This document shows positions 1 through 64,000 of a DNA stretch of 64,000 nt, in pieces. Numbering within the stretch: the stretch's first letter is position 1; each line of letters starts with the position of its first letter. The position numbers and the translations under genes were made by a program. Source of the DNA: Prochlorococcus sp. AG-409-K04 (lineage in GTDB: Bacteria > Cyanobacteriota > Cyanobacteriia > PCC-6307 > Cyanobiaceae); contig QCKE01000002.1 in the NCBI GenBank assembly GCA_003215555.1, positions 1 through 64,000 on the forward strand. The letters run 5' to 3'. The notes beneath the pieces are model-generated. The model was given only the letters and a program-made list of their open reading frames with translations, did no database searches and was not told where the DNA came from.

Positions 1-268
1 TAGATTTATTTGCTCCACTTAATTTATCTTTCCATTGATCTAACTTAAAGCTACCAGTAACTCCCAAAAGTGAGCCTTTTTTTACATAGTCAGCAGCTAT
101 TTGAGCTTGCTTACCCCAGATTTCAAGATTAAACCAATCAGGTTCATCATTTCTACTTCGTCTATTTACTGCCAACGTTAAATTTGCAACTATTGAACCA
201 GATTCAAAGTATTTGACTTCTGGATCTCTTCCTACTCTTCCTACTAGATTAATTGAATTAATACTCAT
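1..268 (-). CDS. ssb: Single-stranded DNA-binding protein, 3' part cut by window edge
   Basis: The first 89 residues of an SSB-type OB-fold protein read leftward from an ATG at 266-268 and run off the window edge. Visible family features are the N-terminal NLVGRVGRDPE segment, the conserved LAVNRR strand, and the WFNLEIWGKQAQ and YVKKGSLLGVTG strands. SSB coats single-stranded DNA during replication, repair and recombination. The C-terminal tail that recruits partner proteins lies outside the window. The gene is divergent from mreB, with about 140 bp of A+T-rich promoter space between them. Identification rests on motif recognition. Confidence 0.88.
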   Translation of the reverse strand, partial: MSINSINLVGRVGRDPEVKYFESGSIVANLTLAVNRRSRNDEPDWFNLEIWGKQAQIAADYVKKGSLLGVTGSFKLDQWKDKLSGANKS

Positions 269-407
269 AAATTTTTATCTTGTAATTAATTTTCCTTAAC
301 TATAGCTTGCTTTGTGTAAGTATGATTTTCCTAACCATAATTTTTCTAATATCTTGTGCAATTTGAATAGACTTGATTATTGTTAGATATTATTCAGTGT
401 TTCGCCC

Positions 408-1460
408 GTGTTCTTAAAACGTTTTAGACTTTCTAGAGATATTGGAATTGATCTAGGTACAGCTAATACTTTGATTTATGTGCAAGGCAAAGGAATAGTG
501 CTAGAAGAGCCCTCTGTTGTAGCAATGGATCTAGAGGAAGGTGAGCCATTGGCTGTAGGGGATGATGCAAAAATGATGCTTGGGCGAACACCAGGGAATA
601 TCCGAGCGGTTAGGCCTTTAAGAGATGGAGTTATTGCTGATTTTGATGCTGCAGAGCAGATGTTGAAAACCTTTATTCAAAAATGTAATGAAGGGCGTGG
701 AATCATTGCACCAAGATTAGTGATTGGAATACCAAGTGGTGTAACGAGCGTAGAACGCCGAGCAGTTCGAGAAGCAGGCTTGGCAGGAGCTCGTGAGGTG
801 CATTTAATTGATGAACCAGTGGCTGCTGCTATTGGTGCAGACCTTCCTGTTACTGAACCTATTGGAACAATGATTGTTGATATAGGAGGAGGTACAACTG
901 AAGTAGCAGTGTTAAGCCTTGGAGGAACTGTCTTAAGTGAATCTGTTCGTGTTGCAGGTGATGAAATAAATGATTCAATAGCTTTTTATTTAAAAAAGGT
1001 TCATAACCTTGTTGTTGGAGAGAGAACTGCTGAAGAAATTAAAATTAGAATTGGTTCTGCGTTTCCAGATAATGATTTCGATTTGCAATCTATGGATGTG
1101 AGAGGACTTCATTTGCTCTCAGGTTTGCCTCGATCAATTACTTTGCAAGCTGGAGAACTTAGAGAAGCAATGTCTGAGCCCCTTACAAAAATTGTTGATG
1201 CAGTTAGAAGAGTCTTGGAAAGAACTCCTCCAGAATTGGCAGCGGATATCGTAGATAGAGGAATTATGATGGCAGGTGGAGGAGCTTTGGTGCGAGGTAT
1301 TAGTGATTTGCTAAGCCATGAGACAGGAATTTTTACCCATGTAGCAGAAGATCCGTTGTTGTGTGTTGTGAATGGATGTGGTGAAGTATTGGATAATTTC
1401 AAACGATTGAAGAGAGTAGTGGATACACCTGACTATGCTAGAAATGCAGTGAGAGATTGA
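408..1460 (+). CDS. mreB: Rod shape-determining actin homologue MreB
   Basis: A 350-residue actin-fold ATPase of full family length that polymerises under the membrane and guides the wall elongation complex. Phosphate-binding loop 1 (GIDLGTANT, residues 13-21), phosphate loop 2 (VDIGGGTTEVAV, about residue 155) and the adenosine motif (MAGGGALVRG, about residue 287) are all present. Translation starts at a GTG; the following MFLKRFRLSRDIGIDLG reads as a normal MreB N terminus. It heads a tight mreB-mreC-mreD run (4 bp to mreC), the classic order for this complex. The divergent neighbour is ssb. Confidence 0.97.
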   Translation: MFLKRFRLSRDIGIDLGTANTLIYVQGKGIVLEEPSVVAMDLEEGEPLAVGDDAKMMLGRTPGNIRAVRPLRDGVIADFDAAEQMLKTFIQKCNEGRGIIAPRLVIGIPSGVTSVERRAVREAGLAGAREVHLIDEPVAAAIGADLPVTEPIGTMIVDIGGGTTEVAVLSLGGTVLSESVRVAGDEINDSIAFYLKKVHNLVVGERTAEEIKIRIGSAFPDNDFDLQSMDVRGLHLLSGLPRSITLQAGELREAMSEPLTKIVDAVRRVLERTPPELAADIVDRGIMMAGGGALVRGISDLLSHETGIFTHVAEDPLLCVVNGCGEVLDNFKRLKRVVDTPDYARNAVRD

Positions 1461-1464
1461 TTTA

Positions 1465-2211
1465 ATGATTTTTCCACTGCGAAAAGTGTTTTTTCGTTGG
1501 ATTTATCAGAAAAGGTTTTGGTCTTTACTTGGTCTTACTTTAGGTTTGGTTTTAGTACGTTTTTCGAAAGGCGCAGTTTTGGTTGATAGCTTTGCGGTTA
1601 TTTCCAGACCATTTTGGCCTGGCACTGCGCAGCGCGAATGGATTGTAAATGGTATTGATACTGAGCAAAAAATAAGACTTGATTTATTGGAGAAAGATAA
1701 TCAGCGCTTAAGAAGATTATTGGATTTGAAAGTTACCTCAGCGGATGATGTGACTTCTGCAGCAGTAATTTCCAGACGATCTAGAGATTTTTGGCAACAA
1801 TTAGTACTGAATAAAGGTTCTACAAATGGTATTTCTAGTGGTGATGTTGTTCTTGGACCTGGAGGATTGCTCGGTTTTATTGAAACTGTTACTCCAACGA
1901 CCTCTAAGGTACGTTTGTTAACTGCTCCTGGGACAAATTTGGCTGTTTGGATTGAACAGAAAAAGGTCCATGGTGTTTTAACTGGAATTGGGACTCATAG
2001 ACCTCAATTAAATTTTCTAGAAAAGACTCCGCAAGCAAAAGCAGGAGATGTAATTAGTACATCTCCTGCTAGTACTGTTTTGCCACCAAATTTACCTGTG
2101 GGTGTGATTCAGTACGTTAATTTAAAAAATTTGCCATCTCCTTATGCGCTTGTTCAGTTAACTGCATCGCCTGAGGCCATTGATTGGGTTCAGATTAGAA
2201 AAGGTTTGTGA
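1465..2211 (+). CDS. mreC: Rod shape-determining protein MreC
   Basis: 248 residues. A single N-terminal membrane segment (roughly residues 18-40) is followed by a short coiled coil (DLLEKDNQRLRRLLDLK, about residues 72-88) and a beta-rich periplasmic domain with the NKGSTNGISSGDVVLGPGGLLG pattern typical of MreC, where the first 20 or so residues are glycine-rich. MreC links cytoplasmic MreB filaments to the periplasmic side of the wall elongation machinery. It starts 4 bp after the mreB stop and its own stop overlaps the GTG of mreD, so the three genes are very likely one operon. Confidence 0.93.
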   Translation: MIFPLRKVFFRWIYQKRFWSLLGLTLGLVLVRFSKGAVLVDSFAVISRPFWPGTAQREWIVNGIDTEQKIRLDLLEKDNQRLRRLLDLKVTSADDVTSAAVISRRSRDFWQQLVLNKGSTNGISSGDVVLGPGGLLGFIETVTPTTSKVRLLTAPGTNLAVWIEQKKVHGVLTGIGTHRPQLNFLEKTPQAKAGDVISTSPASTVLPPNLPVGVIQYVNLKNLPSPYALVQLTASPEAIDWVQIRKGL

Positions 2212-2720
2212 GAAAAAATCAGAAAAAATCTTTCTATCAAGTTTTGGCTCTATTAGTACCATTTCTGACATTAATTAATCCGCCTTATTTGTCTCTTTTA
2301 GGGGTAGGGCCAAGATGGGCAGAGCTGTGGCTTTTGCCATGGGCTTTATATCAAGGGCCTATTGCCGGGATGTTTGCTGGATTTTGCTTAGGCATGATGG
2401 GGGATGCAATTAATCTAGGTATAAACACTCAGTTACCTGCTTTGATGCTTTTAGGTTACTTTTGGGGTTGCTTGGGGCAGAAAAAAGAATATATTGACAA
2501 GCCGTTTTCTCTTGGATTGTTTGCTTTATTTGGTTCTTTTCTAAGTGGATTATTAGTATGGTTTCAGGAAATTGTTTTTGGCAATATCAATGATTTTGTC
2601 TTGTTTAATAAATGGGCTTTTCAAACTATATTAGCCGGGTCGGTGATGACTGGATTTCTTGCACCATTTCTTTGTCAATTATGTATTAGAACATTTTTTC
2701 AGAGAAATTCTAGAAATTGA
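2208..2720 (+). CDS. mreD: Rod shape-determining protein MreD
   Basis: 170 residues and mostly hydrophobic, with about five predicted membrane segments, consistent with MreD, the integral membrane member of the elongasome. Sequence conservation in this family is weak, so the call rests on size, hydrophobic profile and position directly after mreC. The GTG start overlaps the mreC stop by four bases, implying translational coupling. The 170 bp downstream, before rpaB, hold no gene. A short inverted repeat (CCTCT AAAG AGG type, near 2850) lies in the rpaB leader. Confidence 0.85.
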   Translation: MRKNQKKSFYQVLALLVPFLTLINPPYLSLLGVGPRWAELWLLPWALYQGPIAGMFAGFCLGMMGDAINLGINTQLPALMLLGYFWGCLGQKKEYIDKPFSLGLFALFGSFLSGLLVWFQEIVFGNINDFVLFNKWAFQTILAGSVMTGFLAPFLCQLCIRTFFQRNSRN

Positions 2721-2892
2721 TTGTAGGTTATAGATAAAATACAGATTTTGGATGTTTAATGATACTTGTTGATTGCTCTTGCGCACTAAGTATAAATTAC
2801 TAGAAAGCTGGAAATTTGAAAAAACTGCGTTTGAGGGGTATACGAATTACCTCTAAAGAGGTTATTGTTGATGGCTTAAAGAGGAAATACTC

Positions 2893-3699
2893 ATGAATGA
2901 AGAAGGTTCATCCATGCTTGAGAAGAGCAATGATGGGCCAATTTCTAGTGCCGCATTATCAAATAAAGCAACAATTCTTGTTGTAGATGATGAACCAGCT
3001 GTCTTAAAAGTCTTGGTAACAAGATTAGAGTTGTCTGGGTATACCGTTGTGTCAGCACAAGATGGAGAACAAGCATTAGATGTTTTTCATAAAGAATCTC
3101 CAGATCTTGTTGTATTAGATGTCATGTTGCCAAAGCTTGATGGCTTTGCAGTATGTAGGCGTTTAAGAGCAGAATCAATAGTACCAATAATTTTTCTTAG
3201 CGCACTTGAAGCTATTTCAGAGAAAGTGGCTGGTCTTGATTTAGGTGCTGATGATTACTTATCGAAACCATTTAGTCCTAAAGAACTTGAAGCTCGCATA
3301 GCAACCATTCTACGAAGGATGGGACCAGGAGCATCTGTCGCAGAACCACGAGAGGTTCCTGCTGGTCATGGAGTTATGAAATTAGGTGAATTGGTTGTTG
3401 ATACGAATCGGAGACAAGTGAGCAGAGGTGGGGAAAGAATTGGATTAACTTATACAGAATTTAGTCTGCTTGAATTATTATTTCGTGATCCTGGCAAAGT
3501 TGTTCCTAGAGCAGAGATACTAGAACAGCTTTGGGGGTATCCACCTAGACGTGCAGCTGATTTGCGAGTAGTTGATGTTTATGTTGCGCGTTTAAGAGGA
3601 AAGTTGGAGCCAGATCCTCGCAATCCAGAGCTAATTTTGACTGTTCGTGGCATTGGTTATTCTTCTCAGAGATTAGGAGAGTTTCCTGTTGGCTCTTAA
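2893..3699 (+). CDS. rpaB: OmpR-family response regulator RpaB (Ycf27)
   Basis: 268 residues. An N-terminal receiver domain (about residues 27-140) has the acidic pair DDE, the phospho-acceptor Asp near residue 76 in VVLDVMLPK, and the conserved Lys in LSKPFSPKELEAR. A winged-helix DNA-binding domain (about 160-258) carries the LTYTEFSLLELL and VVDVYVARLRGKL segments. The match to cyanobacterial RpaB/Ycf27 is strong. RpaB is the essential regulator that represses high-light genes and activates photosystem I genes through HLR1 sites. The ATG at 2893 follows a good Shine-Dalgarno (GAGG, about 2881-2884). A second ATG seven codons on is an alternative start. lysS follows on the same strand. Confidence 0.93.
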   Translation: MNEEGSSMLEKSNDGPISSAALSNKATILVVDDEPAVLKVLVTRLELSGYTVVSAQDGEQALDVFHKESPDLVVLDVMLPKLDGFAVCRRLRAESIVPIIFLSALEAISEKVAGLDLGADDYLSKPFSPKELEARIATILRRMGPGASVAEPREVPAGHGVMKLGELVVDTNRRQVSRGGERIGLTYTEFSLLELLFRDPGKVVPRAEILEQLWGYPPRRAADLRVVDVYVARLRGKLEPDPRNPELILTVRGIGYSSQRLGEFPVGS

Positions 3700-3778
3700 A
3701 CACAAAAAAGTACTTTTTTTTCTTCTCTTCTTTAGATAATCTCTAATCTCAGTTTAAATAACTTGATTTAATTTTCCT

Positions 3779-5287
3779 TTGTCAGACTTAAGAGCTACAC
3801 GAATAGGTAAGGCTGCTTCTTTAAGGAAAGCAGGTAAAGATCCCTATGCAATTAATTTTCAACCAACTCATAAGACTGCACAACTACAAGTTGATCACGA
3901 AGACTTACCCAAAGGTCAAGAAAGAGATTTAAAGGTTGTACTAGCAGGAAGAATTCTTGCAAGACGTGTAATGGGAAAGCTTGCTTTCTTTACGCTATCG
4001 GATGAAAGTGGGACTATTCAATTGTTTTTAGACAAGAAAACTCTTGAAGAATTTGATTTGGTAAATCAAGAACCTTCTTCTTTTAAACAAATTACAGATT
4101 TTGTGGATTCTGGAGATTGGATAGGTGTAGAAGGCATTTTAAGAAGAACTGATCGTGGGGAGTTATCTGTAAAAGTTCATTTTTGGACAATGCTTTCTAA
4201 ATCTTTGCAGCCACTTCCTGATAAATGGCATGGACTCTCAGATATAGAGAAGAGATATAGACAACGCTATCTTGATTTAATTGTTAATCCTGATAGTCGG
4301 AACACTTTTCGTCGTAGAGCTTTAATGGTGAGTCATATAAGACGATGGCTTGATGAGCGGGAATTTTTAGAAATTGAAACCCCGGTTTTGCAATCAGAGG
4401 CTGGTGGTGCAGATGCAAGACCTTTCATTACTCATCACAATACTTTTGATGTGCCTCTTTATCTCAGAATCGCTACAGAGCTACATTTGAAAAGACTGGT
4501 TGTAGGAGGTTTTGAAAAAGTTTATGAATTAGGAAGAATTTTTCGAAATGAAGGAGTCAGCACAAGGCATAATCCTGAATTTACTTCAGTCGAAATATAT
4601 CAAGCTTTTACAGATTATGAAGAGATGATGACTTTAACTGAGGATTTGATCTCTTCAGTTTGTAAAAAGATCTGTGGTGCTACCAAAATTTCTTATCAAG
4701 GTGAAACTATAGATTTCACTCCTCCTTGGCGCAGAGTAACAATGCAATCTATTGTTTTAGAGGTTACAGGTATAGATTTTCGTTCTTTTGAAAATAATAC
4801 AGATAAGGCAATATCAGCTATGGTTCAAGCTGGCTTAAAGATTACTGATAAGGGAAATAGTGTTGGCAGATTATTGAACGAAGTATTTGAACAAGCTGTC
4901 GAACCTTTATTAATTCAACCTACTTTTGTGATCGATTATCCTATTGAGATTTCTCCATTGGCTCGAAAACACAGAACAAAAGAAGGTTTTGTGGAGAGAT
5001 TTGAATTATTTATTGCTGGGAGAGAAACTGCTAATGCATTTACTGAACTTATTGATCCCATTGATCAAAGAGAAAGACTCATAGAACAACAAATCCGTAA
5101 AAAAGAGGGTGATGAAGAAGCTCATTCGATAGATGAAGATTTTCTTAATGCTTTAGAAGTTGGTATGCCTCCTACTGGGGGATTGGGTATAGGGATTGAT
5201 CGTTTAGTAATGCTTTTGACGGATAGTCCTTCTATAAGAGATGTGATTGCTTTTCCTTTGCTTCGTCCGGAGTCCGGTTCTCAGTAA
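3779..5287 (+). CDS. lysS: Lysyl-tRNA synthetase, class II
   Basis: 502 residues, the normal length. It charges tRNA-Lys with lysine. An N-terminal OB-fold anticodon-binding domain (about residues 50-150) precedes a class II catalytic core containing motif 2 ([17 protein letters not shown]) and motif 3 ([13 protein letters not shown] near the C terminus). The start is a TTG giving [19 protein letters not shown], which fits the conserved N terminus of picocyanobacterial LysS. No in-frame ATG or GTG lies at a suitable place and no strong Shine-Dalgarno is visible. The next gene begins 13 bp after the stop. Confidence 0.95.
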
Positions 5288-5300
5288 ACAAAGGGGGGCC

Positions 5301-5597
5301 ATGACAGTGGATAATAGAGCAAGTTTAACTCGACTAGGGATGAGCGGAGAGCGCGTTGGTTTCAGGTTTAAGCACACTGATGCTGTGGTTAAGCGCAATC
5401 CTCAAGGCCGTTCTAGGCGCGGTTGGGTTATGGAACCTGTAGAGCAGACAACTAGTAGAGGCACTAAAATGCCTGCCTATCGCATTAGATGGAGAGATAG
5501 TGAGCGTCCTGAAATTGTTTTGCAGCATATGTTAATTGCGGATCCAGACCCTTCGCCTCCTCCTGAAAATGTCAGTCTTGAGCCCCCTGTTTCCTAG
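5301..5597 (+). CDS. Conserved hypothetical protein, 98 aa
   Basis: I do not recognise a named function. The ATG at 5301 is chosen because it follows a strong Shine-Dalgarno (AAGGGGGG, 5291-5298) and lies just past the lysS stop; the frame also extends upstream into lysS but that part is not supported. The protein is basic in its first half, with FRFKHTDAVVKRNPQGRSRRGWVMEP followed by a YRIRWRDSERPEIVLQHML stretch, and ends in a proline-rich acidic tail. It is soluble, with no membrane segment. The organisation looks like a small conserved cyanobacterial protein transcribed with lysS. A hairpin terminator candidate lies about 70 bp downstream. Confidence 0.75.
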   Translation: MTVDNRASLTRLGMSGERVGFRFKHTDAVVKRNPQGRSRRGWVMEPVEQTTSRGTKMPAYRIRWRDSERPEIVLQHMLIADPDPSPPPENVSLEPPVS

Positions 5598-5668
5598 AAA
5601 TAATTCGTTGATTTAAGGAATTTTTGTTGGAAATGATTTGAAAATTTTGAAAATAAGTCTCTTCCTTT

Positions 5669-5702
5669 AGCACTTTTTGCATGAGCAAAGAGTGCTGTTT
5701 TA
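5669..5702 (+). terminator. Probable hairpin terminator after the lysS operon
   Basis: A 12-bp stem (AGCACTTTTTGC / GCAAAGAGTGCT, one T-G wobble) with an ATGA loop spans 5669-5696 and is followed by GTTTTATA. This fits a Rho-independent terminator for the lysS/98-aa gene unit. The T run is short, so efficiency is uncertain. The remaining sequence up to the smpB stop at 5849 shows no gene. Confidence 0.55.
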
Positions 5703-5848
5703 TAAGCATTTGCTGATAAATGGAGAATTGGTGTTACTTTGAATATTTTTCACTTAGTTTTTTCCCAGTATTATCTTAGGTAACCTATTTGTGCGCACCA
5801 CTTGTCTTGATTATTTTTTGTTTATTCATTAAGAACATAATTTTTTCA

Positions 5849-6346
5849 TCAATAGCGTGACAGAACAGCTTTCATTTCTCTTTCTGATTGCTTTCTTTTT
5901 TCATTCTCTCGTTTATCGTGGATCTTTCTTCCTTTGCCCAGACCTAAAGTTATTTTTATCCAAGATCCTTTAAGCAAAATATTCAAAGGTATTAGTGTTA
6001 ACCCTTTTCTGTTAATTTGGCTTTCTAATTTATTTATCTCTTTACGATGGGCTAGTAATTGTCTGATTCGTAAAGGGTCATGATTAAAATATTGACCTGC
6101 ATTATTAAACTTTGATATATGCACATTATGTAGAAGAAGATTACCCTTTCGAATAAGACAAAATCCATCTCTTAAATTAATGTTTCCAGTACGTATGGAT
6201 TTGACTTCTGTTCCCAATAGTTCAATTCCGACTTCTAAAGTTTCTAAAATTTCGTATTGATGTCTTGCATAGCGATTATCAGCAAGTATTTTGTTACTCT
6301 TGCTGTTTTTGGCTTTTGATTGGTTTTTATTTTTAGCTTTAGACAT
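5849..6346 (-). CDS. smpB: SsrA-binding protein SmpB
   Basis: 165 residues, normal size. SmpB binds tmRNA and brings it to stalled ribosomes for trans-translation. Family features are the [20 protein letters not shown] start of the oligonucleotide-binding fold, [37 protein letters not shown], and the basic C-terminal tail [19 protein letters not shown] that occupies the mRNA channel. The N-terminal 20 residues are Lys/Asn/Ser-rich. It is divergent from ruvB, with only about 50 bp between the two start codons. The tmRNA gene itself is not in this window. Confidence 0.95.
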
Positions 6347-6396
6347 TTTCTATCATTACTCTTTTGAGATTACACAACTGTTCTTATCCTTCCAAT

Positions 6397-7458
6397 ATGG
6401 CAATTGTGTCCTCTGGTTTTGAAAATACTTCTTCAAGCGTTGCGAAAAGGCAGGCAAGGCTGGTTGATCCTACTCCTTTGGGTGAGGAATTGAAGCCAAG
6501 GAGAGATGATTCACTTCGGCCAAAATCTTGGGATGAATTTATCGGTCAATCTTTATTGAAAGAGGTTCTTTCGATATCAGTAAAAGCTGCTTTATCAAGA
6601 AAAGAATCTTTGGATCATGTTTTGCTATATGGACCTCCTGGCTTGGGGAAAACAACTTTAGCTGTAATCCTGGCAAATGAGCTTGGCGTAAAATGTCGTA
6701 TAACCAGTGCTCCTGCACTAGAGAGACCAAGAGACATTATTGGATTGTTACTCAACTTAGAACCTAATGAAGTGTTATTTATTGATGAAATTCATAGACT
6801 TACGAAGGTTGCAGAAGAGCTTTTATATCCTGCATTAGAAGACTTTAGACTTGATTTAACGGTCGGGAAGGGTACTACTGCTAGGACACGAGAGATAGAA
6901 TTGCCCAGTTTTACTTTGGTAGGTGCAACCACTAGGCCGGCTTCAATTAGTTCTCCATTGAGAGATAGATTTGGAATTACTCAACGATTGGATTTTTATA
7001 ACACTGATGATCTGCAAAAAATTGTGCAAAGAGCAGCAGAATTTTTTAATCTTTTATTGACTACTGACGCCAGTTTTGAAATAGCTCGTAGATGTAGAGG
7101 AACTCCTCGAATTGCGAATAGATTATTGCGACGAGTGAGAGATTATGCGATTGTTCAAGAGAAAGTAGGAATGGTTGATAGAAATTTAGTAGATTATTCT
7201 TTGAGGTTGCATCAAGTAGATCATTTGGGTTTAGATCATTCAGATAGACGCTTGTTGTCTTTTATCATTGATACGTATAATAATGGACCTGTAGGATTGG
7301 AAACTCTTGCAGCTGCATTAGGCGAAGAACCCGCAACATTGGAAACAGTAGTGGAACCATTCCTTTTGCAAATTGGATTTTTAAAGAGAACCCCTAGGGG
7401 TCGTGTTGTTACATCTTTAGCTATTAGTCATCTTCACTCGTATGTTGAAACTCAATAG
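6397..7458 (+). CDS. ruvB: Holliday junction branch migration ATPase RuvB
   Basis: 353 residues from the ATG at 6397, preferred over an upstream in-frame TTG at 6364 because [13 protein letters not shown] matches the usual picocyanobacterial N terminus. The AAA+ core carries Walker A (GPPGLGKTT), Walker B (LFIDEIHRL) and sensor 1 (VGATTRP). The arginine finger segment (SPLRDRFGI) follows, then the C-terminal winged helix ([17 protein letters not shown]). With RuvA it drives branch migration during recombination repair. ruvA and ruvC are not nearby. The TPR gene follows after 6 bp and may be co-transcribed. Confidence 0.96.
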
Positions 7459-7464
7459 AAATAA

Positions 7465-8250
7465 ATGAAAAAAAATATTTTGCTTTTGTTTGTGGCTTGT
7501 TTGTCTTTTGCCTTTAACTTTCCTTGTGAAGTGGTTGCTCAGGATTCATTTTCATTACTTTTTGAAAAGGCGTTACATGAAAGTAGAGATGGAAATTTTG
7601 TTGATGCATTACATAGTTGGGATGACTGTTTAAAACTTTCTCCTGATAACCCTATTGCATTAAGCAATCGTGGAAATGTTCGCCTTGCGTTAGGTGATGC
7701 AGAAGGTGCAATTATTGATCAAACTGATGCAATTCAGTTGCTTCCTTTTGAAATTGATCCACATTTGAATCGTGGTATGGCAGAAGAAGCATTGCAACAC
7801 TGGAATGCGGCTAAAAAAGATTACAAATGGGTTCTGAAGAGAGAGCCTCAAAATTCTTTGGCTTTATATAACCTGGCGAATGCACTAGGTGCTGAAGGAA
7901 ATTGGTTACAGGCAAAATTACTTTTTAACCAAGCATTTTTGAGTGATTCAAGTTTTGCGATAGCTCGTTCTAGTGAAGCACTAGCATGCTATCAATTGCA
8001 TCAATTTGAGGAAGCAGAAAAACAGCTGCGTACAATAATTAGGAAGTACCCGCTGTTTGCTGATGCCAGGGCAGCTCTGAGTGTTATCTTATGGAAAAAA
8101 GGGGAAATAGGAGAGGCTGAAAGTCATTGGGCTGCTGCTTCAGGACTTGATAGTAGATATAGACAACACGATTGGCTATCTAACATTAGGCGTTGGCCTC
8201 CTGAGGCTTCGCATGATCTAATGGCATTTTTGGAGTTGAAGCCGCTATGA
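7465..8250 (+). CDS. Exported TPR-repeat protein
   Basis: 261 residues. The N terminus (MKKNILLLFVACLSFAFNFPCEVVAQ) resembles a signal peptide with cleavage near residue 25, where a Cys at about 21 also makes a lipoprotein-like variant conceivable. The rest is built of about five tetratricopeptide repeats, for example SNRGNVRLALGDAEGAIID and LYNLANALGAEGNWLQAKLLF, so it probably acts as a protein-binding scaffold in the periplasm or thylakoid lumen. The partner cannot be told from sequence. The stop overlaps the ATG of the M20 peptidase gene by four bases, suggesting coupled translation. Confidence 0.8.
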   Translation: MKKNILLLFVACLSFAFNFPCEVVAQDSFSLLFEKALHESRDGNFVDALHSWDDCLKLSPDNPIALSNRGNVRLALGDAEGAIIDQTDAIQLLPFEIDPHLNRGMAEEALQHWNAAKKDYKWVLKREPQNSLALYNLANALGAEGNWLQAKLLFNQAFLSDSSFAIARSSEALACYQLHQFEEAEKQLRTIIRKYPLFADARAALSVILWKKGEIGEAESHWAAASGLDSRYRQHDWLSNIRRWPPEASHDLMAFLELKPL

Positions 8251-9443
8251 CTTTTTGTAATGATTATATTGTGAACTTGCAGTCTTTTTTGCCTGAGTTG
8301 ATTGAGCTGAGGAGACACTTACATTCACATCCAGAATTAAGTGGTAATGAGCATCAGACTGCAGCATTGGTTTCAGGAGAATTAAGAAAATATGGTTGGA
8401 CTGTTAAAGAGTCTGTTGGTAAGACAGGCATAATTGCAGAACTTGGTAATCCAGAAGGGCCGTTAGTAGGATTTAGAGTTGATATGGATGCATTACCTAT
8501 TCAAGAAAGAACTGATCTTCCATATGCTTCGTTAATACCAGGAGTGATGCATGCTTGTGGACATGATTTACATACCTGTATTGGTATTGGAGTTGCAAGA
8601 CTCTTGGCTGAAAATCGTAGTCAATTATCCGCTGGGGTTAGGCTTTTGTTTCAACCGGCGGAGGAAATTGCTGCAGGTGCAAAATGGATGAAGCATGATG
8701 GTGCAACTCAAGGATTAGATGCATTGTTTGGAGTTCATGTGTATCCAGAGCTGGAAAGTGGTTTTGTTGGAGTTCGTAAAGGTATCTTGACTGCAGCTGC
8801 AGGTAAATTGGAAATAGAGATTATTGGGGATGGTGGGCATGGTGCAAGACCTCATCAGACAGTCGATTCTATTTGGATTGCTGCAAAAATTATTAGTGGT
8901 ATACAAGAGCTCATTAGTAGGCAACTGGATGCTCTTTTGCCTGTGGTTGTTAGCTTTGGCAAAATTGAAGGAGGTAAGGTTTTTAATGTTATTGCTGATC
9001 GAGTGACTCTTTTAGGTACAGTCCGTTGTTTGGATGGCGATTTGAATAAATCTCTACCTGATTGGTTAGAGAAGAACATTAAAGCAATTGCAAGAAGTTT
9101 TGGTGCTGAAGCTCATGTTACTTATACCCCTATTGCACCTCCAGTTTTTAATGATCCGTACTTGACTGATTTGCTTCAAGCTTGTGCAAAAAGTTTGATA
9201 GGAGAGGAAAAAGTTGTTCAGCTGGATTTACCTTCATTAGGAGCTGAAGATTTTGCAGAATTTCTAGAGGATGTACCTGGAACTATGTTTCGTCTTGGTG
9301 TGTCTTCAACAGGTGATTGTGCTCCATTACATAATGGTTATTTTGCACCTGATGAAAAGAGTCTAGAACTTGGAATTAGTGTAGTTTTTTTAACATTGAT
9401 GACTTGGATTAAGAATCAGGAACATTCGCATTCAAGGTATTAA
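8247..9443 (+). CDS. M20-family amidohydrolase (IAA-amino acid / hippurate hydrolase type)
   Basis: 398 residues. Zinc/manganese-dependent amidohydrolase of peptidase family M20D, which cleaves N-acylated amino acids. Visible motifs are the N-terminal LRRHLHSHPELSGNE, the metal-binding HACGHDLHT (about residue 100), QPAEEIAAGAKWM, and the C-terminal SLGAEDFAEFLEDVPG. The substrate is not predictable. In cyanobacteria such proteins are usually annotated as N-acyl-amino acid amidohydrolases. The ATG overlaps the stop of the upstream TPR gene (ATGA), and a small membrane protein gene follows immediately. Confidence 0.9.
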   Translation: MTFCNDYIVNLQSFLPELIELRRHLHSHPELSGNEHQTAALVSGELRKYGWTVKESVGKTGIIAELGNPEGPLVGFRVDMDALPIQERTDLPYASLIPGVMHACGHDLHTCIGIGVARLLAENRSQLSAGVRLLFQPAEEIAAGAKWMKHDGATQGLDALFGVHVYPELESGFVGVRKGILTAAAGKLEIEIIGDGGHGARPHQTVDSIWIAAKIISGIQELISRQLDALLPVVVSFGKIEGGKVFNVIADRVTLLGTVRCLDGDLNKSLPDWLEKNIKAIARSFGAEAHVTYTPIAPPVFNDPYLTDLLQACAKSLIGEEKVVQLDLPSLGAEDFAEFLEDVPGTMFRLGVSSTGDCAPLHNGYFAPDEKSLELGISVVFLTLMTWIKNQEHSHSRY

Positions 9444-9447
9444 ATTG

Positions 9448-9666
9448 ATGAGAACCTCTAAAAATATATATTTTTCACTTGCTGCACCCCTGTTAGTTTG
9501 TTTAGCGATTTTTGGTTTTTTTAATCGTAAAGATGATGATCGAGTCCAACCTATACCTGCTTTAGCAACAGGTATAGGTATGATTTTCTCTAGTTTTTTA
9601 GGTAGGAATCTACGTCGAAAAACATTGTTAACAAAAATTCAGGACATTAAAAATAATTTGAATTAA
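9448..9666 (+). CDS. Small conserved membrane protein, 72 aa
   Basis: Start placed at the ATG at 9448, immediately after an in-frame TTG. Two hydrophobic stretches are visible: residues about 8-24 (FSLAAPLLVCLAIFGFF) and about 38-52 (PALATGIGMIFSSFLG), separated by a charged RKDDDRVQ linker. The C terminus is basic. It resembles a small cyanobacterial family of unknown function, possibly DUF3188, but I am not certain of the family number. It lies directly after the M20 peptidase gene and ends about 55 bp before the TPP riboswitch. Confidence 0.65.
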   Translation: MRTSKNIYFSLAAPLLVCLAIFGFFNRKDDDRVQPIPALATGIGMIFSSFLGRNLRRKTLLTKIQDIKNNLN

Positions 9667-9722
9667 TAATTTCACATGCAAGTTAGAGCTCTTGGTGACA
9701 AATTTCGCTAGCTTAAAAATAT

Positions 9723-9800
9723 CACTAGGGGTGCCAAAACTCTTTTGGCTGAGATCACACCCTCTGAACCTGTCCTGGCAATTCTCTGGAAAGGAAAGTG
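9723..9800 (+). promoter_or_regulatory. TPP riboswitch (THI box) controlling thiC
   Basis: The conserved thiamine pyrophosphate aptamer elements appear in order: ACTAGGGGTGCC at 9724-9735, GGCTGAGATCACACCC at about 9747-9762, TGAACCTG at 9764-9771, and GGAAAGGAAAG near 9789-9799. It lies about 60 bp upstream of thiC, the standard target. By analogy, TPP binding would lower thiC expression. I do not see an obvious separate terminator hairpin between the aptamer and the start codon, so control may act at translation initiation or early termination. Confidence 0.93.
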
Positions 9801-9801
9801 A

Positions 9802-11259
<1,458 letters not shown>

Positions 11260-11290
11260 ATTAATAATTTGGATTTTTTGACTGATTTTT

Positions 11291-13300
11291 TTAGCCTAGA
11301 AGTTGATTTGCTTTGTTTAAGACATTATCAACAGTAAACCCAAATTTTTCCATACAAGTTCCACCAGGAGCAGAGGCACCAAAGCTACTCATAGTTACGC
11401 TATCACCATCCAGACCAATATATTTGTGCCAACCAAAAGTTTCAGCAGCTTCAACAACTAGACGCTTTCTAACATTTTTAGGTAATACTTCTTCTTTGTA
11501 CGCATCGCTTTGTTCTTCAAAGAGTTCTACACATGGCATAGAAACAACTCGGACATTTTTCCCTTTTTGAGTTAATTTTTTTGCAGCTTCTACACATAAG
11601 TTCAACTCACTTCCGGTACCTATAAATATTAATTCTGGAACTCCAGAACAATCTTCAAGTATATAACCGCCCAATGCAACTTTTTCGATTGAAGAATTTG
11701 CTTGATTAGGCATACCTTGTCTGCTGAGGCAAAGTGAGCTAGGTCGATGACGATTTTGTATGGCTAATTTGTAAGCTCCGCTTGTTTCATTTCCATCGCC
11801 TGGTCTAAAAACCAGCATGTTGGGCATTGCTCGAAGAGATGGAATGGTTTCTATGGGTTGGTGGGTTGGACCATCTTCTCCTACACCAATGGAGTCATGA
11901 GTAAGCACGTAAATGACTCCTAATTCACTTAAGGCGGATAATCTCATTGAACCCCTCATATAATCAGCAAATACGAGAAAAGTTCCCCCATAAGGAATTA
12001 ATCCACTGTCGTGGTATGCAATTCCATTGAGAATTGCTGCCATTGCATGTTCTCTTACACCGAAATGTAAATATCTTTTTTCAGGGGTTTCAGGTTGGAA
12101 AGAACCTGTTTCTCCTTGGATATCAGTGTAGTTGGAATGTGTTAAGTCAGCTGAACCTCCAATTAGTTCAGGAAGATTTGGACCAAGTGCACCTAAACAT
12201 ATTTGAGAATGCTTTCTAGTAGCTAAACCTTTGTCATCAGATGAATAAGAAGGCAGGTCTTTGTCCCAGTTTTCAGGCAGTTCACCTCTAAGAGCGCGTT
12301 CCAATTCTTTTGCTTCACTTGGATACTTTTCTCTATAAGTTGCTAATTGTTGGTTCCAATCATTTTCTAGTTGAGCCCCTTTCTTTATTGCCAATCTAAA
12401 TTGATCATAAGCTTCTTGAGGAATTTCGAATGGACCATAAGACCAGTTCAGGGCTTTTCTTGTTAAAGCGGCTTCCTCTTCTCCAAGTGGCGCCCCATGC
12501 ACACCAGCTGTATCTGATTTGTTGGGTGAGCCAAAACCAATAGTTGTAGTAATTTTAATTATTGAAGGTTTGTCATCTACCTCTTTGGCTTTTTGAATTG
12601 CTTCAGCAATAGCATTTACATCAGTATTTCCATTTGACACATGTTGAACATGCCAGCCATATGATTCATATCGTTTTAAAACATCTTCAGTGAAAGAAAC
12701 ATCTGTCTTTCCATCAATAGTGATGTGATTGTCATCATATAAAGCAATTAATTTGCCAAGTTTGAGATGGCCGGCAAGAGAACATGCTTCTGATGCAACA
12801 CCTTCTTGATTGCATCCATCTCCCATAATTGCGTATGTGTAATGATCAACAATTTTGGAATCAGGTTTGTTGAATTTTGCTGCTAAATGAGCTTCTGCAA
12901 TTGCAAGACCTACTGCATTTGAAATTCCAGCCCCTAAAGGTCCTGCGGTAACCTCAACTCCTGGTGTTTCAAAGGTTTCAGGGTGACCAGGTGTTTTAGC
13001 ACCCCATTGTCTGAATTGTTTAATGTCATCAATTGTTACTGATTCGTAACCGGTGAGATGCAGCAGAGCATAAAGAAGCATGCACCCATGGCCAGCTGAA
13101 AGGACAAAACGATCTCGATTAAACCATTTTGGGTTTTTAGGATTATGCCGAAGGAATTTGTCCCAAAGTGTATATCCCATAGGTGCGCAGCCCATTGGTA
13201 AACCTGGGTGACCACTATTAGATTTATTGACTGCATCAACTGCGAGCATTCGAATGCTATTGATGCAAAGTGATTCAAGGGAAGCGGGCGCAGCGACCAT
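11291..13300 (-). CDS. tkt: Transketolase
   Basis: 669 residues, full length. TPP-dependent transfer of two-carbon units in the Calvin cycle and pentose phosphate pathway. Features are the N-terminal [18 protein letters not shown], the TPP-binding [13 protein letters not shown] (about residue 157), DDNHITIDG, and the pyrimidine-domain sequences [17 protein letters not shown] and [18 protein letters not shown]. The gene lies on the minus strand, downstream of acpP and fabF (about 50 bp from the fabF stop), and is likely co-transcribed with them. The arrangement acpP-fabF-tkt is common in picocyanobacteria. Confidence 0.96.
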
Positions 13301-13349
13301 TTTGTTCGTTTGTGATTAAAAGATTATGACTGATTGAGGTTTACTGCGC

Positions 13350-14597
13350 TTAGATCATTTTTTTGAAAGCAAGGCAAACATTGTGACCTCCAAAGCCAAA
13401 TGAATTTGAAAGTACAACATTTAATTTGCTGTCTCTGGCAGTATTTGGAACATAGTCCAGATCACAGTCAGGATCTGGATTGCAATAATTAATTGTTGGT
13501 GGAATTAATCCATGTTTAATAGAAAGTACACATGCTACGGCCTCAATGCCACCAGATCCTCCTAGAAGATGACCTGTCATAGATTTTGTTGAACTAATTG
13601 GTATTTGTTTTGCTCTGTTTCCAAGGGCTGTTTTAATCGCAGAGGTTTCATTTCTGTCATTGGCATCAGTACTAGTTCCGTGTGCATTGATGTAATCAAT
13701 TGTTTCTAGATCAATGGCCCCATCTTGAATTGTTTCTTTAATGGCTTTTGCTCCTCCTATCCCTCCAGGAGATGGAGCTGTTATGTGATGAGCATCACAA
13801 GTAGTTCCATACCCAATTATTTCTGCATAAATCTCTGCATTTCGTTTTCTCGCATTTTCAAGAGTTTCAAGAATTAATACACCAGAGCCTTCACCGATTA
13901 CAAAACCGTCACGTTCTGCATCAAAAGGTCTACTCGCAGAAGCCGGGTCATCATTACGAAAAGATAGCGCCTTGGCACTGGAGAATCCTGCTACACCGAG
14001 AGGTGTGATGCTTGCTTCTGCTCCACCACAAATCATTGCATCAGCTTTCCCAAGCTGAAGAAGCCTAAAAGAATCTCCAATTGCATTCGATCCAGCTGCA
14101 CATGCTGTAGAAACTGCTGAACTAGGTCCTTTGGCTCCTAAAGCAATTGCAGCAAGACCTGTTGCCATATTGGGAATCATCATGGGAACGGTAAATGGAC
14201 TTACTCTTCCCGGACCTTTGATATTGAGTACCTGAGCCTGGGTTTCCATTGTGAGTAAACCACCAACTCCAGATCCAATGATTACACCAACGCGAGATGC
14301 ATTGGTTTCATTGATAATTAATCCAGAATCTTTAAGTGCCTCTTTTGCTGCAATAACTCCAAACTTAGAAAATCTGTCCCATCTTTTGGATTCTTTTGGT
14401 TCAAGGAGCCCAGAAGGATCAAATTCAGAAACCTCTGCTGCAAACCTACAGGCATGCTGAGATGCATCAAATAATGTAATTGCACTAACTCCATTGGAGC
14501 CAGATTGCAATCCGTGGAGATAATCGTCGACGGTATTGCCAATAGGCGTAATAGCGCCGAGACCAGTTATTACAACTCGATGGAGTGTCTCCATCAT
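13350..14597 (-). CDS. fabF: 3-oxoacyl-ACP synthase II (KAS II)
   Basis: 415 residues from the ATG at 14597. The reading frame extends upstream into acpP, but the chosen start follows a GAGG Shine-Dalgarno and gives MMETLHRVVITGLGAITPIG. KAS II condenses malonyl-ACP with acyl-ACP in fatty acid elongation. The catalytic triad is visible: Cys in STACAAGSNAIGDS, His in NAHGTSTDAND and His in SMTGHLLGGSGG. The C-terminal SNSFGFGGHNVCLAFKK motif is intact. The gene starts 8 bp after the acpP stop, so the two are certainly an operon. Confidence 0.96.
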   Translation of the reverse strand: MMETLHRVVITGLGAITPIGNTVDDYLHGLQSGSNGVSAITLFDASQHACRFAAEVSEFDPSGLLEPKESKRWDRFSKFGVIAAKEALKDSGLIINETNASRVGVIIGSGVGGLLTMETQAQVLNIKGPGRVSPFTVPMMIPNMATGLAAIALGAKGPSSAVSTACAAGSNAIGDSFRLLQLGKADAMICGGAEASITPLGVAGFSSAKALSFRNDDPASASRPFDAERDGFVIGEGSGVLILETLENARKRNAEIYAEIIGYGTTCDAHHITAPSPGGIGGAKAIKETIQDGAIDLETIDYINAHGTSTDANDRNETSAIKTALGNRAKQIPISSTKSMTGHLLGGSGGIEAVACVLSIKHGLIPPTINYCNPDPDCDLDYVPNTARDSKLNVVLSNSFGFGGHNVCLAFKKMI

Positions 14598-14604
14598 ACG
14601 TACC

Positions 14605-14847
14605 TCAGGATTGCTTCTCTTCAATGTATTTAATAGCATCCCCTACGGTTGCTATTCCTTCAGCAGCCTCATCAGGAATTTCTATATCAAAGGCTTCTTC
14701 AAGTGCCATAACAAGCTCAACGGTATCAAGAGAATCTGCTCCAAGATCATTTTGGAAGTTTGAATCTGCTTTGATTTCGCCTTTTTCAACGCTAAGTTGC
14801 TCTGCGACAATAGAGCGAACTTTTTCGAGAATTGCTTCCTGAGACAT
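14605..14847 (-). CDS. acpP: Acyl carrier protein
   Basis: 80 residues, highly acidic. The phosphopantetheine attachment Ser39 lies in the canonical [12 protein letters not shown] motif. The protein shuttles acyl chains through fatty acid synthesis. It is the first gene of the leftward acpP-fabF-tkt unit and is divergent from psaC. The 134 bp between acpP and psaC must hold both promoters. Confidence 0.97.
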
Positions 14848-14975
14848 AATTCTGAGTATTTGTTTCTATCCTACGAGTTAATGGTCGCGAGTTAACAAGA
14901 GTGAAGCCAGATGCATGAATCTTTTTATCTTGTACCAAATTGAGTAAAGTTTTTTACATGCAACGTTATCTATAG

Positions 14976-15227
<252 letters not shown>

Positions 15228-15251
15228 AATCCCTTAATGTAATTTGAGCTT

Positions 15252-15277
15252 TCATTAGGTTGATTTCAACCTAATGA
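15252..15277 (+). terminator. Hairpin after psaC, possible terminator or stabiliser
   Basis: A 12-bp perfect inverted repeat (TCATTAGGTTGA / TCAACCTAATGA) with a 2-base centre lies 25 bp after the psaC stop. No T-rich tract follows directly (the next bases are CTCATAATTG), so it is an atypical intrinsic terminator. It may instead protect the 3' end of the abundant psaC mRNA. Confidence 0.55.
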
Positions 15278-15309
15278 CTCATAATTGAAGTTAATAATTT
15301 TATATATGT

Positions 15310-17214
15310 ATGTGCGGAATAGTTGCGCTAGTTGGATCTCGAGAGGCATCACAGCTTCTTTTGGAATCTTTAAAAAAATTAGAATATCGTGGATATGATT
15401 CTGCAGGTTTAGCAACTCTAAAATTTTGTGATGGTCCAACCAAAGGTGTAATTACTTGTAAAAAAGCAAAAGGAAAATTAATTAATCTTAAACACTTAAT
15501 TACAGCTGATGACCCTATTGGTCAGGTAGGTATTGCTCATACTCGTTGGGCTACACATGGGAAAGCAGAGACAAAGAATGCACATCCTCATCTTGATTCG
15601 TCAGGCAAAGTAGCTGTTGTACAAAACGGGATTATTGAAAATCATTCTTTTTTACGATCTAAACTTGAAGCTAAAGGGATTGAATTTATTTCAGAGACTG
15701 ATACTGAGGTGATCCCTCATTTAATTTCTGAAGAATTAGCTCGCCTAAAGACAATAAACAATGAGCAAGGGGGCGCATTGTTTCGACTGGCTGTTCAAAA
15801 TGTGTTGGATGTATTACAAGGATCTTATGCTCTTGCAGTGATTTGGACAGAAACTCCTGATATTCTAATTGTTGCTAAAAGCAAAGCACCATTGTTAATA
15901 GGGTTTGGGGAAGGAGAGTTTTTGTGTGCTAGTGATACTCCAGCTTTTGCAGGATTTACAAGAACAGTTTTGGCTTTGGAGGATAAAGAACTAGCGTTAG
16001 TAACTCCCCTGGGAGTTGAAATATATGATTCTGAAGGGCAACGCCAACATAGATCACCTTCATTGATTAGTGGATATGAAAGTGATGCTGATAAAGGACA
16101 ATTTAAACATTTTATGCTTAAGGAGATATTTGAACAGCCGGAAACTGCTCAATCATGGATTACAAGATATTTACCAGAAGGTTTGCCACTTGAATCACCA
16201 GTAGCTTTTCCGTTTGAAGATTCTTTTTTTGATTCAGTTGAGAAAATTCAAATATTAGCTTGTGGTACTAGTCGTCATGCAGCCATGGTGGGAGCTTATC
16301 TTTTGGAACAATTTGCAGGTGTTCCTACAAATGTTTTTTTTGCCAGTGAATTTCGTTATGCACCTCCTCCTTTGATACCAAATGTTTTAACTATAGGAGT
16401 TACTCAATCAGGAGAGACAGCTGATACCTTGGCAGCATTATTAATGGAACAAGAAAGGCGTTCTCAGTGTAAAAAAGATGAATTTGCGTCTAGACAATTA
16501 GGAATTACAAATCGAGGAGAAAGTTCTTTAGCAAGACAGTTAACTAATGTAATTGATATAGGAGCTGGATTGGAAGTTGGAGTTGCTGCAACTAAAACAT
16601 TTTTAGGTCAATTATTAACATTTTATGGTTTAGCAATTATGTTTGCAGCAAGGCGAGAGAAAAGAACTTCTAAGGAAATATTAGAATTGTGCACTTTGCT
16701 AAGAGGTATTCCTAAACAATTGAGAGAAGTTATTGCTTTACATAATGAATTAACAGAAAAACTCTCACATAGATTTTCTTTAACAAAAGATGTAATCTTT
16801 TTGGGAAGAGGTATTAATTATCCAATTGCACTTGAAGCGGCTTTAAAGCTTAAAGAGATTAGCTATATTCATGCTGAAGGATATCCTGCAGGAGAAATGA
16901 AACATGGCCCGATTGCTTTATTAGATCAGGATGTTTCAGTGATATCAATAGCAAATAAGGGGATAGTTTTTGAGAAAGTGATTAGTAATGCACAAGAGGC
17001 TAAGGCTCGAGACGCTAGCTTGATAGGCATAGCACCTGAAGTTCCTGAGACAAAGATTTTTGATCATTTGTTGCCTATTCCTGAAGTAAGTGAATGGATT
17101 AGCCCTTTATTATCAGTTATTCCAACTCAATTACTTAGTTATCATATTGCGGCACGTAGAGGATTAGATGTTGATCAACCAAGAAATCTAGCAAAAAGTG
17201 TTACTGTGGAATAG
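15310..17214 (+). CDS. glmS: Glutamine-fructose-6-phosphate aminotransferase (isomerizing)
   Basis: 634 residues. It makes glucosamine-6-phosphate, the entry to peptidoglycan and LPS amino sugars. The N-terminal glutaminase domain begins MCGIVALVG, with Cys2 as nucleophile, and has the TRWATHG motif. Two SIS domains follow, with LACGTSRHAAMVGAYL, VTQSGETADTLAAL and GRGINYPIALEAALKLKEISY, ending in the conserved DVDQPRNLAKSVTVE. It follows psaC on the same strand, though a hairpin separates them. It converges with rimM. Confidence 0.97.
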   Translation: MCGIVALVGSREASQLLLESLKKLEYRGYDSAGLATLKFCDGPTKGVITCKKAKGKLINLKHLITADDPIGQVGIAHTRWATHGKAETKNAHPHLDSSGKVAVVQNGIIENHSFLRSKLEAKGIEFISETDTEVIPHLISEELARLKTINNEQGGALFRLAVQNVLDVLQGSYALAVIWTETPDILIVAKSKAPLLIGFGEGEFLCASDTPAFAGFTRTVLALEDKELALVTPLGVEIYDSEGQRQHRSPSLISGYESDADKGQFKHFMLKEIFEQPETAQSWITRYLPEGLPLESPVAFPFEDSFFDSVEKIQILACGTSRHAAMVGAYLLEQFAGVPTNVFFASEFRYAPPPLIPNVLTIGVTQSGETADTLAALLMEQERRSQCKKDEFASRQLGITNRGESSLARQLTNVIDIGAGLEVGVAATKTFLGQLLTFYGLAIMFAARREKRTSKEILELCTLLRGIPKQLREVIALHNELTEKLSHRFSLTKDVIFLGRGINYPIALEAALKLKEISYIHAEGYPAGEMKHGPIALLDQDVSVISIANKGIVFEKVISNAQEAKARDASLIGIAPEVPETKIFDHLLPIPEVSEWISPLLSVIPTQLLSYHIAARRGLDVDQPRNLAKSVTVE

Positions 17215-17238
17215 ATGCTTTACTTTTTAAATCAAGAG

Positions 17239-17769
17239 TTAAAGATCTAATAATCCTGGAGGCGGAGTAATAATTATCCATCCTTCTCTCAGTTTTATCT
17301 CTGGAACTATTTCTTTGACAAATGGAATAAAGATTATTTTTCCTGTAATTAATTTGACTTCTAATAGATCATTTCCAGCATGTATTAAATTAATTATTGA
17401 TCCTATCTCTGTACTATTTGTGGAATATTTAACTTTTAATCCAATTAGGTCTAAAAGATGAAACTCTCCTTTTTTTAAATTTGGTCTATCAATTGCTTTA
17501 ACTAACAATTTTTTTCCAACTAAATATTCAGCTTTGGTTCTAGTTTCAATTCCATTAATTGAAACTACATAGATTTCTTTACCTGGAATTTGTCTGCCAG
17601 CTATTAATTCTACTTTTTTAGGCTCTTCTTCTTTTTCTTGTATCCATCTATATCCTGGTTTCAGAAATCTTTCGGGGAAATCGCTACTGGGATTTACTCT
17701 TAATTGACCTCTAAGTCCTTGAGGCGCAACAATTTTCCCAATGGTTAACCAAATATTTTTTTTATCCAT
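17239..17769 (-). CDS. rimM: 16S rRNA processing factor RimM
   Basis: 176 residues. RimM assists maturation of the 30S subunit head and binds S19. The N-terminal domain has WLTIGKIVAPQGLRGQLRVNPSSDFP. The PRC-barrel C-terminal domain contains KKGEFHLLDLIGLKV and ends near IPFVKEIVPEIKLREGWIIITPPPGLLDL, where only part of the motif is quoted here as evidence of the family ending PPPGLLD. The gene converges with glmS (24 bp apart) and is divergent from ndhS (47 bp between the starts). Confidence 0.93.
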   Translation of the reverse strand: MDKKNIWLTIGKIVAPQGLRGQLRVNPSSDFPERFLKPGYRWIQEKEEEPKKVELIAGRQIPGKEIYVVSINGIETRTKAEYLVGKKLLVKAIDRPNLKKGEFHLLDLIGLKVKYSTNSTEIGSIINLIHAGNDLLEVKLITGKIIFIPFVKEIVPEIKLREGWIIITPPPGLLDL

Positions 17770-17816
17770 GTTTTAATTTGGTGAGCAGTAGAATTTGAGT
17801 AGAAATAATTTTTATT

Positions 17817-18002
17817 TTGAACCATTCAGAAAACATAATCTTGCCAGGTTCATCGGTCATAGTTAATAATCCTAGCTCTATTTACAATGGATATAAAGGA
17901 TTTGTTCAGCGTATTACAGAAACGAAAGCAGCTGTTCTGTTTGAAGAAGGAACTTGGGACAAGTTATTGACAATTCCTATTCACGAACTTGATTTAATTT
18001 AA
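17817..18002 (+). CDS. ndhS: NDH-1 subunit S (ferredoxin-docking SH3-like protein)
   Basis: 61 residues. The segments IILPGSSVIV, YNGYKGFVQRITETKAAVLFE and GTWDKLLTIPIHELD match the cyanobacterial NdhS family (Ssl0352-like), a small SH3-like peripheral subunit near the ferredoxin-binding site of the photosynthetic NDH-1 complex, which supports cyclic electron flow. The only plausible start is TTG at 17817; no ATG or GTG precedes the conserved core. Its stop lies 5 bp from the stop of the convergent rnc gene. Identification is from the sequence pattern, not from a search. Confidence 0.82.
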   Translation: MNHSENIILPGSSVIVNNPSSIYNGYKGFVQRITETKAAVLFEEGTWDKLLTIPIHELDLI

Positions 18003-18006
18003 TTAT

Positions 18007-18747
18007 TCAATTCTTCAAGTCTTCAAGAGCATTTCTTGCTGCTTCTTTTTCTGCTTTTTTTATGGAACTTCCACAGCCTTCTCCAACAACATTTTGTTGA
18101 ATATATACTTTGCAGTGAAATCTGTTTAAGTCGCCATGACTTTTGGAAATTTCTTCAACTTTATATTTGGGTTGGCTGAACCCTTTGCCTTGACTCCATT
18201 CTTGAAGGGCTGATTTTGAATTTTGTTTATGAGGGTCAGCTAATACTTTTTTAGTTTCAATATCCCAATAAGGTTGCAACCAATTTTGGATTGAATCAAT
18301 GCTGCATAAGCATTCATAAAGAGCTCCAATTAAAGCTTCTGTGCCTTCTGCGCAGATGGTTTTTGCCGCAGCTTTATCTTTTAGTGCTTTAGGAGAAATC
18401 AACATTACTTTTTGTATGCCAATTTCCAACCCTACAGTCGCAAGCCATTCATCACTTACAAGCTGAGCTCTTAAAGCGGATCTGTCTCCAACCTGTAAAT
18501 TTGGAAAATGTTTGTGAATGTATTCAGAGGCAGCAAGTCTTAGGACAGCATCTCCGTGAAATTCCAATCTTTCATGATTGATGACTGAGTTCATGGATGT
18601 ATGGGTTAAAGCTTCATTGAGTATTGCTAAGCAGGTCGATTCATTATTTTTGATTTTTTCAATATCTGATTTTTGTATTTCACTATTCTTTAAAAGTGCA
18701 TAAATTCTTTCTTTTGTAATTTCTTTTTGTTTGTTTGTCTTAGCCAT
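18007..18747 (-). CDS. rnc: Ribonuclease III
   Basis: 246 residues. It cleaves double-stranded RNA in rRNA and mRNA processing. The signature loop is NHERLEFHGDAVLRLAAS (His where most homologues have Leu). The second catalytic acidic site is in CAEGTEALIGALYE. A C-terminal double-stranded-RNA-binding domain (about 175-246) ends KKAEKEAARNALEDL. The gene lies downstream of rnpB on the same strand, so two RNA-processing activities are adjacent. It converges with ndhS. Confidence 0.94.
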   Translation of the reverse strand: MAKTNKQKEITKERIYALLKNSEIQKSDIEKIKNNESTCLAILNEALTHTSMNSVINHERLEFHGDAVLRLAASEYIHKHFPNLQVGDRSALRAQLVSDEWLATVGLEIGIQKVMLISPKALKDKAAAKTICAEGTEALIGALYECLCSIDSIQNWLQPYWDIETKKVLADPHKQNSKSALQEWSQGKGFSQPKYKVEEISKSHGDLNRFHCKVYIQQNVVGEGCGSSIKKAEKEAARNALEDLKN

Positions 18748-18786
18748 ACATTGCTTTTTATTTGAACTTTGTAATTGAATTTTAAA

Positions 18787-19195
18787 GAAAGCAGGTCATA
18801 AGCCGGGTTCTGTTCACTATCCAAATTGGTTAGTGGGTAATCATCTATCTGGGACTATTGTCTCCAATAGCCTCTAGCGGTTTTAAATTAGGTAATAGGT
18901 TAAATGGTCATCCTAAAACCTTTACCTTGCACCCAACCGGGGTTTACCTAGCCAGTACCTCTCGATACTGCTGGTGCGCTCTTACCGCACCTTTGCACCC
19001 TTGCCTGTACTCTTATGTTTGGGTTAATCCAAAGATGAGTCATCGGCGGTGTGTTTCTGTGGCACTATCCTCACGGTCACCCGCACTGGGCGTTACCCAG
19101 CAAGTTCGACCATATGGGAGCCCGGACTTTCCTCAATTGATAATTTATGGCATATATGCCATAAATTATCAATTGCGATCACCTCTCCTGCTTTC
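18787..19195 (-). ncRNA. rnpB: RNase P RNA (bacterial type A)
   Basis: On the minus strand the conserved 5' element GAGGAAAGTCCGGGCTCCC lies near 19135-19117. The 3' element ACAGAACCCGGCTTATGACC lies near 18813-18794. The ends pair as helix P1 (GAAAGCAGG at 19195-19187 with CCTGCTTTC at 18795-18787), which sets the limits at about 409 nt. It is the catalytic RNA that matures tRNA 5' ends. The P3 arm is a 42-nt perfect palindrome (19134-19175), noted separately. rnc lies downstream on the same strand. Long open frames on the opposite strand are not genes. Confidence 0.96.
19134..19175. repeat. 42-bp perfect palindrome forming the P3 arm of RNase P RNA
   Basis: Bases 19134-19175 are a perfect palindrome centred between 19154 and 19155 (CAATTGATAATTTATGGCATA and its exact complement). 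It sits just upstream of the conserved GGAAAGTCCGGGCTCC element, where helix P3 lies. In RNA it would form a long perfect hairpin with almost no loop. Confidence 0.85.
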
Positions 19196-19233
19196 AGATT
19201 CCATAATGCCTTGAACGGAGAATTTCTTCCAGT

Positions 19234-19307
<74 letters not shown>

Positions 19308-19393
19308 TAAATTTTTAAAGTGCATCAGCTACATGTAGTGGGTAGCCAAAACTGCTACTCTCTCGCTAGCGTGTAATTGTGAACAGAAACAAG

Positions 19394-19684
19394 ATGACAC
19401 AGCTTCACGATTTACGTCTTCGTTTACTTGTCCAACAGGAGAGTGAACAAATTGCTAAATCCCAACCAACTGATTTAGATCTTTCGGTCGTACAAGCTAG
19501 ATGTTTATGTTGGCTAGCTCTTTTATCAGAAGCGCATGAAGATCAAGCGACTGAAGCAGAATCTCGGGGAGATGCTGAGCAAGCTATGGGATGGTTTGCT
19601 GATTCCATGAGATTAAGAGATGTCATAAATGTAGTTACAAGTATTGAAGTTCCAATTCCTGAAAGTACAGAAGAAACAGAGTAA
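19394..19684 (+). CDS. Conserved hypothetical protein, 96 aa
   Basis: I do not recognise a function. The protein is soluble, acidic and mostly helical, with a conserved-looking core (LDLSVVQARCLCWLALLSEAHEDQ) and an acidic tail ending in PESTEETE. The ATG at 19394 is chosen because MTQLHDLRLRLLVQQESE looks like a natural N terminus. An in-frame GTG at 19379 would add five residues. No clear Shine-Dalgarno is present before either. It lies between tRNA-Arg and another short hypothetical gene on the same strand. Confidence 0.7.
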   Translation: MTQLHDLRLRLLVQQESEQIAKSQPTDLDLSVVQARCLCWLALLSEAHEDQATEAESRGDAEQAMGWFADSMRLRDVINVVTSIEVPIPESTEETE

Positions 19685-19764
19685 TTTTTTTATGTAATTT
19701 TTAGATTTATTGATTTTATGGTCCTTCGAAGTGTCATTATATAGATTGAGCTTTTTGGAAAGTA

Positions 19765-20208
19765 GTGCCTGAAGAGCCATGTCAATGTCCTGATTGTCTA
19801 AGGTTCTACAAAGAACATGATCGTTTTGTTCGTGAATTTCCTACTCTTAAGCAACAACAGGAGCTTAATTGGGCGTCATTGCAGTCTTTTAGAACATTGG
19901 CTGGAAGAGTTTTAGAGGATCTTCAAAAGCAATATGCTGCAAGGTTAAATTCTGATTCAAATGACCTCAATTCTTTGATTTCTTCTGAGGAAATGCAGCA
20001 AGCGTTAACAGAATTAGAAAATATTAATGCTCATCTTTTTTCAATCGAGGTTTTAATGGAAAAGATATTTGATGTAAAATTATCTCAATCGATAGAAGAT
20101 AAATTTAGAGAATTAGCAGGTGAATTGGCTCCTGATCCGTTGAATCCTGATAGATTAAGATTAAATCGCTTATTACATCAAACTCCTGATCTTCCGGATA
20201 AGAGTTAA
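19765..20208 (+). CDS. Conserved hypothetical protein with N-terminal CxCxxC, 147 aa
   Basis: Function unknown. The N terminus carries CQCPDCLRFY (residues 6-15), which could bind a metal. The remainder is helical and probably coiled-coil (about residues 25-120, for example LKQQQELNWASLQSFRTLAG and MQQALTELENINAHLFSIEV), with a proline-rich C terminus. The start is GTG at 19765 with a GGAAAG Shine-Dalgarno at about 19757-19762. It converges with glgP, 7 bp between the stops. Likely a conserved picocyanobacterial protein. Confidence 0.75.
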   Translation: MPEEPCQCPDCLRFYKEHDRFVREFPTLKQQQELNWASLQSFRTLAGRVLEDLQKQYAARLNSDSNDLNSLISSEEMQQALTELENINAHLFSIEVLMEKIFDVKLSQSIEDKFRELAGELAPDPLNPDRLRLNRLLHQTPDLPDKS

Positions 20209-20215
20209 ATATTTT

Positions 20216-22738
20216 CTAATTTATATCACAAGAAATTTCTACATTTAGTGGCTTTACTTTCCATATAGATTGACAGTATTCTCTAATAGATCTGTCAGAT
20301 GAGAAAAATCCTGATCGAGCTGTATTAAGCAAGGCCATGCGATTCCATTCTTGAGGTTTTCCCCAAGCTTTATTTACCTCGTCTTGTGCACGTAGATAGT
20401 CTGCAAAGTCTGCCATGACAAAAAATGGATCATTTTCACGAAGATTATTTATTAATGGAAGGAATAACTCATTATCACCATTACTAAAGTGACCTAACTC
20501 GACTAATCTCAATGCTTCTGATAATTCACTACAATTTTCAATATATTTTTTAGGATTATAATTATTTTGACGAAGTTTCATAATTTCTCTTTCTGTTTTT
20601 CCAAATAAGAAGAAATTCTCCGCACCTACTCTGTCTCTTATTTCTATGTTTGCTCCATCAAGTGTACCAATTGTAAGAGCACCATTCATAGCAAATTTCA
20701 TGTTTCCTGTGCCTGAAGCCTCTTTTCCTGCTGTTGAGATTTGTTCCGATAAATCTGTTGCAGAATAAACCTGTTCTCCAAGTTTTACATTATAGTCAGG
20801 AAGAAAAATAACTCTCAGGTGACCATCCATATCGGGGTCAGCATTTACAACATCCGCAATTCCATTTATAAATCTAATCATTAACTTTGCCATGAAATAT
20901 CCAGGTGCAGCCTTGCCACCAAAAATTACAGTTCTAGGAGCAATATTATTCGTACAATTGTTTTTTATTCGTAGATATTGCGCTATTACTTGTAATGCAT
21001 TTAGATGTTGACGTTTGTATTGATGAATTCTCTTGACTTGAACATCAAATAGGCTACTTGGATCAACAAGGACTCCTGTTTGTCTATGAATATATCCGGC
21101 TAAGTTTCTTTTTCCAGAGAGTTTTGTTTTTGCGAACAATTCTAAAAATTCAGAGTTATTCTCTTTTTCTTCAAGCTTTTTCAGTAATTCCATATTTGTA
21201 ATCCAATTTTTACCAACTTCATTGTCCAAGAGATTGGATAGTTCAGGATTAGCTAAGCCAACCCATCTTCTGGGTGTTACTCCATTTGTGATATTGGTAA
21301 ATTTTTCAGGCCATAATGTTGCAAATTCAGGCATTAATTGTCTTTTTATGAGATCAGAATGTAATGCTGCAACACCATTAACATGATGAGCTCCAATAGT
21401 TGCTAAATGTGCCATTCTTACCGCTTTACATCCTTCTTCATCAATGATTGAAAGCTTTCTTAGAATAAGATCATTGCCTGGATATCTTAGTCGTACTTGT
21501 TGTAAGAATCTTCGATTGATTTCATAAATTAGTTCTAGATGTCTTGGTAAAAGACTTTTAAATAACTCTAAATCCCACTTTTCTAAAGCTTCTGGTAGCA
21601 ATGTATGGTTTGTATATGCAACTGAGCTTGTTGTAATTTGCCACGCTTTTTCCCATTCAAAATGGAAATGGTCAATAAGGAGACGCATTAATTCTGCTAC
21701 AGCTATAGCAGGATGAGTATCATTTAGTTGAACTGTCCAATGATTGGGAAAATCAGCTACATTTATTCCACGTTTTTCCAAACTTCGCAACATATCCTGA
21801 AGAGAACAGCTAACAAAAAAGTGCTGTTGTTTTAGTCTCAAGCGTCTTCCTTCATCAGTTCCATCATTTGGATATAGCACTTTGGAGATAGTTTCCGAAG
21901 CAACTTTTTCCTCTACTGCGCCATAATAATCGCCAATATTAAATGCATAAAAATCAAAACTTTCAGTAGCATCTGCTCTCCAAAGCCTGAGTCGATCGCA
22001 GCTATTTACTCTATAGCCAAGAATGGGTATATCGTGGGGAACTCCAATTGCATGTTCAGAAGGTATCCATCGAGATCGATAATTTCCTTTTTCATCTATA
22101 TAACTTTCAGTACGCCCTCCAAAGCCTACAAAACAAGATTCATCTGGTTGCGGTAATTCCCAAGGCCAACCTCCTTTAAGCCATTTGTCAGTGACTTCAA
22201 CTTGCCAACCATCTCTAATAATTTGGTTGAAAATACCAAATTCGTATCGAATACCATATCCAATTGCTGGAACTTGCAAACTTGCTAAGGATTCCATATA
22301 GCAAGCAGCAAGTCTTCCTAAACCACCATTTCCAAGTCCTGGTTCTTCTTCAACTTCCAATATGTCACTTAAAGATTCAATGCCAAATCTTCGAACAGCT
22401 TCTTCTGCTTCTTTTGTAATTCCAAGATTGAGTAAGTTATTGTTTAATTGTGGACCAATTAGGAATTCAGCAGAAAGATAGGCAACTGTTTTTTGAGGTT
22501 TTGCTCGAATTGCTTCTTGAGATGCAAGATATCTGGTCATCAATCTATCTCTAACTGCATAACTTAATGCCATATAGAGATCTCTCAAACTTGCTGTTGT
22601 AGCAAGTTTTCCAAGGGTAAAGAATAGATGTTCAGTCATGCCATCGAAGACAGCATCTGCATCAATTCCTGCTTTTATTGGATCTGCATAACATCCTGGT
22701 GTGGGCAGACGCAGATCTGGAGGCTGTGAGCTGCTCAT
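20216..22738 (-). CDS. glgP: Glycogen phosphorylase
   Basis: 840 residues, full length. It releases glucose-1-phosphate from glycogen, the night-time carbon store. The N-terminal VAYLSAEFLIGPQLNNNLLNLG, the EEEPGLGNGGLGRLAACYMES segment (active site, residues about 130-150), the VQLNDTHPAIAVAELMRLL motif and the pyridoxal-phosphate lysine in EASGTGNMKFAMNGALTIG near residue 660 are present. It is divergent from the antiporter gene; the 163-bp gap between them has no gene. Confidence 0.97.
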   Translation of the reverse strand: MSSSQPPDLRLPTPGCYADPIKAGIDADAVFDGMTEHLFFTLGKLATTASLRDLYMALSYAVRDRLMTRYLASQEAIRAKPQKTVAYLSAEFLIGPQLNNNLLNLGITKEAEEAVRRFGIESLSDILEVEEEPGLGNGGLGRLAACYMESLASLQVPAIGYGIRYEFGIFNQIIRDGWQVEVTDKWLKGGWPWELPQPDESCFVGFGGRTESYIDEKGNYRSRWIPSEHAIGVPHDIPILGYRVNSCDRLRLWRADATESFDFYAFNIGDYYGAVEEKVASETISKVLYPNDGTDEGRRLRLKQQHFFVSCSLQDMLRSLEKRGINVADFPNHWTVQLNDTHPAIAVAELMRLLIDHFHFEWEKAWQITTSSVAYTNHTLLPEALEKWDLELFKSLLPRHLELIYEINRRFLQQVRLRYPGNDLILRKLSIIDEEGCKAVRMAHLATIGAHHVNGVAALHSDLIKRQLMPEFATLWPEKFTNITNGVTPRRWVGLANPELSNLLDNEVGKNWITNMELLKKLEEKENNSEFLELFAKTKLSGKRNLAGYIHRQTGVLVDPSSLFDVQVKRIHQYKRQHLNALQVIAQYLRIKNNCTNNIAPRTVIFGGKAAPGYFMAKLMIRFINGIADVVNADPDMDGHLRVIFLPDYNVKLGEQVYSATDLSEQISTAGKEASGTGNMKFAMNGALTIGTLDGANIEIRDRVGAENFFLFGKTEREIMKLRQNNYNPKKYIENCSELSEALRLVELGHFSNGDNELFLPLINNLRENDPFFVMADFADYLRAQDEVNKAWGKPQEWNRMALLNTARSGFFSSDRSIREYCQSIWKVKPLNVEISCDIN

Positions 22739-22901
22739 GATGGAGGGTATTTCTGATGGACGCTAGCTAAAGTTTTTCATGGATATCCTTAAGTAACTTC
22801 AGATCAACACCTGAACAGATCATTTTTTTGTCATATCAAATTTTTTGTTGTACGGCGATCTAGTAATTTAGGTGGTTTAGGACAAGATCGAAATTCAGAT
22901 C

Positions 22902-24275
22902 ATGCTTTTATCTCAAGTTCTTTCAGTATTAAGTACTCATGATATTGAGGTTGCAGAAACATTAATTGGGGTTATTCGCTTTCTTTTGATTTTTGTTGCA
23001 GCTAGGGCTTTGGCAGAGATTTTAGTCCGATTGAGTTTGCCCACGATAGTTGGCGAGCTTTTGGCAGGTGTCGTTATAGGGGCATCTGGATTCCATTTGC
23101 TTATACCACCAAGTGCTCATGTAGCTTTAAATCAAGGCTTGGTAAATGTTATTAGCTCTTTGGCGGCTATCCCTAAAGAAGCTGTACCAGACTTATATTT
23201 TGAGACTTTTCCTTCTTTGCAAGCTGTAGCAACTCTTGGATTGTATGCATTACTCTTTTTAACTGGCTTAGAAAGTGAATTAGAAGAATTAGTAGCTGTC
23301 GGAGCCCAGGCTTTTACAGTTGCCATGGCAGGGGTAATTTTACCTTTTGCATTTGGAACACTTGGCTTGATGTTCATTTTTCATGTGGATTTAATTCCAG
23401 CAATATTTGCTGGAGCATCCATGACTGCTACAAGTATTGGAATCACTGCAAGTGTTTTTGGAGAGCTGGGATATCTAAAAACTAGAGAAGGGCAGATAGT
23501 AATTGGCGCAGCTGTTCTTGACGATATTCTTGGAATTGTAATTCTTGCAGTTGTAGTTGCGCTTGCGACTGGAGGTTCATTAGAGATTGCTCCAATTGTG
23601 AAGTTAGTTGTTGCTGCAACCGTTTTTGTTATAGCAGCAATTGGTTTGAGTAGAACTGCTGCTCCAGCTTTTGATTGGTTATTAGATCGACTAAAAGCTC
23701 CTGGAGCAGTAGTCGTAGCATCATTTGTTATTCTTGTTTTATGTTGCTTTGTTGCTACTGCAATTGGCTTAGAGGCAGCCTTAGGAGCTTTTGCGGCAGG
23801 TTTGATATTGAGTAGTTCGAAAAATAATCATGCAATACAACAGTCTGTGCTTCCATTAGTCTCTTTGTTTGCAACGATATTTTTTGTATTAGTTGGTGCT
23901 GGTATGGATTTGTCTGTGATCAATCCTTTAGATCCTTCAAGTCGTTCAGCTTTAGTTGTCGCAGGATTTCTTCTAATAGTTGCAATTATTGGAAAAATCG
24001 CTTCTGGATGGTTGTTTGTTATTGATAAACCGACTAATAGATTAGTTGTTGGATTAGGCATGATGCCAAGAGGAGAGGTTGGTTTGATTTTTCTAGGGCT
24101 TGGAACTAGTGCTGGTTTACTGACTCCGTCCTTAGAAGCTGCAATATTATTGATGGTCATTGGAACAACATTTTTAGCTCCAGTGCTTTTACGTATTGTC
24201 TTAAAAGATAAAAAACCAGGTGGAGGTAATTCTATCCCTGATGATATAGCTGCAGATCCTGTGGGGCTTATTTAA
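22902..24275 (+). CDS. Cation/proton antiporter, CPA2 (Kef/NapA) family
   Basis: 457 residues with about 12 hydrophobic segments. An Na+/H+ or K+/H+ exchanger domain. Characteristic segments include LPTIVGELLAGVVIGASGFH at the start, ALLFLTGLESELEEL in the middle helix, GAAVLDDILGIVILAVVVAL carrying the conserved double Asp of the transport site (about residue 206), and GMMPRGEVGLIFLGLG near the end. It lacks the C-terminal TrkA-N regulatory domain of larger Kef proteins. The transported ion cannot be decided from sequence. It may be needed for ionic balance in seawater. Confidence 0.9.
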   Translation: MLLSQVLSVLSTHDIEVAETLIGVIRFLLIFVAARALAEILVRLSLPTIVGELLAGVVIGASGFHLLIPPSAHVALNQGLVNVISSLAAIPKEAVPDLYFETFPSLQAVATLGLYALLFLTGLESELEELVAVGAQAFTVAMAGVILPFAFGTLGLMFIFHVDLIPAIFAGASMTATSIGITASVFGELGYLKTREGQIVIGAAVLDDILGIVILAVVVALATGGSLEIAPIVKLVVAATVFVIAAIGLSRTAAPAFDWLLDRLKAPGAVVVASFVILVLCCFVATAIGLEAALGAFAAGLILSSSKNNHAIQQSVLPLVSLFATIFFVLVGAGMDLSVINPLDPSSRSALVVAGFLLIVAIIGKIASGWLFVIDKPTNRLVVGLGMMPRGEVGLIFLGLGTSAGLLTPSLEAAILLMVIGTTFLAPVLLRIVLKDKKPGGGNSIPDDIAADPVGLI

Positions 24276-24366
24276 TATGCTAAGAAAATGTTGATCATGT
24301 TGACCCACTTTTATAGATGAAAAATATCTATAATTTTTATCTTTGCTCAGCAGCTCTCTTTATCTA

Positions 24367-25314
24367 ATGTCTTCATTAGTTGCCACTCCAAATCCCTCTT
24401 GGAACTATTTAGGCCATGAGGTTTATTCTGTGAAGAGTGCTCCCTTAGATAGTGATACAAAAAGTTTGGGTAAGGGAAAAGAACCTGTTGTGCTGCTTGT
24501 TCATGGATTTGGTGCTTCTACTGATCACTGGCGATACAACATTCCTGCTTTAGCGAAATCCTATGAGGTTCATGCAATTGATTTATTAGGGTTTGGACGT
24601 AGCGCTAAGCCTTCTGACCTGGAGTATGGAGGAGAATTGTGGAAGGAACAAGTTGTTGCATATGTAAATGAAAGGATTCAAAAAAAGACAGTAATTGTTG
24701 GTAATTCTTTAGGTGGATATGCTGCTTTAGCTGCAGGGGCTGCCTTGAAAACCGAATCAGCTGGAGTGGTTTTATTAAATGCTGCGGGATATTTTAGCGA
24801 TGAGACTATTGAATCTACACCGACTGACCTCAAATCAAGGATTGGGAAAATGGTTGGTAAAGGAATCTCTAGGGATTTATTGATTAAATGGTTTATTTAT
24901 CCTTTTATTCAAAGATTGATTTTTGAAAATTTGCGAAGACCAAAGGTTATTCGTAACACACTTAAGCAAGTTTATATCGACTCTTCTAATGTTGATGATT
25001 TTTTAATTGATTCCATTCGAAGGCCTTCGTTAGATCCTGGGGCATTTCAAGTTTTTCAAAAAGTTTTTCAAGCGCGTGGTTTAAAAGGAAAGCCGATTGA
25101 TGAATTGTTTAATGATCTTCAATCGCCTCTTTTATTGCTTTGGGGGAATAGTGATCCATGGCTTAGAAATGCAAAAGCAAAACAAGAAAAATTTCGTATG
25201 TTTGCTCACAAAGCTTCATTAGAGGTTACCGAGGTTCTACTTAATGCTGGACATTGTCCTCACGATGAAGTGCCAGATTTGGTAAATAAAGAAATGTTGA
25301 ATTGGTTAATGTGA
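24367..25314 (+). CDS. Alpha/beta hydrolase
   Basis: 315 residues from the ATG at 24367; an upstream in-frame TTG is less likely. It has the oxyanion-hole VHGFGAS (about residue 55), the nucleophile elbow GNSLGG (Ser near 119), an Asp in the GNSDPWL segment and a His in NAGHCPHDE, which together make a complete catalytic triad. It resembles cyanobacterial and chloroplast hydrolases of the haloalkane dehalogenase/pheophytinase-like group. The substrate is unknown. The epimerase-like gene follows 40 bp later. Confidence 0.88.
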   Translation: MSSLVATPNPSWNYLGHEVYSVKSAPLDSDTKSLGKGKEPVVLLVHGFGASTDHWRYNIPALAKSYEVHAIDLLGFGRSAKPSDLEYGGELWKEQVVAYVNERIQKKTVIVGNSLGGYAALAAGAALKTESAGVVLLNAAGYFSDETIESTPTDLKSRIGKMVGKGISRDLLIKWFIYPFIQRLIFENLRRPKVIRNTLKQVYIDSSNVDDFLIDSIRRPSLDPGAFQVFQKVFQARGLKGKPIDELFNDLQSPLLLLWGNSDPWLRNAKAKQEKFRMFAHKASLEVTEVLLNAGHCPHDEVPDLVNKEMLNWLM

Positions 25315-25354
25315 ACATATTATATGTTTAGACAAAAGATTATTTGAATTAATC

Positions 25355-26197
25355 GTGCTTACGAGAAAATTATTACCATATGATCATTGGGAATTTACAT
25401 TAAATAAATCTAATTTTTTGCGAATAGTTCCAGCGAGAGGTGGTTTGATCTCATCGTGGGTTTGTAATGATCAAGAAATACTTTATTTTGATGAGCAGCG
25501 TTTTAAAGACTCTCTGCAGAGTGTCAGAGGTGGTATTCCCATCCTATTTCCTATTTGTGGCAGTTTATCCTCGAATAAATGTGTTTTACAAGGTCGAGAG
25601 TATTTGATGAATCAGCATGGATTTGCAAGAAATTTATCTTGGGACATTAAATATATCGAAGAAAAAAAAATAATCTTATTAAGTATGTCTAGCTCTAAGG
25701 AAACAATGCTTCAATTTCCTTATTCGTTTTTACTCGAAATTGAAGTTAAACTTACTACAAATGCTTTGAATTTCAAAGCTATTGTTTATAATTTTAGTCA
25801 GGAAAAAATGCCTTTTTGTTTTGGATTACATCCATATTTTACTGTGTCTAACTTGGAGCATCTTTCTTTGGTTGGTTTAGATAATACATGCTTAGATCAG
25901 AATATAATGAAATATTATTCGACCGATAATAAATTAGTTGAACTTTCTCGAGGAGTAGATTTTCTGGCTAAAATGTCAGAGCCTATAAGATTAATAGATT
26001 TATTAACGGGGAGACAAATAGAATTTAAATATTTACGATCATTTTCAAATGTTGTTGTTTGGACTGATCCGCCGAGAAAGATGATTTGTGTGGAACCTTG
26101 GACTAGCCCGAGAAATGCATTGAATACTGGGGAGGAATTGATGTCTGTTGAGCCTGGTTCTAGTAAAGAATTGTTTTGCAGTTTGATTGTTTCATAA
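25355..26197 (+). CDS. Aldose 1-epimerase-like protein (galactose mutarotase fold)
   Basis: 280 residues. The beta-sandwich mutarotase pattern is seen in LRIVPARGGLISSWVCNDQE, the GGIPILFPICG motif, QHGFARNLSWDI (the His of the HGFAR motif is the expected catalytic base), PFCFGLHPYF (second His) and VVWTDPPRKMICVEPWTSP with a conserved Glu. This resembles glucose-6-phosphate 1-epimerase-like proteins. It catalyses anomer interconversion of an unidentified sugar or sugar phosphate. The start is GTG. The following 79 bp are about 90 percent A+T, and dld comes next. Confidence 0.82.
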   Translation: MLTRKLLPYDHWEFTLNKSNFLRIVPARGGLISSWVCNDQEILYFDEQRFKDSLQSVRGGIPILFPICGSLSSNKCVLQGREYLMNQHGFARNLSWDIKYIEEKKIILLSMSSSKETMLQFPYSFLLEIEVKLTTNALNFKAIVYNFSQEKMPFCFGLHPYFTVSNLEHLSLVGLDNTCLDQNIMKYYSTDNKLVELSRGVDFLAKMSEPIRLIDLLTGRQIEFKYLRSFSNVVVWTDPPRKMICVEPWTSPRNALNTGEELMSVEPGSSKELFCSLIVS

Positions 26198-26276
26198 CTG
26201 AATTATTAACATTATAAATATATAATTTTTATTTTAATTAAAACTAATTATTTTATTTTTATATTTTGTATTGATT

Positions 26277-27968
26277 ATGAAAAACGACATTTTTCTCGAT
26301 AAAGTTGTAGCTATTGTTGGTGCTAAGAATGTCATTTCTCAAAAGAAAAAAACTGATTTTTATAGTACTGGAATTAGAATTGGAGAAGGTTTGGTTGAAT
26401 TTGTTCTCTTTCCAAAGAACTTATGGGATCTATGGAGAATATTAGAACAATGTATTGCTTTTAATAAAATAATAATTATGCAAGCTGCTAATACAGGTTT
26501 GACTGGTGGATCTACACCAGATGGAGATTCTTATGATAGGGATGTAGTTATCATAAATTGTCTTTCAATTGATAAGCTTACTTTGATTAATAATGCCACT
26601 CAAGTCATTGCACTTCCTGGAACTACTTTATATCAATTGGAAAAGGCATTGTTGCCTTATTATCGAGGACCTCATTCTATTATTGGATCTTCTTGCATAG
26701 GTGCATCTGTCATTGGAGGGGTATGTAATAATTCTGGTGGAAATTTGGTGAATAGAGGCCCAGCATATACAGAATTATCATTATTTGCACGTTTAAATAA
26801 GGCTGGAAAATTAGAATTGATTAATCATTTAGGAATTGATTTAGGAGAAACACCTGAGTTAATTTTGCATAATCTGCAAAGTTCGAATTATGATCCTTTG
26901 AGTGTTCCTTTGACTGATCGTTGTGCATCTGATAGTCAATATGTTACTCGTTTGAGAGATTTGGATGCTAGTTCTCCAGCAAGGTTTAATGCCGATCCCA
27001 GACGTCTATATGAATCCAGTGGATGTGCTGGTAAAATCGCAGTGTTTGCAGTTAGATTGGATACTTTTCCTTTGCCTCAAGAGGAAAAGCTTTACTTTTT
27101 AGGAACAAATAATCCAGATAATTTCACTAATCTACGAGAAAATATATTAAGAAATAGTCCTGAATTACCAGACATGGCTGAATATATGCATTCTAGTTAT
27201 TTTGATGCATCTTCTAGATATTGTAAGGATATCTTCCTTTTTATAAAGTATTTTGGAACAACATTCTTGAGAAAATTTTTATATATTAAGAAGTCTGTTG
27301 ATCAATTTTTTTGTGATACTAAAATTTTCCCAAACAATGTTACAGATTTATTTTTACAGTTTATATCTAATTTATTCCCTAGTCATATTCCACAAAGAAT
27401 TTGTTCTTATAGAAAGAAATATGATCATTTAATGTTTTTTTTAACCAGTGACGGATCTATCAATAGTATAAAAAATATCTTAGATAAAGAGAAAAGTATA
27501 AGCAATGACTTTGAATATATTGAGTGTACTGTTAAAGAAGCAAAAGATTTATTGCTTCATAGGTATGTTGCTGGTTCAGCGCCTTCTAGATATAAGATGC
27601 TTAATTCTAAAGATTCGGGAGAAATTCTTCCTCTAGATGTTGCATTTCCACGAAATTGCAAAGAATGGCATAATATTATTCCTTCTGATATTTTATCTAA
27701 AATGGAAGTATCATTTGTAATGTCTCATTTCTTTTGTATGGTTTTTCATCTAGATTTTGTTGTTAAAAAAGGAGTAGATGCTCAATCAGTTAAAGAAGAA
27801 ATATTGAAGTTTTTTGATGAGAAAAATGTGAAATATCCTGCTGAACATAATGTAGGTAATTTATATAAAGCTGACAAAGAGCTAGCCTCTTTTTATCGCA
27901 ATCTCGATCCTACAAATACATTTAATGCTGGTGTAGGTAAAATGTCGAAAAGAAAGTTTTATAATTAA
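26277..27968 (+). CDS. dld: Quinone-dependent D-lactate dehydrogenase
   Basis: 563 residues (E. coli Dld 571). Collinear with Dld throughout: an FAD-binding PCMH domain with MQAANTGLTGGSTPDG and SCIGASVIGGVCNNSGG (about residues 65-155), then RLYESSGCAGKIAVFAVRLD, LFPSHIPQRICSYRKKYDH, and the C-terminal YPAEHNVGNLYKADKELASF with DPTNTFNAGVGKMSKRK. It oxidises D-lactate and reduces membrane quinone. The ATG at 26277 is preferred over the TTG two codons upstream. This is an E. coli-type enzyme rather than the GlcD type, and its gene is more A+T-rich than the core genes around it, so transfer is possible. Confidence 0.93.
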   Translation: MKNDIFLDKVVAIVGAKNVISQKKKTDFYSTGIRIGEGLVEFVLFPKNLWDLWRILEQCIAFNKIIIMQAANTGLTGGSTPDGDSYDRDVVIINCLSIDKLTLINNATQVIALPGTTLYQLEKALLPYYRGPHSIIGSSCIGASVIGGVCNNSGGNLVNRGPAYTELSLFARLNKAGKLELINHLGIDLGETPELILHNLQSSNYDPLSVPLTDRCASDSQYVTRLRDLDASSPARFNADPRRLYESSGCAGKIAVFAVRLDTFPLPQEEKLYFLGTNNPDNFTNLRENILRNSPELPDMAEYMHSSYFDASSRYCKDIFLFIKYFGTTFLRKFLYIKKSVDQFFCDTKIFPNNVTDLFLQFISNLFPSHIPQRICSYRKKYDHLMFFLTSDGSINSIKNILDKEKSISNDFEYIECTVKEAKDLLLHRYVAGSAPSRYKMLNSKDSGEILPLDVAFPRNCKEWHNIIPSDILSKMEVSFVMSHFFCMVFHLDFVVKKGVDAQSVKEEILKFFDEKNVKYPAEHNVGNLYKADKELASFYRNLDPTNTFNAGVGKMSKRKFYN

Positions 27969-28096
27969 CGCAATTACAATTTTTGGAAAGATTTTTAATT
28001 TTGATAGCTTATGATTTTTTCTAAATTAAAATTAGCTTAAAGTATGGTGAATCATGTAATATTTAGGAATTAGTTATTGAGTATTTAATTTTAGGC

Positions 28097-29269
28097 ATGT
28101 TAGCTAATGTATCTTCTCCTTCGATAGTCAATATTAGCGATCTTCGTTTAATGGCAGAGAAAAGACTACCTCGAATGGTCTTTGATTATATTGATAGTGG
28201 CGCTGATAGAGAGCAAACATTATCGGACAATTGTACTGCTTATAAGGAAATTTTGTTTCGACCACGATGTGCTGTTGCAACTCCATCTTGTGATTTATCC
28301 ATTTCCGTTTTGGAACAGGATTTTCAACTTCCTTTTCTTTTAGCTCCGGTTGGTAGTAGCCGTATGTTTTATCCACAAGGTGAGGTGGTTGCTGCTCGTG
28401 AAGCCGGTATTGCTGGTACAGGTTATACGCTTTCTACGTTGTCAGGATGCAGGTTGGAAGATGTGAAGCAAGCAACTAATTTTCCAGCGTGGTATCAATT
28501 ATATCTTTTGGGTGGCAGAGATGTGGCTTTAAAAACCATAGAGAGAGCAAGGTTAGCCGGTTATTCGGCAATAGTGGTAACGATTGATACGCCTGTCTCA
28601 GGACTACGCGAACGTGATTTACGCAATGGGACCAAAGAGTTGCTTTCTATGAATCCAATTAAGATGTTTCCTTATCTTTCGCAGATTCTTGTTAAGCCTT
28701 GTTGGATGACTCAATGGTTGAGTGATGGAGGATTAATGAGTTTTCCCAATGTGGAGCTTCAAGATGGTCCTATGGGTTATACAGAAATTGGCCCAGCTTT
28801 AGAAGCATCAGTTGTCACTTGGAAAGATCTTGATTGGATTCGTGAAGCATGGGGTGGAAAAATTCTTGTGAAAGGAGTTCATATTGGTGATGATGCTAAA
28901 AAAGCTATTGATTTAGGTGTAGATGGCATTGTTGTTTCAAATCATGGGGCTCGTCAATTAGATAGTGTTGCGCCAACGATTCGGGTTTTACCTGAGGTAG
29001 TCAAAGCTGCTAATGGGCAAATAGATGTTCTACTTGATGGGGGAATTAGAAGAGGGAGTGATGTTGTTAAAGCTTTATGTTTAGGAGCTAAGGCAGTTTT
29101 AATTGGAAGGGCCTATGCGTATGGATTAGGTGCAGCAGGAGGGCCTGGTGTGGCACGTGCAATAGATATTATTAAATCAGATGTTTTGAGAACCATGAAA
29201 TTATTAGGGTGTGATTCTATAAAGAATTTGAATCCTTCTTTTATACAATTTCCTGATGATTGGAAGTAA
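28097..29269 (+). CDS. lldD: FMN-dependent 2-hydroxyacid dehydrogenase (L-lactate dehydrogenase / glycolate oxidase family)
   Basis: 390 residues of a TIM-barrel FMN enzyme oxidising L-2-hydroxyacids. Visible features are FDYIDSGADREQTL, LAPVGSSRMFYPQGE, the substrate-binding YQLYLLGGRD, VVTIDTPVSGLRERD, the FMN/substrate lysine in ILVKGVH, the catalytic SNHGARQLD (His and Arg), and the FMN phosphate loop DGGIRRGSDV with GRAYAYGLGAAG. The SNHGARQLD form is shared with plant glycolate oxidase and bacterial lactate oxidase, whereas many LldD have SNHGGRQLD. The substrate may therefore be L-lactate, glycolate or a larger hydroxyacid. It lies between dld and the acid sugar kinase. Confidence 0.88.
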   Translation: MLANVSSPSIVNISDLRLMAEKRLPRMVFDYIDSGADREQTLSDNCTAYKEILFRPRCAVATPSCDLSISVLEQDFQLPFLLAPVGSSRMFYPQGEVVAAREAGIAGTGYTLSTLSGCRLEDVKQATNFPAWYQLYLLGGRDVALKTIERARLAGYSAIVVTIDTPVSGLRERDLRNGTKELLSMNPIKMFPYLSQILVKPCWMTQWLSDGGLMSFPNVELQDGPMGYTEIGPALEASVVTWKDLDWIREAWGGKILVKGVHIGDDAKKAIDLGVDGIVVSNHGARQLDSVAPTIRVLPEVVKAANGQIDVLLDGGIRRGSDVVKALCLGAKAVLIGRAYAYGLGAAGGPGVARAIDIIKSDVLRTMKLLGCDSIKNLNPSFIQFPDDWK

Positions 29270-29309
29270 TCTTTTACCTTTTTTAAATTAGGAAAAAGAT
29301 TATAATGAC

Positions 29310-30656
29310 ATGAAAATTATAATTTTTGATGATGATCCTACTGGATCTCAAACTGTTTATGGATGTCCTTTGGTCTTACAATTAAACAAAGAAGTATTAA
29401 TAGAGTGGTTTAAAGATCCATCTCCCTTAATTTTTTTACTGATGAATACGCGATCATTATCAGTTAATAAGGCACAAGAGCGCATGAGAGAAGCTTGTCA
29501 ATTGGTGAAAGAAGTAATTTTGGATCATGGAATGAAATTGCAAGAGTTTGTGTTTATTAGTAGAGGTGATTCAACATTAAGGGGACATTGGATTTTAGAG
29601 CCTAAGATTATCAATGAAGTGTTGGGACCCTTTGACGCTACTTTTCATGTTCCTTCCTTTTTTGAAGGTGGCAGAACAACTGTTGATGGCATACATCTTT
29701 TAAATAATATTCCGGTTCATCAAACAATTTTTGCTAAAGATAAGATTTTTGGATATACAACTAGTGATTTAGCTTTGTGGTTACAAGAAAAAAGCAATTT
29801 TGAATATATAGCTAAAGATATTGCTTCAATTTCTATTGCCCAGTTAGATGATCCTGATGCTTATCAAAAAAATAAGTTGCTTAAATATTTGTCTTATTTA
29901 TCAGGTAATAAATTTTGTATTGTTAATGCAGCATGCTCTCAACATCTAAATACTTTTTCAGCTATTGTTATACCTTTAATGAAGAAAAAGAGGTTCTTAT
30001 TTCGATCCGCCGCTAGTTTGATTAATTCTTTATCAGATATTAAATCTAAAGTGCAACCTACTAATAATTTTACTTGTTTTAGGAGAAAAGATCATTCTGG
30101 TAAACTAAAACCTGGGCTAATAATAGTTGGTTCTCATATTCAGTTAGCGGGTGAACAATTAAGAATTTTGTTGCAAGAACAATCTTGTATTGGAGTTCAT
30201 GTAGATGCAAGAAATATTGCAAACATTTTTGAAAAAGAAGATGCAAATGGCGCTTTCACTCAACTAGATGAAAAGTATTCCAAGGAATTAGTACGAATTT
30301 TAGAAATGCATCAAACTCCTGTTCTTTATACAAGCAGAATTGAAGTTACTTTTTCCTCAATTGAGAAAAGGATGGAATTTGGTATTTTCTTGGCAGAATT
30401 TATGAGTCAATTGGTCTCAAAAATTTCTAAGAAAGTTGGTTATATAATATCTAAAGGTGGAATTACAACCCATATATTGCTATCTAAGGGATTGAAAATA
30501 TCTACTCTTCATTTAAAAGGTCAAATTCTTCCTGGATTATCTGTAGTCTCTTCTTATGCTAAAAATCAAACCACACTTCCGATTATTACTTTCCCTGGTA
30601 ATTTAGGTGATAAAAATACTCTCTTAGAAGTATGGAAAATGATGGAAATTATTTGA
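29310..30656 (+). CDS. Four-carbon acid sugar kinase family protein (DUF1537 type)
   Basis: 448 residues. The N-terminal DDDPTGSQTVYG, the SRGDSTLRGH motif (about residue 86) and the VPSFFEGGRTTVDGIH segment are typical of the substrate domain of this family. The nucleotide-binding C-terminal domain has ISKGGITTHILL, GQILPGLSVV and TFPGNLGD. Known members phosphorylate D-threonate, erythronate or 3-oxo-tetronate. Here it stands next to two hydroxyacid dehydrogenases, without the usual PdxA2, aldolase or isomerase partners in the window. The substrate is therefore inferred only as an acid sugar. It converges with icd, 13 bp between the stops. Confidence 0.88.
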   Translation: MKIIIFDDDPTGSQTVYGCPLVLQLNKEVLIEWFKDPSPLIFLLMNTRSLSVNKAQERMREACQLVKEVILDHGMKLQEFVFISRGDSTLRGHWILEPKIINEVLGPFDATFHVPSFFEGGRTTVDGIHLLNNIPVHQTIFAKDKIFGYTTSDLALWLQEKSNFEYIAKDIASISIAQLDDPDAYQKNKLLKYLSYLSGNKFCIVNAACSQHLNTFSAIVIPLMKKKRFLFRSAASLINSLSDIKSKVQPTNNFTCFRRKDHSGKLKPGLIIVGSHIQLAGEQLRILLQEQSCIGVHVDARNIANIFEKEDANGAFTQLDEKYSKELVRILEMHQTPVLYTSRIEVTFSSIEKRMEFGIFLAEFMSQLVSKISKKVGYIISKGGITTHILLSKGLKISTLHLKGQILPGLSVVSSYAKNQTTLPIITFPGNLGDKNTLLEVWKMMEII

Positions 30657-30669
30657 TCTTGTAATGAGC

Positions 30670-32094
30670 TTAGAATCTTTCAATAATTGAATTTGCAAAT
30701 TCACTGCAACTTAATGGAGTTTCTTTGGGCTCCATTAATCTTGCGAGGTCATAAGTTACTTTTTTTTGAGAAATAGATTCACTTAAACCTTTTGTGATTA
30801 AGTCAGCAGCTTCTTGCCATCCTAGGAATTCGAGCATCATTACACCACTCAAAATCACCGAGCCTGGATTTATTCGATTGAGACCGGCATGTTTTGGAGC
30901 AGTTCCATGCGTAGCCTCAAATATGGCAGCTTCATCACCAATATTTGCACCGGGAGCCATACCTAGTCCTCCCACAATTGCAGCTGCAGCATCTGATATA
31001 TAGTCTCCATTCAGGTTTAAAGTCGCAAGTATTGAATATTCTTGAGGTCTTGTTTGAATTTGTTGAAAAATACTATCAGCTATTCTGTCATCAACTAAAA
31101 CCATTTCTTTCCATTTCCCATCACCATGAGTTGCATTAATATTATTAATTACTGATTTTACTTCTTGGCATATAATCTCTTTTTTATCTTCAGTCAATGA
31201 ATCAAATCCAGGATCTATTAATTTTGCATTATTTTCAATACTAAGATGAGGATTATTTTCTATATTATTTAATATCCAACTTTCTCTTTCGGTAATGCAT
31301 TCATCACGAAATTCAGTTGTTGCTAATTCATAACCCCAGTCTCGAAAAGAACCTTCTGTAAATTTCATAATATTTCCTTTATGAACCAAAGTTACATGTT
31401 TTTTTGTTCCTTCCAGTTTTAATGCGTGTTGGATTGCCCTTCTGATATGTCGTTGACTACCATATTTGCTTACAGGTTTAATTCCTATTCCTGATCCGTT
31501 TGGAATTCTACGATTCTTGATAGATTGACTAGAAGGTATGACTTGATTATTTAAATATTCTATAAGTTGAATGCCTTGTGGATCATTGGCTTCCCATTCA
31601 ATACCCATATAAATATCTTCAGTATTTTCTCGATAAACAATTACATCCAGTTTCTCAGGATTCTTATGAGGGCTAGGGGTTCCTTTGTAATAACGGCAAG
31701 GTCTGACGCAGCTATACAAATCGAATATTTGGCGAAGGGCAACATTTAATGATCTAATTCCTCCGCCCACTGGAGTTGTTAATGGGCCTTTAATAGCAAT
31801 TCCATAATGTCTTATTGCTTCAATTGTGTCCTTAGGCAGGTACTGATAAGTTCCATATAAATCGCAAGCTTCATCACCTGCAAATATTTTGAACCATTCA
31901 ATTTTTCGATTAATGCCATAAGCTTTTTTGACAGCTTTATCAAGTACTTTTTGCGTTGCAGGCCATATATCTACTCCTGTTCCATCTCCTCTAATAAATG
32001 GAATTATAGGATTATCTGGAACTATAGGAAGACCATTCTTAAATTCAATTTTTTTGCCTTTGGATGGATGAGATAATTTTGTAAAATTGACCAT
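30670..32094 (-). CDS. icd: NADP-dependent isocitrate dehydrogenase
   Basis: 474 residues, the longer form known in cyanobacteria. It converts isocitrate to 2-oxoglutarate, which supplies ammonium assimilation and is the nitrogen-status signal. Features are [15 protein letters not shown], the substrate-binding [43 protein letters not shown], and the conserved Mg2+-binding and cofactor segments [18 protein letters not shown] and [12 protein letters not shown]. It is divergent from a hypothetical gene. I found no convincing NtcA site (GTA-N8-TAC) in the 160-bp upstream gap. Confidence 0.96.
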
Positions 32095-32254
32095 TTAAAT
32101 TTAATTTCATCTAGTAGCTATTTCTAGAGAATATGTCTTTTTGACCTTTATTTGAATAAATGCGGATTTCAAAACGGATATTAATAGTTCTTTTTTATGC
32201 GTGCACTATTAATATTTACATGGCATCTTCATATTTAACCGAGGAATTCATGAA

Positions 32255-32677
32255 TTGAATGCTTCTAATCAAGCAACCACATATGAAGTTGCCGCTGCGC
32301 TTGCGTCGGTAGGGACATTAGTAAAGAATTATTTCCCTGATGGATCAATAAATTTTAGTCCTTGGAGAGAGGATCCATATACAAGTTTTTGGCATGAAGA
32401 AGATACTCTTGATTTGTCGCTCCATTTCCCAGGCTGGAGTCCAAGTTATGAATGCAGGAGTCTTTTGATACAGCTGAGAGTGATTAAAGATTGCCCTGAG
32501 AAATTACCTCGGCTGTTAGGTGTCATGATGAGAGGTGTCACATTTGATGGAGAGAGATGGAGGCTTGTAACAGTAGGAGATTGGCATTTTACGGGACCTT
32601 ATCTGCCAAAGCCAGCTGTCAAGGAGAAATTAAATTCTATGTGCCGTGATTTTTTTACTCTTTTTCCTTCAGATTAA
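32255..32677 (+). CDS. Conserved hypothetical protein, 140 aa, with an odd start
   Basis: No known function. It is soluble, with a Trp- and Pro-rich centre (SPWREDPYTSFWHEEDTL and LSLHFPGWSPSYECR). The only in-frame start is TTG at 32255. A well-placed Shine-Dalgarno (GAGGA, 32240-32244) instead points to an ATG at 32250, but that frame ends after two codons (ATG AAT TGA). One added T in GAATTG would fuse ATG to the gene as MNLNASNQ. The true start is therefore either the TTG or an ATG hidden by a missing base. It precedes ho1 by about 90 bp. Confidence 0.72.
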   Translation: MNASNQATTYEVAAALASVGTLVKNYFPDGSINFSPWREDPYTSFWHEEDTLDLSLHFPGWSPSYECRSLLIQLRVIKDCPEKLPRLLGVMMRGVTFDGERWRLVTVGDWHFTGPYLPKPAVKEKLNSMCRDFFTLFPSD

Positions 32678-32764
32678 ATTTAAGTTTTTGATTCTTACCT
32701 TTTCTCATAAAAGTTCATTAGAGTATAAATGAGCTTTTTTTAAGGCCTCTTTATCCACCTCCCA

Positions 32765-33478
32765 ATGCCAGTACCTCTTGCATTTCAACTTAGAGAAGGG
32801 ACTAAAAAGTCTCATACTATGGCCGAAAATACTGGATTTGTAAGTTGTTTCTTAAAAGGAGTTGTAGATAAGAGTACTTATCGAAAATTGATTGCAGATT
32901 TATATTTTGTTTATTCAGTTATGGAAGATGAGATCATGAAACTTTCAAAATCAGGACATCCTGTAATTTCTTCTATTTGTTTTGATGAACTCCATAGAAG
33001 AGAAACACTTGAGCAAGATTTAAGTTATTACTTTGGACCAGCTTGGTTAGATTTAATTCAATCTTCTTCTTCTGCTCAAGCTTATGCAGATCGTATCAAA
33101 TATATATCGGATACTACTCCAGAACTTTTGGTTGGACATCATTATACAAGATATATAGGTGATTTATCTGGTGGACAAATATTAAGTAGGATAGCAAAGA
33201 AGGCCATGAATATAAACGGAAAAAATGGATTACGATTTTATGAATTTGATCAGATTGATGATCAAAAGAAATTTAAGAAAGAATATAGTTTAACTCTTGA
33301 TTCATTACCTATAGATCAGCATATGGCAGATAAGATTGTAGAAGAGGCCAACTTGGCTTTTAAATATAATATGGATATGTTTAAAGAATTAGAAGGTAAT
33401 TTAATAACTGTAATTGGTAAATTATTATTTTCAATATTGACTAGGAAAGCTCGAAGAGGGAGTACTGAAAGTGCATAA
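32765..33478 (+). CDS. ho1: Heme oxygenase
   Basis: 237 residues. It opens heme to biliverdin IX-alpha using reduced ferredoxin, the first step of bilin synthesis. Features are the N-terminal LREGTKKSHTMAENTGFV with the proximal heme-ligand His (about residue 18), and the distal-helix segment HHYTRYIGDLSGGQILSRIA (about residues 120-140). It heads the run ho1-pebA-pebB, which supplies phycoerythrobilin. The 87-bp gap to pebA holds an imperfect A+T-rich hairpin at about 33480-33515. Confidence 0.96.
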   Translation: MPVPLAFQLREGTKKSHTMAENTGFVSCFLKGVVDKSTYRKLIADLYFVYSVMEDEIMKLSKSGHPVISSICFDELHRRETLEQDLSYYFGPAWLDLIQSSSSAQAYADRIKYISDTTPELLVGHHYTRYIGDLSGGQILSRIAKKAMNINGKNGLRFYEFDQIDDQKKFKKEYSLTLDSLPIDQHMADKIVEEANLAFKYNMDMFKELEGNLITVIGKLLFSILTRKARRGSTESA

Positions 33479-33565
33479 TCTATATAGATTAATTAATTCC
33501 TTAATTGATATAGTTTATAAAAATTATTTTAATTTACTTTTATCTATATATTAAATATATTTTGA

Positions 33566-34294
33566 ATGGATTCAATAAACTTTGAAGAACTTCTAAATCA
33601 ATTAGAGACTAGTATAGTTTCCAATGGGGGTAAGCAGGTTGAAGTTGAAACAGGAATTGATCAGTGTATTTCTCTAAAGAATAAAGCTATTATAAAAAAT
33701 TGGCTTTGGGATGTGCCAGGATTCAGACGGTGGCGAATTACAAGAATGGATGCTGGGAGTAAAATCCAAGTTCTGAATTCTGTAGCTTATCCTAGTTATA
33801 TTAATGATAAACCAATTCTAGGTATTGATATTCTTTGGTTTGGTTTAAAAAAGAAACTTGTTGCTGTTTTGGATTTTCAACCTTTGATTCAAGATGAAAA
33901 TTATTTCTTAAATTATTATAATGGATTGAAAATATTAAAAAGAAATTTTCATGATTTAAATAGTAATAGATCTTTTAAGATCTATGATTCTAATAGGTAT
34001 TTCTCACCCTGGGTAATTTTTTATAATGGATTAATTGATGATTTAAGTCATTCTTTGCCTGATGTCTTTGAGCAATTTCTTAATACGTATTGGCAGCTAG
34101 AACAGTATAAAATTAATGAATATAATAAAATAGATCCTAATGATGTTAAGAAATTGCAAATCAATTATGATATTTATAGTGCAGAAAAAGATCCTGCTCA
34201 CGGCTTATTTAAGAGCTATTTTGGTATAGAATGGGCTGATGATTTTGTGCAGACTTTTTTATTTCCTTTAAGTAGTATTCATCAAAATAAATGA
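33566..34294 (+). CDS. pebA: 15,16-dihydrobiliverdin:ferredoxin oxidoreductase PebA
   Basis: 242 residues of the ferredoxin-dependent bilin reductase family. PebA reduces biliverdin IX-alpha to 15,16-dihydrobiliverdin. Family features are the central GIDILWFGLKKKLVAVLDFQ (about residues 88-107), YFSPWVIFYNG and the C-terminal DPAHGLFKSYFGIEWADDFV. Assignment as PebA rather than PcyA follows the overall pattern and the adjacent second reductase. The ATG of pebB overlaps its stop codon (ATGA), so the two are translationally coupled. This would suit their known substrate channelling. Confidence 0.93.
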   Translation: MDSINFEELLNQLETSIVSNGGKQVEVETGIDQCISLKNKAIIKNWLWDVPGFRRWRITRMDAGSKIQVLNSVAYPSYINDKPILGIDILWFGLKKKLVAVLDFQPLIQDENYFLNYYNGLKILKRNFHDLNSNRSFKIYDSNRYFSPWVIFYNGLIDDLSHSLPDVFEQFLNTYWQLEQYKINEYNKIDPNDVKKLQINYDIYSAEKDPAHGLFKSYFGIEWADDFVQTFLFPLSSIHQNK

Positions 34295-35064
34295 TATTTA
34301 TAAGAAATAATAGTTTATCACCATTGGGAATAGAAGAATGGAGATGGAATGATTTTATGAGTGAATTAATGAGTCAATTGTCGGTTTTTGAACTTCACCC
34401 ATGTGAGATTCCTAATGATTTTCTTTATAAGAAAATTGTCACTGGATCTCCTCGTAATCCCTTAGAAGTTATTACATCGACTTGGGCATGTAAATTCAAA
34501 AAAATTAAGCAGATCAGGGTAGCATGTATAAAAAGCAATAATTCATTGGCAGTTTTTAATTTGTTGATACATCCATCACATCATTATGATCTACCTTTTT
34601 TTGGTGCAGATTTTGTCACCTTACCAAATGGACATTTGTTAGCTTTAGATTTACAGCCTGTTTTGAAGGCAGATATATTACACACAAATGATGTTTGGTC
34701 TCGTTTAATACCTATTCATAATCAGTGGCAATCATTATTGCCTTCAGGTGGCCAAATTCCTAAAGAAGCAGAATCTTTTTTTTCACCAGCTTTTTTATGG
34801 ACAAGATTGCCTTTAGGTAATAAAAGTGATCGAACTATTACTAAAGTAATAAAACCAGCTTTTATAGAATATCTTTCTTTTTATATTAAATTATTGAAAA
34901 GTTCGGTGAAGGTTTCCAGCGAACGCTCATTGCAACTTTTAGAGGGGCAGAAGTCTTATATAACTTACCGATCAACTAAGGATCCTGCTAGAGGAATGTT
35001 GACACGTTTTTATGGAAAAGATTGGACTGAAGATTATATTCATAAAGTTCTTTTCCAAATCTAG
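34291..35064 (+). CDS. pebB: Phycoerythrobilin:ferredoxin oxidoreductase PebB
   Basis: 257 residues, bilin reductase family. It converts 15,16-dihydrobiliverdin to phycoerythrobilin. Features are LPFFGADFVTLPNGHLLALD (about residues 104-123), the FFSPAFLWTRLP segment, and the C-terminal DPARGMLTRFYGKDWTEDYI that parallels the end of PebA. It overlaps pebA by four bases. In Prochlorococcus the product is used by the reduced phycoerythrin set. No phycoerythrin structural gene is in this window. Confidence 0.93.
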   Translation: MIFIRNNSLSPLGIEEWRWNDFMSELMSQLSVFELHPCEIPNDFLYKKIVTGSPRNPLEVITSTWACKFKKIKQIRVACIKSNNSLAVFNLLIHPSHHYDLPFFGADFVTLPNGHLLALDLQPVLKADILHTNDVWSRLIPIHNQWQSLLPSGGQIPKEAESFFSPAFLWTRLPLGNKSDRTITKVIKPAFIEYLSFYIKLLKSSVKVSSERSLQLLEGQKSYITYRSTKDPARGMLTRFYGKDWTEDYIHKVLFQI

Positions 35065-35161
35065 ATAATTTTTTGGATATTAGATATTATTGAACTTAGA
35101 TATGTCTATTGAATCCCAATGTATGTAATAGTAAACTAATATTTAGCTTTAAACAGTTTTC

Positions 35162-35638
35162 ATGCTTACAAAGATTTTATTTGTTTGTTTAGGCAACATA
35201 TGCCGATCACCTGCAGCAGAAGCAATTTGTTTATTCAAACTTAAACAACAAGAATTGTTAGAAAACTTTCAAGTTGATTCTGCGGGAACCGGTGCTTGGC
35301 ATGTTGGAAAAGAGGCTGATTCTCGAATGAAAGATGCTGCAGGCAAAAGAGGAATTTTGATTGAAAGTAAAGCTAGACAAATTACGTTAGATGATTTAAA
35401 TAGATTTGATTTAATTCTTACTATGGATAATACGAATTTGAAAGATGTAGAAAATCTTGCTGACGAATTAAATTCTCAAATTAGTTCAGAAATTAGGCCC
35501 TTACTTTTTTATGGAAGTAATAAAAATATTCTAGAAGTTCCTGATCCATATTATGGAGGAGAAAAAGGATTTGAGGAAGTTCTAGATTTGCTAGAGGATG
35601 CTATCAACGGGTTAATACTTAACCTCAATGAAACTTAA
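35162..35638 (+). CDS. Low-molecular-weight protein tyrosine phosphatase family protein
   Basis: 158 residues. The P-loop CLGNICRSPAAE lies at the N terminus (catalytic Cys about residue 9, Arg two residues before Pro). The general-acid Asp is in the late DPYYGGEKGFEEV. VDSAGTGAWHVG is also conserved. Its physiological target is unknown; related cyanobacterial enzymes dephosphorylate phosphotyrosine. It lies about 100 bp after pebB, and its 3' end overlaps that of panC/cmk by 14 bp, tail to tail. Confidence 0.9.
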   Translation: MLTKILFVCLGNICRSPAAEAICLFKLKQQELLENFQVDSAGTGAWHVGKEADSRMKDAAGKRGILIESKARQITLDDLNRFDLILTMDNTNLKDVENLADELNSQISSEIRPLLFYGSNKNILEVPDPYYGGEKGFEEVLDLLEDAINGLILNLNET

Positions 35639-37181
35639 TTGGCCATACTTCTTGAGGTATTTCTTCTCTAAACATATCAATTAGAGAATCAACTACTTCT
35701 TCTATTGTCATACCATCTGTTATTAATAACTTCGAATCTTTAGCTTTGCATAATGGTGCTATCTCCCTTGTACTATCTTTTAGATCTCTTTCCTTTATTT
35801 CTGTTTCAAGTTTAGATATATTAGATACTGAAAATCCTTTTTCTTTCATATCTATTGCTCTTCTTCTCGCTCTTTCTCTTGGAGTAGCAGTGAGAAAAAC
35901 CTTGAGTTGGGCATTGGGAAAGACTGCAGTCCCAATATCTCTACCTTCCGCAACTAGACCACCTCTTTTACCTATTTCTTTTTGTTGAAGAGTAAGCTTT
36001 TCTCTCACTAATGTTTTTGCAGCAATATTGGATACTTCAGAAGTAACTTGAGGAGAGCGAATCTCATTAGTAATATCTTGATCATTGAGAATCACTGTTT
36101 GTTTTCCACTATCAGATAATTGAAGATCTAAATTAAAGTCATTTAGTGCTAGTTCAATCTCATTCTTATTATTATGGTTAATCTTTTTTTCTTGTATCAT
36201 CCATGTCACGGCTCGATACATTGCTCCTGTATCCAAATAAATTAGTCCTAATTTCTCTGCAAATTTTTTAGTTACTGTGCTTTTACCAGCACCTGCTGGT
36301 CCATCAATTGCCACAATTGGATGTTGCTTAAGCAAAAATGTGTGGTCTATTAAGCGAGTTTTCCCACATTTTACTGCTGCAGCTAATAAGCAAATTTGAC
36401 TTTTTTGTGAATCAATAGAAGTTAAGGTTTTTGGATTCACAGTTTCTATATATTCCACATTTAAATTATTTTTTTCTAATGAGTTTTTAACTTCTTGAAG
36501 ATTTATTGAATTGTTTTCTTGATAATCTTGAGCTGCTTTCTTTAAAATATTAGGTAACATCAAAGCTTTTTTTCGGTCTTCTTTGGAGAGATATATGTTA
36601 CGTGAGCTATATGCTAATCCATCCGTATCTCTAATTGTTGGTATTGAGTGTACTTTAGTTTGAATATTTAATTCATTAATGAGTTGTTTTAAGATTACTA
36701 GTTGTTGCCAATCTTTTTCGCCTAGAAACAGATGTGTTGGTCTAAGAATACTTAGCATTCTTATGACTATTGTAGCTACACCATCAAAGTGTTGGTTTCG
36801 AAGAGCACCACATAATTTGTTATTAAGATTTTTAGGAACGTTGATTGTGAAATATGAATCTTTTCCATTAGGGAATATATCTTCAAATGAAGGAGCCCAG
36901 ATTACGGTTGCTCCTGCTTTAGAAGCTTTCTCACAATCATTTTCTAAATCTCTAGGATATTGTTTAAAGTCTTCATTCTCTCCAAACTGCAATGGGTTGA
37001 CAAAAATGCTGACTAAAATATTTGAATATTTTGGCTTTGAAAAAGCTTTGGCTTCTTTTATTAAAGCCTCATGACCTTGATGAAGACAACCCATTGTTGG
37101 GACGAAATTCATATGATCTGGTTGAATCTGATTTCGCCAATCTTCTAAATCAGTCAGAGTTTTGAGTATAGTTAAGTTCAA
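35625..37181 (-). CDS. panC/cmk: Bifunctional pantothenate synthetase / cytidylate kinase
   Basis: 518 residues in two domains. Residues about 1-275 are pantothenate synthetase, with FVPTMGCLHQGHEALI and the ATP-binding HLFLGEKDWQQLVILKQ (condenses beta-alanine with pantoate for CoA). Residues about 285-518 are CMP kinase, with the P-loop DGPAGAGKSTVTKKFA, LDTGAMYRAVTW and GRDIGTAVFPNA. This PanC-CMK fusion is a known cyanobacterial arrangement. The start appears to be TTG, giving MNLTILKTLTDL, with no better upstream codon. It is divergent from purM. Confidence 0.95.
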   Translation of the reverse strand: MNLTILKTLTDLEDWRNQIQPDHMNFVPTMGCLHQGHEALIKEAKAFSKPKYSNILVSIFVNPLQFGENEDFKQYPRDLENDCEKASKAGATVIWAPSFEDIFPNGKDSYFTINVPKNLNNKLCGALRNQHFDGVATIVIRMLSILRPTHLFLGEKDWQQLVILKQLINELNIQTKVHSIPTIRDTDGLAYSSRNIYLSKEDRKKALMLPNILKKAAQDYQENNSINLQEVKNSLEKNNLNVEYIETVNPKTLTSIDSQKSQICLLAAAVKCGKTRLIDHTFLLKQHPIVAIDGPAGAGKSTVTKKFAEKLGLIYLDTGAMYRAVTWMIQEKKINHNNKNEIELALNDFNLDLQLSDSGKQTVILNDQDITNEIRSPQVTSEVSNIAAKTLVREKLTLQQKEIGKRGGLVAEGRDIGTAVFPNAQLKVFLTATPRERARRRAIDMKEKGFSVSNISKLETEIKERDLKDSTREIAPLCKAKDSKLLITDGMTIEEVVDSLIDMFREEIPQEVWPIKFH

Positions 37182-37319
37182 AATGGATTACGAAAAGTCA
37201 TTTGCAATTTTTACTTGATATTGTGGTGCTAATAAAAAATAGTATTTTTTAATGGCTGCTTAAATCTTTGACTATTAATCAACATCAAAGATTTTGCAAT
37301 AGCATTCTTTTTAAAAACC

Positions 37320-38357
37320 ATGGATTACAAGTCAGCAGGAGTAGATGTTGAAGCAGGGAGAACCTTCGTTAATCGTATTCAGAATATTGTAGAAAGTACT
37401 TCCAGACCTGAGGTGATAGGGGGAATTGGTGGTTTCGGGGGCTTAATGCGTTTACCAAAAGGATTAAAAAATCCGGTTTTAGTGTCTGGGACAGATGGAG
37501 TGGGAACAAAACTTGAACTTGCACAAGAGCATTTTTTGCATCATGGAGTTGGCATTGATTTGGTTGCGATGTGTGTCAATGATGTAATTACTAGTGGAGC
37601 AGAGCCACTATTTTTTCTTGATTATATTGCTACTGGAAAATTAGGACCAGATGCATTGACTTATGTTATCCAAGGGATTTCTGCAGGATGTAAAGAATCT
37701 AATTGTTCATTATTGGGTGGAGAAACAGCTGAAATGCCAGGCTTTTATCCCGAAGGTAAATATGATTTAGCAGGTTTTTGTGTAGGAGTAGTTGAAGAAA
37801 ATAAAATTATTGATGGAAGTAAAATTCAATCTGGAGATCAAATTATTGGTCTTCAAAGTAGTGGACTTCATAGTAATGGTTTTAGCCTGGTTAGAAAGGT
37901 TCTTGAGGATAATGCTGTCACTCATCAAAGTACTTTTGGACCAGAGAAGCAGTCATTGATAGATTATTTTCTTACACCAACAAAAATATATTGCTCTTTA
38001 GTTCAAGAGTTATTGCAATCAAAAATTTCTATCAAAGGAATGGCTCATATTACGGGGGGCGGTTTACCTGAAAACTTGCCAAGAGTTATCCCAAATGGAT
38101 TAAAGGCATCTATTAATAGTCTTTCTTGGGAAATACCGCAGATATTTCATTGGTTAAAAGAGAAGGGAGATATTCCAGAAACGGATTTATGGAATACGTT
38201 CAATATGGGAATAGGTTTTTGTTTAATAATTCCTTCGAAGAACTGCCAAGATGTAATTGATATATGCATCAAGCAAGGATTTAATGCTTGGAACATAGGA
38301 AAGATCGAGGAACACGCTATAGAAAGTCATTCGAGAATTACAGGCATACCTTCTTGA
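37320..38357 (+). CDS. purM: Phosphoribosylformylglycinamidine cyclo-ligase
   Basis: 345 residues. AIR synthetase of purine synthesis. It begins [17 protein letters not shown] and has the glycine-rich [13 protein letters not shown], the [15 protein letters not shown] motif, [48 protein letters not shown] and [14 protein letters not shown], all in family order. It appears complete. The 138-bp upstream region, shared with the divergent panC/cmk gene, is A+T-rich. Confidence 0.96.
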
Positions 38358-38514
38358 TCTGAAGCACTTTCATCTTGTAAATATTTTTACACCTTGTGTG
38401 TGCTTGAAATTGTTAGAAACTCTTGACCTTAAGTTGATGATGTTAGATACTTAAATACTAAATAAAGCAAACCGAAGATTTATCTTTCGCAAGCTGCGAA
38501 TTTAGATTTTTAAA

Positions 38515-39126
38515 ATGTCACCTGGAAATCAATCGCGTTTAACGCGTAGGCGAAGTTCAGCAGGACCAGTGCCTCCTAAAAGGCCCTTAGGCAATGCTGC
38601 TGCAATAGATAGTCGAAATAGTGGTCCTAGACCTACTTTTTTGACTCTTAGAGACCATGGAAAAGTTTATGTTGCTGATTTACCCAATCTTTCGGATGGA
38701 CAATTAGCTCATATTTCCAAAGAGGCTGAGGAAGTTTTAACAAGCCTAGAAAGGCGCATTACTGACTTAGAAGTTGATACGCCAAATAAAGATAATGACA
38801 CTTTAATAAAAGCTTCTACAAAACATGAAGTTACTTTGAGGTTCCTTAGGGCTATTGAAGGCGAACAGGAACATCGTCGTAACAATCCAGCTCTTAAAGA
38901 TGCAGCAACTGAGTCTTTGCCTAGAACATTTCTTGAAATCGCTCGACATAGGTTGCCGGGAGCTACGTTTGATTCTTTGTTAAGAGAAGCCTTAGAAGCT
39001 TGTGCTAAAGAAGAACAAGAAAAGAATCTTCCTGTTGAAGAGGAGGAGAGGGAAGCCCCCCCACCATTAAAGATAGTTGATTTACCTCCTTCATCGAAAG
39101 AATCTAAGGTCTTAATAACGGATTAA
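38515..39126 (+). CDS. Conserved hypothetical protein, 203 aa
   Basis: Function not recognised. The N terminus is basic and proline-rich (SRLTRRRSSAGPVPPKRP), followed by a predicted helical region that contains SDGQLAHISKEAEEVLTSLE and GEQEHRRNNPALKDAATES, then an acidic, proline-containing tail (EEEEREAPPPLKIVDLPPSS). No membrane segment is visible. It looks like a conserved picocyanobacterial protein with a low-complexity, probably disordered, start and end. A tiny cysteine-containing gene follows on the same strand. Confidence 0.75.
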   Translation: MSPGNQSRLTRRRSSAGPVPPKRPLGNAAAIDSRNSGPRPTFLTLRDHGKVYVADLPNLSDGQLAHISKEAEEVLTSLERRITDLEVDTPNKDNDTLIKASTKHEVTLRFLRAIEGEQEHRRNNPALKDAATESLPRTFLEIARHRLPGATFDSLLREALEACAKEEQEKNLPVEEEEREAPPPLKIVDLPPSSKESKVLITD

Positions 39127-39156
39127 TTTTTCAAATGAATATGAAATTTTTTGATC

Positions 39157-39297
39157 ATGAAAAATGTAAAAGAAGAACTAACAAAAAATATAAATAAGGA
39201 TTCTGACTCCAATAGAATACTATGTACTCATTGTAAAAGGACAAAAAACAATGGAGTTAAATGCATAGGAATGTGTGTAGCAGATAACGAGTATTAA
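39157..39297 (+). CDS. Tiny cysteine-motif protein, 46 aa
   Basis: A 46-codon frame (ATG 39157, TAA 39295-39297). The second half reads ILCTHCKRTKNNGVKCIGMC: four cysteines spaced CxxC-N9-CxxxC (residues 23, 26, 36, 40), plus His25, which could form a small zinc or metal knuckle. It ends VADNEY. The Cys/Gly pattern is too ordered for chance. It lies 30 bp after the 203-aa gene, on the same strand, without a strong Shine-Dalgarno. It may be a conserved picocyanobacterial microprotein. No function can be assigned. Confidence 0.65.
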   Translation: MKNVKEELTKNINKDSDSNRILCTHCKRTKNNGVKCIGMCVADNEY

Positions 39298-39381
39298 TAC
39301 AGTTATTTTTAATAAAAACTTTTATTAATATTATTTGCAAAAATCAATATAATACTAAGATTTTAGCCTTTTCTGCAAAAG

Positions 39382-39507
39382 CTAAGAGAATGGAAAGAAT
39401 ACTTTTTCAAATCCTATAAGGGCTCCAAGAGAGGCAATAATTACAGCTGCCACTTGAACCACTCCAAAAAGAGAATAAAGATTGTCTTGAGGTTGAACTT
39501 TCGGCAT
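39382..39507 (-). CDS. Tiny single-span membrane protein, 41 aa
   Basis: Reading leftward from the ATG at 39505-39507 to TAG at 39382-39384. A soluble start (MPKVQPQDNLYSLFG) precedes one hydrophobic helix (VVQVAAVIIASLGALIGF, residues about 16-33) and a short C terminus EKVFFPFS. This architecture is like the small single-helix subunits of photosynthetic or NDH complexes, but I cannot match it to a named one. It converges with the 46-aa gene, 84 bp between the stops. Confidence 0.6.
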   Translation of the reverse strand: MPKVQPQDNLYSLFGVVQVAAVIIASLGALIGFEKVFFPFS

Positions 39508-39840
39508 GAACTTGATTAATTTTGGTTTAGACTATATAAGATTGATCAAAAGAAGGCTAGTAATCTTTACAATACTAGAAGCCTGAATATGCATAAGAAT
39601 TTTGTTTATGATCAATTTCTCTTGCGTTAAAAAATCATTTAGAATTTGGAAACTTACTTTATAAGTCGATTAATTTATTTTTAGTTGCATCTTTTAGCTT
39701 TTTAAAACGCTATACATTCATCAATTTTTAATTGTTTGTTTACTAGGATAATTCTTTTGAGTTCTGTCAGTGTTTCAGAATGCTTTACATCTTTTCCTAT
39801 CTTTCTCAATCAAATGACATGTTAGCAGGATTGGTATAAA
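39508..39840. other. 333-bp A+T-rich intergenic stretch
   Basis: No open frame longer than about 26 codons with gene-like features was found. The right end holds the likely Yfr1 promoter: a -10 box TATAAA at 39835-39840 and a weak -35 (ATGACA, 39814-39819). The left end must hold the promoter of the 41-aa minus-strand gene. Confidence 0.6.
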
Positions 39841-39843
39841 GTG

Positions 39844-39906
39844 AAAATGGACACTCCTCACACAATTGTCCAATAGAGCGCTGCTCGTTGAGGGCGCTCT
39901 TTTTCT
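39844..39906 (+). ncRNA. yfr1: Yfr1 small regulatory RNA
   Basis: The undecanucleotide ACTCCTCACAC, the hallmark of Yfr1, is at 39853-39863. It is flanked by TGGAC (39848-39852) and GTCCA (39868-39872), which can pair. The terminator hairpin AGAGCGC-N11-GGCGCTCT at about 39875-39900 is followed by TTTTCT. A TATAAA box lies just upstream, with expected transcription start near 39844-39848. Published Yfr1 is 54-69 nt, near-universal in cyanobacteria, Hfq-independent and base-pairs with porin mRNAs. Exact ends are estimated. Confidence 0.9.
39875..39906 (+). terminator. Intrinsic terminator of Yfr1
   Basis: AGAGCGC pairs with GCGCTCT around an 11-12-nt loop and is followed directly by TTTTCT. 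It is a textbook Rho-independent terminator and the most G+C-rich hairpin in this intergenic region. Confidence 0.85.
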
Positions 39907-40103
39907 ATTTACGATGCCTAAATCATATACTTGAAATGAGTTTCAACTTTAATTTTTAATTTTTTTTGCTTACTTAGAATTAAGAATTTACGATAATAAA
40001 GACAAGTTAAGTAAATCATCAATTTTTTCTTTATTAAAAAAATTTTGTTAATTACACTCCAAAACAAAGAAGGTTTTGCGAATGAATTTGGGATTTGGTA
40101 AGA

Positions 40104-40174
40104 AGGCGGCACCCAGATTCGAACTGGGGATAAAGGATTTGCAATCCTCTGCCTTACCGCTTGGCCATGCCGCC
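40104..40174 (-). tRNA. tRNA-Cys (anticodon GCA)
   Basis: A 71-nt cloverleaf on the minus strand. Acceptor GGCGGCA/TGCCGCC, anticodon loop TTGCAAA (anticodon GCA), T arm CCCAG TTCGAAT CTGGG, discriminator T (U73, usual for tRNA-Cys). No encoded CCA. It lies antisense to and just upstream of the LpxB-related gene, so that gene's reading frame cannot truly start inside it. Confidence 0.97.
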
Positions 40175-40198
40175 CAGCAGGTTTTAAAACCTACTCCT

Positions 40199-41446
40199 TT
40201 GGATCGTATCAGTCAGAAGTATAAAAATGTGCTCGTGCTATCGAATGGTCATGGTGAAGATTTAATTGCGCTGAAAATTTTAGAGGCTTTGCATAAGCTC
40301 CATCCTAAATTGAAATTAGAAGTTCTTCCATTGGTTGGAGAAGGTAAGGCTTTCGAAACAGCAATTAAACAAAGATGGTTGGTTCAACTCGGCATACCTA
40401 AGCGTTTGCCAAGTGGTGGTTTTAGCAATCAAAGCTTTCTAGGGTTAATCTCTGATATTTTTTCTGGCCTGTTTGTTGTTTCTTGGAAGAATTGGCGTTG
40501 CGTTAAGAAAGCTTCGAGACAAGGAATATTTATTCTTGCGGTAGGTGATTTATTACCTTTGTTTTTTGCTTGGAGCAGTGGTTCTGCATTTGGATTTATA
40601 GGTACTCCTAAAAGTGATTACACATGGAAGACTGCTTTTGGATCATCTTTAAGTGATTACTATCATTTGCTGAAAGGAACAGAGTGGGATCCTTGGGAAT
40701 GGTATTTGATGCAAGATGCAAGATGTAAGCTTGTAGCAGTTCGCGATCAATTGACCGCTAGGGGTTTGAGGAGAAAATCTGTAAGAGCGTTGGCTCCTGG
40801 TAATCCGATGAGAGATGGATTTGATTTTACTGAATGTCCTGAGTCTTTGAAAAATACAAGGCGCCTATTATTACTTTGTGGAAGTCGGATGCCTGAAGCA
40901 AAGATTAATTTGCAAAGATTGCTGGTTGCTGCCGAGAAAATTAAAACGGATCAATTGTTGACCTTATTTGTTGTGATTGGTTCTGAACCTTCTCTGAATG
41001 AGATTTCTTTTACTTTGAGTCACTTAGGCTTTCAAAGAGCACAGCATTTGCATAATGATTTTGCTTATGATTATTTTTTTGTAAAGCAAAAACTTCAAGT
41101 TTTTATTGGAAAACATCAATTTCAAAAATGGTCAAGTTTTTCGGAGATTGGTCTTGCTAATGCTGGAACAGCTACTGAGCAACTTGTAGGACTTGGTGTG
41201 CCATGTCTTTCTTTGCCTGGTAAAGGGCCTCAATTTAAATATTGTTTTGCAAAGCGACAAAGTCGTCTGCTCGGAGGTAGCGTTATTCCATGTAGAAGTC
41301 AACAAACTCTGGCTAAAGTTGCAAGCCTGATGCTCACTGATGATTCGATAAGATATGAGTTAGCTTCTATTGGTAAACAAAGGATGGGAATGCCCGGAGG
41401 GAGTGAGAATTTAGCAAATTTAATTTTAAATGTATTAGGAGTATGA
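40199..41446 (+). CDS. Lipid-A-disaccharide synthase-related glycosyltransferase-like protein
   Basis: 415 residues from TTG at 40199, or 405 from GTG at 40229. The frame is open farther upstream but runs through the opposite-strand tRNA-Cys, so earlier starts are rejected. The N-terminal NVLVLSNGHGEDLIALKILE and the C-terminal EIGLANAGTATEQLVGLGVP with CLSLPGKGPQFKYCFAKRQ fit the cyanobacterial LpxB-related family (I believe TIGR03492). It has two Rossmann-like halves as in GT-B enzymes. Its substrate is unproven; true lipid A synthesis is doubtful in this group, so another surface or membrane glycan is possible. A 14-bp palindrome (AGGTTTTAAAACCT) sits at about 40179-40192. Confidence 0.82.
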   Translation: MDRISQKYKNVLVLSNGHGEDLIALKILEALHKLHPKLKLEVLPLVGEGKAFETAIKQRWLVQLGIPKRLPSGGFSNQSFLGLISDIFSGLFVVSWKNWRCVKKASRQGIFILAVGDLLPLFFAWSSGSAFGFIGTPKSDYTWKTAFGSSLSDYYHLLKGTEWDPWEWYLMQDARCKLVAVRDQLTARGLRRKSVRALAPGNPMRDGFDFTECPESLKNTRRLLLLCGSRMPEAKINLQRLLVAAEKIKTDQLLTLFVVIGSEPSLNEISFTLSHLGFQRAQHLHNDFAYDYFFVKQKLQVFIGKHQFQKWSSFSEIGLANAGTATEQLVGLGVPCLSLPGKGPQFKYCFAKRQSRLLGGSVIPCRSQQTLAKVASLMLTDDSIRYELASIGKQRMGMPGGSENLANLILNVLGV

Positions 41447-41502
41447 TCAACAATGGCTTCTATTTAGAATAAAATAGATACTTACTTTTAGAATGATTAG
41501 AC

Positions 41503-41772
41503 ATGCCAAGTATAAAAGAACATGATTATTTAAAACTTTGCGCTCAATTGGCATCTTGCTTGACTATTAGCATTGCCGCTGCGAAAAAGAAAATTGATAT
41601 TACTTGTGCAAAAAAAGGTATAAAAGATATTTCTGCAAGAAAAGAAATAGCAGAGAAGCTTTTAGAACAAGCAAGAGAAAATTTGGTAAAAGGAGAGTCG
41701 TCTATTACTAATCAATTAGATCAATTATTAGAAGCATTGGCTGAAGATGAGAATTTTATGGTCGAGGATTAA
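41503..41772 (+). CDS. Conserved hypothetical protein, 89 aa
   Basis: Function not recognised. A small, charged, mainly helical protein with three cysteines (two in LCAQLASCL and one in ITCAKKG) and an acidic C terminus (LEALAEDENFMVED). The ATG start is clear but the Shine-Dalgarno is weak. It converges with rnd, 13 bp between the stops. It has the look of a lineage-conserved cyanobacterial protein. Confidence 0.68.
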   Translation: MPSIKEHDYLKLCAQLASCLTISIAAAKKKIDITCAKKGIKDISARKEIAEKLLEQARENLVKGESSITNQLDQLLEALAEDENFMVED

Positions 41773-41785
41773 AATATAAACGCTA

Positions 41786-42430
41786 TTAATGTTCAAATAT
41801 ATTGTTAAACCGTAATCTATCTAATTCACAGATTGTTGGAATGCACTTGAAACATTCTTGTGCAAGTTCCCATCTTTTTTCTCTTTTTAACATATTTGTC
41901 AATTTGATTTTTGCTTGAATTAAATATCGAACATCATTGGCTGCATATTCAAGTTGTTTTTCTGATAAAGATTCGCTCTCACCCCAGTCGCTGCACTGAG
42001 CTTGTTTATCTAGTTCTATCCCTGTAAGCTCAAGTACTAATTCTTTTAATCCATGCCTAGGAGTATAGGTTCTGCCTAGTTTACTAGCAATTTTGGTACA
42101 GAAAATTGGATTGACTTCAATATCAAGGTTGCTTTTTAGTGCTGCTACATCGAATCTTGCAAAATGAAAAACCTTTTCATTAGATGGATTCTCCATTAAT
42201 GCTTTTAATAGAGGAGCTTTTGTTTGTCCTTGTTTGATTTTCACACAGGCAACATTATCCTTTTCATCACATATTTGGACAAGGCACAAACGATCTCTGC
42301 CATGGATGAGTCCCATTGCTTCAGTGTCAATAGCCAAAGTAGGCATATTAGAAAAATGCTTTGCTAATTTTTCATCTAGGTCTTGAACAAAGACTTTGAA
42401 ACTTGTAGGATTTTTCCTGACACTTGTCAT
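41786..42430 (-). CDS. rnd: Ribonuclease D-type 3'-5' exonuclease (short form)
   Basis: 214 residues with the DEDD exonuclease core: Exo I in LAIDTEAMGLIHGRDRL, Exo II in VFHFARFDVAALKSNL, and Exo III in QLEYAANDVRYLIQAKIKL. It lacks the HRDC domains of E. coli RNase D (about 375 residues), as is usual for the short cyanobacterial form. It likely trims the 3' ends of stable RNAs. It is divergent from the CCB1-like gene; the gap between them contains a 42-bp palindrome. Confidence 0.9.
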   Translation of the reverse strand: MTSVRKNPTSFKVFVQDLDEKLAKHFSNMPTLAIDTEAMGLIHGRDRLCLVQICDEKDNVACVKIKQGQTKAPLLKALMENPSNEKVFHFARFDVAALKSNLDIEVNPIFCTKIASKLGRTYTPRHGLKELVLELTGIELDKQAQCSDWGESESLSEKQLEYAANDVRYLIQAKIKLTNMLKREKRWELAQECFKCIPTICELDRLRFNNIFEH

Positions 42431-42544
42431 AAGTTAATTAAGCTAATTTAAATTAGACTATTGGATGAAAGTCAATTAATTTAATTTGTAAATAGTTTTT
42501 ATATTTTCTTTTTAACAGATTTGTTTACCAATGTTAAAACTTGT

Positions 42545-42586
42545 TCTATTATTTAAATTAATTAATTAATTAATTTAAATAATAGA
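42545..42586. repeat. 42-bp near-pure A+T perfect palindrome
   Basis: A perfect inverted repeat with no central loop, centred between 42565 and 42566. One half is TCTATTATTTAAATTAATTAA and the other half is its exact complement, with TTAA repeats at the centre. It lies in the divergent promoter region between rnd and the CCB1-like gene, about 23 bp from the latter's start. It could extrude as a cruciform, serve as a DNA-binding site or act as a two-way transcription element. Confidence 0.85.
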
Positions 42587-42608
42587 CATTTTATTTTAGT
42601 TTTTAAGC

Positions 42609-43163
42609 ATGCAGTCTTCATATTATTCTACGCTAATTTTAACCTTGTTGTTGGCTATTGGCCTTGCATTTTTTTTAAGGGCCGCTAGCAAGGATAGAAC
42701 GACCGTAGTCGAAATTTCCTCTCCTTTACCTGCTATAGACATTTTAAATGGAATTAGTTCTTGGTTGGAAGGAAGAGGTTGGATGGCTAAAGGAGGTAAT
42801 GCTGATAAGAAATTGCTTATTTTTAAGGGTAATGTTATGGCCAGTCCTTACTTGGCTGTTTTCCTTTCCCTTCTTTGTTCATTAGGTGGAGCCTGTTTAG
42901 GATTAGTCATTTGCCAATTATATTCATATGAGGATTGGTGGCCATTACTTCTTTCAATTATTGGACCATTTGCAGGTTTGTTTTATCGTTCTAAAGCTGC
43001 TAGATCTGAATCTTTTGAAATAAGATTGATTAGTTCAGATTCGAATTCTCAGAGCATTTTACGAATAAGGGCTCATCGAGATGAGTTAATTGCATTGGAT
43101 AAAGAACTTTCGAAGGATTTTAAATTATTTAGTGATGCTTCATTAACTTCATCTCCTATATAA
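42609..43163 (+). CDS. Membrane protein resembling cofactor-assembly factor CCB1
   Basis: 184 residues. An N-terminal membrane helix (LILTLLLAIGLAFFLRAASK, residues about 8-27) is followed by a soluble stretch, then two further helices (about 82-105 and 112-130), and a soluble C-terminal part. The pattern resembles the cyanobacterial/chloroplast CCB1 family (formerly DUF3529, from memory), which helps attach heme ci to cytochrome b6. This is not verified and I give it no symbol. The gene follows the palindromic divergent promoter region and precedes the amidase-like gene by 6 bp. Confidence 0.68.
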   Translation: MQSSYYSTLILTLLLAIGLAFFLRAASKDRTTVVEISSPLPAIDILNGISSWLEGRGWMAKGGNADKKLLIFKGNVMASPYLAVFLSLLCSLGGACLGLVICQLYSYEDWWPLLLSIIGPFAGLFYRSKAARSESFEIRLISSDSNSQSILRIRAHRDELIALDKELSKDFKLFSDASLTSSPI

Positions 43164-43169
43164 ACTTTA

Positions 43170-43994
43170 ATGTATCTAAGTACTGCTTATTCACGTCAAT
43201 TTATTAGTGAAAAATATATTTTTTGTTTTCTTTTAATTTGCCTATTTTTGATTTTTCCCCCATTCATTTTTGCGGAAGAAGCTATTGGCTTCTTGGGAGA
43301 AAAAGTTAAGAAAGATAGTATTTGGAGAGGAAACAAAATCATATCTTCGTCGATCTGCATTTTGATAATGGCTGGACATTCAGATTCTCAACAAATTAAT
43401 GGTGCTGATGGAACTGTTGGAGAATCGGTCGGTCTTTTTGGAATGGATCCCATGGATTCAGAAATGACTGATGAACTTTTTTGGAATTTACAAGTAAGAG
43501 ATGCAGTTGTCAGAATAGGAAAGGAAAAAGGACTTATTATTGATTCGTTTGATCCAGGAATTAGAACTATTGTCGATCCTAATGACCCTCAAACAAATTG
43601 GTCAGTAGGCTCTAATTTTGCAAAGTTAGGTGTTTATGTACTTGAAATACATTTTGATGCTTATGGACATAATGGTCTTGGTTCTGGTTTAATCCCTCCA
43701 TTATCTAAAAGTATTAATAATATAGATGAATCTCTTGCTCAAAGTTTTGGACGATACCCACTTTTTTTTCGTGGAGGTCTTGGTGCACCAAGGCGTAATA
43801 TCAGAATTCTTGAAATTGGTAAATTAGAGGGAGCTTTGGAGAAAAATCTTCGGGATCTTAAGTCGCGACAAAAAACTATAGATCAAATTGCTCACAAAAT
43901 TGTACAAGCAATTTTTGAAGGAATTGAGAACAAGTTTATTGTTAATCCAAAGCTTCAAGCGGACGACATTTTTCTTCCAGATTTTTATCAGTGA
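43170..43994 (+). CDS. Exported N-acetylmuramoyl-L-alanine amidase-like protein
   Basis: 274 residues. A hydrophobic N-terminal segment (about residues 17-36, ending FAEEA) looks like a signal peptide. [13 protein letters not shown] resembles the first zinc-binding His motif of Amidase_3 enzymes, and [12 protein letters not shown] the SIHxNA-type His motif; an [14 protein letters not shown] segment resembles the later Glu region. It may cut the amide link between MurNAc and the peptide in peptidoglycan. The similarity is partial, so enzyme activity is uncertain. Its 3' end overlaps the convergent hemF gene by 53 bp. Confidence 0.65.
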
Positions 43995-44982
43995 ACCATT
44001 CCTGAGGCTTTGTAAAAACGTCAGTTAGTAGCGCTTCTCTTGTTCCTGGATCGGCTTTGTATCCATATTCCCATCTCACGATGGGGGGTAAAGACATCAG
44101 TATAGATTCTGTCCTGCCATTAGTTTGCAGGCCAAAAATAGTCCCTCTATCCCATACCAAATTAAATTCAACATATCTGCCCCTTCTATAAAGTTGGAAA
44201 TTTCTTTCTCTATCACCATAAATCTGAGGGTTTCGTTTTTTTACTAATGGAATATATGCGGGTAAAAATGCTTTTCCACAAGCCTGTGCTAATGAAAAAA
44301 GGTTTTCCCAAGATAGTGTTTGTTCTCCAATTTCTTGTGCTTTAACTGCCGCAGGACCATTTTTATTTTGACCCTTGTATAAACTCCCTGAGCCATCCTG
44401 ATAATCAAAAAATATTCCGCCTACTCCTCTAGATTCATTGCGGTGCTTTAAGAAAAAATATTCATCGCACCATGGCTTAAACACTTTGTGAAGATTAGGA
44501 TGAATAGAATCACATGCTTCTTTATGAACTGTGTGAAAATGACGCGTATCACTGAGAAAAGGATAGTAGGGGGTGAGATCGGCTCCTCCTCCAAACCACC
44601 AAACGGGCCCTGCTTCAAAGTATCGATAATTTAAATGAACTGTAGGAATATATGGATTTTTTGGATGCAATACCATTGATGTTCCAGTAGCAAACCATTT
44701 GTGTCCTTTTGCTTCTGGTCTTTGATTTAAGATGGATGGTGGCAATTCGGCTCCTTGCACTTCAGAGAAATTGACTCCACCTTGTTCAAATATTGCGCCT
44801 TCTTGCATGACTCTAGATCTTCCACCACCTCCTTCTGGTCTTTCCCAACTCTCTTCCTGAAACTTCCCTGTCCCATCAATTTCTTCTAGGCCTTTGCAAA
44901 TGTCGTCTTGTAGACCTAGTAAAAAAGCCTTTGCTCTACTCCTGGATTCCGTGGGTGGATTTAAAAGATTTTTGGATGACAC
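43942..44982 (-). CDS. hemF: Oxygen-dependent coproporphyrinogen III oxidase
   Basis: 346 residues. Aerobic decarboxylation of coproporphyrinogen III in heme and chlorophyll synthesis. Conserved blocks are [19 protein letters not shown], the [17 protein letters not shown] motif, GVGGIFFDY, and [20 protein letters not shown] with [16 protein letters not shown]. It appears complete. Its 3' end overlaps the amidase-like gene by 53 bp in opposite orientation. It is divergent from mrp. Confidence 0.96.
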
Positions 44983-45064
44983 AGTTTTATTTATTGTTAT
45001 TTTCTTTATGAGGGTAGGTCATTGGCATACCCTCATTAGCATTAGTAAAAAATTCTTCTAAATT

Positions 45065-46144
45065 ATGTTTACTGACAAGGAGGCAGTGCAAATCCTGTCT
45101 TCTATAAAAGACTCAGGAAGTAATCGACCTTTGTTAGAACTTGGGTGGTTTGAGAATGTTTCTGTAAAATCTTCTAAATTAATTATTAGATTAAATCTGC
45201 CAAAATTTGCACTAAGTCAAAGGGAAAGAATCGTTTCCGAAGTTAATTCAGCATTTAGTAAGGTCCATGAAATTACTGAGGTCCAATTTGAAATTAGTAA
45301 TTCTAATAATCAGCAAGAAATTGGACAAAGTGGGCATGGAGAAGTTGCTTCTCTTCAATCTATCCCAGGTGTAAAAAATATTATTGCAATTAGTAGCGGT
45401 AAGGGCGGAGTAGGAAAAAGTACAGTTGCTGTAAATCTTGCTTGTGCCCTATCTCAGCAAGGATATCGAGTCGCTTTGCTTGATGCAGATATTTATGGAC
45501 CAAATACTCCGATTATGCTTGGCGTTTCTGATAAGACGCCCATAGTTACTGGAGAAGGCGCAGAACAGAAAATCATTCCAATTGAGACTTGTGGAATTGC
45601 AGTTGTTTCAATGGGCTTTCTTATAGATGAGAATCAACCAGTTATTTGGCGTGGACCAATGTTGAATGGAATTATTAGACAATTCTTGTATCAAGCTGAT
45701 TGGGGAGAAAGAGATTTTCTTATAGTTGATTTACCTCCTGGTACTGGCGACGCTCAGTTATCTTTAGCTCAAGCTGTTCCTATGAGTGGGGTTTTAATAG
45801 TTACTACACCTCAAAAAGTTTCTTTACAAGATTCAAGAAGAGGCTTAGCAATGTTTAGACAAATGAACATACCAATCTTAGGAATAATTGAAAATATGTC
45901 TGTATTTATTCCACCTGATAATCCTGAAAAGAAATATATTTTATTTGGTTCTGGGGGCGGTAAATTGTTATCAAAAGAAAATTCAGTTCCTTTATTAGCT
46001 CAGTTGCCTTTGGAAATGAAATCCATTGATGAATATGATGAAGGCTTGCCAATAGTTTTACAATACCCTAATTCATTAACTACTAAAGCTTTCAGAAATC
46101 TTGTTATGTCTATTATTGAAAATATTCAATATCAAGTCAAATAA
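45065..46144 (+). CDS. mrp: Mrp/NBP35-family iron-sulfur carrier ATPase
   Basis: 359 residues. An N-terminal DUF59/FeS-assembly-like domain (about 1-90) precedes a P-loop ATPase domain with the deviant Walker A SSGKGGVGKSTVAVNLA (about residue 115), LLDADIYGPNTPIMLG, and VDLPPGTGDAQLSLAQ. It is expected to carry or deliver Fe-S clusters. The domain arrangement is the normal one for cyanobacterial Mrp. The rodA gene follows after about 20 bp. Confidence 0.94.
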   Translation: MFTDKEAVQILSSIKDSGSNRPLLELGWFENVSVKSSKLIIRLNLPKFALSQRERIVSEVNSAFSKVHEITEVQFEISNSNNQQEIGQSGHGEVASLQSIPGVKNIIAISSGKGGVGKSTVAVNLACALSQQGYRVALLDADIYGPNTPIMLGVSDKTPIVTGEGAEQKIIPIETCGIAVVSMGFLIDENQPVIWRGPMLNGIIRQFLYQADWGERDFLIVDLPPGTGDAQLSLAQAVPMSGVLIVTTPQKVSLQDSRRGLAMFRQMNIPILGIIENMSVFIPPDNPEKKYILFGSGGGKLLSKENSVPLLAQLPLEMKSIDEYDEGLPIVLQYPNSLTTKAFRNLVMSIIENIQYQVK

Positions 46145-46165
46145 TATAATTAGATTGGATAACTT

Positions 46166-47423
46166 ATGCCTAATAATCTTATTGCTAGAAATATTGATTT
46201 TACAAATAAAAATCAAATAGATTTTGATTTTATCTTATGGATTGTACCATTTATTTTAGTTATTTTATCGACTATATTAATTGCAAGTACTCAACGTAAT
46301 GGATTTGATTCTTTATGGTATTTGCATCTAATAACTGCTGGGTTTGGTTTTTTGCTTACATTTATTTTTTCTTATTTACAGATAGAAAGACTTCGCAATT
46401 TTCTTATACCTTTATATTTTATTACTTTATCTGGTTTATTAGCTGTAAAGCTATTTGGTGTTTCTGCCTTAGGCGCTCAACGTTGGTTAAGTATTGGAGG
46501 AATTAATATTCAACCTTCAGAAATTGCAAAAATTACCTTAGTAATTGTTCTAGCACATATTTTGGAAACACAGAAATTCCGCAACCTTACCCATTTATGT
46601 AAACCGATAATTGTTGTTTTCTTCCCTTGGTTTTTGGTTTTTTTGCAACCTGATTTGGGCACTTCTTTAGTATTTGGAGCAGTTATGTTGATCATGCTTT
46701 ATTGGGCAGGCATGCCTTTTGAATGGATTATTTTATTTTTATCAGGAATCTTGACAGCTATTTTTCAGAGCTTATTTCATTTAAGTCTTTTTATTTGGAT
46801 TCCTTTGGTGGGGTATTTGGCCTTTCGATCACTTCCTAAGAAATATTGGAGTGCATCTTTCATGATGATTTTTTTAACTGGAATAGCCTTTCTTACCCCT
46901 TGGCTTTGGAACAATGCATTGAAGGATTATCAAAGAGATCGATTAACTTTATTTCTTGATCCAACTAAAGATCCTTTAGGGGGGGGGGTACCATCTCATT
47001 CAAAGTAGTATAGGTATAGGTTCAGGTGGTCTCTTTGGGACTGGTTTATTAAAAGGGCAATTAACAAAATTGCAATTTATCCCAGAGCAGCACACTGATT
47101 TTATTTTTAGTGCCCTTGGAGAAGAAATAGGCTTTTTGGGAGGAATTATTGTGGTCATTTCATTCTTTTTATTAATTTTTCGGCTTTTAAATGTTGCTAG
47201 AAATGCGCATACAAAATTTGAATCTCTAGTTGTAATCGGTGTAGCTACAATGTTTTTGTTTCAGGTTGTAGTGAATATCTTTATGACTATTGGACTTGGC
47301 CCAATTACTGGAATTCCATTACCATTCATGAGTTATGGAAGAACAGCATTGCTAGTTTGTTTTAGTGCGGTTGGCATGTGCCTATCGGTTTCACGCAGAG
47401 CAAAATTATTTAAAAAAAATTAG
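46166..47423 (+). pseudogene. rodA: Cell-wall SEDS polymerase RodA, interrupted by a +1 frameshift in a G10 run
   Basis: The frame at 46166-47008 gives the first 270 residues of RodA (several membrane helices, GVSALGAQRWLSIGGINIQPSE), then shifts in a run of ten G at 46979-46988. Reading nine G gives DPLGGGYHLIQSSIGIGSGG and continues in frame to 47423 through QFIPEQHTDFIFSALGEE and FMSYGRTALLV, the expected RodA C terminus, 418 residues in total. Both halves are otherwise intact and well conserved. The break is thus either a base-count error or a real slippage mutation. RodA makes glycan strands for elongation with MreBCD. It follows mrp and precedes a histidine kinase. Confidence 0.9.
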
Positions 47424-48808
47424 TGATACAAGAAGCATCTATTATTTCTATTCAAAAACGAATGGCAGTAGGAGTGCCTATTGGAAAATTGGATGAACAG
47501 ATTGTCAGACGGTTGTGGTGGGCTGCCTTAGATATTTTGCAAGAACAAATTTTGTTGCCAATGAATTTAAAAAGAGGGTTGTGGCTTGCAGCCCCATTGC
47601 CTGCTTTATATGAATCAAAATTGTTAGAAGAACTTCAAGGTTGGGTTTGGACGCCTGAACATTTCCCTATCTTAAATTCTTCTTATGTAGGGTTGTTGCC
47701 TCCTTCATCTACGAGGACTCGTCATCAACAAAATATTTCACATCATGAGCGGTTTCAAAAATTGCATTTACGTCCTGAAGATGGCAATGATCCATTTTTG
47801 ATAATTATCACGAAAGAAGTACAAATCGCGCTTGCTTTAGAAGGTCAACCGGGTAAAAGAAACTTATTAATGAGAAGTGACCCTGAAACTTTGACAGATG
47901 TATTAAATATATTAGATCAACGTTTAAATATTGAGGGCCCTAAGCATAGCAAGGAATTTAGAGATTCATTATCCAACTTAGGTCAATTAAAAAGTAATGA
48001 GGATATTGCTAAAATTTTTTGGCCTTTAATCGCCTCAAGATTGGCAGGAATTGCACCAAGTTTAAATATACAGTCTTATCAAGAAATGCAGAGAAATGAA
48101 GATTTAGAAGGTCAACCGAATTTACAAAACTCTCTTTTGGAAGCACTTACTCATGAAATTCGAACCCCATTAACTACTATTAGAACTTTAATTCGTTCTC
48201 TTTTAAGAAGAAATGATTTTTCTTCTTTAGTCATTTCTCGATTGAAAGAAATAGATACGGAGTGCACTGAGCAAATTGATAGGTTTGGTTTGATATTTAA
48301 TGCTGTAGAGCTTGAAAAGAATCAAACGCGAAAATCTGATTTAGCTACAATTGATTTAGGAAATACTTTGGAAATATTATTTCCAGCTTGGGAACAACAA
48401 TTGCATAGGCGAGGTTTAAAACTTTGTTTGGATATAACGCCTGATTTGCCAAAGGTTCTTAGTGATCCAGAGCGTTTGGAGTTAATGCTTGGTGGCTTAA
48501 TTGATAGAAATACGAGAGGTATTGAACCTGGGGGAGTTCTTTTGTTAGAGTTGCGTCCAGCGGGCCAGCGTTTAAAACTAAAAATAACCAGTAATTTTTC
48601 TTCTGCAAAAGATAAAAAAAAGATTGAGGAAGCTTCTGTCCAAAATAATTCTGATTTAGGAACAGTTTTGAGTTGGAATCCAAATACAGGAAGTTTACAA
48701 TTGACTCAAGCTGCTACTCAAAGGCTTTTTGAAAGTTTAGGAGGAAGGTTGACGCGACAACGGGATAAAGGAATAACTATCTTTTTCCCTACTGCGGAAA
48801 GTCAATAA
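47423..48808 (+). CDS. Two-component sensor histidine kinase
   Basis: 461 residues without membrane segments. The dimerisation/phospho-acceptor helix contains LLEALTHEIRTPLTTIRTL (His about residue 246). The catalytic half has LSDPERLELMLGGLIDRNTR as an N-box-like segment, but no clear DxGxG box. Its C terminus (LTQAATQRLFESLGGRLTRQ) resembles a degenerate ATPase lid region. The N-terminal 230 residues are unlike common sensor domains but may sense a cytoplasmic signal. The GTG start shares one base with the rodA stop, so co-expression is expected. The cognate regulator is unknown. Confidence 0.83.
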   Translation: MIQEASIISIQKRMAVGVPIGKLDEQIVRRLWWAALDILQEQILLPMNLKRGLWLAAPLPALYESKLLEELQGWVWTPEHFPILNSSYVGLLPPSSTRTRHQQNISHHERFQKLHLRPEDGNDPFLIIITKEVQIALALEGQPGKRNLLMRSDPETLTDVLNILDQRLNIEGPKHSKEFRDSLSNLGQLKSNEDIAKIFWPLIASRLAGIAPSLNIQSYQEMQRNEDLEGQPNLQNSLLEALTHEIRTPLTTIRTLIRSLLRRNDFSSLVISRLKEIDTECTEQIDRFGLIFNAVELEKNQTRKSDLATIDLGNTLEILFPAWEQQLHRRGLKLCLDITPDLPKVLSDPERLELMLGGLIDRNTRGIEPGGVLLLELRPAGQRLKLKITSNFSSAKDKKKIEEASVQNNSDLGTVLSWNPNTGSLQLTQAATQRLFESLGGRLTRQRDKGITIFFPTAESQ

Positions 48809-48920
48809 TTTGTTGTTCTAATGTTGACTCGTGTGAAGGTTATGCTGACGAAGTGATAAAAGGTACAAAAGATAGTGCTACTTTCAACTTGTAACTGAAT
48901 GAAGAGTCTAAAGAACAACA

Positions 48921-49346
48921 ATGACTGAAGTTCTTCAAGGTAGCCTCCCTCAGAATATTGGCAGCACTGGTGGTCTTCTTAACTCTGCGGAGACTGAGGA
49001 AAAATACGCAATTACTTGGACGAGTAAGAAGTCGCAGGCTTTTGAGCTCCCTACAGGAGGTGCTGCAATGATGAATGAAGGGCAAAATATCATGTATTTT
49101 GCTAGGAAGGAGCAGTGCTTGGCATTAGGTACTCAATTGAGAACTTTTAAGCCAAGAATGGAAGATTACAAGATTTACAGGATTTTCCCCGGAGGAGAAA
49201 CTGAATATCTTCATCCTAAAGATGGGGTGTTTCCAGAAAAAGTAAATGAGGGTAGAGCAATCACCAATCACAATCCGCGCAGAATTGGCCAGAATCCAAA
49301 TCCTGCAAGTATAAAGTTCACTGACAAAAACACTTATGATTCTTGA
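48921..49346 (+). CDS. psaD: Photosystem I subunit II PsaD
   Basis: 141 residues, the cyanobacterial length. A peripheral stromal subunit that docks ferredoxin. Visible are [59 protein letters not shown] and [20 protein letters not shown], with the conserved basic C-terminal [11 protein letters not shown]. It follows the kinase after a 112-bp gap that must hold its own promoter. I found no convincing HLR1 (RpaB) repeat in it. Confidence 0.98.
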
Positions 49347-49411
49347 TCCGACAATATTCAATTAAATTCTGGTATCTTTTAAAAATAAGGCTGTATGTAA
49401 ATGGTTAATGA

Positions 49412-50935
49412 ATGCAAATATCTGATCGTGATTCATTTTTAGATGCTGCCTCTAGAGGCCTGAATTATATTCCACTTGTTCATACTTGGCCTGCAGATTT
49501 AGAAACTCCTCTTTCAACATGGATAAAAATTAGTGTAGATTCGCGTCCAGGTGTGTTGTTGGAGTCCATAGAGGGAGGAGAAACTTTAGGTAGATGGAGT
49601 GTTGTTGCTTCTGATCCTTTATGGATTGCTAGTGCAAGAGGTAAAAAATTAACTCTTTCCACTAGAAATGGGACGACTGAGCAACTCTCTGGAAATCCTT
49701 TTGAGCTTTTAAGAAAATTGTTAGAAACCTATAAATCTGAATTAATTCCTGGACTGCCTTCTTTGGGACAATTGTATGGAATGTGGGGATATGAATTGAT
49801 TAAATGGATTGAACCAAAGGTTCCTGTTCATTCATTTAAGGGAAAGCGTAAAAAAGTTCCAGATGGTGTATGGATGTTTATGGATAAGATTGTTATTTTT
49901 GATCAGGTCAAAAGATTGATTACTGCAGTATGTTATGGCGACTTAACAGTAGAAAAGTCCCCTGAAAAGGCTTATGAAATAGCCTCACAAGGAATAGAGA
50001 AAATAAATTATTTGATGACACAGTCTTTACCAAATATTCAACCTTTAAAATGGAACTCCACTTCAGAAATATCAAGTGCCATTGAAAGCAATTGGACTCA
50101 GCCAGATTTTGAAGATGCGGTAAAAAAAGTTAAAAAATACATTACTAAGGGCGATATTTTTCAACTTGTTTTGAGTCAAAAGTTTGAGACCAAAGTTCCT
50201 CACTCTCCTCTTGATTTATATAGGAGTTTGAGAATTGTCAATCCTTCTCCTTTTATGGCTTTTTATGATTTTGGGGATTGGCAATTGATTGGATCCAGTC
50301 CTGAAGTTATGGTTCAAGCAAAACCGGATCATCATGGAATCTTGGCAAGCCTAAGACCTATTGCTGGGACAAGGCCTAGAGGGAATTCAACGCAAGAAGA
50401 TTTAAAGCTGGAAGCTGAACTTTTAAGAGATCCCAAAGAAAGAGCGGAACACGTTATGCTCGTTGATTTAGGTCGAAATGACTTGGGTCGTGTATGTAAA
50501 GCTGGAACAGTTGCTGTGAAGGATTTAATGCTTATTGAAAGATATTCTCATGTGATGCATATAGTTAGTGAAGTACAAGGTTATTTAGATCCCCATAAGG
50601 ATATTTGGGATTTGTTGATGGCGTCATTTCCAGCTGGGACAGTTTCTGGTGCACCTAAGATACGGGCAATGCAATTGATCCACCAATTAGAATCCCATTC
50701 TAGAGGTCCTTACTCTGGTGTATATGGTTCTATGGATATCAATGGAGCTTTAAATACAGCAATTACTATTAGGACTATGATTGTATATGCCCAAGCCAAA
50801 GGATTTTCCAATGTTGAAGTTCAAGCAGGAGCTGGAGTCGTAGCAGATTCAATCCCAGAAAAAGAGTTTCAAGAAACTCTCAATAAAGCCAAAGGAATGT
50901 TTACTGCTTTGGCGTGTCTTGAAAAATCTGTTTGA
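49412..50935 (+). CDS. trpE: Anthranilate synthase component I
   Basis: 507 residues. It converts chorismate to anthranilate at the start of tryptophan synthesis. The N-terminal region has [20 protein letters not shown], the Trp-feedback ELLESxxxG-like site. The chorismate-binding domain has [43 protein letters not shown] and [18 protein letters not shown], all in order. The start is ATG; a gshA gene follows after 3 bp. trpE is not joined to trpG here. Confidence 0.96.
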
Positions 50936-50938
50936 TTT

Positions 50939-52084
50939 ATGAAAGAATTTCTGTTGAAAGGTTTTGAAGTTGAACTCTTTACGGGTCTGAATTCTGGTAA
51001 ATCTATAGGTGTATCTGCTTTAGCATCTAAAGCTTTCCCAGATTTTGTTAAGGAGCCTGATCAACGTAATATCGAATATATTACACAGCCTGAAAAAGAC
51101 TACGGCAAGATAAAAGAACTGCTTTTGGAACCTCGTCGAAGATTAAGGGAGTGGTTAAGTTTAAGAGATTTAACTATCTTGCCTGGTAGTACATTAAGTT
51201 TAGGAGATAGCAAGAAATTTGAAAGATCTGATTTTTCCAATCCTTATCATGAATTTATTGAATCTAGTTATGGCAGTAAAGTTGTTACGGCAAGCGTGCA
51301 TATTAATTTAGGCATAAATGACTTATCAGATATTTTTGCAGCTTTAAGGCTTGTCAGATGTGAAGCTCCGCTTTTTTTATCCTTAAGTGCAAGCTCTCCT
51401 TTCTTAGATGGTTTGATTTCCGGGGCTCATTCACAAAGATGGCTTCAGTTTCCGAAAACACCTGTGAAAGCACCTTTGTTCGTTAATCATTCTGAATATG
51501 TCACGTGGACAGAAGAACAACTAAAACAGGGAATTATGTGGAATGAACGTCATTTTTGGGCCTCAGTTAGACCGAATGGTGTTAAGCGTCCTTATGAATT
51601 GAATAGATTGGAGCTTCGCATCTGTGATTTGATTACTGATTGCGATTTATTGATAGCTATTACGGTCTTACTCGAGCTAAGAATTATGAGTCTATTGAGT
51701 AATCTAGGTCGATTAGATCCATTGAAAATCAGTAAATTTAGCTTGACTGAGCTTGCTGATTTATGTGATAAGAATGAAGAGGCAACTGCTAGGAATAGTT
51801 TGGATGCAGTGTTACATCATTGGGAAGATGGCAAAACGATTACTTGCCGAGATTGGATTTCGAAGATTGTTGAAGAAGTTACTCCTTTAGCAATTGAACT
51901 AAATGTTCTTTCTCTCTTGAAGCCTATTAGAGAGGTTTTGGAGGAGGGTAACCAATCCATGAAATGGTTGAAATCATTTTCAGAAGGATTATCCATCCCT
52001 GTTCTGCTTAATGATTCCATTCAAGCAATGGTGCGGGAAGAAAACCTCTTCCTAAAACAGCACATAGACTTGGGTTGCTCATGA
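50939..52084 (+). CDS. gshA: Glutamate-cysteine ligase, cyanobacterial type
   Basis: 381 residues. The N-terminal [20 protein letters not shown] and the [20 protein letters not shown] stretch match the cyanobacterial gamma-glutamylcysteine synthetase family (GCS2-like fold). It makes gamma-glutamylcysteine from Glu, Cys and ATP for glutathione synthesis. The central [19 protein letters not shown] and [14 protein letters not shown] segments are also typical. The start lies 3 bp after trpE, and its stop overlaps the ATG of ppc (ATGA). The three genes trpE-gshA-ppc are therefore a tight operon. Confidence 0.9.
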
Positions 52085-55000
52085 CTACTCCTCAACAACT
52101 TTCTATGTCTCAATCATCTGGAAAATCTAATATTGATAATGAAGCAAGACCAATATTAGCTGATCAGATTTCTGGACGGTTGCTGCAAGATCGTTTGGAG
52201 TTGGTTGAGGATCTTTGGGAAACTGTTGTACGAAGTGAATGTCCTTCAGGTCAAGCAGATCGTTTGCTCAAATTAAAGATATTGAGTAATTCAATTGATC
52301 GTGAAGGCCATAAACGCACCAATCAAATTAATGAGATTGTCTCTTTGATTGGTGATATGGATCTAGCTGAGGCTATTGCTGCAGCCAGAGCATTTTCTTT
52401 ATATTTCCAGCTGGTCAATATTTTGGAACAACGCATTGAAGAGGATAGTTATTTAGAAACTATTAGCTCGGGATTAGTAGTAGATAATTCGAAAGAACCA
52501 ATTGATCCTTTTGCTCCGCCGTTAGCAAGTCAATCTTCACCGGCAACTTTTAGAGAATTATTTGAACGCTTGAGACAATTAAATGTTCCCCCTGGACAAT
52601 TGGAAGAACTGCTTAGAGAGATGGATATTCGACTTGTCTTTACAGCCCATCCAACAGAAATTGTTAGACATACTGTGAGACATAAGCAAACTCGTGTTGC
52701 AAGTTTATTACAGCAATTGCAATCCGATAAGTTAATTTCTGCCTCAGAAAAGGCAAGTCTCAGATTGCAATTAGAAGAAGAGATCACATTGTGGTGGCGT
52801 ACTGATGAGTTACATCAATTTAAACCATCGGTTTTAGATGAAGTTGACTATGCCCTTCATTATTTCCAACAGGTTTTATTTGATGCTATGCCTCAATTAA
52901 GACGACGAATATGTGCATCATTATCACGCACTTACCCGGATGTGGATATTCCCAAGGAAGCCTTTTGTACCTTTGGTTCTTGGGTTGGATCTGATAGGGA
53001 TGGCAATCCTTCAGTTACACCGGAAATCACATGGAGAACAGCATGCTATCAGCGACAGTTGATGTTGGATTTATATATTAATTCTGTTCAGGAATTGCGC
53101 GATCAACTGAGTATTTCTATGCAATGGAGTCAAGTTGGAGCACAACTCCTTGAATCTTTAGAGATGGAACGTGTAAGATTTCCTCATATTTATGAGGAGC
53201 GGGCAGCAAGATATAGATTAGAACCTTATCGATTAAAATTAAGTTATACTTTAGAGAGATTAAGGCTTACTAAGCAACGAAATCAGGAATTATCAAGTGC
53301 TGGTTGGGAGACCTCTTTGGAGAGTCATAATTCGTCTATAAATTTATCAGATGACCTTCATTACAGTTCAATTGATGAGTTTTTAAATGATTTAGAGCTT
53401 ATTCGAAATAGTTTGGTAATGACGAATCTTAGTTGTGAGCATTTAGATACTCTCTTGACGCAGGTTAATATTTTTTGGTTTCTCTTTAGCCAGTCTTGAT
53501 ATTCGGCAGGAAAGTAGTAGGCATAGTGAAGCAATTGATGAATTAACAAATTATTTAAATCTCAGTCAAAGTTATTTAGAGATGGATGAAGACGCGAAAG
53601 TTAAATGGTTAATTGCTGAGCTGAAAACTTTAAGACCATTAATTCCATCTGCTGTGCAGTGGTCACAAAGTACAGAAGAAACATTTTCGGTCTTTAGAAT
53701 GCTGAATCGTTTGCAGAAAGAGTTTGGAAGTCGTATATGTCGTTCTTATGTAATTTCGATGAGTCATTCAGTCTCTGACCTTTTAGAGGTTTTACTTCTA
53801 GCTAAAGAGTTTGGATTAGTGGATCTTTCTAGAGAAATATCTGAGTTATTAGTAATTCCCTTATTTGAGACTGTAGAGGACTTGCAACGAGCTCCATCAG
53901 TTATGGAAGAGTTGTTTAGTACAAAAATCTATAAGAAGTTATTACCTAAAGTCGGGGAAAAATTACAGCCATTACAAGAGCTTATGCTTGGTTACTCGGA
54001 TAGTAATAAAGATTCAGGATTTTTGTCTAGCAATTGGGAAATATATCAGGCACAGATTGCACTTCAAAATTTGGCTAGTAGGCATGATATTGCATTACGG
54101 TTGTTTCATGGGCGAGGTGGTTCAGTGGGAAGAGGTGGAGGTCCAGCTTATCAGGCAATATTAGCGCAACCTAGCGGAACATTAAAAGGTCGGATAAAAA
54201 TCACTGAACAAGGTGAAGTGCTTGCTTCTAAATATAGTCTTCCAGAATTAGCCCTTTATAATCTTGAAACTGTTACCACTGCTGTCTTGCAGAATAGTTT
54301 GGTGACGAATCAATTAGATATGACTCCCAGTTGGAATCGACTAATGACAAGATTGGCCGAACGATCTCGTAAGCATTATCGTGCTTTAGTTCATGAGAAT
54401 CCAGATTTAGTTGCTTTCTTTCAAGAAGTAACTCCCATTGAAGAAATTAGTAAGTTGCAAATTTCTAGTCGTCCAGCACGTAGGAAAACAGGTTCAAAGG
54501 ATCTTTCAAGTTTAAGAGCTATACCTTGGGTTTTTGGTTGGACACAGAGTCGTTTCCTTTTGCCAAGTTGGTTTGGTGTGGGCACAGCTTTAGAACAAGA
54601 ACTGAAAAGTGATCTGAATCAATTGGATTCACTTAGGTTGCTTAATCAACGTTGGCCTTTCTTTAGAATGTTGATATCAAAAGTTGAGATGACTTTATCT
54701 AAAGTAGATCTAGAGGTGGCTCATCATTATATGACTACTCTTGGGAGTGATAAGAATCGGGAGCAATTTCAGGAAATTTTTTCCATTATATCCAAAGAGT
54801 ATAATCTCACTAAAAGTTTGGTATTGGAAATTACTGGCAAGTCACATTTATTAAGTGCCGACCCTGCATTGCAATTATCTGTCAATTTGCGAAATCGTAC
54901 TATTATCCCTTTGGGATTTCTTCAAGTAGCTCTATTGCGTAGATTACGTGAACAAAATCGTCAACCTCCTATTAGTGAGACTATGATGAATGAAAATGAT

Positions 55001-55090
55001 GGTGGGCGTACTTATAGCAGAAGTGAATTATTGAGAGGTGCCTTGTTGACGATTAATGGTATTGCTGCAGGTATGCGTAACACAGGTTGA
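52081..55090 (+). pseudogene. ppc: Phosphoenolpyruvate carboxylase, interrupted by a +1 frameshift in a T6 run
   Basis: Residues 1-472 read from the ATG at 52081, with the catalytic-His segment [18 protein letters not shown]. The frame then breaks in a run of six T at 53471-53476. With five T it reads [20 protein letters not shown], the conserved PEPC sequence, and continues to 55090 through [19 protein letters not shown] and [19 protein letters not shown], giving about 1002 residues. The rest is intact to the C-terminal [19 protein letters not shown] makes oxaloacetate and is normally indispensable in cyanobacteria. A sequencing error is the simplest cause. It overlaps gshA by four bases. 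Confidence 0.93.
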
Positions 55091-55093
55091 GGT

Positions 55094-55543
55094 TTGTTTT
55101 CCTTTAACAGTTCTAAATCTTTCAAGCTGCCTTTAGACTTCATATTGGAGTTAAATGATGCGCCTTCTCCACAAGAGCTGAATCGTTTGCTTGCACGGTG
55201 CAATTCAGATACTTACTCTCCTCAAAAATTATCCAAGGCATTAAACAATAGTTTTTGTAATCTTTCTATTTTGGAAAAACAAACTAAAAAACTCTTTGGT
55301 TTTGTGCGAATAACCACTGATCTGGGCTTAAATGCAAATCTTTGGGATTTAGCGGCTTTAAAGGGACAGCATCAAAAACAATTTTTAAGTGTTTTGATTT
55401 ATCAATCTCTTTTGATAATTAGAAGAGATTTACCGGGGTGTAGTGTTTCTATAGCTGCTCCATCAATTGCACTTCAGATTTTAGAAAATGAGGGTTTCAT
55501 TGTTGATCCAGGGGGAATACGAGCTATGGCCTATCGAATTTAA
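55094..55543 (+). CDS. GNAT-like acetyltransferase family protein
   Basis: 149 residues. The order of elements suits a GNAT fold: an N-terminal strand region (DFILELNDAPSPQEL), a short helix pair, KKLFGFVRITTDLGLNANLWDLAALKG, a helix near QKQFLSVLIYQSLLIIRRDL, and a final SVSIAAPSIALQILENEGF strand. The acetyl-CoA loop is not well conserved, and I cannot name the substrate. The start appears to be TTG at 55094, 3 bp after ppc, so it is probably co-transcribed. Confidence 0.7.
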   Translation: MFSFNSSKSFKLPLDFILELNDAPSPQELNRLLARCNSDTYSPQKLSKALNNSFCNLSILEKQTKKLFGFVRITTDLGLNANLWDLAALKGQHQKQFLSVLIYQSLLIIRRDLPGCSVSIAAPSIALQILENEGFIVDPGGIRAMAYRI

Positions 55544-55562
55544 AGTAATTGTTTGTTGTGAA

Positions 55563-55636
55563 CGAGCATGGAGGGACTCGAACCCCCGACTCTCAGAACC
55601 GGAATCTGATGCTCTATCCAACTGAGCTACATGCCC
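55563..55636 (-). tRNA. tRNA-Arg (anticodon CCG)
   Basis: A 74-nt cloverleaf on the minus strand. Acceptor GGGCATG/CATGCTC (one G-T pair), D arm GCTC AGTTGGATA GAGC, anticodon loop TTCCGGT (anticodon CCG), T arm GGGGG TTCGAGT CCCTC, discriminator G. It reads CGG. No CCA is encoded. It sits between the GNAT-like gene and recF, opposite to both. Confidence 0.97.
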
Positions 55637-55714
55637 ACAGCGATTTATATGCCGCAAGATGAGAACTAATTAAGTCTCAATAGAGCTAGTTTACCTAAAG
55701 GTGCAACAAGTAAG

Positions 55715-56827
55715 ATTAGTCTTCAGCAACTAGAGCTGCATAATTTTCGCAGTTACAGACACTTACAACTGACACTAAATGAAAAACGCCTTTTAGTGAT
55801 TGGTCCTAATGGTGTTGGGAAATCAAATCTTTTGGAAGCTATAGAGTTGCTTGGTAGTCTGCGTTCGCATCGTTGTAAGAGTGATCAAGATCTTGTTTTT
55901 TGGAATGAAAACAAGGCAATTGTTAGTGCTACTACTACTCATTGTGAAAAAATTGCCTTGGAATTTAGAAAAGGTATAGGCAGAAGAGCATATAGAAATG
56001 GTCAATATTTACCAAGACAATTGGATTTACTCGGGTCATTAAGGTGTGTAGGATTTAGTGCACTTGATTTAACATTAGTCAGAGGTGAGCCGGCATTACG
56101 TAGAAATTGGTTGGATAGAGTAGTTCAGCAATTGGAGCCAATTTACGGTGATTTGATAACACGTTTTAGTAGATTGTTACGTCAAAGAAATCAGTTATGG
56201 AAGCATTGCAAAAATTTTAATAAAGAAGATCTGAATGGTTTGTTAAATACGTTTGATGAACAAATGGCACTTGTGAGCACACGTATTCATCGTCGTCGGA
56301 GCCGAGCTTTAAAACATCTGCAGCCACTAGCTTCTGCATGGCAAGAACGTTTAAGTAATGGATTAGAACATTTAGACCTTAAGTATCTTGCCGGTAGCAA
56401 CTTGGCTGGAAAAGAGGATGAATTGACTTGGAGGGTGTCGATTGAAAACCAACTATTGGAGCAAAGGAGCGATGAAGAGAAATTGGGTGTCTGTCGAGTG
56501 GGTCCTCATCGAGATGAGATCATATTTATTTTGAATGATGTACAAGCTCGTAAGTATGCTTCTGCAGGCCAGCAACGCACTCTTGTATTGGCATTGAAGT
56601 TAGCTGAGTTGGAATTGGTAGGTGAGATGTATGACGAGCCTCCAGTTTTGGTTTTAGATGATGTCTTTGCTGAACTTGATCCCACTCGTCAGCTTTTGCT
56701 TCTTGAGGCAGTTGGAGATAATCATCAGTGCTTGATCAGTTCTACTCATTTAGATGCATTTGAAGGTAATTGGAGAAAAGGATCTCAAATTTTTGAATTG
56801 CCTCTTGGTAAAGATGAAATTTTCTAA
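55715..56827 (+). CDS. recF: DNA replication/repair protein RecF, start codon unclear
   Basis: About 370 residues. An SMC-like ATPase that loads RecA at gaps. Walker [10 protein letters not shown] and Walker [14 protein letters not shown] are present, with the ABC signature in [17 protein letters not shown]. Homologues start just before [15 protein letters not shown], in frame from about 55715, but no ATG, GTG or TTG precedes it after the last stop codon (55667). The first usual start is GTG at 55796, which would delete the first strand of the fold. Either ATT at 55715 is used, or a base is missing or added upstream. Confidence 0.88.
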
Positions 56828-56872
56828 GTCAGTCCAATGTGTGAAGGTTTATCGTAAAGTAACAAAATCAGT

Positions 56873-57328
56873 ATGTATTTTATTCGCTCAGAATCTGAAA
56901 GAGAAATGAAGGAAAAAGGACATTTGTTGCCAGTCCATACTATTTGCAAGACCTCAATGCAAGGAAAGCATTGTATCCTTGAGTTATATGGTTGTGATCA
57001 ATTGATATTGAACAATGAAAATCTTATAAAAATTAGCCTTCAAAATGCTGCAGAAGTTGCTGGTGCAACATTATTGAAAATGGTTACTCATAGTTTTTCA
57101 CCGCAGGGGGTAACAGGCTTGGCATTATTATCTGAGTCTCATATCTCTATTCATACTTGGCCTGAAAGTCAGTATGCTGCAATCGATGTTTTTACCTGTG
57201 GAATGCGAACTTCACCAGAGAAAGCTTGTCAATTTTTGGTAAAAGAGTTTCGTGCAAAAAAATTTTCTTTGAAAAGCTTTTTTCGAGAAACATCACTGAA
57301 AAATGACTCTTTGATGAGGCTACCTTGA
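56873..57328 (+). CDS. speD: S-adenosylmethionine decarboxylase proenzyme
   Basis: 151 residues, the prokaryotic class 1B form. The processing site is in [13 protein letters not shown] (cleavage before the Ser that becomes the pyruvoyl group, about residue 90). CTCG-type catalytic Cys appears in [13 protein letters not shown]. It provides decarboxylated AdoMet for spermidine synthesis. It follows recF by about 45 bp and converges with the LarE-like gene, about 40 bp between the stops. Confidence 0.95.
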
Positions 57329-57367
57329 GTCTGATTGATTACTTTTTCATAAATGTATAAAGAATAA

Positions 57368-58210
57368 TTATTGATTTTGAATATCCCTGTTCAATTTCCC
57401 ACTTTCTAGTCCCTCCATATCAATGCTTATTATTGAGAATCCAATTGATAAGAAGAAATCAATCGTGCGTTGTCTGTTTGTACTAAGTAATAAATCTTTA
57501 ATGCGGTCAGGTGGAACTTCTATTCTTCCAACACATCCTTGAATGCGCACCCTAACTGTTGGGAAGCCTTCATCAATTAACCATTTTTCTGCTTTAGCGA
57601 CTTGCTTTAGCCTTGATGAAGAAATGGTTTCTCCATAGGGGAAGCGAGAAGCTAAGCATGGTTGAGCAGGTTTGTCCCACCACGGAAAGCCAAGGGCTTT
57701 GGAAATCTCTCTAATAGATTTTTTGTTTATCTTTAATTCTGCTAGCGGAGATCGCACGCCTGCAAGATTAGCTGCTTTAATTCCTGGTCGGTAATCTGAT
57801 ATATCATCTGCATTTACTCCATCAATGACCTGTGCATTCGAAAAAGTTTTTGCCATACGTTTGAGGTTCTTATGTAGTTCGGTTTTACACGCAAAACATC
57901 TATTGGTTGGGTTGTTGGTGTAATTAGTATCTTGTAATTCATTAGTATTACATTCTTGATGGCTAATTCCAATCCATTTTGCTTGTATCCGTGCTTCGTC
58001 AAGAAGGTATTCCGCGAGAGCAGGTGATACACCAGTAATTGCTATTGCTTCTGACCCTAATTGTTCTTTTGCAATTGCAGCTATGAGAGAACTATCCACT
58101 CCCCCTGAATAAGCAACACATACTTGGTTGAAACTTTTAATTAATTCTCGTAAAAGATCAAGTTCTTTGATTTGAGACTTTGCAAGTTGCTCTTGTAGCT
58201 TTAGCATCAT
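57368..58210 (-). CDS. LarE-like ATP-dependent sulfur transferase (PP-loop family)
   Basis: 280 residues. The PP-loop VAYSGGVDSSLIAAI lies near residue 33. NRCFACKTELHKNLKRMA gives a CxxC pair, and the QPCLASRFPYGETIS segment carries a third conserved Cys. This matches the LarE/TIGR00268 family. LarE supplies sulfur for the nickel-pincer cofactor of lactate racemase. Whether this one does so is unknown, because larA, larB and larC are not in the window and such proteins are widespread in cyanobacteria. It is divergent from the corrinoid adenosyltransferase gene. Confidence 0.83.
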   Translation of the reverse strand: MMLKLQEQLAKSQIKELDLLRELIKSFNQVCVAYSGGVDSSLIAAIAKEQLGSEAIAITGVSPALAEYLLDEARIQAKWIGISHQECNTNELQDTNYTNNPTNRCFACKTELHKNLKRMAKTFSNAQVIDGVNADDISDYRPGIKAANLAGVRSPLAELKINKKSIREISKALGFPWWDKPAQPCLASRFPYGETISSSRLKQVAKAEKWLIDEGFPTVRVRIQGCVGRIEVPPDRIKDLLLSTNRQRTIDFFLSIGFSIISIDMEGLESGKLNRDIQNQ

Positions 58211-58282
58211 GTTCTAAGCCTTTCATTGAAGATTATCTTCATTCGTTTACCTGGTTAAGATCTTTTAAAGAAGGAATTATTA

Positions 58283-59497
58283 ATGGAGTCCCAACAAGAT
58301 TTAAATACTTCCACTTCGTCAACTAAGGATCAATCCTCTAAACGACAACGTAAGAAATCAATCGGGATTGTCACTGCTGCGGATAGTAAAGAAAGAATTC
58401 ATGGGCAATTGCATGTTTATGATGGAGAAGGAAAGGGGAAAAGTCAGGCTGCACTTGGAGTCGTTTTACGTACTATCGGATTAGGAATATGTGAGCAACG
58501 TAGGACTAGAGTTTTACTTTTAAGATTCTTGAAAGGTCCTGGTAGGTCTTATGACGAAGATGCAGCAATTGAAGCTTTGCAGCAAGGTTTCCCACATTTA
58601 ATTGATCAAGTCAGAACAGGAAGGTCAGATTTTTTTACGGCACAAGAATCGAATATGTTTGATAAAAGTGAAGCAAAACGGGGTTGGGATATTGCTAAAG
58701 GAGCTATTGCAAGTGCACTTTATTCAGTAGTTGTACTTGATGAATTAAATCCTGTATTAGACCTTGGACTTTTGCCTGTTGATGAAGTTGTGAAAACAAT
58801 ATCTTCTAGACCTGATGGTATGGAGGTAATTGTCACAGGAAGGGCAGCTCCGCAGGAATTAATCCAAGCCGCAGAATTGCATTCTGAAATGCGTGCGCAT
58901 CGTCGATTAGAGTCTGCGACCGAGTATCCTATGTTGTCACTTTCGCCTGGTGGAATTGAAATTTACACTGGCGAGGGTAAAGGCAAATCTACGAGTGCTT
59001 TAGGAAAAGCTCTTCAAGCTATAGGTAAAGGGATTAGTCAAGATAAAAGTCATCGTGTTTTGATTTTGCAATGGCTTAAAGGAGGTAGTGGTTATACAGA
59101 GGATGCTGCCATTGCTGCTCTTCGTGATAGTTATCCTCATTTAGTTGATCATTTGCGTTCAGGTCGTGATGCAATCGTATGGAGAGGACAACAGCAACCT
59201 ATTGATTATGTTGAAGCAGAACGGGCATGGGAAATTGCGAGAGCAGCTATTGCTAGTGGACTTTATAAGACAGTGATTCTTGATGAATTGAATCCAACTG
59301 TTGATTTGGAACTACTACCAGTAGAGCCCATTGTAGAAACTTTGCTAAGGAAGCCATCAGAAACTGAGGTTATTATTACTGGTCGATGTAAAAATCACCC
59401 TTCTTATTTTGATTTGGCAAGTGTACATTCAGAGATGGTTTGCCATAAACATTATGCAGAAAAAGGAGTAGAATTGAAAAGAGGAGTTGATTATTAA
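58283..59497 (+). CDS. Tandem two-domain cob(I)alamin adenosyltransferase (CobO/BtuR type)
   Basis: 404 residues made of two CobO-like domains after a basic, Ser/Thr/Gln-rich N terminus. Domain 1 (about 45-210) has the P-loop DGEGKGKSQAALG, FLKGPGRSYDEDAAIEAL, VVLDELNPVLDLGLLP and VIVTGRAAP. Domain 2 (about 225-404) repeats TGEGKGKSTSALG, WLKGGSGYTEDAAIAAL, VILDELNPTVDLELLP and VIITGRCKN. Each is roughly the size of E. coli BtuR (196 aa). It transfers the adenosyl group from ATP to cob(I)alamin. An internal gene duplication is clear by eye. No cob biosynthesis gene is adjacent. Confidence 0.9.
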   Translation: MESQQDLNTSTSSTKDQSSKRQRKKSIGIVTAADSKERIHGQLHVYDGEGKGKSQAALGVVLRTIGLGICEQRRTRVLLLRFLKGPGRSYDEDAAIEALQQGFPHLIDQVRTGRSDFFTAQESNMFDKSEAKRGWDIAKGAIASALYSVVVLDELNPVLDLGLLPVDEVVKTISSRPDGMEVIVTGRAAPQELIQAAELHSEMRAHRRLESATEYPMLSLSPGGIEIYTGEGKGKSTSALGKALQAIGKGISQDKSHRVLILQWLKGGSGYTEDAAIAALRDSYPHLVDHLRSGRDAIVWRGQQQPIDYVEAERAWEIARAAIASGLYKTVILDELNPTVDLELLPVEPIVETLLRKPSETEVIITGRCKNHPSYFDLASVHSEMVCHKHYAEKGVELKRGVDY

Positions 59498-59512
59498 TTA
59501 TATGTAATTGCC

Positions 59513-60649
59513 TCAGAGTTCTTTGTTCCATGCGTCCATTCCCCCTGTAATATTTATTGAATTAATTCCATTTTCTTTTAATATTCTGATGGCTTTTTTA
59601 GATCTTATTCCAGATTGACAGTGTATATATAAGTCTTTGCCTTTACTAAGGTATTTTATTTTATTAAGATCTTTTTTTGCTTCTATGTTCTTTAAAGGAA
59701 TTGATATTGATGAATGGATAGATTGATTATTATATTCCAATGAAGTTCTTACATCAATTATTAAAATTTTTTCCGGTTTAGTTTCTATTAATGCTTTTAG
59801 ATCCTTTACAGAAATGCTCTTCAAGTCTGATTCTTTAGAGTCGAAGGAAGATAAGAAACTTTTGTAATCTATTAATTCTGTTATGTTTTTTCGATCTTTT
59901 GATTTATATAATCTTAATTCTTTAAATTTCATTGTAAGAGAATTGATTACTAAGACTCTTCCATCTAACACATTTCCTATGCCAGTAATAATTTTAATAA
60001 CCTCTGTAGCTTGTATTATTCCAATTAGCCCTGGCACAATTCCCATTACCCCTAATTGAGAGCATGAAGGGAGCATGCTTTGCGGCGGTGGCTCTGGTAT
60101 AAAGTCTCTAAAACTCGGGCTATCTTTAGTAAGATTGAAAACTGTTGCTTGTCCTTCAAATTTTGAAACAGCACCAAAAATCATTGGTTTTTCTAGAATT
60201 AAACATGCATCATTAATTAAATATCTACTTTCAAAATTATCTGTACAATCACATATAATATCAAAATCCTTTAATATTTCTAATGCATTTTTATTTGTTA
60301 AAAAGGAATTAAATATTTCGACGTTGCAATTAGGATTTATCTCTATAATTCTAGATCTAGCAGAAACTGTTTTATCTTTACCAATCCAATTTGTTGAATG
60401 AATAATTTGCCTTTGAAGGTTAGATCTGTCTACTAAATCTGAATCAATTAAACCAATCTTTCCAATACCTGCAGATGCAAGATATATAAGTAGCGGTGAA
60501 CCAAGACCACCACAGCCTATACAGGCTACCGAGCTAGCCTTTAGCTTTCTCTGTCCCTTTTCTCCTATTTCTGGTAATAATAGTTGTCGCGAATATCTTT
60601 CAACTTCTTCTGAATTCAATTCGAAATGATTTTCGCTTTGGGACCTCAT
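59513..60649 (-). CDS. MoeB/ThiF-type E1-like enzyme with C-terminal rhodanese domain, zinc cysteines absent
   Basis: 378 residues. The adenylating domain has SVACIGCGGLGSPLLIYLAS, the DNLQRQ-like SNLQRQIIHS, and DIICDCTDNFESRYLINDAC (catalytic Asp region). The rhodanese domain (about 285-378) carries LYIHCQSGIRSKKA with its active-site Cys. E1 enzymes of this type usually bind structural zinc through two CxxC pairs. Here the regions read SPSFRDFIPEPPP and LYKSKDRKNITEL, so all four appear to be lost. It may thiocarboxylate ThiS or MoaD, or serve thiolation of another carrier. It converges with the adenosyltransferase gene, 15 bp between the stops. Confidence 0.87.
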   Translation of the reverse strand: MRSQSENHFELNSEEVERYSRQLLLPEIGEKGQRKLKASSVACIGCGGLGSPLLIYLASAGIGKIGLIDSDLVDRSNLQRQIIHSTNWIGKDKTVSARSRIIEINPNCNVEIFNSFLTNKNALEILKDFDIICDCTDNFESRYLINDACLILEKPMIFGAVSKFEGQATVFNLTKDSPSFRDFIPEPPPQSMLPSCSQLGVMGIVPGLIGIIQATEVIKIITGIGNVLDGRVLVINSLTMKFKELRLYKSKDRKNITELIDYKSFLSSFDSKESDLKSISVKDLKALIETKPEKILIIDVRTSLEYNNQSIHSSISIPLKNIEAKKDLNKIKYLSKGKDLYIHCQSGIRSKKAIRILKENGINSINITGGMDAWNKEL

Positions 60650-61112
60650 TTTTGCATTATTGTAAAAATGTTTGTGATTGCTTGAGTAGTCTAGGAATTT
60701 CTTTTGATTTGATGGTGAAAGGCTTTTGATAAGAAGATTTGCATAGAATTGTTTCTTTTTATAATCATTATTAAACTCTTATAAAAGTAGAACAAGTAAC
60801 AAACATAATTTAGAGAGAATCATTATTGACTTTAGACTAAGGCTGCATAATTACTTATAGTTTGCTGATCTAACACTATATTGTCGCTTGAGAAACAAGT
60901 TCGGTCATTGGAATTGGGATATTTGGTTGTCATTAAAATTAGTTGGTAAATAATTTTTTTATTAAGCTAGATAGTTAGTTTTGGCTTGTTTGCCTGTAGG
61001 TATGGTTCGGTCCTCGCCCTATCATGGTTCGGGATTGTCTCTAAATTAAAGTTGGCACTTAAAAGATTAATTAGATACACTCAAACCAACATTCAATTGT
61101 AAGCACTTGGTA
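60650..61112. other. 463-bp intergenic region with a short direct repeat
   Basis: No credible gene or RNA hairpin was found on either strand. It holds the divergent promoters for the MoeB-like and CAAD genes. A 9-bp direct repeat, ATGGTTCGG, occurs at 61002-61010 and 61024-61032, 22 bp apart, about 85 bp before the CAAD start. Otherwise A+T-rich sequence. Confidence 0.6.
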
Positions 61113-61478
61113 ATGAGCGACGTAACCCCTGAGTCTAATCAAGACTCAAACACTGATACGACCGCCTCTGGGCCAAGTATTTCAGAACGTGCTAATGACT
61201 TTTTAAGTCAGGCTAATGAAATCCTTGGTAAGGTTGATTGGACTCAGATGGGTAAATATGGTAAGGCTGCAGGCATTATTGCAGTTGTAATTGTTGCCCA
61301 AATTGTGATCAAGGTAGTTGTTGATACTGTAAATTTCTTCCCAATCTTGCCTGGTTTGTTAGAACTTTTAGGGATAATCGTAGTAGGCCAATGGAGTTGG
61401 CAAAATCTTACAACTAGTGAGAAGAGAAATGCAGTACTAGAAAAAGTACAGAATATTCGCAAGGAATATATCGATTAG
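61113..61478 (+). CDS. CAAD-domain (CURT1-like) thylakoid membrane protein
   Basis: 121 residues from the ATG at 61113. A polar, Ser/Thr/Asp-rich N terminus of about 40 residues is followed by an amphipathic segment (FLSQANEILGKVDWTQMGKY), then two hydrophobic helices (AAGIIAVVIVAQIVIKVVV and FFPILPGLLELLGIIVVGQW). The C-terminal amphipathic part, NLTTSEKRNAVLEKVQNIRK, completes a CURT1/CAAD arrangement. Homologues shape curved thylakoid edges. The ATG is preferred over an upstream TTG. Confidence 0.9.
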   Translation: MSDVTPESNQDSNTDTTASGPSISERANDFLSQANEILGKVDWTQMGKYGKAAGIIAVVIVAQIVIKVVVDTVNFFPILPGLLELLGIIVVGQWSWQNLTTSEKRNAVLEKVQNIRKEYID

Positions 61479-61491
61479 TTCATTGTATTTT

Positions 61492-62379
61492 TTAGTTTAG
61501 AAAATCAATAATAGAATTCATGGTTGAAAAGCATTGAGTTTTATATTCTCCGCCAAATATATTTGCATGATTTAGAAGATGATAAAGATTATATATATTT
61601 ATTCTTTGTAAATTATCTGAAGGTAGTTTCCATATTCTTTCGTATTCAATGTAGAAATCTTTAGAAAAACCTCCGAAAAGTTTTGTCATCGCAATATCAA
61701 CCTCTCTATCTGCCCACCAAATGGCTGGATCATAAAGAACTCCTTTGTTGCTTTGACTAGTGGATGTATTTCCTTTCCATAAATCGCCATGCACTAAAGA
61801 AGGGGAGGGTTTATGTTTATTTAAAAAGGTTGACATTTTAGTTTTTAATTCAGTCGTTAAAGAAGGCATACCCCAAGCTTGGGACATTTCAAGTTGAGGA
61901 ATCAGCCTTTTATTTACAAAGAATTCACCCCAGTTTTGACCCCATCCTCCTATTTGAGGGCTGCTCCCAATAAAACCATCTTTTCCCCAACCAAAGCTAT
62001 TTTGATTATATTTTATGGATTCTTTATGAAGCAGAGCTAAACCCTTTCCTAGCTTCTTTTCACTGCCTACATTTAAATCCATCCATGACATTAGCAATAT
62101 TGCTGAATTTGATAATTGTTGAACAATTAAAGGTTCAGGAACTATTAAAAAGTCATGATTTATGTTTTTATTTAAGATGTGAAGTCCATCTGCTTCAAAA
62201 CTAAGCATTGCAAACTTGTCGCGATGACAGGTTTTAGCGAAAAATTTTTGGCCAGTTTCCAAAATCAATTCCCAGGCCTGATGAATGCATCCACCAGTTA
62301 CTGGATTTATTTTTTTGATCTTTTCTCTGTAAAGAGGTCCAGGACAGCTTTTCAATTCTTCCAGAATAGTTGCATCCAT
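61492..62379 (-). CDS. Fructosamine kinase-like protein
   Basis: 295 residues of the aminoglycoside-phosphotransferase fold. It has GGCIHQAWEL near the N terminus, QKFFAKTCHRDKFAML with the ATP-lysine, the catalytic SLVHGDLWKGNT (HGD, about residue 196) and AIWWADREVDIAMTKLFGGF (metal-binding Asp). The match is to the fructosamine/ketosamine-3-kinase family, which removes sugars from glycated proteins. It converges with the CAAD gene and is divergent from crtD with only about 35 bp between them. Confidence 0.9.
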   Translation of the reverse strand: MDATILEELKSCPGPLYREKIKKINPVTGGCIHQAWELILETGQKFFAKTCHRDKFAMLSFEADGLHILNKNINHDFLIVPEPLIVQQLSNSAILLMSWMDLNVGSEKKLGKGLALLHKESIKYNQNSFGWGKDGFIGSSPQIGGWGQNWGEFFVNKRLIPQLEMSQAWGMPSLTTELKTKMSTFLNKHKPSPSLVHGDLWKGNTSTSQSNKGVLYDPAIWWADREVDIAMTKLFGGFSKDFYIEYERIWKLPSDNLQRINIYNLYHLLNHANIFGGEYKTQCFSTMNSIIDFLN

Positions 62380-62413
62380 ATTGGGTTTGAGAAATTAGAT
62401 TTGCTTGATCTTT

Positions 62414-63925
62414 ATGTCTGATCAAAAGATAATTGTGGTGGGAGGAGGTATTGCTGGTTTGACAGCAGGAGCTTTACTAGCTCATGAAGGGTTTGATGTG
62501 ACTTTACTCGAAGCTCATGCTCAGGCTGGAGGTTGTGCCGGTACTTTTCGAAGAGGGCCTTATGTTTTTGATGTAGGAGCTACTCAAGTTGCTGGCTTGG
62601 AAAAAGGTGGCATTCACGAACGAATATTTAGACATCTTGATTGGCCGCAACCTAAAGCAAAGATTTTAGATCCTGCCTGCATTGTGGATCTTGGGGATGG
62701 GAAGAAGCCAATTCACCTATGGTATCAACCAGAAAAATGGGAAAAAGAGCGGAAAGAACAATTTCCTGGCAGTGAAATGTTTTGGTCTTTAATGAATCAG
62801 TTACATAAGAGTAATTGGTTATTTGCAAACAATGATCCAGTCTTGCCTGCTCAGAATTTGTGGGATTTTCAGCAACTTATAAAGGCAACTCGACCAGGCA
62901 ATTTCTTGAGTGCCTTATTTAGTAGATCATCTGTTGCAGATTTGTTATGGCTGTGTTCCTGTAGTAAGGATTTAAGACTTAGAAAGTTCCTAGATCTGCA
63001 AGTAAAGCTTTATTCGCAAGAGACAATCGAAAACACTGCTGCTTTGTATGGAGCGACTGTTCTTCAAATGGCTCAAGCTCCTCTTGGTTTATGGCATTTG
63101 AATAGCTCAATGCAAGAACTTAGTAATAATTTACTGTCGTGTTTTTGTAGAGATGGAGGTAGATTATTGACTAGACATAAGGTTGTAGGTTTAGTTGCGA
63201 GAGACAAAAAAAAATTGTGGAATGTAAATGTAATTAATCACAAGTCTGCTTCTCTTCAATTTGAAGCAACCGATGTGATTTGTACGCTTCCACCGCAGAG
63301 TCTTCTCGATTTAATGTCAGAAAAGACTGGTTTACTAAAAAATTATCGAATTAGATTAGAAAAATTATCAGAACCGTCTGGAGCAATTGTATTTTATGGA
63401 GCTATTAATCGAAATGCTTTGGCTTCAGATTATTCTGGCCATTTTCAATTAATTGATGAAAAGTTTGATTCTTTATTTTTGTCTATTAGTCAGGATGGTG
63501 ATGGACGAGCTCCTTTAGGACAAGCAACTATTATTGCTAGTGCTTTTACCGATGTTGATTTTTGGGCTTCTTTGAATGAAATTAATTATGCTCAACAGAA
63601 AAAAATTGCCTTAGATGCAATTGTAACTACATTAAATCTTCAATTAAGTATTGATTCTCAAAAATGGCTACATAAAGAACTAGCTACACCAAAAAGTTTT
63701 GCAAAGTGGACAGGTAGGCCTCGAGGAATTGTTGGTGGGCTTGGGCAAACACCAACAACTTTTGGTCCTTTTGGATTATCTAGTAGAACACCAATAAAAG
63801 GTTTGTGGTTATGTGGAGATTCCATTTACCCAGGTGAGGGTACTGCTGGGGTTAGTCAATCTTCTCTTATGGTATGTCGTCAATTATTGTCTGAATATGG
63901 CCTTCGATTGCATTTAATGAATTAA
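62414..63925 (+). CDS. crtD: FAD-dependent carotenoid desaturase/isomerase family protein, CrtD-like
   Basis: 503 residues from the ATG at 62414; an upstream in-frame TTG is rejected. The Rossmann FAD motif IIVVGGGIAGLTAGALLAHE lies at the start, followed by GGCAGTFRRGPYVFDVGATQ. The C-terminal FAD segment GLWLCGDSIYPGEGTAGVSQ is also present. It matches the phytoene-desaturase-like family, most like cyanobacterial CrtD (C-3',4' desaturase) rather than CrtH. The reaction here is inferred. It is divergent from the fructosamine-kinase-like gene and followed by a short A+T-rich gap. Confidence 0.85.
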   Translation: MSDQKIIVVGGGIAGLTAGALLAHEGFDVTLLEAHAQAGGCAGTFRRGPYVFDVGATQVAGLEKGGIHERIFRHLDWPQPKAKILDPACIVDLGDGKKPIHLWYQPEKWEKERKEQFPGSEMFWSLMNQLHKSNWLFANNDPVLPAQNLWDFQQLIKATRPGNFLSALFSRSSVADLLWLCSCSKDLRLRKFLDLQVKLYSQETIENTAALYGATVLQMAQAPLGLWHLNSSMQELSNNLLSCFCRDGGRLLTRHKVVGLVARDKKKLWNVNVINHKSASLQFEATDVICTLPPQSLLDLMSEKTGLLKNYRIRLEKLSEPSGAIVFYGAINRNALASDYSGHFQLIDEKFDSLFLSISQDGDGRAPLGQATIIASAFTDVDFWASLNEINYAQQKKIALDAIVTTLNLQLSIDSQKWLHKELATPKSFAKWTGRPRGIVGGLGQTPTTFGPFGLSSRTPIKGLWLCGDSIYPGEGTAGVSQSSLMVCRQLLSEYGLRLHLMN

Positions 63926-63948
63926 GTAATTAATTTAGATCTAAAAAA

Positions 63949-64000
63949 TCAGATCTTCTTTGCTTCGTGTTTTGCAATTCTATTTCTAATTTTTGCCAGT
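63949..64000 (-). CDS. Possible 3' end of a minus-strand gene cut by the window edge
   Basis: The minus strand is open from the right edge to a TGA at 63949-63951, giving LAKIRNRIAKHEAKKI, a basic tail typical of a real C terminus. Only about 16 residues are visible, so neither the gene nor its product can be named. It would converge with crtD. The inverted AGATCT pair nearby (about 63937-63956) could form a weak hairpin. Confidence 0.3.
   Translation of the reverse strand, partial: LAKIRNRIAKHEAKKI

Follow-up and report, generated by a model that had tools for sequence, protein, structure and literature searches.

Results and Discussion

Genes of the locus

The window, that is, the whole stretch of DNA analysed here, comprises 64,000 nucleotides of the genome of Prochlorococcus sp. 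AG-409-K04 (contig QCKE01000002.1). Between two conserved flanking genes, four genes follow one another on the same strand (25355–30656).

24343..25314, + strand: alpha/beta hydrolase; flanks the locus on the left, conserved
25355..26197, + strand: aldose-1-epimerase-like gene (Slr1438/3k25 type); core gene, left border of the exchange slot
26271..27968, + strand: dld, quinone-dependent D-lactate dehydrogenase of the E. coli type (FAD, PF09330); the module starts with it
28097..29269, + strand: FMN-dependent alpha-hydroxyacid dehydrogenase (FMN_dh); the slot holds glcE in relatives
29310..30656, + strand: kinase of the DUF1537 family (SBD_N/NBD_C); cyanobacterial core gene that borders the slot on the right, outside the module
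30670..32094, − strand: icd, NADP isocitrate dehydrogenase; flanks the locus on the right, conserved

The four same-strand genes described in the initial annotation are all present, and they are intact; Pfam and NCBIfam agree with the families proposed there. PDB relatives were found for the products of the epimerase, dld and FMN_dh genes; a PDB search with the DUF1537 kinase gave no significant match. The description of the four genes as an accessory cluster is correct for dld, detected at strong E-values in 17 of 60 cyanobacterial relatives, and for the FMN gene, with an orthologue in 18 of them. It is wrong for the epimerase (53 of 60) and the DUF1537 kinase (57 of 60, spanning 24 cyanobacterial families), which are core genes. 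The four genes are not one acquired pathway.

Gene order and repeated switching

In relatives lacking dld and the FMN gene, the order is epimerase, glcE, DUF1537, glcF, icd. DUF1537 is flanked by glcE and glcF in 24 glcEF loci (20 loci taken as one set and four more, L101–L104). The place of glcE is taken in Prochlorococcus by the dld-FMN module. The module of Synechococcus is inverted and sits where glcF would be, with its order and spacing unchanged, and the FMN gene is found beyond the kinase on the opposite strand; eight Synechococcus loci carry the FMN gene. The gene-order comparison proposed earlier revealed no scattering of the genes in relatives. Wherever it was examined, the FMN gene was at this one locus: in 44 of 44 named loci and in every further locus with an FMN orthologue that we read. 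When the FMN state was placed on the tree of the adjacent icd gene, about six changes were needed, at least four of them forced by well-supported branches. In one genome (G029), DUF1537 is retained and neither dehydrogenase is present. We also considered whether the linkage of DUF1537 with the glc genes is ancient. This was not borne out by the three genomes read outside Cyanobiaceae (L106–L108), none of which has the linkage.

Mutual exclusion with GlcDEF

Among 400 Cyanobiaceae genomes, which are phylogenetically non-independent and in many cases incomplete, 203 contain GlcF and 79 contain the FMN orthologue, with no overlap. GlcD was absent from all 79 FMN-positive genomes and present in all 15 GlcF-positive genomes tested. 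The glcD gene is located at another locus than glcE and glcF, yet it is lost together with them in the FMN-positive genomes. Since no searched genome has both systems, the module is probably a replacement and not a new sugar-acid pathway. The swap is not just a matter of genome reduction, because larger Synechococcus genomes (2.4–3.1 Mb) have undergone it too. A third state was found in a small-genome genus of Cyanobiaceae (g17), which is probably high-light Prochlorococcus: its 17 near-complete genomes contain neither GlcDEF nor the FMN enzyme. Glycolate oxidation thus appears to be dispensable in some lineages, since these genomes do without either enzyme.

The FMN enzyme

The FMN_dh product matches PF01070 with 406.8 bits against a gathering score of 24.9. 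The catalytic residues Y31, D164, R171, K259, H283 and R286 are all present and are invariant in 13 picocyanobacterial orthologues. In these residues, in the Gly that follows the pocket Val (Gly86, beside the flavin as in LldD) and in its long loop, the enzyme resembles LldD and (S)-mandelate dehydrogenase; E. coli LldD is 39% identical to it. Loop 4 (178–239) has 61 residues compared to 39 in plant glycolate oxidase (GOX). In mandelate dehydrogenase, the long loop binds the membrane. By its loop 4 and Gly, the enzyme would belong to the membrane quinone-linked subgroup (LldD/mandelate dehydrogenase), with putative membrane binding. It differs from LldD in scoring below the curated cut-offs (NF033901, 278.6 bits of the required 550; PRK11197, 315.9 of 376) and in forming, with its orthologues, a separate, well-supported cyanobacterial branch with about 40% identity to known relatives.

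Plant and algal GOX and cyanobacterial lactate oxidase (LOX) share the fold and the catalytic residues of the FMN enzyme. The glycolate specificity of GOX from plants and algae is associated with a T/W/V triad (No-LOX positions 82, 112 and 212) (PMC7020209). The FMN enzyme lacks the T and W, having V85 and L115 instead, and the third position falls in an ambiguous loop. V85 and L115 are nearer to the residues of the lactate enzymes. With no plant-type glycolate-oxidase signature, the FMN enzyme may instead be a lactate enzyme. The best PDB fold matches of the AlphaFold model are glycolate oxidases; owing to its mediocre quality (pLDDT 67, low in the 165–237 loop), we used the model for the fold only. 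For Prochlorococcus, in which H2O2 scavenging has been lost by some strains (PMC10128935), an oxidase that produces peroxide would be burdensome.

Dld and cohesion of the module

The dld product scores 784 bits against NF008387, for which the equivalog cut-off is 391, and 343 bits against the membrane-binding domain PF09330. This domain is common to it and E. coli Dld, to which it is 49% identical over nearly the full length. Unlike the E. coli gene, dld of the window is linked to the FMN gene; its physiological role in picocyanobacteria is putative. We found dld in 45 of the 400 Cyanobiaceae genomes, 42 of them FMN-positive. Dld occurs in 42 of 79 FMN-positive genomes versus 1 of 203 GlcF-positive genomes. 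The two genes adjoin in 33 genomes, and in all 33 the spacing is 115–143 bp, in both placements of the module. These counts contradict the initial annotation in one respect, namely that such a combination is not known from picocyanobacteria. They bear it out in another, since dld and FMN_dh are a linked pair of accessory genes for hydroxyacid oxidation, probably of the quinone-coupled type. In the other 37 FMN-positive genomes, including nearly all of genus g79, dld was not detected.

Proposed replacement of GlcDEF and alternative explanations

We consider it rather probable that the three-subunit GlcDEF has been replaced by the non-orthologous FMN enzyme, often accompanied by Dld. In cyanobacteria and E. 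coli, GlcDEF consists of two FAD proteins and an iron-sulphur protein, whereas the FMN enzyme is one FMN TIM-barrel protein of an unrelated family. In the genomes searched, the two systems never occur together, have a common genomic address around DUF1537 and have been switched repeatedly; the glycolate activity of the FMN enzyme is putative. Both would catalyse the same reaction and pass electrons to the membrane chain. The substrate of the FMN enzyme would be photorespiratory glycolate, oxidised to glyoxylate, and perhaps also L-lactate, oxidised to pyruvate, with electrons probably going to the membrane quinone pool and not to O2. GlcDEF-type enzymes also oxidise D-lactate, which an L-specific FMN enzyme cannot do, and Dld, joined to the module in many lineages, may restore this activity. 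In Chlamydomonas, D-lactate is about as good a substrate of glycolate dehydrogenase as glycolate is (PMC4722173), and knock-out of glcD1 in a cyanobacterium leads to a high-CO2 requirement (PMC8082822). The pattern agrees better with the loss and substitution of the endogenous glycolate dehydrogenase than with the mixotrophic uptake of foreign acids suggested initially. Against replacement count the residues V85 and L115, the LldD-like best model in NCBIfam, the non-independence and frequent incompleteness of the genomes and the existence of g17 without either enzyme. A GlcD2-like protein, found in nearly all genomes, also counts against it, as it might carry out glycolate oxidation alone. More tentatively, the module may represent a new type of photorespiratory glycolate dehydrogenase, in which a single quinone-linked FMN protein repeatedly displaces GlcDEF and Dld restores the lost D-lactate activity.

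A lactate-utilisation module is a rather unlikely explanation. Dld would oxidise D-lactate and the LldD-like FMN enzyme L-lactate, internal or external lactate would feed the quinone pool, and the absence of GlcDEF would be a by-product of genome reduction. The V/L pocket residues, the tight dld-FMN linkage in 33 genomes and the LldD-like model with which the FMN enzyme scores highest in NCBIfam (316 bits, below the cut-off) are consistent with this, as is an approximately 5-fold increase of the dld transcript of strain SS120 with glucose (PMC2565063). However, many FMN-positive genomes lack a detected dld, and the cluster has no lactate permease. An unrelated function would hardly account for the complete lack of co-occurrence with GlcF and GlcD in 79 genomes, together with the shared locus and the repeated switches. 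It is very improbable that the common role of GlcDEF and the FMN enzyme is some other 2-hydroxyacid step tied to DUF1537, such as the oxidation of (4-phospho)erythronate for vitamin B6 (the PdxB step that is missing in cyanobacteria). The flanking of DUF1537 by glcE and glcF would suit such a role. Cyanobacteria lack PdxB, PdxR and Epd, and the PdxB candidate of Desulfovibrio is a GlcD/GlcF-like pair (PMC9997740); members of DUF1537 can make 4-phosphohydroxythreonine (PMC7954711). On the other hand, the 17 near-complete g17 genomes without either system presumably make B6, DUF1537 lies away from the glc genes in the three non-Cyanobiaceae genomes, and the phenotype of GlcD1 mutants is photorespiratory (PMC8082822).

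According to the initial annotation, the locus might serve the breakdown of tetronates (threonate/erythronate), with the FMN enzyme taking the place of LtnD ahead of the DUF1537 kinase. FMN_dh and DUF1537 are indeed adjacent in Prochlorococcus (a 40-bp gap in the window), and a three-step threonate pathway is said to occur in cyanobacteria (PMC12540250). But the kinase is a core gene, has glcE and glcF as its neighbours elsewhere and is kept in G029 without any dehydrogenase, and the Synechococcus FMN gene lies beyond it on the opposite strand. The kinase is also far under the tetronate-kinase equivalog cut-offs (62.3 of 450 and 28.1 of 350 bits). None of LtnD, OtnC and OtnI is among the six genes at 24343–32094, and a separate NAD-type protein resembling LtnD and tartronate-semialdehyde reductase (TSR), below the cut-offs, is encoded on another contig of the genome. 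Since the kinase is a core gene with no coupling to the dehydrogenases, we reject the tetronate pathway as extremely improbable.

Relation to published work

A 2022 paper reported GOX/LOX candidates in low-light Prochlorococcus MIT9211 and NATL2A and none in any Synechococcus genome it examined (PMC9723591). These candidates are very probably the same gene as the FMN gene, because the latter is widespread in non-high-light Prochlorococcus here. That paper gives no account of the locus, the exclusion of GlcDEF or the dld module, and eight Synechococcus loci carry the gene in our set. In the literature searched, with partial coverage, we found no published report of GlcDEF replacement. The literature is divided on glycolate oxidation in Prochlorococcus: high-light strains are said to lack a glycolate-oxidising enzyme (PMC5715323), and a statement in PMC6278635 that cites Kern 2011 has the complete glycolate pathway kept in all cyanobacteria. 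The glycolate that Prochlorococcus excretes has been proposed as a carbon link to SAR11. The three picocyanobacterial states (GlcDEF, FMN enzyme or neither) would predict which lineages recycle glycolate and which excrete it. A single flavoprotein instead of an iron-sulphur complex may also save iron.

Base composition and divergence

The genes had been described as more A+T-rich than their neighbours. This applies to the epimerase, dld and DUF1537, with GC at the 8th–12th percentile among 48 ORFs of the window (for the epimerase, the figure refers to its longest ATG-initiated part). It does not apply to the FMN gene, with GC at the 88th percentile and average GC3. Recent foreign acquisition of the FMN gene is thus unsupported by composition. 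The neighbouring heme-oxygenase gene is as A+T-rich as the three genes. A search of viral contigs for a phage-borne form of the FMN gene returned no relative. Recent transfer between the Synechococcus genera g5 and g57 is likewise unsupported, because FMN identity (93%) is not above that of icd (91–93%). Across Prochlorococcus and Synechococcus, the FMN enzyme keeps 79–84% identity, similar to icd, and dld, the epimerase and DUF1537 drift, with 42–63% identity in the Prochlorococcus–Synechococcus comparison.

Gene content and gene order at the locus

The four genes studied in the window are the following:

25355-26197, + strand, epimerase-like protein of the Slr1438 type (PDB relative 3k25)
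26271-27968, + strand, dld, a true quinone-dependent D-lactate dehydrogenase of the E. coli type (784 bits where the model requires 391; 49% identical to the E. coli protein)
28097-29269, + strand, FMN-dependent alpha-hydroxyacid dehydrogenase (PF01070 match), hereafter FMN
29310-30656, + strand, DUF1537 kinase with SBD_N and NBD_C domains

All four are intact in this 1.4-Mb, 75% complete genome. They had been read as one accessory hydroxyacid/tetronate cluster. The accessory label holds for dld and FMN, found in 17 (strong E-values) and 18 (orthologues) of 60 relatives, and fails for the DUF1537 kinase (57/60; 36/36 near-complete genomes) and the epimerase (53/60). Thus, a two-gene module is inserted between two core genes. 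The kinase scored far under the D-threonate kinase and 3-oxo-tetronate kinase cut-offs. Named relatives of FMN are mostly Prochlorococcus single-cell genomes, the closest being 88% identical.

Most picocyanobacteria lacking FMN have the gene order epimerase>, <glcE, DUF1537>, <glcF, <icd; glcE and glcF, which encode subunits of the glycolate dehydrogenase GlcDEF, flank DUF1537 in each of the 24 glcEF loci that were read completely. Prochlorococcus FMN loci read epimerase>, FMN>, DUF1537>, <icd, with dld> not always present before FMN. The Synechococcus order is epimerase>, DUF1537>, <FMN, <dld, <icd (AG-673-A03, AG-673-F03, AG-679-A04, G293, G299, G305 and G325; in an eighth locus, G331, the contig stops inside dld). 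The module therefore occupies the glcE slot in Prochlorococcus and, inverted, the glcF slot in Synechococcus. The dld-FMN order and spacing (115-143 bp) are constant in 33/33 genomes where the two are adjacent, which suggests that they move as one unit. In L043 (G008:C2 73515-74937), icd is broken by an in-frame stop or frameshift, perhaps an assembly error in this single-cell genome.

The DUF1537 kinase is near-universal in cyanobacteria, including the small genome G029, whose locus is empty (epimerase>, DUF1537>, <icd). PdxB/PdxR/Epd are absent from cyanobacteria (PMC9997740), and members of the DUF1537 family are able to produce 4-phosphohydroxythreonine (PMC7954711); the kinase is a candidate for a role in vitamin B6 or in housekeeping.

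Mutual exclusion of FMN and GlcDEF

Among 400 sampled Cyanobiaceae genomes, many of them incomplete single-cell or metagenome assemblies, GlcF was found in 203 and an FMN orthologue (at least 78% identity) in 79, with no overlap (hypergeometric P ~2e-29, relatedness ignored). The sole FMN-like protein of the GlcF genome G249 is a 42% paralogue. GlcD, encoded at another locus, was present in 15/15 GlcF+ genomes tested versus 0/79 FMN+ genomes, 27 of which are at least 90% complete. Thirteen more genomes have GlcD without detected GlcF, all fragmented or incomplete assemblies. To account for relatedness, the FMN state was traced on a phylogeny of icd, which lies next to it (54 rows). It requires six changes there, of which four or more are imposed by branches with good support, although icd adjoins the locus and may share its history. 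GlcD, GlcF and FMN were all absent from 17 near-complete genomes (1.6-1.7 Mb) of genus label g17, by their size probably high-light Prochlorococcus (genus and ecotype labels were assigned from genome size and named relatives). High-light Prochlorococcus has been described as having neither glycolate oxidase nor glycolate dehydrogenase (PMC5715323).

Previously, dld was reported just in SS120 and MIT9211, its SS120 transcript rising ~5-fold on glucose (PMC2565063). Another study lists GOX/LOX candidates for MIT9211 and NATL2A and for none of the Synechococcus genomes it examined, and found GlcEF only in the two Synechococcus strains it studied (PMC9723591). In the literature searched, we found no description of the exchange at this locus, of FMN and GlcDEF excluding each other, or of FMN in Synechococcus.

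Proposed roles of the FMN enzyme and Dld

Because FMN stands where relatives encode GlcDEF subunits, and glcD has been lost as well although it lies elsewhere, the FMN enzyme probably takes over glycolate oxidation. Every compared catalytic residue of the family is present, and conservation across Prochlorococcus and Synechococcus equals that of isocitrate dehydrogenase. Like LldD, the enzyme has a long loop 4 and a glycine (G86) beside the flavin. These features (the glycine is G81 in mandelate dehydrogenase) are typical of membrane quinone-linked dehydrogenases, not peroxide-forming oxidases. Judged from them, the enzyme would probably hand electrons to quinone rather than to O2. The chief evidence against the glycolate role is V85/L115 at the positions of the glycolate-specificity residues T/W (PMC7020209), so a lactate enzyme stays the main rival to glycolate oxidation.

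Dld was found in 42/79 FMN+ versus 1/203 GlcF+ genomes (Fisher P 7e-27, relatedness ignored). In Chlamydomonas, a glycolate dehydrogenase of the GlcD type accepts D-lactate and glycolate about equally well (PMC4722173), so GlcDEF loss may remove D-lactate oxidation too. An FMN-family enzyme would be expected to take just glycolate and L-acids; we infer that Dld would fill the D-lactate gap.

A diverged dld set (51-56% identity to the window's dld) lies at other, varying loci: L119 (G152), L120 (G004) and L121 (G074). G152 is the single genome with both dld and GlcF. The 3.3-Mb Synechococcus-like genome G317 (L089, G317:C1:238000-256000; also L090) lacks GlcD and GlcF; its glcF slot keeps dld without FMN, and an FMN paralogue (42-44%) lies elsewhere, possibly a second replacement type. 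A tartronate-semialdehyde-reductase/LtnD-like protein, under cut-offs (L117, G000:C1:93500-97500; 1797-2672, - strand), occurs in most sampled FMN+ and GlcF+ genomes and was not found in G029. A GlcD2-like FAD protein (L118, G000:C6; 830-2176, - strand), a weak GlcD match (73 bits), occurs in nearly all Cyanobiaceae searched, with or without GlcDEF or FMN; in L118 its gene is preceded by a same-strand gene for a cytosine-deaminase-like protein.
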